Origin: Acetatifactor sp.
Lineage (GTDB): Bacteria; Bacillota; Clostridia; Lachnospirales; Lachnospiraceae
NCBI GenBank assembly: GCA_022511425.1
Contig: JAFLRO010000004.1
Location: 1 to 64,000, forward strand
Direction: 5' to 3'
DNA length: 64,000 nucleotides
Translations under genes and position numbers: made by a program
The notes under the pieces: model-generated
Seen by the model: only the letters and a program-made list of their open reading frames with translations
Database searches by the model: none
Told to the model about the DNA's origin: nothing
Part shown: one piece after another, positions 1-64,000 of the stretch
Layout: each line of letters begins with the position of its first letter
Position numbering within the stretch: position 1 is the first letter of the stretch

Positions 1-902
1 AAACACCCATTTATAACAAATTCGGCAGTGTTTTCGGTACTGTTGGCATAGGACATGATATTACTACGATCAGCAACTTGGGTATTGAACTGACAATTAT
101 TGTCGACAACATTCCGTTCCCGATGATAGTTTTGTCGGAGGACGGGAAAGTAGTTCGAACAAATGCGGCATTCGATGAATTAGCCAAGATGACTGATAAG
201 GAAAACTTCAACTACAAAGAATGGAAAGAAAATGTTCTGAAACCCAGCGGCGAGCCGCATATTGACGATAAAAAACACTATGCTGTGCAGGAATACACAA
301 TGGATAGAGACGGCAGCGAGTTTACATATATAGTTACAGAACAGGAAATAAGGGATTATTTTGATACGGTGACGGGTTATTTCTGCCTTTTCCGAGATAT
401 GACAAATCAGCGCAATTATGAAAAGCGTATTATTGAGGCGGCTACTACGGACAGCCTTACGGGTATATTCAACAGAAGATATTTCTATGATTATGTAAGT
501 GAGCATGCCAAAAATCCGATGACGCTTCTGTATATGGATTTAGATTATTTTAAGGAAATAAACGATAAATATGGTCATGACACGGGCGATTATGTGCTGA
601 AAAAAACGGCGCATATTTTGAGGGACAGTCAGGATGACAGCGTAACGGCAAGGCTTGGCGGCGATGAGTTTGCCATGATAATTAATAAAATGCTCTCGCA
701 GGATGAATTGGCAGAGCTTTGCACACGATTGGAGAAAACTATAGAAGAAACATTTGCAGCGGAGGGACTGAAGCTTTCGCTCAGCGTGGGCACAGCTGTG
801 ACAGATGGCAGTATATCGGATGTTGATGCCTTCATAAAGGATAGTGACAGCAAGATGTACGAGTCTAAACAGCGGCATCACAGCAAGCTTAAGGGCGAGT
901 AA
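1..902 (+). CDS. PAS-GGDEF diguanylate cyclase, 5'-truncated by window edge
   Basis: The reading frame is open from base 3 (TPIYNKFGSVFGTVGIGHDIT..., typical PAS end). It contains a second PAS-like segment and a GGDEF domain (TDSLTGIFNRR...RLGGDEFAMI...SVGTAV). The ORF-track start at 78 is an internal TTG. Confidence 0.9.
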   Translation, partial: TPIYNKFGSVFGTVGIGHDITTISNLGIELTIIVDNIPFPMIVLSEDGKVVRTNAAFDELAKMTDKENFNYKEWKENVLKPSGEPHIDDKKHYAVQEYTMDRDGSEFTYIVTEQEIRDYFDTVTGYFCLFRDMTNQRNYEKRIIEAATTDSLTGIFNRRYFYDYVSEHAKNPMTLLYMDLDYFKEINDKYGHDTGDYVLKKTAHILRDSQDDSVTARLGGDEFAMIINKMLSQDELAELCTRLEKTIEETFAAEGLKLSLSVGTAVTDGSISDVDAFIKDSDSKMYESKQRHHSKLKGE

Positions 903-1070
903 TAAAATGAAATGATATGATTCCAGATAAATGAACATACCTGTTTCTATCATACAAGATAAATATTATCAAGGTAGTGGGGCTATTAGGTTATATAAAA
1001 CAGCCATAGACATAAAATGATGAATACTTTCGCTTGTAGTCAGACAGGAAAAAATACAGGTGTAATACAC

Positions 1071-1099
1071 AGAGCCGTCATAATCGACGGCTCTTTCTA
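1071..1099 (+). terminator. Terminator-like hairpin AGAGCCGTC-ATAATC-GACGGCTCT
   Basis: Perfect 9-bp stem with a short loop; weak T tract. Confidence 0.5.
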
Positions 1100-1463
1100 C
1101 CGCAGTTCTAATGAGGCCCCTGCAGCTATCCACATCAATCCACATCCGCATATTGCTCTCAAGGTACAGGAGGGCATATTCTAATGGTTCATTAATCAAT
1201 CAATCCTAATTTGAGAAGAATCTACGCAGCAATGTGTGAAGGGAAATTTGAAGATAACTATCGGACATTAGTGAATTATAGTGACTAATAAAAGAATTCT
1301 TTTTAGATTTCTGACTTTTTATGGAAAAAAAGTTGTTTTCTTTGATGACTTTGATATAATATATGTGGAAACACTCTGGCAACAAAAATAAGTAATCAAA
1401 AATCAATGTGTGTATAAAATGTAAATCTGATATAGGCAAACAACTATATTCGGAGGGATACAT

Positions 1464-3152
1464 ATGAATCCAACCAGGTATCTTACAGCTCTTGAAAACT
1501 TTATCCTTAAATTACAGCAGCTTCCTGGCGCTGATCCTGAGCAAATTTCCGAAGCTATGGCAGAGCTTTGCATTATCCTGAGATTTGGAAAAGTCGAAGT
1601 TATCACATACGAAAATCAGGCTGCCGAACGTCTTGGATCATTTGCAGCAAACTGCTTTTACGACAGCGGAAAAGCCTGTAAAAGCGCTTGTATAAGCAAG
1701 CGTATTACTGCCATAGATGAAAAGATTGCACTCTATAATATCCACTCTATAGAAGGAGAAGCGGAGTGGACGGAAGAAGAGAGAAACAGGGTCAATATAT
1801 TTATTGCTATATTGAGTATGTTCAACGAAAAATCCAGGCTTGCTAAGTTAGCGCATCATATTACATATTACGACAGTGATTTGGGTATGTATAATCTCAA
1901 ACAGTTTATGAAGTGTGCCGGGGGACTGTGCCATTCCAGGCGAATAGACCAATTCACTGTTGTACGCTTTAACCTGAAACGTTTTTCAGCAGTAAATCAG
2001 TTTATTGGTCGTGAAAACGGAACGCTGGTAATGAAAAAGCTTATCGGCCTGATTGATGACCTTCTCGACGACGAAAATGAGTTGATATGCAGAATAGGCG
2101 GAGACAACTTCTTGACGCTTGTAAAGAGTGACAAACTTCAACCTATTCTTGACATACTTAGCGGTACAAGCATTATTTACGATGAACCCCATAATGAACG
2201 TATATTTATTACTGCAACTGTCGGTGTATTTATCATCAAGGATATTGGCAGTGTTAATCTTCCAACAGATATAATGGATCGTGTCAGCCTGGCTGCCCAC
2301 ATTGCAAAAGAGTCTTCCGATACAGATGTTGTGTATTTCGATGACGATCTTCTTGCAAGAATTAAACATAATGATGATATTTCCGTAAACTTTCAGAAAG
2401 CTCTTGAAGAAAGGGAATTTCTCGTGTACTATCAGCCCAAGGTAGCTATCAATGGTAGACATATCGCGGGCGCAGAGGCTCTGTGCCGCTGGATACATAA
2501 CGGTCAGATGATATCGCCCGGAGAATTTATTCCTGTTCTTGAACAAGGACGTGATATATGCAAACTCGATTTCTATATGCTCGATACTGTATGCAAGGAT
2601 ATCAGAAGATGGCTCGACAATGGTATGAATGTTGTGCGCATATCGGTCAATCTTTCTCGTCGCCATCTTTCGGATACAGATCTTCTGGAGCATATTATTG
2701 AGATCATTGATAGGAACAATGTTCCGCATAAATACATAGAAATAGAGCTTACCGAGACAACTACCGATGTCGAGTTCAGAGACCTGAAACGTATTATCGG
2801 AGGTCTCCAGCAAGCAGGTATTTCCACTTCTGTGGACGACTTCGGTATCGGTTACTCTTCCCTTAATCTCATTAAGGAGATACCTTGGAACGTTTTAAAG
2901 CTGGATAGGAGCCTTTTGCCTGCTAAAGGCGATGAAAATCCCGTTCAAAAGGACGTAATGTTTAAATATATTGTCGCCATGACTCAGGAAATGGGACTCG
3001 AATGTATTTCCGAAGGCGTTGAAACAAAAGAACAGGTTCAGCTCCTTGAAGATAATAAATGTAATCTCGCCCAGGGATTCTATTTCGATAAGCCTCTTCC
3101 TGTGGAAGAATTCGAAACAAGACTCGATGAAAATTATTTTTATGACCGATGA
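1464..3152 (+). CDS. GGDEF-EAL protein; degenerate GGDEF (RIGGDNF), EAL domain (EALCRW, DDFGIGYSSL), probable c-di-GMP phosphodiesterase
   Basis: 562-aa ORF with a good RBS (cggaggga); domain motifs read in the translation. Confidence 0.92.
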   Translation: MNPTRYLTALENFILKLQQLPGADPEQISEAMAELCIILRFGKVEVITYENQAAERLGSFAANCFYDSGKACKSACISKRITAIDEKIALYNIHSIEGEAEWTEEERNRVNIFIAILSMFNEKSRLAKLAHHITYYDSDLGMYNLKQFMKCAGGLCHSRRIDQFTVVRFNLKRFSAVNQFIGRENGTLVMKKLIGLIDDLLDDENELICRIGGDNFLTLVKSDKLQPILDILSGTSIIYDEPHNERIFITATVGVFIIKDIGSVNLPTDIMDRVSLAAHIAKESSDTDVVYFDDDLLARIKHNDDISVNFQKALEEREFLVYYQPKVAINGRHIAGAEALCRWIHNGQMISPGEFIPVLEQGRDICKLDFYMLDTVCKDIRRWLDNGMNVVRISVNLSRRHLSDTDLLEHIIEIIDRNNVPHKYIEIELTETTTDVEFRDLKRIIGGLQQAGISTSVDDFGIGYSSLNLIKEIPWNVLKLDRSLLPAKGDENPVQKDVMFKYIVAMTQEMGLECISEGVETKEQVQLLEDNKCNLAQGFYFDKPLPVEEFETRLDENYFYDR

Positions 3153-3180
3153 TCAGGCTGCCCTATCCATGGCAGCCTGA
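3153..3180 (+). terminator. Hairpin TCAGGCTGCC-CTATCCAT-GGCAGCCTGA after the EAL gene
   Basis: Perfect 10-bp stem directly after the stop codon; no strong T run. Confidence 0.5.
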
Positions 3181-3204
3181 AATTGTTTGTAGGTGCTTTT
3201 TTAA

Positions 3205-3343
3205 TTGGCAGGGTAGAGAGTTTTATATAAAGCTCGGCTATGAGGAGGTGGGACAATACTCAAGTCCCCAAGATGGATTCTCGGATCTTTTTTTCAAAAA
3301 GGATCAGTCAGGATTTGCTGAGTCTGCTAGAACAAAGCTGTGA
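3205..3343 (+). pseudogene. GNAT acetyltransferase C-terminal remnant
   Basis: GREFYIKLGYEEVGQYSSPQDGFSDLFFKK resembles the GNAT C-terminal motif; no N-terminal domain, and the ORF start lies in a terminator hairpin. Confidence 0.45.
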
Positions 3344-4098
3344 GACGGTTCCCTCACGCATCATCAATGGAAAATGGGCTTTCTACTCCATTTTTAGCTA
3401 GAAATAAATTAATTTCAGTCACATTCTTACATTTCTGATTGATACATACGATAATCCCAGCATCTGCAGGAATTTTTGGATGAAGTTCAGAACATTCAGC
3501 CAAGGAAAGTGCTTTTTGGGTTTCTTTAAGGTTCATGTGTGCTCCAATACAAAAAGCAGCAAGTTTGTATTTTGTTGGATTTCTTCTGCCATCACAGATA
3601 GGATATACATAATTTTACTAAAATAGATTTCTGTATTATTGTCGAGGACGTAACATCTGGATGTTGGGAGAAATAGTTATCCAAAAAATCTTTCAATGAA
3701 GTAAATGTTTTTTCATTTTTTCTCTCATTTAAAAAGGCCTGATATGATTTATGGCCTTGAGATATATTTTCTAACTCTTCAAATAAAATGGTGGTACGTA
3801 TCCAATGTCATTGAGTTTACACGCAATTTATTAAGTTAAGGCAAAAACAATACTAAACCGTTACGTTACGAGAGAGTCATGGGAATCGCAGACAATTTGC
3901 CCTTATGGCCTCATTTTACGTTCTCTTGTTCATTTAGTTAACACATTAAAAATGTACCGTTCCAAAAACATCCTCAGAATATCACTCGACCCTTGATTTT
4001 TGAAAGTTCTGGTAGTATATAAAAGATGGGATAAACAGGGAATGGCAGAAATTCCAGCAAAAAAAAATTTTGCATAAGCTGCAACTTTTCAGAAAGTT

Positions 4099-4575
4099 TT
4101 GTGCTCTATATGTTTGGCAGGTGGTGAAACAGAAGGTGAAGCTTTAGGGCATGCATGGGTGGAAGCTACCTGCATTGAACTAAAAACTTGTAGTATATGT
4201 GAGGAAATAGAGGGAGAGGCTTTAGGGCATACCTTTACGGAAGCCAATTACCAACAACCTGCAACCTGTACGGTTTGCGGAGGAACAGAAGGGAAACCGA
4301 TACAGCCCAATTTTGAAAAGAATGGTTTTTCTTATGTGCCGGCAGAATTGGGTGTTGCCTATCCATATGAAACCCAATGCTATGTAAATCCCAACTATAC
4401 AACTGTGGGCAGTGTCACTTTTTCCGATTATAAGGTATTTACATCAGATGATACTCACGAAGCTTTAGATGGCTATGAATGGAGAGCAGTTACCATAACA
4501 TTCACATTTGATGATGACAACGTTTGGAAATATGGCTACACTTGGAGTTTTTATAGTTATGACTATTTTGGGTAA
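4099..4575 (+). pseudogene. 5'-truncated Cys-rich repeat protein fragment (CxxC ... GHxW/GHTF repeats) carried inside the element
   Basis: MCSICLAGGETEGEALGHAWVEATCIELKTCSICEEIEGEALGHTFTEANYQQPATCTVCGGTEG repeats. The start is a TTG with an in-frame TAA shortly upstream (4078), and there is no RBS or signal peptide. Confidence 0.6.
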
Positions 4576-4640
4576 CGGAAACGCTGTTTCTTTCCGTATG
4601 GAATAATTTTAAAATTTAAATAAATTATTACGACCGCAAA

Positions 4641-4682
4641 AAAATTCCCGTCTATTTTTGGCAAATAAACGGGAATTCTTTT
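4641..4682 (+). terminator. Strong hairpin ATTCCCGT..ACGGGAAT followed by a T run, inside the right end of the element
   Basis: AATTCCCGTCTATTTTTGGCAAATAAACGGGAATTCTTTTTT. Confidence 0.75.
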
Positions 4683-4762
4683 TTCAAATCTTAACTTAAC
4701 AAATCGAACCTAAACTTAATGACATTGGGTACGTATCAACGGCGACAATCGGTCCGCTTTCC

Positions 4763-5923
4763 TTATGCCTCTACTTTTACTCCATTGATATAGACAGCTT
4801 TTACTTCTGTCTCCACCCAGAAAGGACAGCCATCAGTGATAACAAGATCGGCGTCCTTGCCAATCTCCAGAGATCCAACGCGATCCGCAATGCCCAGATG
4901 ACGGGCAGGATTTATGGTGATAGCAGCCAGAGCGGCCTCCTCCGTCATGCCGGCCTTTTTTGCCATGCCGGCACACAGCGGCAGATGCTGGATGGGAATC
5001 ACGGGAGCATCCGTGATGATGGAAACTTGACAGCCTGCCGAAGCCAAAATGCCGGGCGTTTCCCAGTTCTTGTACTGCAGTTCGTACTTGGTGGCGGTTC
5101 CCAGGATGGGACCCACAGCAAGCGGAACATTTTCTTTCAACAGCTCATCGGCGATCAGATGTCCTTCTGTCACATGTTCCAAGGTGATATCCAGTTCAAA
5201 TTCCCTCGCAATGCGAAGCGCAGTAAATAAATCATTGGCCTGATGCGCATGGGCTTTCAGCGGAATCTCGCGATTTAATACCGGTAGCAGTGCCTCCAGT
5301 TTCATGTCGAAAGCGGGTGCTTTGGTATAGTCATCGCCGGCGGCTTCCTTCTTTTGTTGATAGGCTTTTGCTTTAAAAAGCATCTCCCTAATCAGGGCAG
5401 CGTTGGTCATGCGGCTGGAAATGCCATGGTCTTTATAACATCGTTTGGGATTTTCGCCGAAAGCGCATTTCATCGCGACGGGAGCTTTGACGATCATGTC
5501 GTCCACGCGCTTACCAACGGTTTTCATGGCGATAAAAGTGCCTCCGATGGGGTTGGAACTGCCGGGACCTGTGCCGATGCAGGTTACGCCCGCCAGTGCC
5601 GCTTCTTTCAGAGATCTGTCCATGGGATTGATACCGTCCTGTGCCCGCAGCTGAGGTGTAACGGGATCATTGTATTCATTATAATCCTTGCCCTCATAGC
5701 CGATGGCGGTTCCGTCCAGACCAACATGACAGTGAGCGTCCACAAAGCCAGGATAAATCTGCAGACCGGTTGCATCCAAAGTGTTGCATCCGTTCAGAAC
5801 TGCAAGATCAGTGCCGATTCCTTTGATCTTTCCGCCATCGATCAAGATGTCGGCCTGGAAAGTCTTCATTTTTGCATCCTGTCCCACAGCAGTATGTAAA
5901 GTACCATTTTTTATGTATAACAT
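4763..5923 (-). CDS. Amidohydrolase family protein (imidazolonepropionase/adenine-deaminase-like fold)
   Basis: IYPGFVDAHCHVGLDG metal motif, KAHAHQANDL, LEHVTEGH, ITDAPVIP, AAITINPARHLGIADRVGSLEIGKDADLVI; RBS aggaggt upstream of the start. Confidence 0.9.
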   Translation of the reverse strand: MLYIKNGTLHTAVGQDAKMKTFQADILIDGGKIKGIGTDLAVLNGCNTLDATGLQIYPGFVDAHCHVGLDGTAIGYEGKDYNEYNDPVTPQLRAQDGINPMDRSLKEAALAGVTCIGTGPGSSNPIGGTFIAMKTVGKRVDDMIVKAPVAMKCAFGENPKRCYKDHGISSRMTNAALIREMLFKAKAYQQKKEAAGDDYTKAPAFDMKLEALLPVLNREIPLKAHAHQANDLFTALRIAREFELDITLEHVTEGHLIADELLKENVPLAVGPILGTATKYELQYKNWETPGILASAGCQVSIITDAPVIPIQHLPLCAGMAKKAGMTEEAALAAITINPARHLGIADRVGSLEIGKDADLVITDGCPFWVETEVKAVYINGVKVEA

Positions 5924-6148
5924 GCGATAGTCACCTCCTATAAAATAATGTACTACAAACGATATTTTATGACAAGCATTGTCATAGAATGAGAAATAAA
6001 AAACATAATATTTATCAAAAAAGGATTCGGATAATCCGTTTGATTGGCTCCTATATCTGCCAATTCATGCGACACAGATTGACAAAATCCAGCAGGATTA
6101 TTATACTGAAAATTACAAGCACGACCATAAAAATGGAGGCATAAAAGC

Positions 6149-6817
6149 ATGGGAGAATTTCGTGTATTGGAGATCAAACAAAGCGTTTTTGCGGACAATG
6201 ATCGCCGTGCGGATGAAGTCAGAAGCGAGCTGAAGGCAAAAAAAGTTTTTCTGCTGAATCTGATGTCTTCTCCGGGTTCCGGAAAGACCACAACACTGAC
6301 CAGAACGATTGAGCATTTGAAAGAAGAATTTCGTATCGGTGTTATGGAAGCAGACATTGATTCGGACGTGGATGCACAGACGATTTCTTCATTGGGTGTA
6401 AAAGCAATTCAGCTTCATACCGGGGGCATGTGCCATCTGGATGCGGATATGACAGCTCAAGGACTTGCGGGACTGGAAACGGGTGATGTGGATCTGGCAA
6501 TTCTCGAAAATGTGGGGAATCTGGTCTGCCCGGCGGAGTTTGATACGGGAGCGGTCAAAAATGCAATGATCCTAAGCGTTCCGGAGGGGGATGACAAACC
6601 GCTGAAATACCCGTTGATGTTTTCTATCTGCGATGTGGTTTTGATCAACAAGATCGATGTACTTCCGTATTTTGATTTTGATATGGATAAATGCAGAGAA
6701 GGTATCCTGATGAGAAATCCCAATGCAAAAATCATTCCGATTTGTGCCCGTACAGGGGAGGGAATCGAGGAATGGATCAACTGGCTTCGCGATGAAGTCA
6801 CCAAATGGAAAGAATGA
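6149..6817 (+). CDS. hypB: Hydrogenase nickel incorporation GTPase HypB
   Basis: NLMSSPGSGKTT P-loop, EADIDSDVDA, LHTGGMCHLDA, LENVGNLVCPAEFDTG, INKIDVLPYFDFD. Confidence 0.93.
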   Translation: MGEFRVLEIKQSVFADNDRRADEVRSELKAKKVFLLNLMSSPGSGKTTTLTRTIEHLKEEFRIGVMEADIDSDVDAQTISSLGVKAIQLHTGGMCHLDADMTAQGLAGLETGDVDLAILENVGNLVCPAEFDTGAVKNAMILSVPEGDDKPLKYPLMFSICDVVLINKIDVLPYFDFDMDKCREGILMRNPNAKIIPICARTGEGIEEWINWLRDEVTKWKE

Positions 6818-6905
6818 AGAGAAATAAAGGTAAAAGAGATACTGCGAATTAGAAGGATTATCAGCTTGCGATGTAAGGGAAGGAAAATAAAAAGGAGGAA
6901 ATCCC

Positions 6906-9722
6906 ATGGACATGATGAAGGTGTACGAAGAGTGGCCGGCAAACCATAAGAAGGATAAGAATCCCAGCCAAAAGATCATTAAGCTCGGGAAAAAGATCAC
7001 GGATGTTGCGGCTCACAAATTAAAAGGGGTTACAGTAGAAGATCCGGAGTATTGGGGACTTGCGGAGATCATCACGGAAGAGATGGCGGATGTTGCCCTG
7101 AAAATGAAGGTCAGGGCTCACTATACATTTGATGAAATGTGTAAGCTGACTCATGCTCAAAGTGATAGCGAGAAAGAGAAGCTCAGTAAGTTGTTAGAAG
7201 AAATGTGCTATATTGGTCTGTTGGAGTATGACTATGGTTATCATTATGATCACAATGGACGTACTCATGAGCAGACAGAGAGAAGATATGTTTTGCCTAT
7301 GTTTGTTCCGGGCTCCGCCGAGCTTTTCAATATGGAAGAGCTTCCCGATAGAAGCAATCCCAGATTGAGGGATCATCCGGACGTAGCATCTTTCTTTGAA
7401 AGAATGACTTACATACCGCTTGCGGGAATTACACAGATGGTGCCTCCGGGAGGCGCGGGTATCGGTATGCACGTTATTCCGGTGGAAAAAGCGATTTCCA
7501 TGGAGAATCAGTCAGTTGATCTGGAGCATCTTTCCTATTGGCTGAAGAAGTATGAAGGTCATATCGGTGTGGGCCGGTGCAGCTGTCGTGCATCCAGAAA
7601 GGTTCTCGGGGACGGCTGTGGAGATGATGATTTCGGCTGGTGTATCGGTGTCGGTGATTTTGCCGATTACTGCCGTGAGACCGGAAAAGGTCATGACATT
7701 ACTTACGAAGAGGCAATGGCGATTCTACAGCGTGCTGAAGAAAACGGGTTCGTTCATCAGGTCACCAATATTGACGGCGAGAATAAGATTTTCGGTATCT
7801 GCAACTGTAACGTCAATATCTGTAATGCACTGCGTACTTCTCAGTTATTTAACACGCCGAATATGTCGCGTTCTGCGTATGTGGCACATGTTGATAAAGA
7901 GAAATGCGTGGCCTGTGGGCGCTGCGTAGAGTATTGTCCCGCAGGTGCGGTGAAACTGGGACAGAAGCTTTGCACAAAAGACGGCGGCGAAATCGAGTAC
8001 CCGAAGCAGGAGCTGCCGGATGAAGTGAAGTGGGGACCGGAGAAATGGGATCCCGATTACAGAGATAATAACAGAATTAACTGCCATGAGACGGGAACAG
8101 CTCCCTGTAAGACGGCCTGCCCTGCGCATATCGCAGTACAGGGTTATCTGAAAAAGGCAGCTCAGGGCAAATATCAGGAGGCACTGGCACTGATTAAGAA
8201 ACAGAATCCTTTCCCGGCCGTTTGCGGACGTATCTGCAACCGTCGCTGCGAGGACGCATGTACAAGAGGAACCATCGATCAGGCGGTCGCTATCGATGCG
8301 GTCAAGAAGTTTATTGCCGAGCAGGATCTGAATGCAGAGACCAGATATATTCCGCCCGTAGTGATTCCTGCGAGCATCCATAAACAGCGCTGGGATGAAA
8401 AGATTGCCATTATCGGCGGCGGCCCTGCCGGACTTTCTGCAGCATTTTACTTGGCGGAGAGGGGATATTACCCGACAGTATTTGAAAAGAACGAACTGCC
8501 GGGAGGTATGCTTCAGTACGGTATTCCTTCCTATAAGCTGGAAAAAGATGTGATTGCAGCAGAAATCGATGTAATGCGTCAGATGGGCGTTGAGATTAAG
8601 ACCGGAGTGGAAGTGGGCAAAGATATTACGTTGGATGAACTGCGTACACAGGGCTATAAGGCATTTTATATTGCCATCGGCTGCAGCGCGGGCCGTCGTC
8701 CGGGCGTTCCGGGTGATACGGCAGAGGGCACCATGACAGCCATTGAATATCTGAGAGAAGCCAATACCGGAAAGACTTCCTTTACCGGTAAAGTAGTGGT
8801 GGTCGGTGGCGGTAATGTTGCAATCGACGCATCAAGGGTCAGCATCAGAAGCGGCGCTTCAGAGGTGACGCAGCTTTGCCTGGAATCGGAAGCTGAGATG
8901 CCCGCATCTGACGAGGAAGTTCGCGAAGCAACCGAAGACGGTGTTGTGATCAAGAATGGTTGGGGACCCAAAGAAGTTCTCGTTACAGACGGTAAGGTAA
9001 GCGGCATTGTATTCAAGAAATGTACCGCTGTATTTGATAAAGACGGCAGATTCAATCCTACATATGATGAGAACGATACACTTACCATTGAGTGTGACAG
9101 AGTGATTTTCGCAATCGGCCAGCAGATTGTGTGGGGAGACCTGTTAAAAGGGACAAAAGTAGAATTTGGCCGCGGGAATGGGCCGGTTGCGGATTCCCTC
9201 ACTTTCCAGACCGCAGAGCCGGACATTTTTGTGGGTGGCGACGTCTACACAGGGCCAAAATTTGCCATCGATGCAATTGCACAAGGCCATTATGCAGCAG
9301 AATCTCTACACCGTTTCGTTCAGGGCGGTCATATGACCATCGGACGCAACCACTGGGAGTTTATCGAGCTGGATAAAAACAATATTTCTGTGGAAAGCTA
9401 TGATAATTCATCCCGTCAGGTAGAAGGAAACGATGCATCAGTTGAAGCAAAATCATTCCGCGACGCGCATCTAACCCTGACCGAAGAGCAGGTGAAGACT
9501 GAAACCGCTAGGTGTCTGGGCTGCGGTGCAACAATCGTGGATCAGAATAAGTGTATCGGCTGTGGTGTATGTACAACGAAATGTGCGTTTGATGCAATTG
9601 CCCTGCACAGAGACCGTCCGGAATGCACTAATATGGTTCCTGCGGAGGATAAGTTTAAGTATATCATTCCTTATCAGTTAAAGCGTGCAGTGAAGATTGC
9701 CACACACAAGAAAGAGAAATAA
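6906..9722 (+). CDS. Multi-domain FAD/NAD(P) and 4Fe-4S oxidoreductase (GltD-like core with N- and C-terminal Fe-S segments)
   Basis: 938 aa; CVACGRCVEYCPAGAV, GltD-like CKTACPAHIAVQGYL...CGRICNRRCEDAC, two Rossmann motifs (IIGGGPAGLSAA, VVGGGNVAIDASR), C-terminal CIGCGVCTTKCAFDAI. Confidence 0.9.
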   Translation: MDMMKVYEEWPANHKKDKNPSQKIIKLGKKITDVAAHKLKGVTVEDPEYWGLAEIITEEMADVALKMKVRAHYTFDEMCKLTHAQSDSEKEKLSKLLEEMCYIGLLEYDYGYHYDHNGRTHEQTERRYVLPMFVPGSAELFNMEELPDRSNPRLRDHPDVASFFERMTYIPLAGITQMVPPGGAGIGMHVIPVEKAISMENQSVDLEHLSYWLKKYEGHIGVGRCSCRASRKVLGDGCGDDDFGWCIGVGDFADYCRETGKGHDITYEEAMAILQRAEENGFVHQVTNIDGENKIFGICNCNVNICNALRTSQLFNTPNMSRSAYVAHVDKEKCVACGRCVEYCPAGAVKLGQKLCTKDGGEIEYPKQELPDEVKWGPEKWDPDYRDNNRINCHETGTAPCKTACPAHIAVQGYLKKAAQGKYQEALALIKKQNPFPAVCGRICNRRCEDACTRGTIDQAVAIDAVKKFIAEQDLNAETRYIPPVVIPASIHKQRWDEKIAIIGGGPAGLSAAFYLAERGYYPTVFEKNELPGGMLQYGIPSYKLEKDVIAAEIDVMRQMGVEIKTGVEVGKDITLDELRTQGYKAFYIAIGCSAGRRPGVPGDTAEGTMTAIEYLREANTGKTSFTGKVVVVGGGNVAIDASRVSIRSGASEVTQLCLESEAEMPASDEEVREATEDGVVIKNGWGPKEVLVTDGKVSGIVFKKCTAVFDKDGRFNPTYDENDTLTIECDRVIFAIGQQIVWGDLLKGTKVEFGRGNGPVADSLTFQTAEPDIFVGGDVYTGPKFAIDAIAQGHYAAESLHRFVQGGHMTIGRNHWEFIELDKNNISVESYDNSSRQVEGNDASVEAKSFRDAHLTLTEEQVKTETARCLGCGATIVDQNKCIGCGVCTTKCAFDAIALHRDRPECTNMVPAEDKFKYIIPYQLKRAVKIATHKKEK

Positions 9723-9746
9723 GAAAACGCTTCGGAGTGGAGAAGA

Positions 9747-10091
9747 ATGCACGAATTAGGTGTTGTATTTTATGTAATCCGCGATGTTAAGAAGGTAGCC
9801 GAAGAGAATGGTGTAGAGCAAGTGGAAACCGTAACGCTTGAGATTGGAGAGGTGTCCGGCGTGGTTCATGACCTTTTGACTGACTGCTGGAATTGGGCAG
9901 TCAAAAAAGAGCCGATTATGGAACACGCCAAACTCCAAATCGAGACAATCAAGGCGGTTACCTTCTGCGAGGATTGCAAGCAGGAATATGAGACGGTAAA
10001 ATACGCAAAGATATGTCCCTATTGCCAGAGTGAAAATACTTATCTTCTGCGGGGGAATGAGTTCAATTTAAAAGAAATAGGGGTTACATGA
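9747..10091 (+). CDS. hypA: Hydrogenase maturation nickel metallochaperone HypA
   Basis: Starts MHELG; LEIGEVSGVV; Zn site CEDC...CPYC; typical 114-aa size. Confidence 0.93.
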   Translation: MHELGVVFYVIRDVKKVAEENGVEQVETVTLEIGEVSGVVHDLLTDCWNWAVKKEPIMEHAKLQIETIKAVTFCEDCKQEYETVKYAKICPYCQSENTYLLRGNEFNLKEIGVT

Positions 10092-10134
10092 GAGTAGCCT
10101 TTAAGGAGCGCTGGTTCGTCCGGCAATAGCAGAT

Positions 10135-11151
10135 ATGAAACGGATTCTTTTGATTGGAACTGGCGGCACAATTGCGTCGGAATTGACTGACAGCGGTCTG
10201 GTACCGGGATTGAACAGTGAGCAACTGTTGAGCTATATACCCGATATCGGTCGAATCTGCCATATAGACTGCATCCAGTTGTTTGCTCTGGACAGCACCA
10301 ATATTACACCGGAGCACTGGCAGATCATTGTCCGTTGTATTCGAGAACATTATGATGATTACGACGGTTTTGTCCTGACACACGGGACGGATACCCTTGC
10401 TTACACCGCGGCAGCTCTTAGTTACATGATCCAGGACAGTCCTAAGCCAATTATTTTAACTGGGGCTCAAAAGCCAATTCATTTTGATTCTACCGATTCT
10501 AAGATGAATCTGATGGATGCTTTTTTGTGTGCTACCGAAGAGCTGCCGGGCGTGTCTATTGTATTTGACCATAAGATTATCCTGGGTACGCGGGCTAAGA
10601 AAACGCGCTCCAAAAGCTTCAGCGCCTTTTCCAGCATTAATTATCCGGAATTGGGCGTAGTGAGGGATGGAACGCTGCTGCGGTTTGTCAGACAGGAATG
10701 CGGACAAGCTCCGGTCTTTTATGAGAGCCTGAATACTGCAGTATCATTGATGAAACTGGTTCCGGGTATGAATCGGGACGTGCTGGATTTTTTATTTGCG
10801 AAAAATGACGCGGTAGTAGTGGAAAGCTTTGGTGTAGGTGGAGTTCCGGAGGCAGGCGGATTTTACGACTGTATCGAAGAGTGGAAAAAGCGTGGTAGAT
10901 TTGCCATCCTGACTACACAGGTGGAAAATGAAGGCAGTGATTTGGGTGTGTATCACGTGGGCTATCGGTTAAAAAGGAATCTGGGTGTTCTGGAGGCATA
11001 CGATATGACAACTGAAGCTGTGCTGGCCAAGCTGATGTGGATTCTGGCTCAGACGAAAGACCCGGAGAAGGTGATGAATCAGTTCTATACTCCTGTAGCT
11101 ATGGATATGTTTCCCTGTTTTAATAGCCAGAACCTGGCATGCAAGGATTGA
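10135..11151 (+). CDS. ansA: L-asparaginase (type I-like)
   Basis: GTGGTIAS, THGTDTLAYTAAALSYM, TGAQKPI motifs. Confidence 0.92.
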   Translation: MKRILLIGTGGTIASELTDSGLVPGLNSEQLLSYIPDIGRICHIDCIQLFALDSTNITPEHWQIIVRCIREHYDDYDGFVLTHGTDTLAYTAAALSYMIQDSPKPIILTGAQKPIHFDSTDSKMNLMDAFLCATEELPGVSIVFDHKIILGTRAKKTRSKSFSAFSSINYPELGVVRDGTLLRFVRQECGQAPVFYESLNTAVSLMKLVPGMNRDVLDFLFAKNDAVVVESFGVGGVPEAGGFYDCIEEWKKRGRFAILTTQVENEGSDLGVYHVGYRLKRNLGVLEAYDMTTEAVLAKLMWILAQTKDPEKVMNQFYTPVAMDMFPCFNSQNLACKD

Positions 11152-11428
11152 CTATGTGGAAAGGTGATACGCTTTCAGAGTTACAAACAGATAAATATAT
11201 CGTTTTTGGCGGTGCCGGCTGCTTAAATAAGGAAATCGCGCATGGGAAGGTCATGGTGCTCACAGAGGCCTATCGGGATGAAGGAACCTCTTATTACTAT
11301 GCACCTGCCTCTGATTATATCACCGTAAAGAATGCGGACATCGTTGCTGACTTTATGGAAAAGAATGGTCTTCCCTATATAAAAGGAAAAACGTGGACAA
11401 CCGATGCTATCTACAGAGAGACTTAGAT
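11139..11428 (+). pseudogene. Nucleoside phosphorylase fragment, truncated at both ends
   Basis: VLTEAYRDEGTSYYYAPASDYITVKNADIVADFMEKNGLPYIKGKTWTTDAIYRET matches the internal core of uridine/purine phosphorylase-like proteins; the rest is missing. Confidence 0.7.
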
Positions 11429-12127
11429 AGTTATTTGCAGACCACTGAGCAAATTTACATTATGGAAGCTGGTATTTTGCGAAATAATCTCGAATTTGCA
11501 AGCGGAGAAAACTATGAAATATATTATGATTTCGAGAATGAAGAGTATCCGCAACTCATCAAAGAGTATGGCATTGATAAAATCGCAGGCGACGGTACTG
11601 AATTTGAAAAAGCTTTACGTTTAATGGATACATATGCTCCCAGATTGTACCATCAGAGCTACTATGACAATAGCATTGAAATGAACGCACTATCATTGTT
11701 AGCGTACAGTTTAGACAACAGAAGTCAAGGCATAAACTGCAGAAATAAAGCACAAATACTCAACGAGATGTGCTTAGCATTGGGCATTTATGCCCGGAAA
11801 GTATGGATTATGCCTAATTCCGGCTACGATAATGATTGTCACGTTGTCAATGAGATATGGGACCCCCAACTAAATAAATGGATCATGTTGGATATTACCA
11901 ATAATGAGTATTGGGTGGATGAAAACGGTACACCCCTTTCCGTGCTTGAAATACGGTATAAGGGTGCTATGCAAGAGTTTTGCACACCGATTCAGCCAGG
12001 CGATAAGATGGATCGTTTGGAAGAATTAAAAGAAAAATATATTGCAGATTATCTGTATATTATGAAGAACATGACTTATATGCAGTATTGTGACTATTAC
12101 ACGGTTGGCGAAGATGAGGTGAAACTC
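11393..12127 (+). pseudogene. Transglutaminase-like domain remnant (Cys-His-Asp triad visible), fused in frame to neighbours
   Basis: GINCRNKAQILNEMCLALGIYARKVWIM...DCHVVNEIWDPQLNKWIMLDITNN; the GTG start lies inside the phosphorylase remnant and there is no stop before the next gene. Confidence 0.65.
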
Positions 12128-12934
12128 ATGAGAATAAGAAGATTGGCTCTGATACTTCTGATTGTTTTTTTCTCCGCTGGAGTCGGCGCATGCATCTATT
12201 TGAAGAATGCCCCTGGCGAGGAAGAATACATGGCCACAGCACTCGCGTATTTAGAGGAACAGAAAGCGGCTCTATATGAGGCGGAAAGGATCCCGATAGA
12301 AATAGACCCGCAGACCGACAGAGTGATTTGCGTGCATGTGGACCATCCGGATACGGTCGACAAGGTTATTTCATGGATCACGAAGGCCGCACAGGTACAG
12401 CGAGTTAATACGATTCCGGAGCTTGCTTACCCACATGTCTATGTGGGCGATAAGATAATGGGAAACAATGAAAAAATATATTATTCTGAAGGCAGGAAAA
12501 TCCTTGAGTTTTCCCTAAGCGAGACAGACAGCTTGGGATTCTTGCTTTTTCTTAGTGGGGGAAAAGGAGCGCCGATGTACCCCGAAGTCAAGGAGGCATT
12601 TACGGAGGGCGTGATCAGGCAGCTTCAAAATGAGATCGTCTTTGGTGATCAAGATGTCGTGACATTCAGTAACGGGCATCTGGAGGCAATCGATATCAAA
12701 ACGCAAGAGACAGCGGAAATACTGTTTATGTGTATTAGAAATTGTGTTCAAATAACTGACCTTACGGGTGCATGTCTTGCACCTATGGCGCTTCCGATTG
12801 AAATAAACGGGCGAGGGTGTGGTACGTTTACAAGTTTCTATGTAACTTATCAGGAAACGGGACAGTTTATCGAAATCAGCTTTTCCCCGGAGGATTCTAA
12901 GAGCTTCTATGATTATGTGATGGCGCTTCAATAG
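12128..12934 (+). CDS. Membrane-anchored hypothetical protein
   Basis: Internal ATG preceded by gatgaggtg RBS; MRIRRLALILLIVFFSAGVGACIYL signal/TM segment, then an extracytoplasmic region. Confidence 0.65.
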   Translation: MRIRRLALILLIVFFSAGVGACIYLKNAPGEEEYMATALAYLEEQKAALYEAERIPIEIDPQTDRVICVHVDHPDTVDKVISWITKAAQVQRVNTIPELAYPHVYVGDKIMGNNEKIYYSEGRKILEFSLSETDSLGFLLFLSGGKGAPMYPEVKEAFTEGVIRQLQNEIVFGDQDVVTFSNGHLEAIDIKTQETAEILFMCIRNCVQITDLTGACLAPMALPIEINGRGCGTFTSFYVTYQETGQFIEISFSPEDSKSFYDYVMALQ

Positions 12935-12981
12935 ATTAGGGTTACGTAGTCTATTTGGGAAAAGTTGGTATGTGATGATAG

Positions 12982-13027
12982 AAAAATGGAGTAATAGCGA
13001 TTAAACTGTTGCTCCATTTTTCTTTTG
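12982..13027. terminator. Terminator GAAAAATGGAGTAA...TGCTCCATTTTTCTTTT
   Basis: Inverted repeat AAAATGGAG/CTCCATTTT with a T run. Confidence 0.75.
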
Positions 13028-13145
13028 AAACAACTGGTACTGACCGTCTTTGATCAATATGATGATACAAGCTGCTTCTTAAACGCTGGTAGGCGTTTCA
13101 ATATTTAATTATTGGCGGTTAAAAAGAAAGTCCGGGTACGTTCTT

Positions 13146-14258
13146 TCAAGGTAAATGCTTAAATGGTAGAAAATCGAAAGGGTCTAAACCGTCATCAAAC
13201 TCCACCGTTACCGGATTATCATAGCCATTGGTATAGTAGTCGGTGGCCGTGAAAATACTCCGCTCTGGGTCATAACGTTCCACGGGCAGGCTGTGTACTC
13301 CGACCTCACCGACATTTGTCCAGCCAAATTTCTCGCTGTAGTAGGACCATCGGATTCTACCCTCCTCTATAACGCTGCTATTATTACGGTAGACAATAAT
13401 ATTCTGGACACCATCGCCATAGGTACAGTTGCAGATTAACTCAGGTACACCATCGCCGTCCAGGTCTCTGCTCCATGCTGCAGGGTCGTCATAACCGAAC
13501 TGCTCTGCCACGCACACATCTTCACCGTCCACCTCAACGTAGTAGTGCCACATGTACTGATAGGGACTGCTTTCCTCCATCTCGATACGGCACACGTCAA
13601 AGCCCAGCACATCGGTCAGAATGGATCCTGATGGAGCCTCGCTACCTTTAGACTCACCAAGAACCATGTCCAGGTAGGCATAAATATCCTCCGGGCTATC
13701 GGAGTGGATAGATAGACCATAAATTACGCCGGCCAAGATGAACTCAGCCCGGTAAAGGTATGGATTGCTCCAGTCACTCTCTTCCCGGTAAATAGTTACT
13801 TCCACATCCCCATATTGGGTCACGTCATAGGCTCCAATAGGATCCTTCTTGCCCACCTCACTGTCAAAATCGCAGTCCAAAGTAAAATCCCGTCCGTTGT
13901 ATTCCCCCGTGATTGTCAGGGTGCTCCAATCGGCAGGGTCAGATATATCCCCTCCCTTAGCGTAGACTAGGCGGATACTGGTGGGGGTGACACCGGAAGA
14001 AACCATTCTTTCTGCCAGCAGATTTCAGCCGTAGGCGGAGGTTATTTCCTCCAGACTCCCTATATCTTTTTCTTCAGTCTGAGGGTCTTGGCGCCAGAAC
14101 AATGTCACTGCCACCAGACACAGACAGGCAGCAATAGTTCCCCACCCAGCCCAACTGAGGCTTTTGCGTTTTATCTTAACAGTTTGCGCTTCTCCTATAT
14201 ACGTATCCTTTATATTAGTAATGCTGTTATACAGCTTCGAGGTTTCCGTTTCTTTCAT
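13146..14258 (-). pseudogene. Anti-sigma-factor-like membrane protein interrupted by one in-frame TGA
   Basis: ORFs 14025..14258 and 13146..14006 are in the same frame: ...EEITSAYG-TGA-NLLAERMVSSGVTPTSIRLVY.... N-terminal cytoplasmic part plus TM (WGTIAACLCLVAVTLFW), large extracytoplasmic domain. Confidence 0.75.
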
Positions 14259-14694
14259 AGTGAATAGCCCTCCTTTTCAAGTTTTAATTTTAGGTTTTTC
14301 CTAAGTCGGTACATTCGCTTTGCCATATTCGCTGGGGACATACTACTTTCCTGTGCAAGCATAGCTACCGTTTCACCATTCCAATAGCGACGTATGAAAA
14401 GAATACGGTCTTTTTGCGATAATGATGCAAGCCATGTATTTATGACCTCTGTCAACTCTTGTTCTTCAATTTCACGTTCCACAGTAACAGGGGACGGTAT
14501 GCAGTCCTCCAACTCATTTAGAAGCTGCTCCATGCCCGCAAATATGTATCATTTACACATTCCTCTGCGTCTTCATTTAATGACAGTATGTTTAGTGCAA
14601 CCACATGACAAAAGGATCCGTATTTCGCTTCTGTCTCCGAAATTGCAGCTTCATCACGCTTATAATATAAGCCAATAATCTGTGAGTCCTCCAT
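14255..14694 (-). pseudogene. ECF-type RNA polymerase sigma factor with internal deletion and frameshift
   Basis: Region-2 half MEDSQIIGLYYKRDEAAISETEAKYGSFCHVVALNILSLNEDAEECVNDTYLRAW and region-4 half LNELEDCIPSP...WLASLSQKDRILFIRRYWNGETVAMLAQESSMSPANMAKRMYRLRKNL lie in different frames with the linker region missing. Confidence 0.8.
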
Positions 14695-14970
14695 TTCAAT
14701 TCCCCTTTCTGTAAGATTTGCGATTTTGAAGGCCTTCATTTATAAAGACGACAATTCAAAAAGAATACTCCCTGTATTCTTACAAATGATAACTTTTTTC
14801 TGTAAATATTTCTACTTCGCAAATTACCCCATAAAATATGTAAGTTTGCATTTTGTGGGGGTGATTTATTATTGACATTTCGAGTGATGCAATTTAAAAT
14901 GAAACAAGATTCATTTATATTTTTCACCATATACAAGCCTACAAATTTGACAAAAAGGAGAATATATACA

Positions 14971-15639
14971 ATGCCTAAAGTAACAGAAGAATACATTCAA
15001 AACAAGAAACAGATGATTATGGAGGCTGCATATGCTCTGTGTTTGAAACAGACAGTAAGCACTGTGACCATGCAGGATATTATCAACGAGACCGGACTCA
15101 GTCAGGGCGGGATTTATAGATTCTATAAGGACATTGATGATATTTTTAGTAATATGATTCTATTTCTGCGAAAGAAAGAGAGTATAAAAGAAAAAGTAGA
15201 TGAGATTTTATCACACGCAGAAGACCTGCCGCCAAAAGAGATCACTAATCAAATTTTTGATATGTTATCAGACTTTATGAAAAGAGAACTGATGGGAATA
15301 GAGAAAATAGATTTTGAACTGTCCATACTTGCAATGAATGATCCGGCCAGGGTGGACAAGATTTTAAAAAACATACCAGGTGTGGGAAATATGGAATATC
15401 TGACAATGCGTACAATGGATTATTTTATGAAACAGGCTGCGTTAGGAAGGATCCACCCAAGGGTAACAGTAGAGGAATTGTTATCCTTTATTTCATCAGC
15501 ATATACAGGGATTCAGACCACCTGTATTGTGAACAATTGCTATGAGCATGAGAGAAATCCCTTGACAGATTTGTATCAGCCAGAGATTCAATTAAAGACA
15601 CTGGCACAAACGGTCAATTATTTAATTGGGGAGGAATAA
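14971..15639 (+). CDS. TetR/AcrR family transcriptional regulator
   Basis: MPKVTEEYIQNKKQMIMEAAYALCLKQTVSTVTMQDIINETGLSQGGIYRFYKDIDDIF; RBS aaaggag upstream of the ATG at 14971. Confidence 0.92.
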   Translation: MPKVTEEYIQNKKQMIMEAAYALCLKQTVSTVTMQDIINETGLSQGGIYRFYKDIDDIFSNMILFLRKKESIKEKVDEILSHAEDLPPKEITNQIFDMLSDFMKRELMGIEKIDFELSILAMNDPARVDKILKNIPGVGNMEYLTMRTMDYFMKQAALGRIHPRVTVEELLSFISSAYTGIQTTCIVNNCYEHERNPLTDLYQPEIQLKTLAQTVNYLIGEE

Positions 15640-15643
15640 GAAA

Positions 15644-16588
15644 ATGAGGAAAACGAAAATGTTTAATGAAGAGTATGTGACAATCAATGGAGTAGAGCAC
15701 TATTTGCTGCATTATAAAACGAAAAAAGAAGCTCCGGTACTTATTTTCATACACGGCGGGCCTGGACAGTCAGAGGCCATGATTGCATACATAGTAGAAG
15801 AGTATACCAGCCGCAATTATAACATTGTTTACTACGACCAGAGAGGGGCAGGCAAGACTTACTTAAAAAACAAAAAGGCAAGACCTGATACGGAGATATT
15901 AAAAGAGGATCTTCTGGGAATTGTGCTGTATGTAAAGAAAGCATATCAGAACGAAAAAGTCGGCCTCATTGGACATTCATGGGGAAGTGTTCTGGGCAGT
16001 ATGTTTGCCCTAGAACACCCGGAGCATACTTTGTGCTATATTGGATGCGGACAGGTGATAGACCTTATGGAAAATGAGCGTGTTGGCTATAACAAACTAA
16101 AGGATGCCATTGAAAAATCCGGAAACAAAAAGGACAGAAAGAAGCTAGAGAGAATCGGGGAATACCCGGTAGCCACATTTGATGCAGCCACCTATCGGAA
16201 AATGGGGAAAATTCGTGGCTTGCAAGGTAAGTATCATCTGGCAGCAAAGTTTGATAAGAATATGATACGAATGTTCCGTAAATCACCGATTATGGGGATG
16301 GCGGACATCTTTCCTTTTATTGCAAGCATGGTGGTCAATATGCAGGTCATGAAAGAACTTATGTCCTTTGATTTAAAAAGCAAAGGCGTGGAATATCAGG
16401 TGCCTGTGTACTATGTGCTTGGAGAGAATGACCAGCAGACTCCCATTGAGATAAGCATTGCTTATTTTAATGAAATCGAAGCGCCGGATAAAAAACTGTA
16501 TCTCATAAAAAATGCAGGTCATGTGGCAATGATTGATAATTTGAATGATTACAGAGCAGCAATATGTGAAATTGTAGATTGTCTGTGA
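15644..16588 (+). CDS. Alpha/beta hydrolase (proline iminopeptidase-like)
   Basis: FIHGGPGQSE, YYDQRGAGKT, GLIGHSWGSVLG, C-terminal NAGHVAMI. Confidence 0.9.
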   Translation: MRKTKMFNEEYVTINGVEHYLLHYKTKKEAPVLIFIHGGPGQSEAMIAYIVEEYTSRNYNIVYYDQRGAGKTYLKNKKARPDTEILKEDLLGIVLYVKKAYQNEKVGLIGHSWGSVLGSMFALEHPEHTLCYIGCGQVIDLMENERVGYNKLKDAIEKSGNKKDRKKLERIGEYPVATFDAATYRKMGKIRGLQGKYHLAAKFDKNMIRMFRKSPIMGMADIFPFIASMVVNMQVMKELMSFDLKSKGVEYQVPVYYVLGENDQQTPIEISIAYFNEIEAPDKKLYLIKNAGHVAMIDNLNDYRAAICEIVDCL

Positions 16589-16712
16589 TTCAGTATACTC
16601 ACATCTCGACCGCTGTATATACATGACTATAACGGTATCCCAGCTTTTCTGCCAGAGCAACAGACATTGGGATTACTGGTAAACAACATAAGAATTTGGG
16701 GAGAGAACACAC

Positions 16713-18002
16713 ATGAATCGACAAAATGACAATTTGACTTGGGATAAATCCCACCATAGTATTTTTGAAAACTTCGCATTGGATTTAAACGGCTTTGCCG
16801 ATGCAGGATCTTATCCGTCAGATGCCAGTCAGGACGTTAAGTATGGTCTGGAGCTTCAATATAAACGTTTGAAAGACAAAAAGCTGAAGATGAAGTATGG
16901 TATTGTGCCAAGGGGACTGCTTCAGAATAGTGGAAGTTACGGAAAGCAGTGGAGCGATGACAAGTACATATGTCGAATGGAATATAGAACCTGTTGTTTG
17001 TCCAGATCCATATATAGAGATAATAAAAAGCTTTACGAAAAAGAACAGAACTCCGTTTTCTACCAGATGATTACCAACGCAAAAAATCCCAGTGCCGTCG
17101 CGGATGAGTTATATTCCTGTCCTAATTGCGGGGCGGTAAGCAAGATAGCGGTTTTGCAAAGCGGATGCCCCTATTGCGGAACCTTTTTTGAAATGAATGA
17201 GTTATATCCCAAGGTAACAAATTATTTCTTTATCAAGGACAGCGGATATACGGAAAAAGAAATCAAACGCAGTATAGGAAAAGTGATATTTCCCTGTATA
17301 GCATTCGCCATTATCGCGTATGTACTGTACTTCTTATTGGCTGGTTCACCCGAAGATGGCGGAGAGGTTACTCATATTGTGACTTCAACTATCAGCGGCA
17401 TTCTCGGAGGAACGGTATGTGGAGCAATCGGCGGATATATGATATGGGCAATCATAAAGCTGTGCTCTCTGTTCGCCGAGGCGGGAAAATCCATCCCCAT
17501 GCTTGTTAATACTGCAGGTTCGGCAGGGCGGTTTGAGTCCTTTATGAAACAGTACAGCCCGGAGTTTTCCTATGAATATTTTTCGGATAAAGTGGTCTCC
17601 ATGATTAAAACGATTATTTTTTCCGAGCGACCGGATGACTTGCCTTATTACGGGGGAGGAGCTCTCGGCAGTAGATTTCAAAATGTGGTGGAATCTTTAT
17701 ATTCCGGCGCAGTGGCTCTGAAACAATACAGAGTCGAGGGAGATTACTGTTATATTTCGACAGATGTATATTTGGAAAACTTATACGATAATGGCAGCAG
17801 GATTCATACAAATAAGGAGACAATACGTGTTGAGTTACGTAAGAATATCCGAAGACCCATAGATTTTAACTTTTCCATTGAGAGAATCCAGTGTAAAAGC
17901 TGTGGAGCCAGCTTTAATGCTGCCAGAATGCGTAATTGTCCGCATTGTGGCACAAGGTACGAGATAGGCGATGATGACTGGATGATAACGAAACTTAACT
18001 AA
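16713..18002 (+). CDS. Membrane protein with two zinc ribbons and a Tim44-like region
   Basis: CPNCGAVSK...CPYCGTFF, two TM helices, ESFMKQYSPEFSYEYFSDKVVSMIKTIIFS, C-terminal CKSCGASF...CPHCGTRYE. Confidence 0.75.
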   Translation: MNRQNDNLTWDKSHHSIFENFALDLNGFADAGSYPSDASQDVKYGLELQYKRLKDKKLKMKYGIVPRGLLQNSGSYGKQWSDDKYICRMEYRTCCLSRSIYRDNKKLYEKEQNSVFYQMITNAKNPSAVADELYSCPNCGAVSKIAVLQSGCPYCGTFFEMNELYPKVTNYFFIKDSGYTEKEIKRSIGKVIFPCIAFAIIAYVLYFLLAGSPEDGGEVTHIVTSTISGILGGTVCGAIGGYMIWAIIKLCSLFAEAGKSIPMLVNTAGSAGRFESFMKQYSPEFSYEYFSDKVVSMIKTIIFSERPDDLPYYGGGALGSRFQNVVESLYSGAVALKQYRVEGDYCYISTDVYLENLYDNGSRIHTNKETIRVELRKNIRRPIDFNFSIERIQCKSCGASFNAARMRNCPHCGTRYEIGDDDWMITKLN

Positions 18003-18065
18003 GTCAATCATGAATATCGAAACCAATCATGATTAACTAATTTAACAAAATCAATCATGGACTAA

Positions 18066-18108
18066 GTCCCGCAAATTGCTGATAAGCAGTGGTCTGCGGG
18101 TCTTTTTT
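18066..18108 (+). terminator. Rho-independent terminator CCCGCA...TGCGGGTCTTTTTT
   Basis: Stem plus T run after the zinc-ribbon gene. Confidence 0.8.
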
Positions 18109-18262
18109 GTATACCTGTATGTTACGGATGGAATGGTGGTTCCGAATTTTACATCGTGTCGGATGCAAGTTACCATTAAAATCAAACAGCTTACCCGTCA
18201 GGGCATTGAAATGATTATTACCCACTGCTATCATAGGCCTATCTTAAGAAGGAGGTCAGGTA

Positions 18263-19132
18263 ATGGGGATTATTCAAGTAGACAATTTAACAAAGAAATA
18301 CGGTGAACTCACTGCAGTCAACCATATTTCTTTTGAGGTGGAGAAGGGAACTATGTTAGGCTTTCTGGGTGTAAACGGCGCGGGCAAGACGACAGTCATC
18401 AATATGCTGGCGACGCTGCTTACGCCCGACGAGGGAAGTGCCAAGGTCTGCGGGGAGATCCTTGGAAAGGGAAACCAAGAAATTCGCAGGAAGATAGGAA
18501 TCGTATATCAGCAGAATTGTCTGGATGATATCCTGACAGTCCGGGAAAATCTTATATGCAGAGGAGTCCTTCACGGCGCGTCTCGGGCAGAGGCAAATGC
18601 TCAGTGCAAAAAGCTTAGTGAAATACTAAAGCTTGGGGATATCCTGAAGAAAAAATTCAGGACATTGTCCGGGGGGCAGAAGAGAAGGGCGGAGATTGCG
18701 GCTGCATTGATGCATACGCCGGAGCTGTTGTTTTTAGACGAACCCACTACCGGATTGGACCCTGCCACAAGAAAAGATGTCTGGAGCATTATTGAGGAAC
18801 TGCGCAAGAATGAGAAGATGACTGTATTTCTGACCACCCATTACATGGAAGAAGCTGCCGGAGCTGATAAGATCATTATCATGGATCACGGAAATATTAT
18901 TACTCAGGGAACGCCCTTTTCCCTAAAGGAGAAATATGCCAGCGACAGGCTCAAGCTGTATTACAAATCCGGCCGGGAAGAGGAAATCCCAGTGTCATCC
19001 ACTATGAAGGCTTTGCCCCTCATTCGTGAGGCGGAGGATAAAATAGACGGCTTTGAAGTGATTCAGGGAAATATGGATGATGTATTTTTAAATGCAGTGG
19101 GAAGATCTTTAGAGGAAGAAGGGGGAAATTAA
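18263..19132 (+). CDS. ABC transporter ATP-binding protein
   Basis: GVNGAGKTT Walker A, LSGGQKRRAEIAAAL, LLFLDEPTTGLDPATR, TTHYMEEA. Confidence 0.95.
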   Translation: MGIIQVDNLTKKYGELTAVNHISFEVEKGTMLGFLGVNGAGKTTVINMLATLLTPDEGSAKVCGEILGKGNQEIRRKIGIVYQQNCLDDILTVRENLICRGVLHGASRAEANAQCKKLSEILKLGDILKKKFRTLSGGQKRRAEIAAALMHTPELLFLDEPTTGLDPATRKDVWSIIEELRKNEKMTVFLTTHYMEEAAGADKIIIMDHGNIITQGTPFSLKEKYASDRLKLYYKSGREEEIPVSSTMKALPLIREAEDKIDGFEVIQGNMDDVFLNAVGRSLEEEGGN

Positions 19133-19133
19133 T

Positions 19134-20045
19134 ATGGAGCAGTTTTTTGTCTTTACAGGGCGCAACCTGAAAAGCTATTTCAGGGACAGGGGAAGTGTTT
19201 TCTTTTCCCTGCTGTCCATGTTCATTGTCATAGTTCTTATGGTATTTTTTCTGGGGGATATGTATATCGAAAATACGGTGGCCATTCTCGGCGAATTTCC
19301 GGGAAGAGATGCAGCTGTAGATCGGGAAAATGCAGAGCTTTTGATTCTCATATGGAATTTTGCGGGAATTCTTTCTATCAATGCGGTAACGGTAACACTG
19401 GCAGTCTACTCAGTGATGATAAAGGATCGGGTCACGGGGAAGATGAATTCAATCTATACCGCACCGGTCAGCCGTGGAATCATTACCGGCGGCTATATGG
19501 CAGCAGCGTGGACTGCTTCCGTTCTGGTATGTACGATAACGCTTTTTATAACGGAAATCTATGGTATAATAAAGGGAATGGATGCATTTTCCCCTCTTAC
19601 ACATGTACAGTTAATAGGGCTGATTCTGGTAAATTCATTTGTTTATGCGGCTTTTATGTACCTGTTGGCAATGGCGGCGAAAACAGAAGGCGCCTGGAGT
19701 GGAATTGGAACTGTGATAGGTACTCTGGTGGGATTCCTGGGAGGGATCTACATACCCATCGGCTCTCTTTCTCCGGCGATTGGAACTCTCATGAAATGTA
19801 CCCCGATAATCTATGGAACTTCCATGTTCAGGAGTGTAATGACAGAAGCGGTTGCAGAAATCACGTTTTCGGGAGTGCCGGAGGAGGTATTGGAAGAATA
19901 CCGGATTGTAACGGGAATTCATCTCGATGTCTTTGACAGGACAATCGGAATTACGGAAGAATGGCTGGGATTATTCCTGTGTGGCATCCTTTTACTGGCT
20001 GCGGGTATCATGGCGTTAAAATATGGAAGGAAGTCGGATAGATGA
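19134..20045 (+). CDS. ABC-2 type transporter permease
   Basis: Multiple TM helices, translationally coupled to the ATPase gene. Confidence 0.88.
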   Translation: MEQFFVFTGRNLKSYFRDRGSVFFSLLSMFIVIVLMVFFLGDMYIENTVAILGEFPGRDAAVDRENAELLILIWNFAGILSINAVTVTLAVYSVMIKDRVTGKMNSIYTAPVSRGIITGGYMAAAWTASVLVCTITLFITEIYGIIKGMDAFSPLTHVQLIGLILVNSFVYAAFMYLLAMAAKTEGAWSGIGTVIGTLVGFLGGIYIPIGSLSPAIGTLMKCTPIIYGTSMFRSVMTEAVAEITFSGVPEEVLEEYRIVTGIHLDVFDRTIGITEEWLGLFLCGILLLAAGIMALKYGRKSDR

Positions 20046-20479
20046 AAATTACAATAGAGACGCCGAAAGAAGGAGAAGAAGACGAGATCATCGTGCGCTG
20101 CTCCACTCTGGACGACAGACTCATGAAATTGATATCTTCCCTGAAAACGGAGAGCTTTCAACTGACAGGATATGTGGATGACAAGATCGTGAAGCTTTTA
20201 CCGAAAGATGTATTCTATTTTGAATCTGTTGACAATAGGGTTTATGCTTATGCGAGCAAGGGTGTCTATGAGGTGCATAAGAAGCTGTATGAGATCGAGG
20301 AGGAATACACCAATACGGATTTTTTGAGGATATCCAAGTCGGCCATTGTAAATGTGGCGAAGATCGCTTATATCAGGCCTCTGTTGAACGGACGGTTTGA
20401 AGCAAAACTGAAGAATGATGAAAAAATCATCATTAACCGGCAGTATGTGATGGAACTGAAAAAGAAGCTTGGGATTTAG
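20042..20479 (+). CDS. LytTR DNA-binding domain protein
   Basis: KLLPKDVFYFESVDNRVYAYASKGVYEVHKKLYEIEE...FLRISKSAIVNVAKI. Confidence 0.92.
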   Translation: MKITIETPKEGEEDEIIVRCSTLDDRLMKLISSLKTESFQLTGYVDDKIVKLLPKDVFYFESVDNRVYAYASKGVYEVHKKLYEIEEEYTNTDFLRISKSAIVNVAKIAYIRPLLNGRFEAKLKNDEKIIINRQYVMELKKKLGI

Positions 20480-20488
20480 GAGGCAGCG

Positions 20489-20911
20489 ATGAAGAAAGTG
20501 TCTGAATTTTTAAAATGGTTTTTTTATATAACAACTTGTGTTTTGTTCGTCTGGGCCGCTAATGTACAGCTTTCGGGCGGGGATGTTGTTCCTGCCAGTA
20601 CTTTGTGGCAGATTATGCTGTCAGGATTCGTGACCTCGTTTGTGACGGTGGTTTTTCGTCCTTTTGAGCAGGATAGTGGACGTGTCTTTATTATAAAAAC
20701 TGTAATACATTATTTTGTTTTGTGTGCGGTCATGATTCTGTTCGGCTGTTGGTTTGAATGGATGAACCTAAATATTCAAGGGATCATAATGATGGTGATT
20801 TCTGTGGCAGTCGTCTATTTTCTGGTGTATTTTGCCGCATACTGGTTGGATAAAAAGCAGGCAGATGAAATTAATAAAAAGTTGAAGAGGAAGTATAGTG
20901 AAGATGAATAA
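20489..20911 (+). CDS. DUF3021 family membrane protein
   Basis: Four TM helices, directly after a LytTR gene, as in known LytTR-DUF3021 operons. Confidence 0.85.
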   Translation: MKKVSEFLKWFFYITTCVLFVWAANVQLSGGDVVPASTLWQIMLSGFVTSFVTVVFRPFEQDSGRVFIIKTVIHYFVLCAVMILFGCWFEWMNLNIQGIIMMVISVAVVYFLVYFAAYWLDKKQADEINKKLKRKYSEDE

Positions 20912-20936
20912 TTATTTATTGATTCATAATGTTGTG

Positions 20937-20970
20937 ACGCCGCCGGAGTGCAGTAATACCCCGGCGGCTG
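20937..20970 (+). terminator. GC-rich hairpin GCCGCCGG...CCGGCGGC
   Basis: Perfect 8-bp GC stem after the operon; no T run. Confidence 0.5.
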
Positions 20971-21135
20971 TTCTGTGTTCTGACATATGGCGGGGCATAT
21001 GGGGGTGATATATGCAAGTGTGAATAATGATGGATGTATGCGCGAATAATTTGTGGTAAAGACTGGAAGAAGGTGTTATAATCAAAACTGCAATAAATCA
21101 ATGAAAAGTCATACATGGTAAAATAAGGATTCTAT

Positions 21136-22137
21136 ATGAGACAATTTATCAGTGAGAAAAAGAAAAAACGTATCTTTGATATCATCCAGATCGGTAAGAG
21201 GGATGATTTCGTGAGCCGCACCTTCGACTTGTTCATTGTTATCGTGATTTTGGCGAATATTGCAGTACTGTTCTTGGAGACCTTTGAGGAAGCGGCAGCA
21301 TATCTTCCAATTCTGCGTACTATTGAGACGATTACGGTCATCATATTTTGTGTTGAGTATCTGCTTAGAATCTGGACGGCAGAGTACCTATATCCGGATA
21401 AGGGAAAAGCGAGGGCAATCCTGCGGTTTCTTGTGTCCTTTGACGGAATTGTGGATCTGTGTACAATTTTACCTTTTTTCTTCTTATCCGGTTTCGTTGC
21501 TCTCAGGATGCTGCGGGTGGTCAGAATATTGCACTTATTCCGGATCAATGCCTATTATGACTCCTTTAATGTGATTACTTCTGTACTGAAAGAAAAGAAG
21601 AACCAGCTCATATCTTCTATTTTCATCATTCTGATGCTGATGTTGGCATCATCCCTCTGTATGTATAGCGCGGAACATGAGGTACAGCCCGAGGTATTTC
21701 AAAATGCTTTTTCGGGAATATGGTGGAGTATGTCCACGATTCTTACGGTGGGATACGGAGACATCTATCCTGTTACAATCTTAGGCCAGGCTATGGCAAT
21801 CGTCATATCATTTCTTGGTGTAGGTGTTGTTGCAATTCCTACCGGTATTATTTCCGCAGGTTTTGTGGAGCGTTATACACAGATGCAGAACCAGAATAAA
21901 GCCAGTGGAAGCGTCAGGGGGACTGTAAGCATTACTGTGGATGAGACAAGCCCTTTTGCGGGAAAATGTGTAAAAGCAGCAGAAGAAAAGCACCTGATTG
22001 ATATCGTGGTACTTTTCAGGGATGGCGCAGTGATCGTACCGGCAGATCTCACCCAGATTATGGTGGGAGATATCCTGATTTATCAGGCGCAGGGGATGGG
22101 TGCGGGTTCCGCTAGTATGAAGGGATTGCGCGCCTAA
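21136..22137 (+). CDS. Voltage-gated potassium channel with C-terminal TrkA-C-like domain
   Basis: S4-like ALRMLRVVRILHLFRI, selectivity filter TVGYGDIYPVT, C-terminal RCK-like region. Confidence 0.92.
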   Translation: MRQFISEKKKKRIFDIIQIGKRDDFVSRTFDLFIVIVILANIAVLFLETFEEAAAYLPILRTIETITVIIFCVEYLLRIWTAEYLYPDKGKARAILRFLVSFDGIVDLCTILPFFFLSGFVALRMLRVVRILHLFRINAYYDSFNVITSVLKEKKNQLISSIFIILMLMLASSLCMYSAEHEVQPEVFQNAFSGIWWSMSTILTVGYGDIYPVTILGQAMAIVISFLGVGVVAIPTGIISAGFVERYTQMQNQNKASGSVRGTVSITVDETSPFAGKCVKAAEEKHLIDIVVLFRDGAVIVPADLTQIMVGDILIYQAQGMGAGSASMKGLRA

Positions 22138-22303
22138 CTTGACATTGTTACTATTTATGTTAAACTAAATACAATATTTATTGGATGACCGAGGGGTTAA
22201 TTGAGCAGGCTATTGTGCTAACATGGGATGTTTATAAGTTTATACTACAGAGCTTATTTTCAAAGAACAATAATATAATATGTCGCATGATACAGGAGGA
22301 ATT

Positions 22304-22726
22304 ATGTCCAAACATATTGGTGCACAATTACTGGAGTTTTCACAAAAAGGAGACGAACGGGGACATTTGGTCATTGTTGAAGGTATGCAGGATATTCCCT
22401 TTGATATCAAACGTATATTTTATATATACGGTTCAGCGCCAAATGTAGTGAGAGGTCAACACGCTAACAGGCGAAGTGAGTTTCTTCTGATTAATGTGGC
22501 TGGCACTTGCAAAGTGAAGGTAAAGGACGGTCGGGGAAATGAGGCTGTTTTTTCTTTGAACCGTCCACATACAGGAATATATCTTCCCCAAATGATCTGG
22601 AAGGACATGTATGATTTCAGTGAAGATTCCGTATTGCTCTGCCTTTCTTCGGAACATTATGATCCGGAGGAGTACATTCGGGACTATAATGAATTTGTAA
22701 ATATGGTTGCAGATGAGGATAAATAG
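22304..22726 (+). CDS. fdtA: WxcM/FdtA-type sugar 3,4-ketoisomerase
   Basis: ERGHLVIVEGMQDIPFDIKRIFYIYGSAPNVVRGQHANRRSEFLLINVAGTC; RBS aggagga upstream of 22304. Confidence 0.9.
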   Translation: MSKHIGAQLLEFSQKGDERGHLVIVEGMQDIPFDIKRIFYIYGSAPNVVRGQHANRRSEFLLINVAGTCKVKVKDGRGNEAVFSLNRPHTGIYLPQMIWKDMYDFSEDSVLLCLSSEHYDPEEYIRDYNEFVNMVADEDK

Positions 22727-23653
22727 ATGAAAATATCCGTTGTAATTCCTGTGTACTACAATCAGGATAACCTAAGGCTCTTATACAAGGACATTCAGGA
22801 AAAACTATACTCCCATACAGAGTATGAATGGGAAATTGTCATGGTGAACGATGGTTCACAGGATAACAGCTATGGCATTATGCAGGAACTGGCAGCCGCA
22901 GATGTCCACCTGAGAATTTTCAGCCTTTCCAGAAATTTTGGCTCCCATGCCGCTATGCTTTGCGGGCTGTCGAATTGTACCGGTGACTGTGCAGTTGTGA
23001 AGGCTGCAGACTTGCAGGAACCTACTGAACTGGTTCTTGATATGGTGAAAAGCTGGGAGAAAGGTCACAATGTTGTCTTAGCAGTGCGGGAAGGCAGGGA
23101 AGAAAGTAAGCGGCAGACATTGTTTGCCAATTTGTATTACTGGTTGGTACGCAAAACGGCTCTTCCTAACATGCCTAAAGGTGGTTTTGATGTATATCTC
23201 TTAGATCGTAAGGTAATCGGAGTCCTGATGGCGCTGGATGAAAAGAACAGTGCTTTGACAGGACAGATTTTGTGGAGCGGGTTCAAGACGGACAAGATTT
23301 ATTATACAAGACTTGCACGGGAGATCGGTACCAGCAGATGGACCTTAAAGAAGAAGATACGATTAGTTTCGGATACTCTTTTCAGTTTTTCCACTCTGCC
23401 TATAAAAATTGTTACAATAGTTGGAACACTTTCTTTTATAGGATCTTTGATTTGGGCAGTTCTTGTATTGTGTTTTAAATTAGCGGGCATGATCGAAGTA
23501 AGCGGTTGGACAACCTTATTTATTTTTAATCTTTTCAGTTTTGGTGTGATTATGCTCACATTAGGAATACTTGGAGAATATCTATGGAGGATTTTCGATG
23601 CATCCCGAAACCGCCCGACATACATTATAGAGGATGAAAATGAACCGAGGTGA
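22727..23653 (+). CDS. Family 2 glycosyltransferase (GtrB/DPM-like) with C-terminal TM helices
   Basis: SVVIPVYYNQDNLRLLYKDIQEKL, MVNDGSQDNS, LSRNFGSHAAM, two C-terminal TM helices. Confidence 0.92.
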   Translation: MKISVVIPVYYNQDNLRLLYKDIQEKLYSHTEYEWEIVMVNDGSQDNSYGIMQELAAADVHLRIFSLSRNFGSHAAMLCGLSNCTGDCAVVKAADLQEPTELVLDMVKSWEKGHNVVLAVREGREESKRQTLFANLYYWLVRKTALPNMPKGGFDVYLLDRKVIGVLMALDEKNSALTGQILWSGFKTDKIYYTRLAREIGTSRWTLKKKIRLVSDTLFSFSTLPIKIVTIVGTLSFIGSLIWAVLVLCFKLAGMIEVSGWTTLFIFNLFSFGVIMLTLGILGEYLWRIFDASRNRPTYIIEDENEPR

Positions 23654-23659
23654 CAAGAT

Positions 23660-24282
23660 TTGCATTTGAGAGCGTTGGAAGAAAAGGATATTAATGGAAT
23701 GTTTGAATGGATGCATGATCCTGAAATACAGAAATGTTTCATGTCACTATGGCTGATTATACCAGAGAAGATGCCCGGCATTTTATATGTACCGCAGAAG
23801 TTGAGCCTATAGATGGGAAAGATATTCATTACGCGATAGCTGACGATAACGGTGACTATTTGGGTACCATTAGTCTGAAAAGTGTTGATCTGGTCTCATC
23901 AAATGCTGAATATGCCATTAATCTTCGAAAGTGTGCTCAAGGAAAAGGAATTGCTGCTTGGGCTACAAAAGAAATTCTTAGGATTGCTTTTGAAGAATTT
24001 GGTTTTCATAGAGTATATCTGAATGTATTATCTGACAATCAAAAAGCTATCCGACTTTATGAAAAATGTGGGTTTGTATATGAAGGAACATTTCGGAATC
24101 ATCTATTGTTGAGAGGAGAATACAAATCGTTGAGATGGTACAGTATGCTAAAAGAAGAATATATCCCGGATAATTTCGGGGGAGGTAATGAGAAACAACA
24201 CATAATAAATATAGTATGCAGTTTTTCTAATACATGGGCTTGTTATTTTACATCATTTCATGTAAGGGAGGTTGCAAAATGA
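23660..24282 (+). pseudogene. GNAT N-acetyltransferase, apparently frameshifted near 23733
   Basis: Frame 2 encodes LHLRALEEKDINGMFEWMHDPEIQKCF; frame 1 continues HVTMADYTREDARHFI...GKGIAAWATKEILRIAFEEFGFHRVYLNVLSDNQKAIRLYEKCGFVYEG. Confidence 0.75.
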
Positions 24283-25136
24283 ATATTGATAAGTCTCAAA
24301 TGCAGATAGCTGAGAATGTATTGCTAGGTGAAAACGTTAGTATTGGAAACGGTACGGTTATCTGTAGTGATTGCAAGATTGGGAATAATGTCTATATCGG
24401 AAATAATGTTTATCTCGACTATGGTGTTATTATAAGGGACAATGTTACAGTTTTAGATGACAGTACTATAGGGGCTAGATGTATCTTAGGGGAATATTTA
24501 GTAGACTTTTATGCTGACAGGAAGAATCATTTTCATCCCCTCACTATTGGCAGGGGGACACTTATCAGAAGTGAAACTATTATATATGGAGATAATGATC
24601 TTGGAGATTATTTACAGACGGGACATAGAGTCACAATAAGGGAAAACAGCAGAATTGGCAACCACGTCAGGATTGGAACTCTGTGCGATATTCAGGGAAA
24701 TTGTGACATTCAGGATTATGTGAATATGCATAGTAACGTTCACATCGGTCAGAAAAGTGTAGTAAAAAAATATGCATGGATATTTCCCTATGTGATTTTA
24801 ACAAATGATCCTAACCCGCCCTCTGAGAATCTACAGGGTGTTACCGTTGAGGAGTACGCGATTGTCTCCGCAGGTTCCATTGTGTTGCCCGGTGTGACAA
24901 TAGGTAGGGGGGCATTGGTAGGAGCAGGTGCTGTGGTCACCAGAAATGTTGATTCCGGCATGGTTGCATTAGGGAATCCAGCCCGAATGAAATGTGATGT
25001 CTCTAAAATCAAAGATAAAAAAACTGGTAAACAAGTTTACCCATGGCAGTATACTTTTGACCGTGGGATGCCATGGGCTGGCATCGGATTTGAAAAATGG
25101 GAAGGACAAATAAATGATGAAGATAATGCCCAATAG
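24279..25136 (+). CDS. Left-handed beta-helix (hexapeptide repeat) acyltransferase
   Basis: Hexapeptide repeats (IGNGTVICSDCKIGNNVYIGNNV ... VTIGRGALVGAGAVVTRNV). Confidence 0.9.
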   Translation: MNIDKSQMQIAENVLLGENVSIGNGTVICSDCKIGNNVYIGNNVYLDYGVIIRDNVTVLDDSTIGARCILGEYLVDFYADRKNHFHPLTIGRGTLIRSETIIYGDNDLGDYLQTGHRVTIRENSRIGNHVRIGTLCDIQGNCDIQDYVNMHSNVHIGQKSVVKKYAWIFPYVILTNDPNPPSENLQGVTVEEYAIVSAGSIVLPGVTIGRGALVGAGAVVTRNVDSGMVALGNPARMKCDVSKIKDKKTGKQVYPWQYTFDRGMPWAGIGFEKWEGQINDEDNAQ

Positions 25137-26211
25137 GCTTGACAGGGGATTTTATCTCTATCAGGAAGAATTTGAGAAAAAAGCGCTGGATGTTCTGCGA
25201 TCCGGGTGGTATGTGCTCGGCAGAGAAGTATCTGCCTTCGAGGAAGAATTTGCTCGTTTTAATGAGAGCAGATATTGTGTGGGACTGGCAAGCGGCCTGG
25301 ATGCTCTGTGGATTGCTTTTAGGGTTCTTGGAATAGGTCAGGGGGATGAGGTGATTGTTCAGGGCAATACATATATTGCCAGCGTAATGAGTATCACTAT
25401 CAATGGCGCAACACCTATTTTTGTGGAACCCGATGAATATTATAATATAGACGTTTCTAAGATTGAAGAAAAGATAACGGAACGGACCAAGGCAATTTTG
25501 GTAGTTCATCTGTATGGACAAGCCTCAAACATGACTCCTATTATGGAGATTTCAAGAAAATATGGTCTGCGCGTGGTGGAAGACTGCGCCCAATCCCACG
25601 GCGCCCGTTTCGATGGACAGATGACAGGAACTTTTGGAGATATCGGCTGCTTCTCTTTCTATCCATCCAAGAACTTGGGTGCTTTTGGAGATGGAGGAGC
25701 TATTACTACAAATGATTCTAAAATAGCAGACGATGTCCGAGTCTTTCGGAATTATGGCAGTGAAAAACGTTATTACAATCGAGTAGTGGGGACCAATTCC
25801 CGTCTGGACGAAATACAGGCGGGTTTTTTGAGAGTTCGCCTTTCGCATCTTTCGGAACTGGAAACAGAAAAGAGAAGGATATGCGAACGTTATCTGAAGG
25901 AATTAAAAAATGAAATCATCCAGCTGCCGGGTATCAGGAGCGGAGCCACCCACATATGGCATCAGTTCGTCATTAAGACGAATCGTAGGGAAGAACTCAT
26001 TTCCTGGCTGGATGGGAAAGGAATCGGAACCATCATCCACTATCCAATTCCACCGCATTTATCGGAGGCATATCAGTATCTGGGGATTCCCATTGGGAGC
26101 CTTCCTATTACAGAGAAATATGCGAATACAGTACTTTCTATCCCTCTGTATAATGGAATGACAGAGGAAGAACAGACTTATGTGATAGATGCAATCAACG
26201 AATTTCAATAG
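25117..26211 (+). CDS. fdtB: DegT/DnrJ/EryC1/StrS sugar aminotransferase (FdtB-like)
   Basis: VEDCAQSHGARFDGQMTGTFGDIGCFSFYPSKNLGAFGDGGAITTND with the PLP lysine; adjacent to the fdtA-like gene. Confidence 0.9.
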   Translation: MKIMPNRLDRGFYLYQEEFEKKALDVLRSGWYVLGREVSAFEEEFARFNESRYCVGLASGLDALWIAFRVLGIGQGDEVIVQGNTYIASVMSITINGATPIFVEPDEYYNIDVSKIEEKITERTKAILVVHLYGQASNMTPIMEISRKYGLRVVEDCAQSHGARFDGQMTGTFGDIGCFSFYPSKNLGAFGDGGAITTNDSKIADDVRVFRNYGSEKRYYNRVVGTNSRLDEIQAGFLRVRLSHLSELETEKRRICERYLKELKNEIIQLPGIRSGATHIWHQFVIKTNRREELISWLDGKGIGTIIHYPIPPHLSEAYQYLGIPIGSLPITEKYANTVLSIPLYNGMTEEEQTYVIDAINEFQ

Positions 26212-26255
26212 ATTCATTGTGATGGATAGAAATAAAGAGAGGACTATATCAGTGT

Positions 26256-26744
26256 ATGGATAATCTGTTGGAAGTCATGGTAAGAAAGGTCTTGAAAGCC
26301 ATTGTGAAAACTCCCGATGACAGACTGACAAAAACAGTAGTACAGTTTATAAAGTTTAGCATAGTGGGAGTGTCTAATACAGCCATCAGTTATTTGCTCA
26401 ATGTAGTGGTACTGTTCCTGTTACAGCCTTATCAGGTTATCTGGGATTATATCGCCGGTAATATTATTTCATTTATTCTTAGTGTTTTGTGGGCTTTCTA
26501 CTGGAATAACCGTATAGTTTTTACTGTGGAGCAAGGGAATCACCAGAGCATCTGGAAGACCTTGCTGAAAACATACATAGCGTATGGTTTTACCGGTATT
26601 ATCCTGAATAATATCCTGTCATGGCTATGGATATCCGTGATAGGAATATCAAAATATATAGCTCCATTAATCAATCTGATTTTCAGTGTACCTTTGAACT
26701 TTATAGTCAATAAATTGTGGACCTTTAAAAGTGATAAGCCCTAA
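26256..26744 (+). CDS. GtrA family membrane protein
   Basis: VQFIKFSIVGVSNTAISYLLN..., four TM helices, NFIVNKLWTFK ending. Confidence 0.92.
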   Translation: MDNLLEVMVRKVLKAIVKTPDDRLTKTVVQFIKFSIVGVSNTAISYLLNVVVLFLLQPYQVIWDYIAGNIISFILSVLWAFYWNNRIVFTVEQGNHQSIWKTLLKTYIAYGFTGIILNNILSWLWISVIGISKYIAPLINLIFSVPLNFIVNKLWTFKSDKP

Positions 26745-26881
26745 GAGCAGATGCATCAAAGTTTGATTTCGGATTCAGCCACTAGATCAAGATAATACGA
26801 ATTGCATTTATAGGATGTAAGTAGTAGAATAGAAAAGGAATGCGGACACGTGATGACATATAAAATTCCTGTGATGTTATT

Positions 26882-28474
26882 TTGTCACAAGCTGAGGTAA
26901 ATTTGATGAGAAGTGCGACAGAGTGGATAAAGCGGCATAGTACAGTACTGACCATGACGACAGTGTTTGCTCTATTTCCGTTGATATGCGCAATGATTTG
27001 GAGTCTATGGAACGGAAAGACCATCGCCCAGGTATATCTTCCGGCATCTTTTTGGAATGATGAATTGATGTATTACAAGCAGGTAGAAGCGGTGGTAAAG
27101 CATGGATGGCCGATAGGTTATTTTGGCTATAATGAGGCTCATGCACAAAGCCTGTATTTTGCAGCATGGAATCCAGTCATGTTGCTGCCATGGTGTCTTT
27201 GGGGATTGCTGTTTGGCTGGAATTTAACAGCTCCTGTTTATGCAAATATTTTTTATACAATGCTTTGCATGGGAGGTTTTTATCTGCTGGCACGTCCGGG
27301 AAAGCGGCAGAGCGCCTGGATATTAGGCATGCTCGCTTTATTTACTCCTTATACAAGATTTTTATTGTCAGGTACACCGGAATCTCTTTTTATAGCTTTG
27401 ACCCTCTTGTTTGCAGGCTGTGCGGTTGCATGGATACATAAACCGTCGTGGGGATATTTGGTTTCCTTGTTTGCCATTACTTTGTTTTTTTCTCTATCTA
27501 GGCCTTATCTGATGCTGTTTATGTTGCTGCCTGTTTTTTTCTGCGTAAAGAGATATAGATGGAAGGGAGCAGCAATTTCTGCAGGGGTTTTTCTGTCAGC
27601 AGTAGTGAGTTATATTGTCATTGCCAAGTATGCCACCGCACCCTATATAGGAGCAATTATTGATATGGACTGGCTGAGTCTTTTTGCCACAGATGGAGTT
27701 GGTGCCGGCTTCGCAAATGTGAGTCAAACTTTGTATGATAGATTCTGCAGCTTGTTATATTATTATTTATTACAGGGAGTAAGTACCGGTCTTTTTCCTG
27801 GTGCACTGTATGCAATTACCGTCTTTTTATTGATTCTCGCTGCTATATGGCTGGGGATGACGTATGTGAAAAAGGAACGGGTGGCTCTGCGGTGGATGTA
27901 TTGGCATTATGGAATTAGCGTAATAGGTATGATTCTGGCTCTGTTTTTGTTTTACACACAGGAGCAGGGTGCAAGACATCTGATGAGTTTTATTGTATTG
28001 GGACTGTTGCTGTTGGGAGTGACGGAGAAGCGGGTGCTGGTGATGAAGCTGGCTGCTATGGTAGTGTGTAGTTACTTATTTCTATTCAAGGCACTTGAAC
28101 CCTATGACTGGCAGGTACCCTATGATGACGGAATGGTTAAACAGGAATTGGAGCAGTTGGAAATCCAGGTGGATGCTGAGATGAAATTACAGACTGACAC
28201 CGTAGATCCCTACGAGAATACCATAATCTGGCTTTGGTTCGATACTGTAGATGGAGAAAACACTTATGTGCCATGGGGATTAATTTATGCAATGCCAGAC
28301 GGTTTTGCCATCAATTACTGTACTCAGGAGTATGTGGTTGATCATATTGCAGAGCTTCATTCGTCCTATATTGCGTTGCTGCCCGGAGGTGCGGTAGAAC
28401 GACTTGTTTTGGAGCAGGGTTACAGAAAGATTGCTGAAACAGAGCGAATCGCAGTTTATGAGAGGCAAAATTGA
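26882..28474 (+). CDS. Polytopic membrane protein, probable GT-C-type glycosyltransferase
   Basis: About 10 TM helices; acidic WNDELMYYKQVEAV motif after the first TM; lies in the glycan cluster beside GT2 and GtrA. Confidence 0.65.
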   Translation: MSQAEVNLMRSATEWIKRHSTVLTMTTVFALFPLICAMIWSLWNGKTIAQVYLPASFWNDELMYYKQVEAVVKHGWPIGYFGYNEAHAQSLYFAAWNPVMLLPWCLWGLLFGWNLTAPVYANIFYTMLCMGGFYLLARPGKRQSAWILGMLALFTPYTRFLLSGTPESLFIALTLLFAGCAVAWIHKPSWGYLVSLFAITLFFSLSRPYLMLFMLLPVFFCVKRYRWKGAAISAGVFLSAVVSYIVIAKYATAPYIGAIIDMDWLSLFATDGVGAGFANVSQTLYDRFCSLLYYYLLQGVSTGLFPGALYAITVFLLILAAIWLGMTYVKKERVALRWMYWHYGISVIGMILALFLFYTQEQGARHLMSFIVLGLLLLGVTEKRVLVMKLAAMVVCSYLFLFKALEPYDWQVPYDDGMVKQELEQLEIQVDAEMKLQTDTVDPYENTIIWLWFDTVDGENTYVPWGLIYAMPDGFAINYCTQEYVVDHIAELHSSYIALLPGGAVERLVLEQGYRKIAETERIAVYERQN

Positions 28475-28563
28475 TTTCTGTAACAATCCAATGATATACC
28501 CAATATACAAAACCCTAATTTAAAAGCAAAGTCGGTTGAATTGAGCGTAAAGAAAGGATTCAT

Positions 28564-30216
28564 ATGAATATATTTAAATCAAATCTGACGAAAGTAAATA
28601 TTCAAAATATAATTGTAGCGCTTGGGTTTTTTGCAGTCTGCGTAGCAACGCAACAGATGCAAACAGTCTCATTGAATACCGGCATCATAGACCTGTCAAG
28701 GGATATCACCGGTATTGTAATGGCATTGATTCTAATGACCCATTATAAATGGAGTGATATCATTAAGTATAAAATACCCTATATATTATGGAGTGTACTG
28801 GGCATCGTTCTAGGCATCATTTTTACTCCTATGGTTATTGTTGAACGAGGGGAATATCGAACGGCAGATACCATTATTATTTCAGTTGGCATATTTCTAA
28901 TAGGATATTGCTTTATCTATACCGGAATTAATATTTTTATTAATAAATACCGTCCGAGGTTCTATCTGCCACTTTTTGTAATATGGATAGTAATGTTAAT
29001 TTTAATGATTTTTTCGAGAAGTGATAATTTGTGGCCGGAATGCTACTTTATTCTTTTTTTAAGTTTTTATTTGACGGAGCAGACACCTGAGCAGCGCACC
29101 AATGTAATTAAAGGTATGTTAAACGGAATCGTCCTGGCTTTCGTAGTCATTCAGGCACATGCACTGTTGTGCAGACCTTATGATAGGGTTCGATATTGTG
29201 GTAATTTTTGCAATCCAAATAATAATGCTATATTTTTGTGTATATGCCTTTCGGCAATTTTTTCTAAAATACTATTTTTAATTAAAGAAAATGGGAAGAA
29301 AGTAGTAAAAGTATTTTATTTTCTGCTTGCTGGTGTCTGCTACTCCTTTATCTTTATGACAGCATCTCGTTCCGGTTATTTAACCGTTTTTATTGTTACT
29401 ATCTTTTTCTTACTGGCATATTGTAGAGTTACAGAGAAAAAAGTGTTTATTAAAATGGGGGCACTTTTAGTTCTGATTTTTGTTACATTAATGCCGATAA
29501 CTTACTTGGCAGTACGCTATATACCGACCATACATCCACATGTTCTCTTTTATTTTCAAGAGGGGTATTCTGAACAGAGAGTACATTCATGGGATGATAG
29601 AAACTCGTCGAAATACATAACCTTCACAGAACTTATGAACTCTGTATTAGGAAGGTTTGGAGCAGCGAATCCCCAACAGGATGCTTTAAATGAGGAAAAA
29701 ACGACAGAGGCAGAATTAGCTTCCCGACCCATAGAATCTGTAAATGATGATTTTTCAGATGCTGTTCCTTCGGAGAATGAAACTAAGGTAGAAATACTCG
29801 AAACAGATCCGGATAAGATTCCGGTATTGTCAGATGAAGAAGCTAAGAGCGCGATTAAAGTGCGATATACAATTTATAAGTGGTATTTTACGCATTTATC
29901 ACTGCGGGGTATGCCCAATGATGAACAAGGCTTCCAGCTTGCGAAAGGCTATTGGGTGGGGCACGCTCATGATATTTATCTGGACTACGGTATTAATTAT
30001 GGTTATCCTGTGATGATTTTATTTATTATATTTATTTGGTGGGGAATAGGAAGGCTTGCTAAATATGGGCTTAGGATTCAATCTGCTGAGAAGCTATCTT
30101 GCCTTTTGATTGCGCTTGTTTCGCCGATATTTGGGCTTTTCGAGTTTGCATGGGGAGCCGGTATGATTTCGACGGTGGCATTGTATTTTACATTCAGGGA
30201 AATGTTTAACAATTAG
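28564..30216 (+). CDS. O-antigen ligase/polymerase-like membrane protein
   Basis: Polytopic; CGNFCNPNNNAIFLCICLSAIF and MTASRSGYLTVFIV ligase-like motifs; HAHDIYLDYGINYG. Confidence 0.8.
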   Translation: MNIFKSNLTKVNIQNIIVALGFFAVCVATQQMQTVSLNTGIIDLSRDITGIVMALILMTHYKWSDIIKYKIPYILWSVLGIVLGIIFTPMVIVERGEYRTADTIIISVGIFLIGYCFIYTGINIFINKYRPRFYLPLFVIWIVMLILMIFSRSDNLWPECYFILFLSFYLTEQTPEQRTNVIKGMLNGIVLAFVVIQAHALLCRPYDRVRYCGNFCNPNNNAIFLCICLSAIFSKILFLIKENGKKVVKVFYFLLAGVCYSFIFMTASRSGYLTVFIVTIFFLLAYCRVTEKKVFIKMGALLVLIFVTLMPITYLAVRYIPTIHPHVLFYFQEGYSEQRVHSWDDRNSSKYITFTELMNSVLGRFGAANPQQDALNEEKTTEAELASRPIESVNDDFSDAVPSENETKVEILETDPDKIPVLSDEEAKSAIKVRYTIYKWYFTHLSLRGMPNDEQGFQLAKGYWVGHAHDIYLDYGINYGYPVMILFIIFIWWGIGRLAKYGLRIQSAEKLSCLLIALVSPIFGLFEFAWGAGMISTVALYFTFREMFNN

Positions 30217-30408
30217 TTCAATCATCCTGACTCATGAAAATGATTTTACTGACGCAAAGGCAGTGGGAGTATGTTTATCAAATTGTTATGGAAGGAGGCC
30301 TGTTCTATGAGGAGATATGTTACGCTTGCATAGCATTGGCTATTGCAATCGGAATCACAATTGTTATAGCCATTGCTGATCCTGAGAATATAATTTTAGG
30401 AGGCAGGC

Positions 30409-30693
30409 ATGAGCTATATAAAAGCAGAAGAAATTCTACCAATTGAAGTGATAGAGCTGATACAGAAATATGTGGACGGACAGAATCTTTATATTCCCAG
30501 AAAGGCGGAAAACCGGCTGGAGTGGGGAACTCAGACGGAGACGCGACGAGCGCTCCTTGTAAGAAACGACAAGATTTATGCAGATTACCTGGCGGGTGAG
30601 ACAACTTCCCGGCTGGCTGTCAAATACTATCTGTCTGAGAAGAGTATACAGCGCATCATTAGAGAAAAGAAACTGATAAAGAAGAGCCGATAG
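30409..30693 (+). CDS. CD3324-family small protein
   Basis: MSYIKAEEILPIEVIELIQKYVDGQNLYIPRKAE..W; C-terminal HTH-like AVKYYLSEKSIQRIIREKK. Confidence 0.8.
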   Translation: MSYIKAEEILPIEVIELIQKYVDGQNLYIPRKAENRLEWGTQTETRRALLVRNDKIYADYLAGETTSRLAVKYYLSEKSIQRIIREKKLIKKSR

Positions 30694-30718
30694 CTGATTT
30701 TATCGGCTCTTCTTCATT
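30682..30718. terminator. Terminator AAGAGCCGATA...TATCGGCTCTTCTTC
   Basis: 11-bp perfect stem. Confidence 0.8.
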
Positions 30719-30772
30719 GTGTGTCCGGAGCACGCTTCGAAAAGATATTGATGTATCATTCTGTAATAATAT

Positions 30773-32374
30773 TTAGTTTTTTTTAAAGCAGAACAGGTTC
30801 CAGGAAAGTGGCTTCAGGTTGGATCTCAAAATGCCCTCGCGGTAAACGCCGGCGGTATTCTGGCGAGGATGAATCATATTCGGATCCTCATAGCTGTTCT
30901 TTGCCTCAAAGTTCTCACTATACAGTTCTAAGTGCTCTTCGAGTTCATATCCCTCGAAAGCGGTAATATCAATTTCCAAAGGATAGCTTGCATCGGGATT
31001 TTTATTGATGGCAAATATGTTGAGAGTTCCATTTTCCTCATCCCAAGCACTGGCGGAATCCACCCAATTGATGCCTTCCTTATCGGGATATTCCGAGGTG
31101 TCATTGATGGCATAGCCGGGAATATCAAAGGTCTCGCTTTCCACAGCAGTCTGTAGGGACGTGCCCTTGGCATACTGCATCAGCTGTGTGAGCACATAGT
31201 GGGAAGCGGATTTCCATACATGGTCGTGATTGGAGGCACAGAGAGCACCCAGGCCACCTGTCATACAACCAATTTTCACACGATCCGCATGATGAAGAAA
31301 TGCAAGCTGTGTAGAGGCTAAGGTCAGTGCATGGATCATGTCACCGCCGGGGAAGACTCTATCCTCCATCTTGTCAGGATCATGTCGCACATATTTCCGG
31401 TTGGGATCGAAACGGTAGTGTGCAGCAGCCATATTGTGCGGCCCATAGCCCGGATGCAGCTTATCGTTGGGACGTGCCATGGTACCGTATTCGTCAAAGG
31501 AGATCATGACTTTCTTAGGAGAACGCATCTTCGCCTGAACCAAGTCGCACATGGCAATCTCTGTTTTAATAAAATCCTCATAATAGACAGAACCACCCAG
31601 CAGTGCCTTAAAATCACCGGGAGGCGCAATGTGGTAGTGGTGCAGAGAAATATAATCCACGGTCTCATAGCACTCCGTGAGGACATCCTCCTCCCACTGG
31701 GGGTAGTGAGCCATAAAGGGTGCAGAGGAAGCACAGACAATGGTCTCAATGGACTCGTCAACCCACTTCATTGCCTTTGACACTTCATTACAAGTAATTC
31801 CATAGCCCTTGGGATCCTTCTCCCATGAGCCCAGCTGCCAGGGACCGTCCATCTCATTGCCCAAATACCAGGTCTTTACTCCATAGGGCTTCTCATGGCC
31901 ATTCTGGCGGCGCAGGTCGGACCACCAGCTGCCTCCTTCATGGTTCGTATATTCTACGATATCAATGGCATCCCGGATGTTCCCGGTGCCAAGATTAATG
32001 GTGTACAGTGGTTCTGCGCCCACCTTTTCTGCCCATTGCAGATATTCGTCATGGCCAACTTCGTTTGTTATGTATTGATGCCATGCCATATCCAAATGAG
32101 TTTTACGATTTGCCTTTGGTCCGATGGAATCCTTCCAGTCCCAGCAGGAAACGAAGTTGCCACCGGGCAGACGGACAGCTGTAAGGTTCGCGTCCTTGAT
32201 CCCCTTGATAAAGTCTTGACGGAATCCCTGTTCATCAGCAGTAGGATGCTTGGGATTATACATTGTACCGTTTACCATGGTGCCGATTGGCTCTAAAAAG
32301 GCACTGAAGAGTCTGGGTGAGATCTCACCGATGGCAAATAAGGGATGCACGGTTATCTTTGCTTTTTGCGCCAT
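30773..32374 (-). CDS. abfA: GH51 alpha-L-arabinofuranosidase
   Basis: LFSAFLEPIG..., YLGNEMDGPWQLG acid/base motif, ISFDEYGT nucleophile region. Confidence 0.93.
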   Translation of the reverse strand: MAQKAKITVHPLFAIGEISPRLFSAFLEPIGTMVNGTMYNPKHPTADEQGFRQDFIKGIKDANLTAVRLPGGNFVSCWDWKDSIGPKANRKTHLDMAWHQYITNEVGHDEYLQWAEKVGAEPLYTINLGTGNIRDAIDIVEYTNHEGGSWWSDLRRQNGHEKPYGVKTWYLGNEMDGPWQLGSWEKDPKGYGITCNEVSKAMKWVDESIETIVCASSAPFMAHYPQWEEDVLTECYETVDYISLHHYHIAPPGDFKALLGGSVYYEDFIKTEIAMCDLVQAKMRSPKKVMISFDEYGTMARPNDKLHPGYGPHNMAAAHYRFDPNRKYVRHDPDKMEDRVFPGGDMIHALTLASTQLAFLHHADRVKIGCMTGGLGALCASNHDHVWKSASHYVLTQLMQYAKGTSLQTAVESETFDIPGYAINDTSEYPDKEGINWVDSASAWDEENGTLNIFAINKNPDASYPLEIDITAFEGYELEEHLELYSENFEAKNSYEDPNMIHPRQNTAGVYREGILRSNLKPLSWNLFCFKKN

Positions 32375-32582
32375 GATAGTGTCCTCCTGTAAAATGGTTT
32401 ATTTCCGTGAGCAATGAGCCAAGTAACCGTGCTTGCACGGATGTTTGACTGCTTATATTATGGTAACATAGAAATTGTTATTTGCCAATAAATGTATTGG
32501 CGGTGGTTTTGGAAAAAAGGCGAGATGACGGAAAAGAGCAATATATAAGTGTAATTTTAAAAAAATAGGGTATTCTATATCT

Positions 32583-33149
32583 ATGGATGCAAAACGGAAC
32601 GTTCATTTTTTTGATTATCATGTGCTGCTCTTCTTCCTGCTGGCCTTTGTGGGCTGGCTCTGGGAGGTAGCGCTTTTCCTGGTGACAGATCATGCCCTGA
32701 TCAACAGAGGCGTGTACAGAGGTCCCTATCTGCCCATCTACGGAGCAGGTGGGCTCCTGCTATGTTTGTTATTGCGGCGTCTGAGAAAGCAACCTGCTCT
32801 GGTTTTTCTGCTTTCCATGTCAATTTGTTCTGTGTTGGAATATTTCACCAGCTCTTTTCTGGAGATGCTCTGGGGAATCCGCTGGTGGGATTACAGCAGC
32901 CATTTCTTGAACCTACATGGACGGATCTGCCTTGCCGGTGCGGTCATCTTCGGGCTGGGCGGCGCTCTTCTGGTATGTGTCTTTCTTCCCCTATATGACA
33001 AATGGTACTTTAGAATGCCCAAGACTTGGAGGACTGGGTTGATGCTGGGGCTTCTGGCAGTCTTTGTGTTGGATGCCACTTATGCTGCTGTCAGACCCAA
33101 TATGGGAGCCGGTATTTCCCAACCCGGCTATATATTAAATAATGGTTAA
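32583..33149 (+). CDS. Putative ABC-transporter-permease-like membrane protein (PF06541-type)
   Basis: FVGWLWEVALFLVTDHALINRGVYRGPYLPIYGAGG, FTSSFLEMLWGIRWWDYS. Confidence 0.85.
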   Translation: MDAKRNVHFFDYHVLLFFLLAFVGWLWEVALFLVTDHALINRGVYRGPYLPIYGAGGLLLCLLLRRLRKQPALVFLLSMSICSVLEYFTSSFLEMLWGIRWWDYSSHFLNLHGRICLAGAVIFGLGGALLVCVFLPLYDKWYFRMPKTWRTGLMLGLLAVFVLDATYAAVRPNMGAGISQPGYILNNG

Positions 33150-33255
33150 AAAATATAAGCAATATTTAACTAATGGTCAGTTGTGTAATTTCAGAAAGCC
33201 TGATATGCTAAATAACAGCAGAGGCCGCTGCAAATTGCAAAAGGAGGCTTATCTG

Positions 33256-34296
33256 ATGATGCAGATAGGAGAAATCATTAGAAAATACAGAAAAGAGAAA
33301 AATCTGACCCAGGAAGAGATGGCGAGCCGACTTGGAGTGACGGCGCCAGCGGTGAATAAGTGGGAGAGTGGGAATACCATGCCGGATATCATGCTTCTTG
33401 CGCCCATTGCCAGATTGCTGGGAATTACGCTGGACACCTTGCTTTCCTTTCGGGAGGAGTTGACCCGGGAGGAAATCAACTCTTATATACAGGAGGCAGA
33501 CCGGCGCTTTGAGAAAGAGGGCTATGCCGATGTTTTTCAGTGGGCCAAGGAGTTGATGGAGACCTATCCCAACAGTGAAGAATTAATTTTGTCGTTGGCA
33601 ATAATCCTGAATGCCCAGCGAATGATCCAAAAGATACCGGATGAACAGTATGAGACGTTCATCGAGAAATGTTACATAAAAGTTTTGAAAAGTCAGACGG
33701 AGGAAATCCGCTACCGTGCTGCGGATTCGCTGTTTAGCTTTTATATGGCAAATAAGCAGTATGAGCAAGCCGAGAAGTATCTGGAATATTTCTCTCGGGA
33801 GGACCCGATGCGGCATTGGAAGCAGGCATATATTTACAGCATGACAGATCGGACGGAGGAAGCTTGGAAGACTTATGAAGAAATGTTGTTTTCCGGTTAT
33901 CAGATGATGAGTGCAACGTTCCAGAGCCTCACTCAGCTGGCTCTGAAGGAAGATGACAGGGAGAGGGCTCATCGATTGATAGATAAGCAGCATCAGCTGG
34001 CAAAAGTATTTGAGATGGGCGCATGGCATGAGGTCTCCGGTGGCCTGGAGCTGGCAATCCTGGAACAGGATGCTGATACTGCCATTGAAATTATGTCCAA
34101 GATATTGGACGCTTTTCCGGAAATCAACGGTTTTGTTCAATCCGATCTCTATCGGCACATGACCTTTCGGCAGCCCAGGGAGGAATTTACGGATAAGCTG
34201 CGGAAAAACATGTTAGAGTCTTTTCGGGATGAGGAAACCTTCGGGTTCCTCAAAGAGGATGCCCGGTGGCAGCAGCTGGTAAATGAATCAAAATAA
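33256..34296 (+). CDS. XRE-family HTH regulator with C-terminal TPR-like region
   Basis: MMQIGEIIRKYRKEKNLTQEEMASRLGVTAPAVNKWESGNTMPDI; RBS aaaggagg upstream of 33256. Confidence 0.88.
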   Translation: MMQIGEIIRKYRKEKNLTQEEMASRLGVTAPAVNKWESGNTMPDIMLLAPIARLLGITLDTLLSFREELTREEINSYIQEADRRFEKEGYADVFQWAKELMETYPNSEELILSLAIILNAQRMIQKIPDEQYETFIEKCYIKVLKSQTEEIRYRAADSLFSFYMANKQYEQAEKYLEYFSREDPMRHWKQAYIYSMTDRTEEAWKTYEEMLFSGYQMMSATFQSLTQLALKEDDRERAHRLIDKQHQLAKVFEMGAWHEVSGGLELAILEQDADTAIEIMSKILDAFPEINGFVQSDLYRHMTFRQPREEFTDKLRKNMLESFRDEETFGFLKEDARWQQLVNESK

Positions 34297-34325
34297 GGGA
34301 GTTTTATTGTACAGATATGTCAGAG

Positions 34326-34356
34326 TAAGAGTGAGGTGTCAGCCCCACTCTTTTGG
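34326..34356 (+). terminator. Hairpin AAGAGTG...CACTCTTTT
   Basis: Short stem with T run after the XRE gene. Confidence 0.5.
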
Positions 34357-34564
34357 GTTGACGCAATATTATATATGGCTTATAATGATTTCATCTCATC
34401 TATTCAGGTTGTTGAGGGCGCTTATCGTCCTGTCAATGAGCAGTGATCCAAAATATAAATAATATCCTGACATACCCAATCCTTAGATTTAATATTATTT
34501 TAATTTGTAAAATTGAACTATGTTAATGTATGTCACCAAGCAAATTTGAAATAGAGGAAAAACA

Positions 34565-36877
34565 ATGACAAAACACGACATCCTAAAAAAATACTTCGGC
34601 TACGACACCTTCCGACCCGGGCAGGAGTTGTTGATTGATAGCATCCTCTCAGGTCGGGATGTGCTGGGAATTATGCCTACCGGCGCGGGAAAATCCCTGT
34701 GTTATCAGGTCCCGGCGCTGCTTTTGCCGGGAATTACTTTGGTGATATCGCCCCTGATTTCGCTGATGAACGATCAGGTACGGGCTCTGAATGATGCGGG
34801 CGTCCATGCTGCTTATATCAACAGTGCTCTCACCGATGGACAGATCACCAAGGCGTTACAGTATGCTGCTGCAGGCCGGTACAAGATTATCTATGTAGCT
34901 CCGGAACGCCTGGGAACCTATGAGTTTTTACACTTTGCAAACTCCGTAGAAATTTCTATGGTGACGGTGGATGAAGCTCACTGCATCTCCCAGTGGGGGC
35001 AGGACTTCCGCCCCAGCTATCTGAAAATCCTGGAATTCGTCTGCAGTCTCAGAAAACGTCCTATCCTCAGTGCGTTTACCGCCACTGCCACAAAAGAAGT
35101 GCGAGAGGATATTCTCTGTGTGCTGAATCTTCAAAATCCTCAGACCTTAGTCACAGGTTTTGATAGAAAGAATCTGTATTTTGCCGTGGAGCAGGTGCGT
35201 CAGAGGGATCGGTTCATCCGGGAATATCTCAGGGAGCATGAGGGTGACAGCGGGATTATCTACTGTGCCACCCGGAAAAACGTGGACAAGCTTTATGAGC
35301 TCTTGAGCCGGGAGGGATTTCCTGTGGCGGAGTATCATGCCGGTATGAACAATGACCAGAGAAAACAGAGCCAGGATAATTTCATCTATGACAGGACTCC
35401 GGTGATTATCGCCACAAATGCATTTGGCATGGGAATCGATAAATCAAATGTTCGCTTTGTGATTCATTACAATATGCCCCAGAGTCTGGAGAATTACTAT
35501 CAGGAAGCCGGACGGGCCGGCCGGGATGGCAGTGAGTCGGAGTGTATCCTGCTCTATTCACCCCAGGATATCATGATCAACCGTTTTTTGCTGGACAGCA
35601 AGGAGGAGATTACGGATTTGACCCCGGAGGAGTTTAACACCGTCAGGGAGCGGGATGAGATCCGCCTGAGGGCTATGACTACTTACTGCACTACCACCCG
35701 CTGTCTTAGAGAATATATTTTGCGATACTTTGGAGAGATAGAAACCTGTGCCTGCGGCAACTGCTCCAACTGTCTGAGGGAGTATGAGGAGGAAGACGTG
35801 ACGGACTCCGCCGTGAAAGTCATGAATTGCATTCGGGAACTGCGCCAACGCTTCGGTATCAACGTAATTGTGGGCACATTGCGAGGGCGTGACAATGCAA
35901 AGCTGAGAAGTTATGGACTGGAACAGTGTGAGAGCTACGGTAAGCTGGAGTATCTGGGTGAGGAGAAAATAAAGGACATCATAAACCTGCTGTTTCAGGA
36001 GGATCTGCTGAGCACTACTATGGATAAATACGCTCTGGTGAAAATTACTCCCGCAGGCTATAGTTTGTTGAAAAAGTATGATGCATCCCTTGCAGGCCGG
36101 GAGGGCGTGGAGCCGGTAACGCTGCTCCTGCGCAGCCCGAAAGACAAAGCGCAGCCAGAAGATCAGAGCAGGGAATCAGGGAGAAAGGCTGCAGGAAGAC
36201 ATCGTATTTCTGAAATCCTTACATCCAGAGGGCTTGATATGTTCGAGAGGCTGCGCTCCCTTCGATCTGAGCTGGCCCGGGAGGAAGGACTGCCTCCCTA
36301 TATTGTTTTCGGGGACAGAACTTTGCTGGATATGTGTGTCAAAGTACCGTTGGACAAAGAGGAAATGCTTGATGTAAACGGAGTGGGTGAGAACAAATTT
36401 GCCAGATATGGAGAGAGGTTCCTTCAGGAGATTGCTTCATTTACAGGCGGTCAACGGGAGAAGCTCTTCTACGGCGAGCAATCAGAGAGCGTACCTGTCG
36501 CAAAGCAGCTGTCCGTGAAGTCGCGTAAGAAGCAGGTGAAAACAGAATTTGTTCTGACAAGAGAACAAGCCGAGAGCTTCCCTTACCGGGAAAAATACCT
36601 GGCAGCAGAACTGGCAGAAGCAATGATGAGCCTGGTAAATCCGGAGACTACCCAAAGGATTACTGGAAAGGCTATTTTTTCTTATGTTCAAGGATTAGGA
36701 TATGTTGAGGAGCGTTACATAGATGGCCGCTGGAGTAAAGTGGTCTCAGAAGTTGGGAACGCTCATGGCTTGGAGGTTGGCCCCAGGGTTGGGCGCGCCG
36801 GCACTGTCTATGAGGATCTGTACTATAAAGAGGATGCTCAGCGAATGATCCTGGAGAGCTTTGTGGTGGAGGATTAG
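34565..36877 (+). CDS. recQ: ATP-dependent DNA helicase RecQ
   Basis: FRPGQE, MPTGAGKSLCYQ, VDEAHCISQWGQDFRP, FGMGIDKSNVRFVIHYNMP, zinc-binding Cys cluster, HRDC domain. Confidence 0.96.
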   Translation: MTKHDILKKYFGYDTFRPGQELLIDSILSGRDVLGIMPTGAGKSLCYQVPALLLPGITLVISPLISLMNDQVRALNDAGVHAAYINSALTDGQITKALQYAAAGRYKIIYVAPERLGTYEFLHFANSVEISMVTVDEAHCISQWGQDFRPSYLKILEFVCSLRKRPILSAFTATATKEVREDILCVLNLQNPQTLVTGFDRKNLYFAVEQVRQRDRFIREYLREHEGDSGIIYCATRKNVDKLYELLSREGFPVAEYHAGMNNDQRKQSQDNFIYDRTPVIIATNAFGMGIDKSNVRFVIHYNMPQSLENYYQEAGRAGRDGSESECILLYSPQDIMINRFLLDSKEEITDLTPEEFNTVRERDEIRLRAMTTYCTTTRCLREYILRYFGEIETCACGNCSNCLREYEEEDVTDSAVKVMNCIRELRQRFGINVIVGTLRGRDNAKLRSYGLEQCESYGKLEYLGEEKIKDIINLLFQEDLLSTTMDKYALVKITPAGYSLLKKYDASLAGREGVEPVTLLLRSPKDKAQPEDQSRESGRKAAGRHRISEILTSRGLDMFERLRSLRSELAREEGLPPYIVFGDRTLLDMCVKVPLDKEEMLDVNGVGENKFARYGERFLQEIASFTGGQREKLFYGEQSESVPVAKQLSVKSRKKQVKTEFVLTREQAESFPYREKYLAAELAEAMMSLVNPETTQRITGKAIFSYVQGLGYVEERYIDGRWSKVVSEVGNAHGLEVGPRVGRAGTVYEDLYYKEDAQRMILESFVVED

Positions 36878-36897
36878 GTGTGAACTCAACCAAGTAC

Positions 36898-36944
36898 AAA
36901 CTCCCTGGCTAGAGCAGCTTTTGTTCATACCAGGGAGTTTCGTC
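36898..36944 (+). terminator. Terminator AAACTCCCTGG...CCAGGGAGTTT
   Basis: 11-bp perfect stem after recQ. Confidence 0.7.
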
Positions 36945-37001
36945 TACTCCAATAGAAAGATGACGTAACATATCTCCTGCGAAGCTGTCAGAATGTACCG
37001 C

Positions 37002-37574
37002 CTATTGTTCTGTGATGCACCTAAGCAGCTGGCGCATTTCCTGAATCCCCTTCGTCTGAGAGAAAATGATAGCCTCCAGGATCGGTGCAAGCCCGGGACA
37101 GATACAGAAACGCAAGGCATTTTCACACATCCGGATGGCACCCTCGTGGTGGGGAATCATCTCCCGGATGAAATTAGCGCTGATGTTGTTGTCTGAGCAG
37201 GCGGAGTCCATATCATGGAACATGGTATGGGTCACTTCATGGAATCGTCTGCCATATAAATCCAGATCCTGACAGCTGTTGGTGACACAGCTGCACTGAC
37301 CCAATATACTCTGCATATTTTGAATGCTGCGTGTCTGGGTAGAGATAATGTCGGTTGCTATATTTTGCAGATCAGTATTATTGGTATACTGCAGTACATT
37401 CTGACACATTTGGATAGCCGCCTGATGGTGAGGAATCATCTGCACGATGAAATTATGTGAAATGCTGTCGTTCAATTGTGTACAGTCCATATTGTGGATC
37501 ATTTCATCTAGAATTGTGTAGAATTGTGTCAGATAATCTTTGGTGCAGTCGGTGAATCGGTATTGGCTGGTCAT
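37002..37574 (-). CDS. Tandem DUF305-like His-rich protein
   Basis: Two copies of the signature: NFIVQMIPHHQAAIQMCQNVLQ and NFIREMIPHHEGAIRMCENALR. Confidence 0.88.
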   Translation of the reverse strand: MTSQYRFTDCTKDYLTQFYTILDEMIHNMDCTQLNDSISHNFIVQMIPHHQAAIQMCQNVLQYTNNTDLQNIATDIISTQTRSIQNMQSILGQCSCVTNSCQDLDLYGRRFHEVTHTMFHDMDSACSDNNISANFIREMIPHHEGAIRMCENALRFCICPGLAPILEAIIFSQTKGIQEMRQLLRCITEQ

Positions 37575-37661
37575 TGGACAAATCCTTCATTATAAAATTT
37601 CTCTGGCTTATCATATGCCAACCATAAGAAAAGGTTTCATAAATACGAGCTTCTTTGGACA

Positions 37662-37697
37662 CAAAAAGCAGGGCGGAAATTATGCCACCCTGCCTTT
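37662..37697 (-). terminator. Terminator for the XRE gene on the minus strand (GCAGGG...CCCTGC, then CTTTTTG on -)
   Basis: Stem followed by a T tract in minus-strand orientation. Confidence 0.65.
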
Positions 37698-37722
37698 CAT
37701 GTTTTCAGGCTTGTCTAAAGAT

Positions 37723-38055
37723 TCAGGATTTCCAGATCTTCAGAGTCTTGATTAGCTTGCTTTTGTCACTGTCATCCATTTTGGAGATGAGCTCAAGCAG
37801 TTCGTTGTCCAGAGCAGTCTTTCTGTATTCCGGCTCAACACGGCCAATCAGGGAATCCAGAGAAATATTCATCAACTTCGCATAATACATGAGAATGCGA
37901 AGTGACATGGCTGTACGGTTGTTCTCCACATTGCTTATATAGCCGGGAGTCACGTTCAGGGCTTGAGCTACCTCTGCCTGAGTCAACTTCATCTGGATAC
38001 GAAGCTCTTTTATTTGAGCTCCAAGGTTATCAAATTCTTCATTATTGTTGCGCAT
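37723..38055 (-). CDS. XRE-family HTH regulator
   Basis: LGAQIKELRIQMKLTQAEVAQALNVTPGYISNVENNRTAMSLRIL. Confidence 0.9.
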   Translation of the reverse strand: MRNNNEEFDNLGAQIKELRIQMKLTQAEVAQALNVTPGYISNVENNRTAMSLRILMYYAKLMNISLDSLIGRVEPEYRKTALDNELLELISKMDDSDKSKLIKTLKIWKS

Positions 38056-38406
38056 AAGCTACCCCTTTCATAATAATCCCGATGTAAAAAGTATATAACA
38101 AATATGTCAGATTTTAAAGATAGTATTTTCATGTTAAGTATGCAATGAATATAGAAAAAGGGGTTTTTGCCGAATTTTGCGGGAAATTGCAAAAATTACA
38201 AATTTTGAAATATTTATGGTAGATGTAAGTTGAATGCGGTATAATTTATTCTAGCAGTTTATAAAAGAAATGTAATCATATCATAAATATAATAAAGATG
38301 TAATTGATGCGGTGAGCGCAAGTGAGCTGAAGGGAGCATGCTCACTCAAAGCGAACGATGAATGTCAATCACTTGCTTTGCCTGTGATATAGTAGGAGGC
38401 TTTAAA

Positions 38407-39792
38407 GTGACAAACGATTTTTCAGGAGGAAAAGTTTGGCAGAATATAATCTATCAAGCAATTCCGCTGATGCTGGCACAGTTTGTGCAGCTTTTATATA
38501 ATGTTGTCGATCGGGTTTATATCGGACATCTTCCCGGCACCGACAGTCTGGCATTGACAGGCATCGGGCTGGTATTTCCCCTGACCACTCTCATAGCAGC
38601 ATTTACATACCTGTTTGGAACCGGAGGAACGCCTTTATTTTCTATAGCCAGAGGTGCAAAGGAAGAGGAGCGTGCTGAGAAAATTATGGGCAACACTTTT
38701 TCGCTGTTGCTGGGTACGTCCCTGATCATGTTCCTGTTGTGTTATCTATTCCGCAAACCGGTGTTGTACCTTTTCGGTGCCAGTGATGCCTCGTACGTAT
38801 ATGCGGATGCATACCTGCGGATTTATCTCTTTGGTACGGCTTTTTCCATGCTGACCACAGGCCTGAACGGCTTTATCAATGCTCAGGGCTTTCCGCGGAT
38901 GGGTATGGCTACGACCCTGATTGGCGCTGTGCTGAATCTGATTCTGGACCCGGTTTTTATTTTTGGGCTGAATATGGGTGTCAGCGGAGCTGCATTGGCG
39001 ACAATACTGAGCCAGATGGTTTCTTGCATTTGGGTGCTGCGTTTTTTGACGGGCAGAAAAGCCATGCTGACCATTAAGCGTAAAAATCTGAGAGTGGACT
39101 GGCGATTGGCCAGAGAAATAACGACATTGGGTTTGTCGGGTTTTATTATGCAGGGAACAAACTGTCTGGTACAAGTGGTCTGCAATGCCACTCTGAAAAC
39201 TTTTGGAGGCGATCTGTACGTAGGCATAATGACCGTGGTAAATTCGGTCAGAGAGATACTTGCACTGCCGGTTCATGGCCTTACAAGCGGTGCTCAGCCC
39301 GTATTGGGGTACAATTACGGTGCAAGGCAATATACAAAAGTCAGACAGGGTATTCGCTTCACGGCAGCTCTGGGCATTTTATACACATTGGCAGCCTGGC
39401 TGATGGTTTTGATATTACCTCATTTTCTACTGTCAATTTTTGTGGATGATGCAGCGATGATGGAAGCGGGAGAGAGGGCTTTGAGGGTGTACTTCTTTGG
39501 GTTTTTCTTTATGGCATTTCAGTTTACAGGGCAGTCTTCTTTTACTGCGCTGGGTTATTCAAAGCATGCAATCTTTTTCTCATTGTTGAGAAAAGCTATT
39601 ATTGTAGCGCCGCTGACATTGCTGCTTCCAAGGATTGGATTTGGTGTAAACGGAGTGTTTCTGGCGGAGCCCATTTCAAATGCGGTGGGAGGCCTTGCGT
39701 GCTTTTCGACAATGTATTTTGTTCTGTACCGGCGGCTTGGGCGGGAGCAGATGAAGATGCAGGAGAAGAAACAGGAGAAGAAGGAAGATTAA
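38407..39792 (+). CDS. MATE family efflux transporter
   Basis: Polytopic; [35 protein letters not shown]-like motif; GTG start after aggaggc. Confidence 0.9.
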
Positions 39793-39793
39793 C

Positions 39794-39940
39794 AAGCCGC
39801 TGGCGGTGGAAGTAAAGCCTCTGGAAAATTTTTATACTGCTGAGGAATATCATCAAAAATATTTGGAGAAGAATCCCAGCGGTTATTGCCATATATCTCC
39901 GGCTATGTTTGAAGCGGCAAAAAACCCGCAGCTTTTATAG
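39794..39940 (+). pseudogene. msrA (peptide methionine sulfoxide reductase A) C-terminal fragment
   Basis: Open frame [48 protein letters not shown] matches the MsrA C-terminus; catalytic N-terminal part absent. Confidence 0.8.
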
Positions 39941-39997
39941 GAAATTATTGTTGACAACGCTTCAACGCGCCACTATAATAAAGCGTAAAGAAAATAC

Positions 39998-40271
39998 ATT
40001 GACGGAGACAGTACTTTTACCTTAAAAGTCACAGAGAGCCGCGCAAGCTGAGATGCGGTACGAGTAGAGTAAAAGGAAGATCCCTCCCGAGTAGCGGCAC
40101 CAAAGCAATGGGTGAGTAGATGCCGACGGGTTCCTCCCGTGACAGGGGACGCATATGCTGGTATGTCGTAAATGGGATTGCAAAAGAGCTTTCACCTTTT
40201 ACGGTGGAAGCTTTTCTATGAATGAATCAAGACAGCCAGCCTGTGCAAAAACCAGGGTGGTTGTTTTTTTG
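39998..40271 (+). promoter_or_regulatory. T-box leader RNA (tRNA-sensing riboswitch) with terminator
   Basis: Stem I with AGTA/GAA loop-E-like strands, ACAGAGAGCCG...GCTGAGATGCGG, GAGTAGATGCCGACGGGTTCCTCCCGT, T-box-like ACCAGGGTGGTTG, and terminator stem CAGCCAGCCT (40233-40242)/AGGGTGGTTG (40254-40263) followed by TTTTTTT. Confidence 0.85.
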
Positions 40272-40332
40272 TGCGGGTAACGAACCGAGCGCGGATTGCA
40301 GGATAGCATGAATTGTTTAATGAACAGAGAGG

Positions 40333-40923
40333 ATGAAAGACATGAGACATTTGACAGAAATAAGGTGGCACGGAAGGGGCGGTCAGGGCGCTAAGACTGC
40401 GGCACTGCTGTTAGCTGATGTAGCCTTTCAAGCGGGGAAGCAGGTACAGGGTTTCCCGGAGTACGGTCCGGAGAGAATGGGAGCACCCATCACAGCTTAT
40501 GACCGTATCAGTGACAGGGAGATCCGGGTACATTCCAATATTTACGATCCCGACTTTGTGGCGGTGGTTGACGACACACTTTTGCACACGGTAGATGTGA
40601 CCGCTGGCTTAAAAGAAGACGGTGGTATCCTGATCAACACTGTAAAGCCAGCGGAGGAGATTCTGCCTTTATTGAAGGGTTATTCCGGAAAGGTCTATAT
40701 TTTGGATGCACGGAAGGTGTGCATGGCAACTCTGGGACAATATTTTCCCAACACCCCTATGCTGGCAGCAATGGTGAAGATTTCTGATGTAATGGAGATG
40801 GAGGTATTTCTAAGGGAGATGGAAACCTCGCTGGAGCATAAATTTGCCAGAAAACCTGAGGTGTTGGAGGGCAACCTAAAGGCTTTAAGACTTGCGTTGG
40901 AGGAGGTAGTGGAATGTCAGTAA
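40333..40923 (+). CDS. porG: 2-oxoacid:ferredoxin oxidoreductase gamma subunit
   Basis: EIRWHGRGGQGAKTAALLLADVAFQAGKQVQGFPEYGPERMGAPI. Confidence 0.93.
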   Translation: MKDMRHLTEIRWHGRGGQGAKTAALLLADVAFQAGKQVQGFPEYGPERMGAPITAYDRISDREIRVHSNIYDPDFVAVVDDTLLHTVDVTAGLKEDGGILINTVKPAEEILPLLKGYSGKVYILDARKVCMATLGQYFPNTPMLAAMVKISDVMEMEVFLREMETSLEHKFARKPEVLEGNLKALRLALEEVVECQ

Positions 40924-41219
40924 AAGCGGAATTTATAAATGAAAATACAAAATGGCAGGATCTGACGGAAGGGTTACAGATTCACGAACCTGCCACATCA
41001 AAGCTATTTTTCACCGGAGAGTGGCGGACGCAGACGCCAGTATGGGTTCAGGAAAAATGCAACCAATGCTTGCTATGTGTGCCTTATTGTCCGGATAGCT
41101 GCATCCTTGTGAAGGAGAATAAAAGGCAGGAGTTTGACTACGATCACTGTAAAGGCTGTGGTATCTGCTCCAAAGCATGTCCCTTTGGCGCAATAGAGAT
41201 GGAGCAGCCCACGGAATAG
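40914..41219 (+). CDS. porD: 2-oxoacid:ferredoxin oxidoreductase delta subunit, 2x[4Fe-4S]
   Basis: CNQCLLCVPYCPDSCI...CKGCGICSKACPFGAI. Confidence 0.93.
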   Translation: MSVKAEFINENTKWQDLTEGLQIHEPATSKLFFTGEWRTQTPVWVQEKCNQCLLCVPYCPDSCILVKENKRQEFDYDHCKGCGICSKACPFGAIEMEQPTE

Positions 41220-41266
41220 CGGGAAAAGTGCATGGAAATATAATGTGAAATACGAAAGGAGTACAT

Positions 41267-42472
41267 ATGTCTACAAAAACAAGAATGTCCGGCAATGAGG
41301 CGGTGGCTCATGCCATAAAGCAGATAAATCCCGATGTAATGCCGGCTTTTCCTATAACACCATCCACAGAAATTCCTCAGTTTGTGGCTACCATGATTGC
41401 CAACGGGGAGATTGACACGGAGTTTATCCCCGTGGAGAGCGAACACAGCGCCATGAGCGCTGCCATGGGGGCTTCCGCAGCAGGCGCAAGGGCAATAACT
41501 GCAACATCTTCCTGCGGTATGGCGCTGATGTGGGAGGTGCTCTATGTGGCAGCCTCCAGCAGATTGCCCATTGTTATGGCTTTGGTGAACAGAGGCCTCA
41601 CCGGTCCCCTGAATATCAATGCGGAGCACTCTGACAGCATGGGAGCAAGGGATTCCGGATGGATTCAGATATATGCGGAGAACAATCAGGAGGTGTACGA
41701 TAACTTTCTCCAAGCTCACAGGATCGCGGAGCATAAGGACGTGCATCTGCCAGTAATGATCTGTCAGGATGGTTTTATTACCAGCCATGCAGTAGAGAAT
41801 ATCACGCTCTGGGACGATGAACCCATACGTAAATTTGTTGGAGAATATGAGCCGGAGCACTTTCTTTTGAAAGAAGATGAGTCCATGGCGGTGGGGCCCT
41901 ATGCATTATCACCTTACTGCATGGAAGCAAAGAAGGCTCAGGCAGAGGCCATGAAGAGAGCCAGAAAGGTGATTCTGGACGTGGCGAAGGAATTTGAGCA
42001 GGTTACAGGCCAGCATTACGGCTTTTTCGAGGGTTATCAGTTAGAGGATGCGAAGTATGCGGTGGTTGCAATCGGTTCTGTGTGCGGTACGACTAAGGAT
42101 GCGGTGGATGCGCTCAGGGCCAAAGGGGTTAAGGCAGGTTTTTTGAAAATCCGGGTATTTCGTCCTTTCCCAGCTGAGGAAATCGGCACTGCTTTGAAAC
42201 ATTGTACAGCTATCGCAATCATGGATCGCGCAGAAAGCTACAGTGCCCAGGGCGGTCCTCTGGGAGCTGAGGTGACAGCGGCGCTTTACAGAGCAAAAGC
42301 CACGGCAGAAACCGTAAATATCATGTACGGATTGTCCGGAAGAGATGTAAAAGTAGAAGATATGGAAGAGGTTTATATGACGCTGCAAAAGCTGGCTTCG
42401 GGTGAGGTTAGCTTCTCGGAGTATCCTTATCTGGGTTTGAGGGATGGAACAGAAGATGTTCTTAGTCGGTAG
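41267..42472 (+). CDS. porA: 2-oxoacid:ferredoxin oxidoreductase alpha subunit
   Basis: GNEAVAHAIKQINPDVMPAFPITPSTEIPQ, ESEHSAMSAAMGASAAGARA. Confidence 0.93.
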   Translation: MSTKTRMSGNEAVAHAIKQINPDVMPAFPITPSTEIPQFVATMIANGEIDTEFIPVESEHSAMSAAMGASAAGARAITATSSCGMALMWEVLYVAASSRLPIVMALVNRGLTGPLNINAEHSDSMGARDSGWIQIYAENNQEVYDNFLQAHRIAEHKDVHLPVMICQDGFITSHAVENITLWDDEPIRKFVGEYEPEHFLLKEDESMAVGPYALSPYCMEAKKAQAEAMKRARKVILDVAKEFEQVTGQHYGFFEGYQLEDAKYAVVAIGSVCGTTKDAVDALRAKGVKAGFLKIRVFRPFPAEEIGTALKHCTAIAIMDRAESYSAQGGPLGAEVTAALYRAKATAETVNIMYGLSGRDVKVEDMEEVYMTLQKLASGEVSFSEYPYLGLRDGTEDVLSR

Positions 42473-42506
42473 CATTTTCAAAGAGAAAGGCAGGTTCAAT
42501 AGACAT

Positions 42507-43448
42507 ATGGAACAACAGACATTTGACTTCAAGGAGATACAGGCGAGACCTGAGCGGTTGGCGCCGGGGCACAGAATGTGTGCTGGCTGCGGCGGAACCA
42601 TCGCGGTGAGAAATGTACTGAAAGCGCTTCACCCCGGGGATAGAGCTGTGGTGGGCAACGCTACAGGCTGTCTGGAGGTGTCCACTTTTATGTACCCTTA
42701 TACCGCTTATGAGGACAGCTATATTCACAGCGCTTTCGAGAACGCGGGGGCAACGCTTTCCGGTGTGGAGACGGCTTATAGGGTATTGAAGAAGAAGGGC
42801 AAGATTACTTCGGATTATAAATTCATAACTTTTGGCGGTGACGGCGGCACTTATGACATTGGACTTCAGTCTCTATCCGGCGCTATGGAGCGCGGTCATG
42901 ACATGGTCTATGTCTGCTATGACAACGGCGCCTATATGAATACCGGAACCCAGAGATCCTCCGCAACTCCCATGTATGCGGATACCACCACTACTCCCAG
43001 CGGAACCGTGTCCCAGGGCAAACCCCAGACCAGAAAGGATCTGGCGGGCATTCTGGCAGCTCACAATATCCCTTATGTGGGACAGACTACCTTCATTGGC
43101 AACATGAAGGATTTGTATGTGAAATCAGAGCGGGCTATTTACACTCCGGGCGCAGCATTTCTCAATGTTCTTGCGCCCTGCCCCAGAGGTTGGAAGTACG
43201 ATACACCGGACATCATCGAGATTTGCAAGCTAGCTGTGGAGACCTGCTATTGGCCTCTGTTTGAGGTCATTGACGGCAAGTGGATTTTAAACTACAAGCC
43301 CAAGAATAAACTTCCCCTGGAGGAGTTCCTGAAGAAGCAGGGTCGCTTCAAGCACCTGTTCAAGTCCGGCAACGAGTATCTGATTGAAGCCTTCCAACAG
43401 GAGGTCGACAGAAGGTGGGAAGAACTGCTTGTGCGGTGTGAGGGATAA
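42507..43448 (+). CDS. porB: 2-oxoacid:ferredoxin oxidoreductase beta subunit (TPP-binding)
   Basis: GHRMCAGCGGTIAVRNVLK, GDGGTYDIGLQSLSGAMERGHDMVYVCYDNGAYMNTGTQRSSATP. Confidence 0.93.
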   Translation: MEQQTFDFKEIQARPERLAPGHRMCAGCGGTIAVRNVLKALHPGDRAVVGNATGCLEVSTFMYPYTAYEDSYIHSAFENAGATLSGVETAYRVLKKKGKITSDYKFITFGGDGGTYDIGLQSLSGAMERGHDMVYVCYDNGAYMNTGTQRSSATPMYADTTTTPSGTVSQGKPQTRKDLAGILAAHNIPYVGQTTFIGNMKDLYVKSERAIYTPGAAFLNVLAPCPRGWKYDTPDIIEICKLAVETCYWPLFEVIDGKWILNYKPKNKLPLEEFLKKQGRFKHLFKSGNEYLIEAFQQEVDRRWEELLVRCEG

Positions 43449-43518
43449 GATTCCGAAATACTGTTTTTGACCAGAAATCCCGGAGAGTTTCAGACCACCG
43501 TGGAAAGAGAGAAAAGTA

Positions 43519-44973
43519 TTATAGAGTCCGTTCAGCAGGTTCTGTCACCTTTCGCCACTTCCCCGTCCTGTATTGGGAAAAGGAGATAGCCCAGTTGGTG
43601 AACCAGCCAATGGGAACGGAGTACCAGACCATGGCAATGCCAAGCCTTGGCGCCAGGGTCACGGATACAGTTACGCGGATGAACAGATTCACAAGGTTAG
43701 CGACAGTGAACATCTTCATATCACCCGCCCCCCGCAGCAGGCCGTCCACAGCCATTTTAAAACCGATTAGGCAGAAGAACCAGCCTATAAAGTAAAGATA
43801 TCCCAAGCTGGTCTTCACTGCCGTGGGAGTGCCCTCATCACCTAAGAAAAATAGAGTGATGGGCCGGGCAAAAAGCTCCAGGATCAGGCATATTATAACA
43901 GCACAGAAAATGACCATCTTGTTGGCCGCGCGATAGCCCTCTGACACGCGGTCTTCTTTGCAGGCACCGATGTTCTGGGCGGTGAAGGAGGATATGGCAT
44001 TGCCGATGGCAGCCATGGGCACGATGCAGATGGATTCCACCCGCATGGCAGCGGAGAAGCCCGCCAATGCCTGGGAGCCGAAACTATTTACAACGGATTG
44101 CACCAGCATCATGCCGATGGAAACAATGGACTGCTGGAGGATGGATGGCAGGGCAATCCGTGTCATGGAGAACAGCTCTTCCCGGGAGAAAAGTCCGGCG
44201 GATAACGGTGGGCTCTCCGGTACTGCTTTTTTTGATTCTGCCCACTCATGGATGAGGTCATGACTTTCTTTAAATTTTCTAAGGTTGGAGTGATCGGAGT
44301 CATAGCTTAAATGATGAAGTACTGTCAGAAACACACCAAAGGACAGCGCTGCAGAAATACCTTGAGCAATCAGCGTCGCCCAAGCCACTCCGGCCACACC
44401 CAGGCCTAAATACTTTACAAAGCAAAAATCTAGCAAAATATTGAACAGTGAGGAGAAAATCAGGAAGCACAGAGGAATCCTGGATTTTCCCAAGGCATTG
44501 AACATGGAGGACACAACATTATACATAAATAAAAAAGGCAGTCCCATAAAATAGATGCTGAGGTACTTGGAAGCCATATCCAGCACATCAGCCGGAGTGT
44601 TCAGCAGTATCATAATCTGCCTGCCCAATAAAAGTCCCAGGACAGCCAGTAGCAGGCTCACCACCAGGAAGGCGATGAAAGCCGTGTAGACCGCCAACCT
44701 CATCTTATTGTACTCTTTGGCTCCGAAATATCTGCTGACGATCACAGAGGCGCCAATGCCGCCGCCGATGGCTACACAGATAAAAATATTGGTCAGGGAG
44801 TAGGAAGCACCTACCGCAGCCAAAGCCTGCTCCCCAACCAGCCGTCCTACAATGGCGGAATCCGCCATCGTGTAAGTCTGTTGGAATAAATTGCCTATAA
44901 TCATAGGCAATGCAAATATGATCAGCGCGTTCAGCGGCTTCTTCTCAATCAAATAATCATTTCCGTTCGCCAT
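43519..44973 (-). CDS. MATE family efflux transporter
   Basis: Polytopic; LIIFALPMIIGNLFQQTYTMADSAIVGRLVGEQALAAVGAS. Confidence 0.92.
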   Translation of the reverse strand: MANGNDYLIEKKPLNALIIFALPMIIGNLFQQTYTMADSAIVGRLVGEQALAAVGASYSLTNIFICVAIGGGIGASVIVSRYFGAKEYNKMRLAVYTAFIAFLVVSLLLAVLGLLLGRQIMILLNTPADVLDMASKYLSIYFMGLPFLFMYNVVSSMFNALGKSRIPLCFLIFSSLFNILLDFCFVKYLGLGVAGVAWATLIAQGISAALSFGVFLTVLHHLSYDSDHSNLRKFKESHDLIHEWAESKKAVPESPPLSAGLFSREELFSMTRIALPSILQQSIVSIGMMLVQSVVNSFGSQALAGFSAAMRVESICIVPMAAIGNAISSFTAQNIGACKEDRVSEGYRAANKMVIFCAVIICLILELFARPITLFFLGDEGTPTAVKTSLGYLYFIGWFFCLIGFKMAVDGLLRGAGDMKMFTVANLVNLFIRVTVSVTLAPRLGIAMVWYSVPIGWFTNWAISFSQYRTGKWRKVTEPAERTL

Positions 44974-45045
44974 GAATCGATCCTCGAATATCTCACAAGC
45001 TCCACAGATAAAATTTGCCATTCGCTATTCCATTATATTATAATG

Positions 45046-45197
45046 AACGCAAAAGAAAAACAAGCGGCGCCGGAGGCGACATTTGTTTTTCATGCGTCAT
45101 TAACGAGCAAACGGCTGCGGAGCAGCCAAGAAAGCGCTGAAAGCGCGAGTTTGCGAGTATAATTCAAAACGCAAAAGAAAAACAAGCGGCGCCGGAG
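45046..45197. repeat. 30-bp perfect direct repeat (AACGCAAAAGAAAAACAAGCGGCGCCGGAG) at 45046-45075 and 45168-45197
   Basis: Exact repeat upstream of truA, with hairpin-prone sequence between the copies. Confidence 0.85.
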
Positions 45198-45238
45198 ATA
45201 AAAGAAAAACGGCATCGTCAGAGGAGAATAATACATTT

Positions 45239-45976
45239 ATGAAAAATTACAAGCTGCTCATAGAATATGATGGTACTCGGTATTATGGCTGGCAGCGCCA
45301 GCCGGATCAGAACACGATACAGGGCAAGCTGGAATCGGTGCTTTCTGTGATGTGCGGGAAGGATGTGGAGGTCATCGGCGCAGGCCGCACCGACGGGGGT
45401 GTTCATGCCAGAGGCATGGTTGCAAATGTTAATCTGGAGACAGAGCTGCCCTGTGAGCAGATCCGGGATTATCTGAACCGCTATCTGCCTGACGATATCG
45501 CCGTGCTGGAGATCCGGGAGGCTTCCCCCAGGTTTCATGCCCGCTACAATGCTATTGGCAAGACCTACTGTTATACCTGCTATGATGGCGAAGTGAAGCC
45601 GGTATTTGACCGAAAATACTACACCCGCCTGGAGGAAAAGCCGGATCTGGATCGGATGCGTCAGGCTGCTGAGATTCTTAAGGGAGAGCATGATTTCCGG
45701 AATTTCTGTGTGAATCCCCGGATGAAAAAGTCCACTGTCCGCAAGGTGGATCGAATTGAGATTGTCAGAGAGGGCGGTTATCTGCGTTTTACTTTCCACG
45801 GCACAGGTTTTCTCCAGAATATGGTGCGTATCATGGTAGGAACCCTGTTGGAAGTTGGCTGCAGCCGAATGAGTCTGGAACAGGTTCGACTAGCACTGGA
45901 GGCGGAGGAGAGGCAGAAAGCTGGCCCCACTGCACCTGCTCAGGGTCTTTGCCTGATGAGTGTTGACTACGACTGA
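45239..45976 (+). CDS. truA: tRNA pseudouridine(38-40) synthase TruA
   Basis: IEYDGTRYYGWQRQPDQNTIQGKLE, GAGRTDGGVHARGMVAN, NMVRIMVGTLLEVG. Confidence 0.96.
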   Translation: MKNYKLLIEYDGTRYYGWQRQPDQNTIQGKLESVLSVMCGKDVEVIGAGRTDGGVHARGMVANVNLETELPCEQIRDYLNRYLPDDIAVLEIREASPRFHARYNAIGKTYCYTCYDGEVKPVFDRKYYTRLEEKPDLDRMRQAAEILKGEHDFRNFCVNPRMKKSTVRKVDRIEIVREGGYLRFTFHGTGFLQNMVRIMVGTLLEVGCSRMSLEQVRLALEAEERQKAGPTAPAQGLCLMSVDYD

Positions 45977-46096
45977 GATGCGAATTTATTGGTAGTTATT
46001 TCATAGATTTAGTTTGTGGGAAACAATAATACAAAAATTACGAGAAAACTGTTGATAACGTGTACTGTGTTATGTAAGATAGTAGGTAGAGAATGA

Positions 46097-47662
46097 TTGT
46101 ATTTTTTGAGAAAGGCGGATCCTATCTTGCAGTTCAGTAGATCAAAATTAAAAGAAAAACTGAATGAAACTTTAAAAGCAGTATTTCCCATTCTTGCCAT
46201 CGTGTTATTGCTGTGTTTTACCATCGCCCCTATTTCGCCCAGCATACTGATGACCTTCCTGATTGGTGCAGTGCTGCTGATCGTGGGAATGCTGCTTTTT
46301 TCCTTTGGCGTGGATCTGTCTATGACCCAGATGGGTGAAAGAGTGGGAACTACCATGACAAAGACGAAAAATGCCTTTCTTATGGCAATTATCAGCTTTA
46401 TTATGGGGTTGATCATCACTATATCTGAGCCCGATCTGCAAGTGCTGGCTCAGCAGGTGCCTTCCATTCCCAACATAGTCATCATACTGGCAGTTGCTGC
46501 GGGAGTGGGAGTATTTCTTGTGATTGCACTGCTTCGTATGCTGTTTGGGATTGCCCTGTCTTACATGCTCATCGCATTCTATATACTGGTCTTTGCTCTT
46601 ACATTGCTCGTACCGGGAGATTTTCTGGCAGTGGCCTTCGATTCCGGCGGTGTGACCACCGGTCCCATGACAGTTCCCTTTATCATGGCGTTGGGTATTG
46701 GTATTTCTGCCATTCGAAGTGATAAACGTGCGGCGGATGACAGTTTCGGACTGGTTTCCCTGTGTTCTGTTGGCCCTATTTTAGCAGTGCTGGTTCTGGG
46801 GATGATTTATCATCCGGATCAGACGGAGAATGTATCTGAGAGCATTCCGGTTATTGACAATACGGTGGAATTGGGACGTCTGTTTGTGACAGAGCTTCCC
46901 ACTTACATAAAGGAGATGGCTGTCTCGCTGTTTCCCATTGTGTTGTTCTTTGGCCTTTTTCAGTTGATTTCCAGAGATATGAAGAAAAAAGCTTTGATAA
47001 AGATTTTAATCGGTCTTGCTTATACCTATGTGGGGCTGGTGCTGTTTTTGACAGGCGTAAACGTAGGTTTTATGCCGGCAGGAAACTATCTGGGTCAGAC
47101 GATAGCGGGACTTCCCTATTCCTGGATCATCATTCCCATCGGTATGGTCATCGGTTACTTTATCGTGCTGGCGGAGCCGGCAGTGTTTGTGTTGACCAGG
47201 CAAGTGGAGGAGATGACATCCGGAGCTATTTCGGCACATGCCATGGGTCTGAGCTTGTCCATCGGCGTTGCCTTTTCCATCGGAATTGCCATGCTGCGAG
47301 TATTGACGGGTATTTCTATCATGTGGTTCATTGTGCCGGGCTATGCGGTGGCATTAATCCTAAGCTTCTTCGTACCGAAAATATTTACTGCCATTGCCTT
47401 TGACTCCGGCGGCGTGGCTTCCGGTCCCATGACTGCGACTTTCCTTCTGCCCTTTGCTATGGGTGCTTGTCAGGTGGCAGGTGGGAATATTATCACGGAT
47501 GCATTTGGTGTAGTGGCTATGGTGGCCATGACGCCTCTGATCACCATTCAGATCATGGGCTTGGTATTTAGAATGAAAGAGAATAGCCTGCATAAAGGCG
47601 TTCTCAAGAAGAAATTCGTTTCATTGGATGCTTACGGTGATATGGAAATTATCGAATTGTAG
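46097..47662 (+). CDS. DUF1538 family polytopic membrane protein
   Basis: Two internally repeated motifs AFDSGGVTTGPMTVPFIMALG and AFDSGGVASGPMTATFLLPF; about 12 TM helices. Confidence 0.88.
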   Translation: MYFLRKADPILQFSRSKLKEKLNETLKAVFPILAIVLLLCFTIAPISPSILMTFLIGAVLLIVGMLLFSFGVDLSMTQMGERVGTTMTKTKNAFLMAIISFIMGLIITISEPDLQVLAQQVPSIPNIVIILAVAAGVGVFLVIALLRMLFGIALSYMLIAFYILVFALTLLVPGDFLAVAFDSGGVTTGPMTVPFIMALGIGISAIRSDKRAADDSFGLVSLCSVGPILAVLVLGMIYHPDQTENVSESIPVIDNTVELGRLFVTELPTYIKEMAVSLFPIVLFFGLFQLISRDMKKKALIKILIGLAYTYVGLVLFLTGVNVGFMPAGNYLGQTIAGLPYSWIIIPIGMVIGYFIVLAEPAVFVLTRQVEEMTSGAISAHAMGLSLSIGVAFSIGIAMLRVLTGISIMWFIVPGYAVALILSFFVPKIFTAIAFDSGGVASGPMTATFLLPFAMGACQVAGGNIITDAFGVVAMVAMTPLITIQIMGLVFRMKENSLHKGVLKKKFVSLDAYGDMEIIEL

Positions 47663-47704
47663 AGTATAAAATGAGTTATATAAAACACAAAGCAGGGTGG
47701 ATAT

Positions 47705-48382
47705 ATGGGAAAATTATACTTGACGACCACCATCGTTGACAGGAAAAACGGATCCAAATATGCAAAGCTGTACAAGGACAACGGTCTGGCAGTCACTTTT
47801 ATGACACTGGGTGCAGGTACAGCGAGCAGTGATGTGTTGGACTATCTGGGACTGGAGTCCACGGAGAAAACAGTGATTTTTACTGTGCAGGAAGAAGAGG
47901 GCTGGCTTGCACTGAAAAAGGAGCTGCGCCAGAAGCTGCAGATAGACGCACCCGGAGGGGGCATTGCCTTTACGGTTCCCTTGAGCAGTATCGGAGGAAA
48001 GAAGGCGTTACAGTTTTTGCTGACCAGGGATGATTATCAGAAAGAGGAGGAATCTGTCTTGAAGGATACAACTCATGATTTACTCATAGTCATTGCGAAC
48101 AGGGGATATATCGATCTTGTGATGGATGCTGCAAGGGGAGCCGGAGCTTATGGCGGTACGGTGCTGCAGGCCAAGGGAACCGGTATGGAACATGCGGAGA
48201 AGTTTATGGGTGTGTCCCTGGCGGCAGAGAAAGAGATGATTTTTATTGTGACCAAGACGGAGCAGAAGAACAGCATCATGAAGGCCGTCATGGAACAAGC
48301 CGGTACCGACAGTGAGGCAAAGGCCGTCGTATTCTCCCTGCCGGTGACAGACACTGCAGGTCTGCGGCTGATTGAGGATTAG
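47705..48382 (+). CDS. Tandem P-II-like regulatory protein
   Basis: 225 aa with two PII-like units: LTTTIVDRKNGSKYAKLYKDNGLAVTFMTLGAGTAS... and LLIVIANRGYIDLVMDAARGAGAYGGTVLQAKGTG.... Confidence 0.85.
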   Translation: MGKLYLTTTIVDRKNGSKYAKLYKDNGLAVTFMTLGAGTASSDVLDYLGLESTEKTVIFTVQEEEGWLALKKELRQKLQIDAPGGGIAFTVPLSSIGGKKALQFLLTRDDYQKEEESVLKDTTHDLLIVIANRGYIDLVMDAARGAGAYGGTVLQAKGTGMEHAEKFMGVSLAAEKEMIFIVTKTEQKNSIMKAVMEQAGTDSEAKAVVFSLPVTDTAGLRLIED

Positions 48383-48453
48383 CACATTGATTACGGCATT
48401 AAGCTCTTTGAGTTGAATTGAAAAGTTATTTTACTGCTGCAAGGAGGAAACTG

Positions 48454-48933
48454 ATGAACGAATACAAAGTTACATGGAAACTGTACAAGTCCTGGGCGAC
48501 GGAAAATATGCTAAAGGGCCCAAGGCTCGTGATGATGATTATATGGTGTGTATTTGCGTTAGCGTGTTTGGCCATGGTGTATGTTTCTTGGCCTAAATTG
48601 CATTTGTTTTACTTAGCGTTGGCACTTTTTTGCATATACCGTGCATTCTTTCATAATTTTGTGGTTTCCAAGGCACAATACCGACGCATGGCTCAGGCTT
48701 ATGGAACGCAGGACTGGGTGCGCAGAATCACTTTTGAGGAGGACGGAATCAGTCTGACCGAGGGCAATTTTTCCTATAAGTATGCTTATACAGAAATAAA
48801 GGAAATCCGTGAAAAGGGAAATAAAATCTGGCTCTTTGCAGCCAACAAGACAGTTTTGCGGCTGTACAGAGATGCCTTTGTGGAGGGAACTGATTGGGAG
48901 AAGTGCAAAGCCATATTAGATGAGATGATATGA
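48454..48933 (+). CDS. YcxB-like membrane protein
   Basis: Two TM helices, then ITFEEDGISLTEGNFSYKYAYTEIKEIREKGNKIWLFAANKTVLRL. Confidence 0.75.
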   Translation: MNEYKVTWKLYKSWATENMLKGPRLVMMIIWCVFALACLAMVYVSWPKLHLFYLALALFCIYRAFFHNFVVSKAQYRRMAQAYGTQDWVRRITFEEDGISLTEGNFSYKYAYTEIKEIREKGNKIWLFAANKTVLRLYRDAFVEGTDWEKCKAILDEMI

Positions 48934-48944
48934 CTTGTCATCCA

Positions 48945-49265
48945 TTTTTTAAAGGTCTCCCCGATCTTCTGGGAATTTTCCGCATTTTCTTCCACCTGCT
49001 TCTGGTACTCTTCCGGGATTAATATCATCATGTTCCCATATCCCAGTTTGTTCAGTTCCTTCTGCAATGCAGAATCTGCGCTTATGGTTCTGAATCCGGT
49101 GATATTTGTTTTATTTAAGTCGTTTAAAGACAATATTCCCAGCGCGTTGGATAGGACGTTGGAAAAAGGGAGATATCCCATTGGCGTCATGTTGTTATAA
49201 AGTCCAAGTGACGACATGTTCATCAGGTAAGTGCTCAGATTTCCTATTGTCGATTCATAACTCAT
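48945..49265 (-). pseudogene. Hypothetical protein remnant lacking its natural 3' end
   Basis: MSYESTIGNLSTYLMNMSSLGLYNNM...EEYQKQVEENAENSQKIGETFKKWMTS, then reads antisense through YcxB with no own stop. The start overlaps (ATGA) another partial minus-strand frame ending TVMMQNQRMPENEL*. Confidence 0.4.
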
Positions 49266-49584
49266 TTTCAGGCATCCTCTGATTTTGCATCATTACAGTC
49301 AGGGTGAACATTTTATCCACAGCTGACCATTCCACTGCACCGTAGTATTTTTCAACAGTACTTTTGGCAAGCTCGGCATCCGACAGAATACTTGTATGCA
49401 CTTGACTCTGCCCTTTGCGGACATTATAGCAGATGTGATTGTGTTTGTGGGGGAAATGGAACGAAACCTTTTTGAAATGGAATGAAAACTTTTTATGTTG
49501 AGTCGATGTAAGTTATATGGAAGTCAAAGATTAAATATGGTACACTTTATTAGGTTTCCCGATTAAAACCACGGACTGCAACTG

Positions 49585-49627
49585 CCGGTTGACATATTTC
49601 CAAGCGCGCTTGGTAGTTGTCAACCGG
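49585..49627. promoter_or_regulatory. Nested palindrome CCGGTTGACA-N5-CCAAGCGCGCTTGG-N4-TGTCAACCGG
   Basis: Perfect 10-bp outer inverted repeat around a perfect 14-bp palindrome, upstream of the XRE gene; no T run. Confidence 0.6.
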
Positions 49628-49743
49628 GGATTTTGCTATGCTTTCTCATGTGCGGCGGGTCTGCTCAGAAGAATGCCAAATCACTGGTACAATGCCCGCT
49701 GCCACAATAAAAGCAGTGTATACGGTGAGACAGGAGGAACAGT

Positions 49744-50754
49744 ATGATATTGTCTGAAAAAATCATGGAACTTAGAAAGAAGAAAGGATGGTCACAGGAG
49801 GAACTGGCGGAGAAGCTGGATATTTCACGGCAGTCGGTAAGCAAGTGGGAGAGCGGTGCTTCCATCCCCGACATTGACAGGATTCTGGCCCTCAGCAGGC
49901 TCTTTGAGGTCAGCACCGACTATCTGTTAAAAGATGAGCTACAGCTGGATGTTGCTTCAAGCGTGGAACCATCGGAAGATAATCAGGAGCAGACCACACG
50001 CAGCATATCCATGGAAGAGGCTAACCGCTTCATGGAACTTAAGCGAAAGCTTTCCTGGCGAATAGCAGCGGCAATTTCCCTGTTTATACTGAGCCCCGTG
50101 CCGATTCTTCTTTTTGACGTTTGGTCGGTGGAGGAACCTTTCGGCATTAACGGGGATGTGGCAGGAAGTGTGGGACCTGCCATAATGCTTATGTTAGTGG
50201 CTGTGGGTGTTGTAGTGTTGATTCTGTGCGGAATGCAATTGTCAAAATATGATTATTTGGAAAAGGAACGCATTCGCTTGGAATACGGTGTGGCGGGAAT
50301 CACAGAGAAGAAAAAGGAAGAATTCGCACCGGTTTTACGGGGGAGTGTGGCATGCGGAGTAGCGCTTTGTATACTGGGAGTGGTACCGATACTGATGACA
50401 GGAGCTTATAAAGAATCAGTTGTTGCGAATCAGTACGGGGTTATTTTGTTATTATGTATGGTTGCAGCGGCAGTTTTTCTATTTGTGCGCTCCGGAATAA
50501 TAAACGATAGCTTTGACAAGCTGCTCCAACGGGAGGATTACACCCGGGAGAACAAGGAGTTTAACAGGAAAGCCTCACCCTTTGCGTGTGCCTACTGGTG
50601 CATTGTCACAGCCATCTTTTTGGGAATCGGCTTTCTTACTGAAGACTCGGAGGGATGGGGTTACGCATGGGTGGTCTGGCCTATAGGAGGAATTCTGTTT
50701 GGTGCGCTGATGTCTGTTATGAGAGGCATTCACCGGATGAAGGAAAAAGAATGA
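49744..50754 (+). CDS. XRE-family HTH regulator with C-terminal TM domain
   Basis: [43 protein letters not shown] plus TM helices. Confidence 0.92.
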
Positions 50755-51676
50755 CCGTGCCGGCCTTTCCCTTGACTGCATCCTTTACCTTTTCCATGGA
50801 GGTGATCAGTGCCTGGCCGCCAGGAACCTTCTCCAGATAGCTTATCGCAGCCTCGATTTTGGGAAGCATGGTGCCTGCCTCGAATTGCCCCTGTGCTGTC
50901 AGTTCCTTTGCTTCCGCTACGGTAAGCTGCGTCAGGGGTGCTTGGGTTTCTTTGCCAAAATCCTTATATACACAGTCCACTCCAGTCAGAATAATTAATT
51001 GGTCACATTTCAAGTCCGCCGCCAACTTTCCCGCGATGGCATCCTTCTCTATCACCGCGGAAGCTCCCTTCAGCACATGCTGTTGCTCAATGACGGGGAT
51101 GCCGCCTCCACCGCAGGCAATCACGACCTGATCCGCCTCCGCCAGAGTGCGGATAGCTTCAATTTCCACGATATCGATGGGCTTTGGCGCGGCAACCACC
51201 CTGCGAAAGCCCTTTCCGGGATCTTCCTTCACATAGTTGCCCTTTTTAACCTCCATCTCAGCGTCTTCTTTGGACATATGGCGGCCAATGACCTTGGTGG
51301 GCTCATAGAAGGCTTCATCGTAAGGGTCCACGGTGACCTGAGTCAGTATGGTGCTGACGGGCTTGGAAATTCCCCGACTTAACAGCTCGGATCGCAAGGC
51401 ATTCTGAATATCGTAACCTACATAGCCCTGACTCATGGCAGAGCAGACACACATAGGGGCAGGGGTGTAGTCAATATAGACCCTTCTCAGCTCCGTCATT
51501 GCCTTATGTATCATGCTGACCTGGGGACCGTTGCTGTGGGTGATGGTCAGCTGGTAATCCTCTTCCACCAGGTCCGCCAGCGCTCTGGCGGTAACTTTAA
51601 CCGCGTCCCACTGTGCCAGTGTGGTATAGCCCAGCGCGTCGTGCCCCAGGGAGACAACTACTTTTTTCTTACTCAT
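50717..51676 (-). CDS. arcC: Carbamate kinase
   Basis: [54 protein letters not shown]. Confidence 0.94.
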
Positions 51677-51962
51677 ATGCTCCTCCATATCTATGTGAAA
51701 ATATCCGATTACAAATAATTCATTAAATTAATTCTACATCAACACCATATGATTTGAAAAGGAAAATTTATAAATTCCATTAACTTACCGCCAGCTTATG
51801 AATGAAGTGACTGAACTGTTGCAAATATGATGCAGGAATGATGCAAAGTTGTAATATGTTTATTGCAATGCAATTTTCAGGGTGCTATAATGAGCGCGGA
51901 AGAAAAATGCAGCGCGTAGGTGCGATAAAAAGGTAAAAGACCGAAGATAAGGAGTGAAATAG

Positions 51963-54077
51963 ATGCTTGTACTCTGGGGTACATTAGCCGGCCTGGCTGT
52001 TTGGATGGAACTTGTCTATCATTTCAGCGGTTATGGCTGGACAGCATTCAATCCCATATATGGGTTACTGTTGATTTTGGCTTGGTCCGGTTTTTGGTCC
52101 ATGATCGTTGGGGTGTTGAAGGGCAGAATTAAAAAAATTTTATATTATGTTGTCATATGGGTGCCCATGGTCTGGACCAGTGTCCAGCTGGTATATTTAC
52201 ATATCTTTAAGCAGCCCCTTCTCTGGGAAGTTATGATCAGGGGCGGAGGTGATGCTCTGACCAATTACTGGCGTGAGGCGTTGACGGGGATTCTGCAGAC
52301 CATTCCTTTTATCATTTTGTTAATTATTCCTGCTATAGGGGTTCCTGCTTATCTGAAATGGTACGGCTGGAAACTGCCAAAGTATAAAACTCTTCAGGTC
52401 ATGAGGTCGCTGGTAATCACTCTGGCAGGCATATCGGGCAGTGTGGTGATGATGGAGATAGGCGAGGTTGCAGAGTTTGAATATTATGAGGAATACCATG
52501 AATTTTACGATCCTTTGACTGTGGCGGAAGGAATGGGGGTGATTCCCCTGTTTCACGGTGACATAGGCATTCATCTCCGGCGTGCGGTGGCGGATTTGTT
52601 TAAATCAAACCAGGCATCGGATTATGTGCCGACGGCGGCATTGCCGCTGCCTCCCCATGATGAGCCGGGGACGGTATCGGGAGGAGATGGTGCGAATCTT
52701 CCGGAAGGGATGGTGGATCCCACAGAACCTCCGGAAGATGCTCCGGAGGAAGTCGTTATCCGGCCTCATCAGTACAACCTGGATTATGAATTGCTTCATC
52801 AGCTTGCTGACAACAAGAATCAAACATGGCTGGCGGATTATATACAGGAGCAGACGCCGGTGAACACCAATGAGTACACTGGCATGTTCAAGGGTTATAA
52901 TCTGATTTTCCTTACTGCGGAAGGCTTCTGCACTTATGCCATAGACGAGGAACTGACTCCCACCCTGTACATGCTGGCAAACTCCGGGTTTGTCTGTGAG
53001 AATTATTATGTTCCCCTTTGGAGTACCAGCACCAGCGACGGTGAATATATCAACATGACAGGGTTAATACCGGACGGTCAACATAGTATGCAGCACAGCT
53101 CAACCAATATTCAGCCCTTTGTGCTGCCGGCCTTTTTTGCTGCCGATGGCGTGCATTCCTATGCCTACCACAATAACTCCCTTTCCTATTACGACAGGCA
53201 CGAGAGCCATCCCAACATGGGATACGACTTTAAGGCCTGCAAGTTGGGCAATCTGGATCCGGGAGTATGGGGCGATAAGGTCTTTGAGATGGAGCAGCCA
53301 AATCAATGGCCGGCATCGGACTACAACATGATGGTAGCCACAGTGCCTGAGTATGTGAATGACGAGCGGTTTCACGTCTACTATATGACAGTATCAGGAC
53401 ATATGAACTATAACTTTAAAGGAAACGCCATGTCCGGCAAGAACAAGGAAGCTGTGGCAGAATTGGATAAGTCCGAGGGCTCCAAGGCATACATTGCCTG
53501 CAATATAGAATTGGATAAAGCCATGGAAAATTTGCTGGAGCAGCTGGAGGCTGCTGGACAGTTGGAAAATACTGTAATCTGTCTCAGCGCTGACCATTAT
53601 CCATATGGTTTTTCTGATGCGGAATACGAAGAATTGGCAGGGAAGGATCTGTCAGCGGGAAAGGACAAGTTTCGTAACACCCTGATTTTGTGGAATGCGG
53701 GCATGGAGGAGCCGGTTTACATCGATAAAGCTTGTGGTCCCATGGATCTCCTGCCGACACTTTTGAACCTGTTCGGCTTCGAGTATGATTCCAGAATGTA
53801 CGCTGGCCGGGATATCCTTTCTGACCGGGAAGGGATGGTGATTTTCATGAACCGTGACTTTGTGACGGATTCCGTGATTTTTATTGAGAAGGGAGATATC
53901 ACCACATGGCTTCAGGACGAAAATGGCTACGATATTGTACCGGACGATCAGAAGGAGGCCTATCTGGAAGAGGCCCGCAAGGAAGTAAGGAGACGTTACA
54001 ATTTCAGTGCCTATATCATTCAGGAGAATTATTACAGCGATGTGCTTCAGGCAATGATTCCTGAGGCTGGAGAATAA
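51963..54077 (+). CDS. LTA synthase family (sulfatase-fold) membrane protein
   Basis: N-terminal TM helices; extracellular alkaline-phosphatase-like domain with NLIFLTAEGFCTYAI, SDGEYINMTGLIP, LSADHYPYGFSDAEYE. Confidence 0.87.
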   Translation: MLVLWGTLAGLAVWMELVYHFSGYGWTAFNPIYGLLLILAWSGFWSMIVGVLKGRIKKILYYVVIWVPMVWTSVQLVYLHIFKQPLLWEVMIRGGGDALTNYWREALTGILQTIPFIILLIIPAIGVPAYLKWYGWKLPKYKTLQVMRSLVITLAGISGSVVMMEIGEVAEFEYYEEYHEFYDPLTVAEGMGVIPLFHGDIGIHLRRAVADLFKSNQASDYVPTAALPLPPHDEPGTVSGGDGANLPEGMVDPTEPPEDAPEEVVIRPHQYNLDYELLHQLADNKNQTWLADYIQEQTPVNTNEYTGMFKGYNLIFLTAEGFCTYAIDEELTPTLYMLANSGFVCENYYVPLWSTSTSDGEYINMTGLIPDGQHSMQHSSTNIQPFVLPAFFAADGVHSYAYHNNSLSYYDRHESHPNMGYDFKACKLGNLDPGVWGDKVFEMEQPNQWPASDYNMMVATVPEYVNDERFHVYYMTVSGHMNYNFKGNAMSGKNKEAVAELDKSEGSKAYIACNIELDKAMENLLEQLEAAGQLENTVICLSADHYPYGFSDAEYEELAGKDLSAGKDKFRNTLILWNAGMEEPVYIDKACGPMDLLPTLLNLFGFEYDSRMYAGRDILSDREGMVIFMNRDFVTDSVIFIEKGDITTWLQDENGYDIVPDDQKEAYLEEARKEVRRRYNFSAYIIQENYYSDVLQAMIPEAGE

Positions 54078-54078
54078 A

Positions 54079-54110
54079 GCAGGCGCCCCTGAAACGGGGC
54101 GCCTTTTTGT
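54079..54110 (+). terminator. Rho-independent terminator AGGCGCCCC-TGAAA-CGGGGCGCCTTTTTG
   Basis: Strong GC stem plus T run. Confidence 0.92.
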
Positions 54111-54248
54111 AGTATGAAGTGCATGAACCAAACCTTGAGTGAGAGCTCTAAAGGGGCGTAGTTGCAACGAGCACGACAGTGACTTGCAGGGTTTGCATCG
54201 TACGGTGTGCGCATCCGGCTTGTTTCCGCACCAACTGTACGATTACGC

Positions 54249-55049
54249 TTAGGGCTTGGAGTCTCTAATAGCCAGATGCAGCTCGGAGAACAATTCGTTA
54301 TACCTGACATGGGAGCCGCTTGCTTTTGTGACTGTAGTGTACAGACTCAGTGGAATCTGCCGATCTTCGTATGCAAAGGTTTCTTCGTTGTGACTTTTGA
54401 TGGCTTCGGCGATCTTTTCTGCATAATCCTGTGAGGAGCTGCCCGTCAGGATACAGAATTCATCTCCGCCGATACGGAAAACAATATCTTCATCACCTGC
54501 TGCTTCCTCCATGCGCCGCATAGATTCCAGGATAGCAAGGTCCCCTGCTTTGTGAGATACATCATTGATATGAATCATATTTTTAATATCGCAACAGATA
54601 AAACAACAATTCCTGCGTTCGCAGAAAAGATCATAGAGCTGGCTGATGTCTACATTTCTTCTTCCCATAATATACAAATCTCCTTCCTTGATGGGTGCCC
54701 GGAGTCTTGGGAAAATCTCCGAGTATTTTCTGTTTCTGAATTCAGAAGGGTTGCAGTTCCATATTTCCTTAAAAGCACGGGAAAATGCCTCGTGAGAGTT
54801 ATATCCGTACTCCACTGCCACAGACAGAATGGACAACTCCGGCTGTTCGATGAGAAGCCGGCCTGCAGCCATCATCCGTCTGCGGGTTAGATAGTCGTGC
54901 ACAGAAATATGGTAGACATAGTGAAACAGTTTTTCCAGGGTGGACTTAGAACAATAGCAGGCATTGGCAATATCAATGGTTTTGATACTGTCTTTTAGAT
55001 GGCACTCAATATATTCAAGACTACTTACAAGCAGGTTGATATTATCCAT
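54249..55049 (-). CDS. AraC-type HTH fused to a GGDEF domain
   Basis: LEYIECHLKDSIKTIDIANACYCSKSTLEKLFHYVYHISVHDYLTRRRM...VAVEYGYNSHEAFSRAFKEIWNCNPSEFR, then FRIGGDEFCILTG...SLYTTV. Confidence 0.88.
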   Translation of the reverse strand: MDNINLLVSSLEYIECHLKDSIKTIDIANACYCSKSTLEKLFHYVYHISVHDYLTRRRMMAAGRLLIEQPELSILSVAVEYGYNSHEAFSRAFKEIWNCNPSEFRNRKYSEIFPRLRAPIKEGDLYIMGRRNVDISQLYDLFCERRNCCFICCDIKNMIHINDVSHKAGDLAILESMRRMEEAAGDEDIVFRIGGDEFCILTGSSSQDYAEKIAEAIKSHNEETFAYEDRQIPLSLYTTVTKASGSHVRYNELFSELHLAIRDSKP

Positions 55050-55230
55050 TTTTCCTCTCAATCCGCCTTGTGGCAGCACAACGCTGCTATGGCAACGCAA
55101 GCGCCAGAATATCAATGCACGAAAGCACATTTAGCTTGCTGCAGGATATTTGATTATCCGCCCCTGTGACGATATCGTGATTCTATTATAGAGCAAGTGA
55201 TGGACCGAGTTTTGATTTTTTGAGTAAAGA

Positions 55231-55260
55231 ATAGGAGAAGCCCAGTTCAGGCTTCTCCTG
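55231..55260 (-). terminator. Hairpin AGGAGAAGCC...GGCTTCTCCT overlapping the last codons of aroA
   Basis: 10-bp perfect stem spanning the aroA stop codon. Confidence 0.65.
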
Positions 55261-56584
55261 TCAAGGATTTAATCGCATTATCCAGCACTTCGAAATATTC
55301 TTCAAAGGTCTTGCGGCAGCATTTCGGATCTTTGATAACAATTCCCGGGGATCTCAGTCCTGTCAGAGCAAAGCCCATAGCCATCCGGTGGTCCTCGTAG
55401 GTTTCGACCTGGGCGGGAGAGGGCTGATCGGGATAAATCGTTATACTGCTTTCGTCAGATTCACATCGGATGCCCATTTTCGTCAGTTCCGTGGTCATAG
55501 CCGTCAGACGGTCGCTCTCTTGATAACGGATGTGACCAATGCCGGTAATAGTAGTGGGGTTCTTCGCATAAGGAGCAATGGCAGCCAGGGTGATAGCCTG
55601 ATCGGAGCAGGCGGACATATCCGCTGTAATGCCACGGAAGTATCCATCCTTCGGAGGGGAGAGCAGAATCCCCTCGGGTGTGTCGACAGCCTCACAGCCC
55701 ATCTGCTCCAGGAGACGGATAAATGCCACATCCCCCTGTAGGGAATCAAAGTGAACCTGTTCCACCTGTACGGGTATGCTAAGCAGCGGGCACATGGCAT
55801 AGAAATAGCAGGCGGCGGATGCATCGGGTTCCACCTGATATTCTTGGGCGTGATAATGCTGGCCGGCCCTGGTCAGGAAAACGCTGTCGGAAGGCCGTTC
55901 CACTGTGACTCCGAATTGTTGCATCATCCGCAGAGTCATCTCGATGTAAGCCATGCCGTGGGTACCCTCGACCTCAGTGGTAAAATCCTGGGACGACAGG
56001 CAGGAGACAATCAGCAGAGCACTCAAAAACTGGCTGCTGTGGTCAATGTTCACGGTGATATGATCCCGCTTAAAACCATGGCCCCGCAGAAAAAACGGGA
56101 AGTGCCCATGCTCATGGCCGGGAAAATAAAAAAACTGACAGCCCAACTCCTTCAGGGAATCCAACAAAGGCGCCATGGGACGTTTCCGCATTTGTTCAGA
56201 AGCATCCATGTAGAATACCCCATGCGAGAGACCCAGATAAGCCGTGAGGAATCGCGCCGCCGTTCCCGCACTGCCCACATACTGCCTTGCCGATGCCAAA
56301 GGAAGCGGGCCACCCAGCCCTTCTACGGTCACAGTTCTATTTACCTCATCCACACTTGTCTCAAATCCAAGAGCCTGAATACACTTCAAAAAATGTCGGG
56401 AATCGTCGGAAAACAACACTCCCTTTAACAGCGAACTGCCCTTTGCCAACGTAGCCAAAAGCAACGCCCGATTAGTAATACTCTTAGATCCGGGCACAGA
56501 TACAATAAGCGGCTCCTTGCGGACAGATTGTATCTTTAATATGTTATATATATTTTGCACTTCATAAGTGTCATGTAAATTCAT
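55247..56584 (-). CDS. aroA: 3-phosphoshikimate 1-carboxyvinyltransferase (EPSP synthase)
   Basis: VPGSKSITNRALLLATLAKG, YVGSAGTAARFLTAYLGL, RYQESDRLTAMTTELTKMG, EDHRMAMGFALTGLRSPG. Confidence 0.94.
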   Translation of the reverse strand: MNLHDTYEVQNIYNILKIQSVRKEPLIVSVPGSKSITNRALLLATLAKGSSLLKGVLFSDDSRHFLKCIQALGFETSVDEVNRTVTVEGLGGPLPLASARQYVGSAGTAARFLTAYLGLSHGVFYMDASEQMRKRPMAPLLDSLKELGCQFFYFPGHEHGHFPFFLRGHGFKRDHITVNIDHSSQFLSALLIVSCLSSQDFTTEVEGTHGMAYIEMTLRMMQQFGVTVERPSDSVFLTRAGQHYHAQEYQVEPDASAACYFYAMCPLLSIPVQVEQVHFDSLQGDVAFIRLLEQMGCEAVDTPEGILLSPPKDGYFRGITADMSACSDQAITLAAIAPYAKNPTTITGIGHIRYQESDRLTAMTTELTKMGIRCESDESSITIYPDQPSPAQVETYEDHRMAMGFALTGLRSPGIVIKDPKCCRKTFEEYFEVLDNAIKSLTGEA

Positions 56585-56721
56585 CGTCAACCTCCGCAAC
56601 ATACAGGTTTATTAGCTATTATCAGTATACGGCGATTTGAAGAAATTTGTCAACATACGCCATATAATTACTCTCAGGCATACCCGCCTCGCGATGCCGT
56701 CACTTGTGTAAAAAACAAACA

Positions 56722-56761
56722 GTAGCAGTTCCCAAGATTTTGTAGCAGTACCCATGATTTG
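56722..56761 (+). repeat. Tandem imperfect 20-bp repeat upstream of cysK
   Basis: GTAGCAGTTCCCAAGATTTT followed immediately by GTAGCAGTACCCATGATTTG (17/20 identical). Confidence 0.8.
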
Positions 56762-56764
56762 TTC

Positions 56765-56793
56765 TTGACAAACACCAAAAGAAAGAGTAATAT
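56765..56793 (+). promoter_or_regulatory. Sigma-A-type promoter for cysK: TTGACA-N17-TAATAT
   Basis: Perfect -35 hexamer, 17-bp spacer, near-consensus -10, about 75 bp before the start codon. Confidence 0.75.
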
Positions 56794-56867
56794 TAATCCA
56801 TAATATTCCTATTTAGTTACTAGGAATTATAGGTAATTCAACGCAGAAATGCAGAAAAGAGGAAACC

Positions 56868-57806
56868 ATGGGAAAAATCTATGAGAATTCAACACAGCTG
56901 GTAGGAAAAACCCCTTTGTTGAAGGTAAGCAATTATGCAAAGGATCAAGGCATCACCAATGCGACACTTCTGGTGAAACTAGAGTATTTTAATCCTGCAG
57001 GAAGCGTAAAGGACAGAATTGCCCTTGCAATGATTGAGGACGCTGAAAAGAAAGGCATTCTAAAACCCGGTGCAACCATAATTGAGCCCACTTCCGGAAA
57101 TACCGGCATCGGCCTGGCAAGCGTAGGAGCAGCCAAGGGCTACCACACCATCCTGACCCTGCCCGAGACCATGAGCGTGGAACGAAGGAATCTGTTGAAG
57201 GCATACGGAGCTGAGCTGGTACTCACAGAAGGCGCCAAGGGAATGAAGGGCGCTATTGCCAAGGCAGAGGAACTGCATAAAGAGATTCCCGGCTCCGTTA
57301 TCCTTGGACAGTTTGATAATCCGGCAAACCCCGATTACCATGCCGCCACCACAGGCCCTGAGATCTGGGAGGACACAGACGGAAAGGTTGATATTTTCGT
57401 GGCGGGTGTGGGTACCGGCGGAACCGTTACCGGTGTTGGAAGTTATTTGAAGTCCAAGAACCCTGAAGTTAAAATAGTTGCTGTAGAGCCGGCTGATTCT
57501 CCTGTGCTCTCCGGCGGTCAACCCGGACCTCACAAGCTTCAGGGTATTGGTGCGGGTTTTGTTCCATCCGTGTTGAATACTCAGATTTATGATGAGATTA
57601 TCACGGTCACCACGGATCAGGCATTTTCTACAGGACGTCTGATTGCCCATAAGGAGGGCATTCTGGTGGGTATCACCTCCGGCGCTGCATTGTTTGCGGC
57701 AGCGCAGCTGGCAAAGAGACCGGAGAATGCCGGCAAGACCATTGTGGCTCTGCTTCCTGACTCCGGTGACAGATACCTGTCCACCCCCATGTTTACAGAG
57801 GGCTAA
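56868..57806 (+). CDS. cysK: Cysteine synthase A
   Basis: [25 protein letters not shown]-lysine motif, [38 protein letters not shown]. Confidence 0.95.
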
Positions 57807-57809
57807 ACT

Positions 57810-58247
57810 ATGAAAATATCTACGAGGGGCAGATATGCAGTGCTGGTCATGTTGGATCTGGCATTGAATAATACAGGTGAGTGTATCAAGGTAAAAGATA
57901 TTGCCGCCAGACAGGACATCTCAGAGAAATATCTGGAGCAAATCATAGCCGTACTGAACAAGGCCGGTTATGTAAAAAGTGTCAGGGGAGCCCAGGGGGG
58001 TTACCATCTGGCCAGAGATCCGGCTGAGTACACCATAGGCATGATCTTGCGCCTTACGGAAGGTTCCATGGCGCCTGTGGCCTGTTTGGACGAAGGGGCG
58101 GAATGTGAGCAGTGTGATACCTGCGAAACATTGGAGGTGTGGAAAGAGCTATACGATGCTATCAACAATGTCATCGACAGGTGGACTGTCGCAGATCTGG
58201 TGGCGATGCGCCAGCAGCGTGAGGGAAGCCTGGATTACAGTATCTGA
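57810..58247 (+). CDS. Rrf2 family transcriptional regulator (CymR/IscR-like)
   Basis: MKISTRGRYAVLVMLDLALN...KDIAARQDISEKYLEQIIAVLNKAGYVKSVRGAQGGYHLARDPAEYTIGMILRLTEGSMAPVACL. Confidence 0.93.
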   Translation: MKISTRGRYAVLVMLDLALNNTGECIKVKDIAARQDISEKYLEQIIAVLNKAGYVKSVRGAQGGYHLARDPAEYTIGMILRLTEGSMAPVACLDEGAECEQCDTCETLEVWKELYDAINNVIDRWTVADLVAMRQQREGSLDYSI

Positions 58248-58285
58248 ATTTGATAGTTTGAGGTTGTTTCCTTAAATGCAAAACA

Positions 58286-58321
58286 AAAGACGGTGCGGTC
58301 TATTATGACTGCACCGTCTTT
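58286..58321. terminator. Bidirectional terminator AAAGACGGTGC...GCACCGTCTTT
   Basis: 11-bp perfect stem between convergent genes; the minus-strand stop codon lies in the loop. Confidence 0.85.
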
Positions 58322-59478
58322 GACTGTGTTAAACGGGTTTGGGCATTTGCCTGAGCCTTATATTCACACAATGCCCCATCCATATGCAGAGTATCCAAAA
58401 GCTCTCTGCCACCGTCCGCCAACCGGTAGATTTCAATCGTTCCGATACCTGCTCCGCCGGCCCAGAGGGGATTGCGGAATCTTGCACTGTCCGGACTTTC
58501 ATAGTGCAGCTTGATCATCTGTTCCTTTGTGCAGCTGCCGGAAATCTTAATCAGGTGACTGCGGTTTCTGGCCATGATATGCCAGATAAAACGCCGACCG
58601 TTTTCCTTTGTCGCCCACTTGCAGCGGGAAAACAGGAATTGTTTGCGGAAGCCAAATTCATAGTCTTCGCCAGTATAGGTCAACTGTATCATCAGCCGGC
58701 GCCTTAAGGGGAAACAGAGAAAGCGAGGACTGCAGCCGTTAATAGCCAGTACAGAATGACGCAGCTCCCTGCCGGCATGCTCGCTGGTCAGTCTTCCGCA
58801 GGCCAGTTGAAACCAAGGTCTGTTAAAACTGCGCCCCCAGTGTTTGTCCGCATAGCCGTAGCTGGTGTCTGAAGAGACCTGATAAACTTTACCATCCAGG
58901 GTTACACTGCCTCTGAAAAAGCTTCTGACGCCCTCACCGTGCCAGTAGCTGTCCAAAGTATTAAAAACCTGAAGCAGCGGACTTGCCCAAAAGCCAGTGT
59001 GACAGGATACAGCCTTATGTACCTCCAGATCCCACTCCATGGTTCCTTCATCGGACATAAGACTGCGATGTCTGGCCTCTTCCGGGGTCACATCTATAAA
59101 TCCGGTAATCCTGTCCTCTCTGTAAAAACAGTCCTCCACCTGCATCACCAGAGGGCTCCCGGTGGCTTTCAGGGCGGAGACAGGATAGAAAGCGTGAAGC
59201 TGTTTCCCGGGCTGTCCGTCAGTTCCGGGGAAGACCCCTGCTTTTACCATCACATAGGAAGGCTTCATGCCCCGTTTCCGATAGTAAGGATGGCGGCCTA
59301 AAATAGGTTGGTCGCCGCCCAAGCCGGGATTGATCACAAAAAATTCCACAAAAAAAGTGCGAGTTTCCCCTGTCTCCCCGTGCACTCCTGAAAAGGAATG
59401 CCACCATCGCATGTAGCCTTTTTTTGACAGGGACCCTCGCAGCATATATGAATTTCGCTTCAGATCAGACAGATTCAT
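58303..59478 (-). CDS. Tocopherol cyclase-like family protein
   Basis: KKGYMRWWHSFSGVHGETGETRTFFVEFFVINPGLGG..., YGYADKHWGRSFNRPWFQLACGRL. Confidence 0.75.
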   Translation of the reverse strand: MNLSDLKRNSYMLRGSLSKKGYMRWWHSFSGVHGETGETRTFFVEFFVINPGLGGDQPILGRHPYYRKRGMKPSYVMVKAGVFPGTDGQPGKQLHAFYPVSALKATGSPLVMQVEDCFYREDRITGFIDVTPEEARHRSLMSDEGTMEWDLEVHKAVSCHTGFWASPLLQVFNTLDSYWHGEGVRSFFRGSVTLDGKVYQVSSDTSYGYADKHWGRSFNRPWFQLACGRLTSEHAGRELRHSVLAINGCSPRFLCFPLRRRLMIQLTYTGEDYEFGFRKQFLFSRCKWATKENGRRFIWHIMARNRSHLIKISGSCTKEQMIKLHYESPDSARFRNPLWAGGAGIGTIEIYRLADGGRELLDTLHMDGALCEYKAQANAQTRLTQSKTVQS

Positions 59479-59659
59479 TTGTCTTCTCGCTTCCTGAGGG
59501 CATGCTGCACCTCGGGAGATCGGATTGTCAGTATCAATATTTCGTAGTAATCCTCCTTATTATACTACAAGATATAGTAAATGACAAGAGTGTCAGACAA
59601 ATTTATGGAAAATCTTTGTCCTAAAGCTAATTTTCACACATTAACCAAACTAACTATCT

Positions 59660-62212
59660 CTACTTCTTCAACAATGTCTGCAGCACTTCCATCAGATTTT
59701 CCACGTTGATAGGCTTCGATACATGGGCATTCATGCCGCTGTTCATTGCGTTCTGTTTATCCTCATCAAAAGCATTGGCGGTCATGGCCACCACCGGTAT
59801 GGAAGCAAGTTCCTTATCCTCCAGAGCCCGTATGGCTCTTGTGGCGTCGTACCCGTTCATAATGGGCATCTGCACATCCATCAGAATCAAATCGTAATAA
59901 CCATGCTGAGAATTTTTGACCTTCTCCACCGCAATGGTTCCATCCTCCGCTGTCTCTATGACGAATCCGCTTTCTTCCAAAATCTCTTGGGCAATCTCGC
60001 GGTTCAATTCGTTGTCCTCTACCAACAGAATCCGCTTGCCCTTCAGTTCCACACCGGGATCGGGCAGAATAGCTTCTTCGGCATTAGCTTCAGTTTTGCC
60101 GATAGCGCTGGTCAATACCTCTCTCAGATCGGACAAAAAGATGGGTTTATTGCAGAAGGCAGTGACCCCGGCTGCTCTGGCTTCGTCCTCGATGAGGGTC
60201 CAATCATAGGCGGTCAGAATAATGATGGGAACGGTTTCTCCAACAACAGAGCGAATCTGTCGTGCAACCTCAATGCCGCCAAGGTCGGGCAATGCCCAGT
60301 CGATAATGTATGCATGGAACTCATCATGCATTTCCACTGCCTGCTTGGTATAGAGGACAGCCTCTTTACCCCTCAGGGTCCACTCCACCCGCATGCCAAT
60401 CTGGGTCAGCATCTTTGTAACGCTGTCGCAAGTATTAAAATTATCGTCCACTACCAAGGCCCTGAGCCCTGACAGTTCCTGGATTACCTCTATGGGCTGG
60501 TGCTCAGTCTGAAGCCTGAATTCCAGGTTGATGATATATTCCGTTCCCTTGCCCTGTTGGGTCTCCACGGTAATGGTTCCTCCCATGGCATCAATGATGC
60601 TCTTGGTAATGGCCATTCCCAGGCCGGTACCTTGAATGCCGCTGACAGTGGAAGTCTTTTCCCGCTCAAAGGGTTCAAATACATGTTTCGCAAACTCTTT
60701 GCTCATGCCGATTCCGGTATCTTTTACACGGATTTCATAAGAGCCGTAACCCGTAGGAGCACCCGGATTTTGCTTGATGGTCAGGGATACGGAACCTCCC
60801 GATGGAGTAAATTTGATGGCATTGCTCAAAAGGTTTAGCAATACCTGATTTAAATGCAGCTTGTCGCAGAAGATATCCTCATCCACCACATCCAGGGTAT
60901 CCATAAAGAAATTCAGCTGTTTGGCCTGCATCTGTGTCTGGAGAATATTGCGCATATCCCGGAAGATATCGGAAATGCTGCATTCCTTTTCCTCGATATT
61001 AAGCCGTCCGCTCTCGATACGGCTCATGTCCAGAATGTCATTGATCAAGCTGAGTAGATGATTGCTGGAGGACATGATTTTTGCCAGGTATCCCTGAACA
61101 CGCTCCTGATTGTTTATATTGGTCTGAGCCAGGGTAGTGAAACCGATGATGGCATTCATAGGGGTGCGGATATCGTGGGACATATTGGACAGGAACATTG
61201 TCTTTGCTCGCTCAGCAGCTTCCGCCTTATGCAGTTTCTCCTCCAGCACTGCCTTTTCCACGGCCTTTTCCATAGCGTCAAGAGCATTTTTGCGCATCCA
61301 CAGATAGTAAAGAATCACAAATACAGCGGCAAGGCTTCCGATGATAAGGAATATCTTTCGAACGGAGTAGACATTGGCAAAGGCTTCTTCCTCAGGAACG
61401 GAGACACCGATAGCCCACCGATTGATATTGGCGGGCGCATAGTAAAGGTGAACCCATTTCCCGGTGGACTGAGACCGGTATTCCACGTGTCCGCTCTTAA
61501 GATTCATCATATCCTGCATCTCTTCAAGCCAGTCTGCTCCATCTCTGGTTTCAATGTCGGTGCGATCAGAAATATTTCCAAGCTGCTCCCTCCAGGTATC
61601 CATGATGTAGTCACCGGTATCTGTGTCTATGATATAGACATCGGCACGGGCATTATAGATATTATCGATGTTCAGTACAGAGGGCAACTTCTGGAGGTCG
61701 GTGACACCGAACAACATAGCCACTGTCTCACCGTTCCTTACAATGGGAACAAAGTGGCGGAGCACATAAGTATTGCCGTCAATGATACTGACCATACGGT
61801 TAGATACATGTTCACCCAAGCTCATCTCATCTGCATAAGAAATCTCGCCTCTATTTTGCAGGACAGTGCCGTCGTATGTCATTATGGTATTATCCGGCAG
61901 CAGGATTTCCATAGACATGGTTTCAAACATTGGATTAATTGAGGTCATGACTCTCTGCATGGTATCTGCGTCAAAGCTTGCTGCATTTGCCAGAATATTG
62001 GCGGTAGCATTCAGGATTCGACTGTCCCTGGTCACCTTCTGTGTAATTTCGTCTGTGACGGTCTTGACACCTTCCTCCATACGGAGAAAGCTTCGCTTTT
62101 CAATCAAACTGCTGATCCAGAGGTATGCTGCCAGGAACAACACAGCAAAAACAAAAATCATAATAACAGTCGCGGTGAGATTTCTCTCTCGCATTAAGGC
62201 TTTGTTTTTCAT
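59660..62212 (-). CDS. Hybrid sensor histidine kinase with extracellular sensor region and two receiver domains
   Basis: TM-flanked periplasmic-type sensor, FLSNMSHDIRTPMNAIIGFTTLA H-box, GTGLGMAITKSIIDAMGG, receivers LRALVVDDNFNTCDSV and RILLVEDNELNREIA...DLILMDVQMPIMNGYDATRAIR. Confidence 0.94.
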   Translation of the reverse strand: MKNKALMRERNLTATVIMIFVFAVLFLAAYLWISSLIEKRSFLRMEEGVKTVTDEITQKVTRDSRILNATANILANAASFDADTMQRVMTSINPMFETMSMEILLPDNTIMTYDGTVLQNRGEISYADEMSLGEHVSNRMVSIIDGNTYVLRHFVPIVRNGETVAMLFGVTDLQKLPSVLNIDNIYNARADVYIIDTDTGDYIMDTWREQLGNISDRTDIETRDGADWLEEMQDMMNLKSGHVEYRSQSTGKWVHLYYAPANINRWAIGVSVPEEEAFANVYSVRKIFLIIGSLAAVFVILYYLWMRKNALDAMEKAVEKAVLEEKLHKAEAAERAKTMFLSNMSHDIRTPMNAIIGFTTLAQTNINNQERVQGYLAKIMSSSNHLLSLINDILDMSRIESGRLNIEEKECSISDIFRDMRNILQTQMQAKQLNFFMDTLDVVDEDIFCDKLHLNQVLLNLLSNAIKFTPSGGSVSLTIKQNPGAPTGYGSYEIRVKDTGIGMSKEFAKHVFEPFEREKTSTVSGIQGTGLGMAITKSIIDAMGGTITVETQQGKGTEYIINLEFRLQTEHQPIEVIQELSGLRALVVDDNFNTCDSVTKMLTQIGMRVEWTLRGKEAVLYTKQAVEMHDEFHAYIIDWALPDLGGIEVARQIRSVVGETVPIIILTAYDWTLIEDEARAAGVTAFCNKPIFLSDLREVLTSAIGKTEANAEEAILPDPGVELKGKRILLVEDNELNREIAQEILEESGFVIETAEDGTIAVEKVKNSQHGYYDLILMDVQMPIMNGYDATRAIRALEDKELASIPVVAMTANAFDEDKQNAMNSGMNAHVSKPINVENLMEVLQTLLKK

Positions 62213-62526
62213 CGGTATTTTCCATCTCCTTATAGACACAGATATTGTGAAATTTCTTATAGGTAATTTAGAGTAAGTTCGATAAAATTGTACCATGTTA
62301 TACTATAAAAATCCAGATGTCTTCATAATTATTTTATGCTTAACTATTTTGTGTTTTTGTTTCCGGCAAAACATTTTTCGCAGCTCTGCCATGCAATTAA
62401 TGAGTTGGTTAAATATGCCTTTTAAGTACGAAGTGAAAATTTACTTGCAAAAAGTTGCCTGGGGAGAAATAATGAAGAAAGGAAATTATGCGAAATAACA
62501 GAAAAGCATGTAAGGAGGATAAACAC

Positions 62527-64000
62527 ATGGATCAGAAACATTACAGCACTCCTGTGGATTTGAAACGGATGCAGATCACGGACGAATTCTGGGGCAGGGA
62601 GCAGGAACTGGTGCGCCGGGAGGTGATTCCTTATCAGTGGGAGGCGTTAAATGACCGTATCCCGGAAGCGGCTCCCAGCTATTGTATGCGGAATTTCAAG
62701 GTGGCGGGCAGGATGATGCGGGAGAAGAAGGAGAAGGGATCCGGGTTTGTGGCACCGGCGTATACCTTCCGGGGATTTCAGGCGCTGCCGGAGGATCCGG
62801 CCAATCCCGATCCGGATAAATTTTACGGATTTGTGTTCCAGGACACTGACTTCTCCAAGTGGATCGAGGCGGTGGGATACTCTCTGGTCAATCATCCGGA
62901 TCCAGAGCTGGAGCGGATTGCCGATGAGGCCATCGACATTGTCTGCGCAGCCCAAGCGGAGAACGGTTATCTTGATACATACTATATCATTAATGGCATG
63001 GACAGGATTTTCACCAATCTGCGGGATCATCACGAACTGTATTGCTTCGGCCATTTGACAGAGGGCGCTATCGCCTATTATCAGGCCACGGGCAAGGATA
63101 AGCTGCTGAAGGCTGTAGAGAGATTTGCTGCCTTTATCGGAGAGTGGTTTGGATTCGGTGAAAACCAGAGCAAGGGTTACCCCGGTCATGAGATAGCAGA
63201 GATGGCATTGGCACGGCTCTATGAGGTTACCGGGGAGAAAAAGTATCTGGATCTTGGTAGTTTCTTTTTGGATATGAGAGGACAGAGACCCTATCATTTC
63301 GATTTGGAAGAAAAGGAGTGGGCGGAGCACGACGGCAGACCCTATAGAGCACCCGGAGAGGGGATTCGGCATTTTTATCATCAGGCTCACCTTCCGGTCA
63401 GGGAGCAGACGGAGGCAGTGGGGCATGCGGTGCGTGCAGTGTACCTGTACAGCGGTATGGCGGATGTTGCCAGACTTAAAGATGATCAGGCCATGTACGA
63501 TGCCTGCAAGAGATTGTGGAACAGTATTGTAAAGGAGAAACTTTATGTCACCGGCGGTATTGGAGGCACTCATCTGGGGGAGGCATTCTCTTTCCCTTAT
63601 GACCTGCCCAACGATACGGCTTACTCGGAGACTTGTGCGGCCATTGGCCTTGCTTTCTTTGCCAGAAGAATGCTGGAGATTGAGGCTGTTGGGGAATATG
63701 GAGACGTGATGGAACAGGCTCTGTACAACACGGTACTGGCGGGTATGGCCCTGGACGGCAAGAGCTTCTTTTATGTGAATCCCCTGGAGGTATTTCCGGA
63801 AGCCTGCCATAAGGACGAGCGGAAGTTTCATGTGAAGAGTGTGCGGCAAAAATGGTTCGGCTGCGCCTGCTGTCCGCCTAATATCGCAAGGATTGTGAGC
63901 TCCCTGGGGGCTTATGTATATACGTCAAATCAGGATACACTCTATACGCATCTGTATGTGGGCAGCAAAATGAGCTGTGAGCTTAACGGAAAGCAGCTGG
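62527..64000 (+). CDS. GH127 beta-L-arabinofuranosidase, 3'-truncated by window edge
   Basis: Open frame from ATG 62527 (RBS aaggagg) to the window end, missing from the ORF track: MDQKHYSTPVDLKRMQITDEFWGREQELVRREVIPYQWEAL...GHLTEGAIAYYQATGK...YVTGGIGG...YSETCAAIG...WFGCACCPPNIARI. Confidence 0.92.
   Translation, partial: MDQKHYSTPVDLKRMQITDEFWGREQELVRREVIPYQWEALNDRIPEAAPSYCMRNFKVAGRMMREKKEKGSGFVAPAYTFRGFQALPEDPANPDPDKFYGFVFQDTDFSKWIEAVGYSLVNHPDPELERIADEAIDIVCAAQAENGYLDTYYIINGMDRIFTNLRDHHELYCFGHLTEGAIAYYQATGKDKLLKAVERFAAFIGEWFGFGENQSKGYPGHEIAEMALARLYEVTGEKKYLDLGSFFLDMRGQRPYHFDLEEKEWAEHDGRPYRAPGEGIRHFYHQAHLPVREQTEAVGHAVRAVYLYSGMADVARLKDDQAMYDACKRLWNSIVKEKLYVTGGIGGTHLGEAFSFPYDLPNDTAYSETCAAIGLAFFARRMLEIEAVGEYGDVMEQALYNTVLAGMALDGKSFFYVNPLEVFPEACHKDERKFHVKSVRQKWFGCACCPPNIARIVSSLGAYVYTSNQDTLYTHLYVGSKMSCELNGKQL

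Follow-up and report, generated by a model that had tools for sequence, protein, structure and literature searches.

A transposon relic with intact ends and a clear insertion scar in an Acetatifactor genome

The element and its surroundings

The DNA analysed here, a 64-kb stretch of an Acetatifactor genome referred to as the window, harbors a relic of jumping DNA that is a real element: its transposon ends are intact and its insertion scar is clear, but it has no mobilising enzyme of its own. It spans positions 3803–4727 (925 bp), with boundaries set against those of about ten related elements, has the outer ends CAATG...CATTG, and is made up and flanked as follows:

3793–3802, no strand: left target-site duplication, GGTACGTATC, 10 bp, identical to 4728–4737
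3803–3840, plus strand: left terminal inverted repeat, 38 bp, CAATGTCATTGAGTTTACACGCAATTTATTAAGTTAAG, matching the right repeat at 31/38 positions; same ends on IS4-family elements
3841–4037, plus strand: left-end leader with promoter-like TTGATT (3993–3998), a 17-bp spacer and TATATA (4016–4021)
4087–4575, plus strand: passenger gene fragment for a Cys-rich exported protein, comprising a pair of CxxC/GHxW repeats and the beginning of the C-terminal domain; truncated at both ends
4638–4682, plus strand: intrinsic-terminator-like hairpin (inverted repeat) just inside the right repeat, −14.2 kcal/mol, z = −3.05
4690–4727, minus strand: right terminal inverted repeat, 38 bp, CAATGTCATTAAGTTTAGGTTCGATTTGTTAAGTTAAG, partner of the left repeat
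4728–4737, no strand: right target-site duplication, GGTACGTATC; homology to the nearest relative, G230, resumes at 4738

Apparent gene remnants occupy positions 3188–3790 between a GGDEF/EAL gene and the element, and a search of 137 further genomes of the genus gave no match to positions 3330–3801. The insertion adjoins the remnant of an amidohydrolase terminator that is present as a whole in G230. Beyond the duplications, the sequence reads AAATAAAATGGT on one side and AACGGCGACAATC on the other.

The two terminal inverted repeats are 82% identical, and the duplication is perfect and lies immediately outside both of them. No second inverted pair of 38-mers (at least 31 matches, 200–3000 bp apart) occurs in the 64-kb window, nor does any pair of the same stringency occur in five Markov (dinucleotide-frequency) shuffles. 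A preliminary description of the locus had rightly recognized inverted repeats with a perfect direct duplication, but gave the repeats as 39 bp (about 32/39 matching) and the duplication as 8 bp, since the ends had been placed one base too far out on each side. The 8-bp duplication and the CC...GG ends that go with it were dropped in favor of 10 bp, because the same shift of the ends yields perfect 9–11-bp duplications in paired relatives, from a list that was selected for matching duplications, and because the target duplication expected for the IS4 family is about 10 bp (PMC2266710). Pairs of ends with an imperfect or no direct duplication also exist (L074, L109, L110 and L111). At L074 (8088–9805), a copy of a related IS, the two flanks form an inverted pair (TTACTATTCACAGT/ACTGTGAATAGTAA), without direct duplication.

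No transposase is encoded between the repeats. The leader measures about 200 bp; its TTGATT-17-TATATA arrangement is not listed by a consensus promoter scan, nor is the hairpin by a simple consensus terminator scan. Outside the repeat, the leader aligns with element ends of the congeners G226 (z 12.6) and G313 (z 9.7), in the latter case with the promoter-like part included, while its similarity to the autonomous element L201 is not significant (z 1.3). Both congeneric element ends precede genes for ECF sigma factors. The gene in G226 is cut by the contig end; that in G313 is a complete leucine-rich-repeat fusion.

The mechanical open reading frame of the passenger fragment (4099–4575) lies behind the promoter-like sequence, with an in-frame stop codon just upstream. 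It matches intact lipoprotein-like and sigma-factor-fusion proteins of congeners at 53–58% identity (tblastn, E about 1e-52), and the fusions (as at L140) match it just as well as the plain lipoproteins. Full homologues in the genus are lipoprotein-like proteins of ~300–350 aa, longer ones of ~660–680 aa, or a 561-aa fusion with a sigma factor. Compared with the 330-aa homologue at L071, merely residues 73 to 225 are left. Hence, the 5′ truncation noticed earlier stands, but the 3′ end is missing as well, with a loss of about 105 residues. Neither the missing N-terminal part nor these C-terminal residues left a trace in any frame between the ends, and a search for a donor gene in the own genome matched only the window fragment itself. 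A Pfam match of the fragment to the C1 domain fell below the family cut-off and was taken as a spurious match to the Cys/His repeats. The remaining anatomy of the preliminary description, i.e. inverted repeats, direct duplication, internal terminator, lack of a transposase and a truncated Cys-rich reading frame, was found as described.

Elements with the same ends

The end pattern CAATGTCATT.AGTTT-N7-ATTTRTTAAGTTAAG constitutes a two-block 38-bp end that, with at most three mismatches, occurs in 11 of 138 genomes of the genus and, out of 397 genomes of the family, in a single further one. The short-end pattern matches 39 of the 138 genomes with one mismatch allowed, some of them by chance. In single scans with the 38-bp pattern, only the L104 element was retrieved from genome_contigs and nothing from viral_contigs, and the phage and plasmid collections held no DNA resembling the element beyond short chance-level matches. 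The elements of relatives, delimited by pairing ends through their duplications, include:

L105, 1738 bp: simple IS with an IS4-type transposase
L117, 1723 bp: simple IS with an IS4-type transposase
L201, 3601 bp: passenger genes for an FMN reductase and a GNAT protein in addition to an IS4 transposase that has the YREK motif (NF033592, E 1.6e-50); duplication GGGCAAAAGG
L203, 3690 bp: IS4 transposase (NF033592, E 3.8e-50) with a SUKH passenger; 11-bp duplication GAACATTAGTC
L104/L079, 1159 bp: intact metallophosphoesterase gene, no transposase; duplication CCCATTAATG
L065, 2198 bp: EAL-domain gene between two ~213-bp miniature elements
L200, 3148 bp: no transposase recognised
MITEs with the same outer ends in congeners: 75, 134 and 186 bp

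The relatives listed carry perfect 9–11-bp duplications. The YREK signature (Y-2-R-3-E-6-K) is present in eight transposases, seven of them full length and one partial, from relatives that share these outer ends, and all four of the relatives' transposases that were scanned match the NCBI IS4 model. The autonomous partner that the preliminary description had called for exists in related species, in the form of elements that share these ends and encode an IS4 transposase (L201, L203, L105, L117). Among these, L201 and L203 both have the two-block end. In L201, the end, promoter, transposase, passengers, terminator and other end follow one another in a single direction, and the window element shares this polarity with its leader, passenger fragment, terminator and end. 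Both the polarity and a terminator at the equivalent place inside the far repeat are common to the window element, L201 and L104.

Two further arrangements were observed in this survey. The L065 block (6716–8913, G120:C7), in which a 542-aa EAL-domain gene is accompanied by the two MITEs, is flanked as a whole by a perfect 10-bp CACAATGTCC and is a composite element built from two MITEs. Fusions of ECF sigma factors with long C-terminal extensions, which contain leucine-rich repeats, GHxW repeats or unknown domains, are encoded at L140 (3507–5192), L108 (7616–9481) and L033 (7408–9372); two of these three, L108 and L033, adjoin a single transposon end of the same kind, L033 being located on C124 of the own genome.

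The own genome contains one full copy of the element and also further copies of its ends, for which the preliminary description had suggested a search, namely two single ones (C143 and C124). A tblastn search of this genome with the L074 transposase was empty, and its sole DDE_Tnp_1 match is not significantly similar to the transposase of the L201 type; the assembly is a draft of 198 contigs that is 97.9% complete and may miss a transposase copy. Since a matching transposase is absent from the assembly, the element now looks stranded. A second full copy, which would speak for recent movement, is lacking. The element is missing from the nearest relative, G230, which is collinear on either side; homology resumes at the first base past the right duplication. 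As to the empty site expected earlier, G230 is not a clean one because ~600 bp of the left flank are absent as well. No clean empty site was found in the 138 congeners, where the left flank occurs in none and the right flank in G230 from 4738 on.

Identity and origin

The element is very probably a non-autonomous, transposase-less mobile insertion cassette (MIC) from an IS1675-like lineage of the IS4 family. It consists of IS ends around non-transposase DNA, bounded by a target duplication of 10 bp (9–11 bp in relatives), and elements with the same ends encode a YREK DDE transposase. Conserved end bases have been given as -AATR--------WTW for the IS4 subgroup and CA------T for the IS4Sa subgroup (PMC2266710), and CAATGTCATTRAGTTT fits both. 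While L104 carries an intact gene, the window element has no complete, potentially functional passenger. Since its fragment is truncated at both ends, it is best read as a degenerate MIC with a decayed or deleted passenger, not as an intact one. The preliminary proposal of a bacterial counterpart of a gene-fragment-carrying MITE, or of an IS whose transposase had been replaced by passenger sequence, is well in line with this assignment, for which mobile insertion cassette is the established name.

Mechanistically, a cut-and-paste IS4-type DDE transposase has probably moved the element by acting in trans on its ends. Its ancestor was presumably laid out like L201, with end, promoter, transposase, passenger genes, terminator and end in one direction, before internal deletion and decay removed the transposase along with most of the passenger gene. 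Such an ancestor is suggested by layout and not by sequence, since outside the repeat the leader shows no significant similarity to that of L201. The simplest account is a passenger element that underwent internal deletion and was mobilised in trans by a transposase of the IS4 type.

Conceivably, a short MITE instead directly acquired part of the interior of a chromosomal gene of the lipoprotein type, in the manner of plant Pack-MITEs and without any stage that comprised a full passenger or a transposase. The fragment is indeed internal, with both gene ends missing, the genus includes short MITEs that share the outer ends, and intact homologues occur as ordinary chromosomal lipoprotein genes. 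Yet, such a capture appears quite unlikely given that no donor gene remains in the own genome, that the fragment has the position and polarity of a passenger ahead of the terminator, like the whole passengers of L201 and L104, and that the leader is common to the element ends beside the sigma-factor genes of G226 and G313. Decay in place, in which an intact passenger cassette degenerated after insertion via point mutations and small deletions, is rather doubtful. It would accommodate a reading frame that lies behind a promoter-like sequence and just downstream of an in-frame stop, and with repeats of 82% identity the insertion need not be recent; however, the complete disappearance of the N-terminal part and of ~105 C-terminal residues would necessitate sizeable deletions.

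The fragment could also be regarded as an ordinary decaying pseudogene beside apparent gene remnants, around which inverted repeats arose by chance. This reading is already contradicted and has virtually no probability: the window has no other such pair of repeats and the shuffles have none, the ends exactly abut a perfect 10-bp duplication, and they recur on transposase-bearing elements.

Relation to known systems

MIC231 is a mobile insertion cassette of the IS231 type. The window element resembles the IS231–MIC231 system (IS4 family, Bacillus cereus group) in having IS4-family ends without transposase around passenger DNA, as well as in its modular relatives with and without a transposase and in duplications of ~10 bp (PMC2266710). 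It differs in its end (CAATG vs CAT-------AA--TAA in IS231), in its Lachnospiraceae-type host and in its broken passenger. Moreover, in L201 and L203 the passengers follow the transposase and precede the far repeat, instead of being placed between left repeat and transposase. IS1675 (IS4 family, Lactococcus) has the outer ends CAATGTCATTAAGTTAAGG on both sides, and its transposase is 38% identical to that of L201. In contrast to the window element, IS1675 is autonomous and without passenger, does not have the second TTAAGTTAAG block, which at N7 spacing completes the 38-bp ends, and has inverted instead of directly repeated flanks in the copy examined (L205 in NZ_CP016734.2, CAGGGTACACTC/GAGTATACCCTG, no direct duplication). 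With bacterial MITEs, the element shares its non-autonomous nature, inverted ends and target duplication, and the 75–186-bp MITEs of congeners have the same outer ends. However, MITEs are short and present in several near-identical copies, whereas the window element measures 925 bp, contains identifiable gene sequence and is unamplified in its own genome (a single full copy and two solo ends).

By itself, the element is a lone relic and ordinary in kind, i.e. a decayed or deleted MIC. In a 2008 review of the IS4 family, passenger DNA was reported only in the IS231 subgroup (PMC2266710). The element and its relatives indicate that members of the IS4 family besides IS231 acquire and move host genes in Lachnospiraceae-type bacteria. 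We tentatively suggest that the window element might be one decayed representative of a modular system for gene shuttling in this Lachnospiraceae-type genus, in which an IS1675-like IS4 lineage with the two-block 38-bp end would carry varied whole genes (for a metallophosphoesterase, FMN reductase plus GNAT, a SUKH protein and possibly ECF-sigma fusions) and represent a second passenger-carrying IS4 lineage besides IS231. Such a genus-wide lineage is the more interesting part compared with the relic in the window, and the end pattern provides a simple search key for cassettes of this type. As to the sites of insertion, those of L105 and L104 fall within palindromes (CCTTCAGGCTTGTCCTGAAGG and CCCCATTAATGGGG, respectively), which suggests a preference for terminator-like hairpins.
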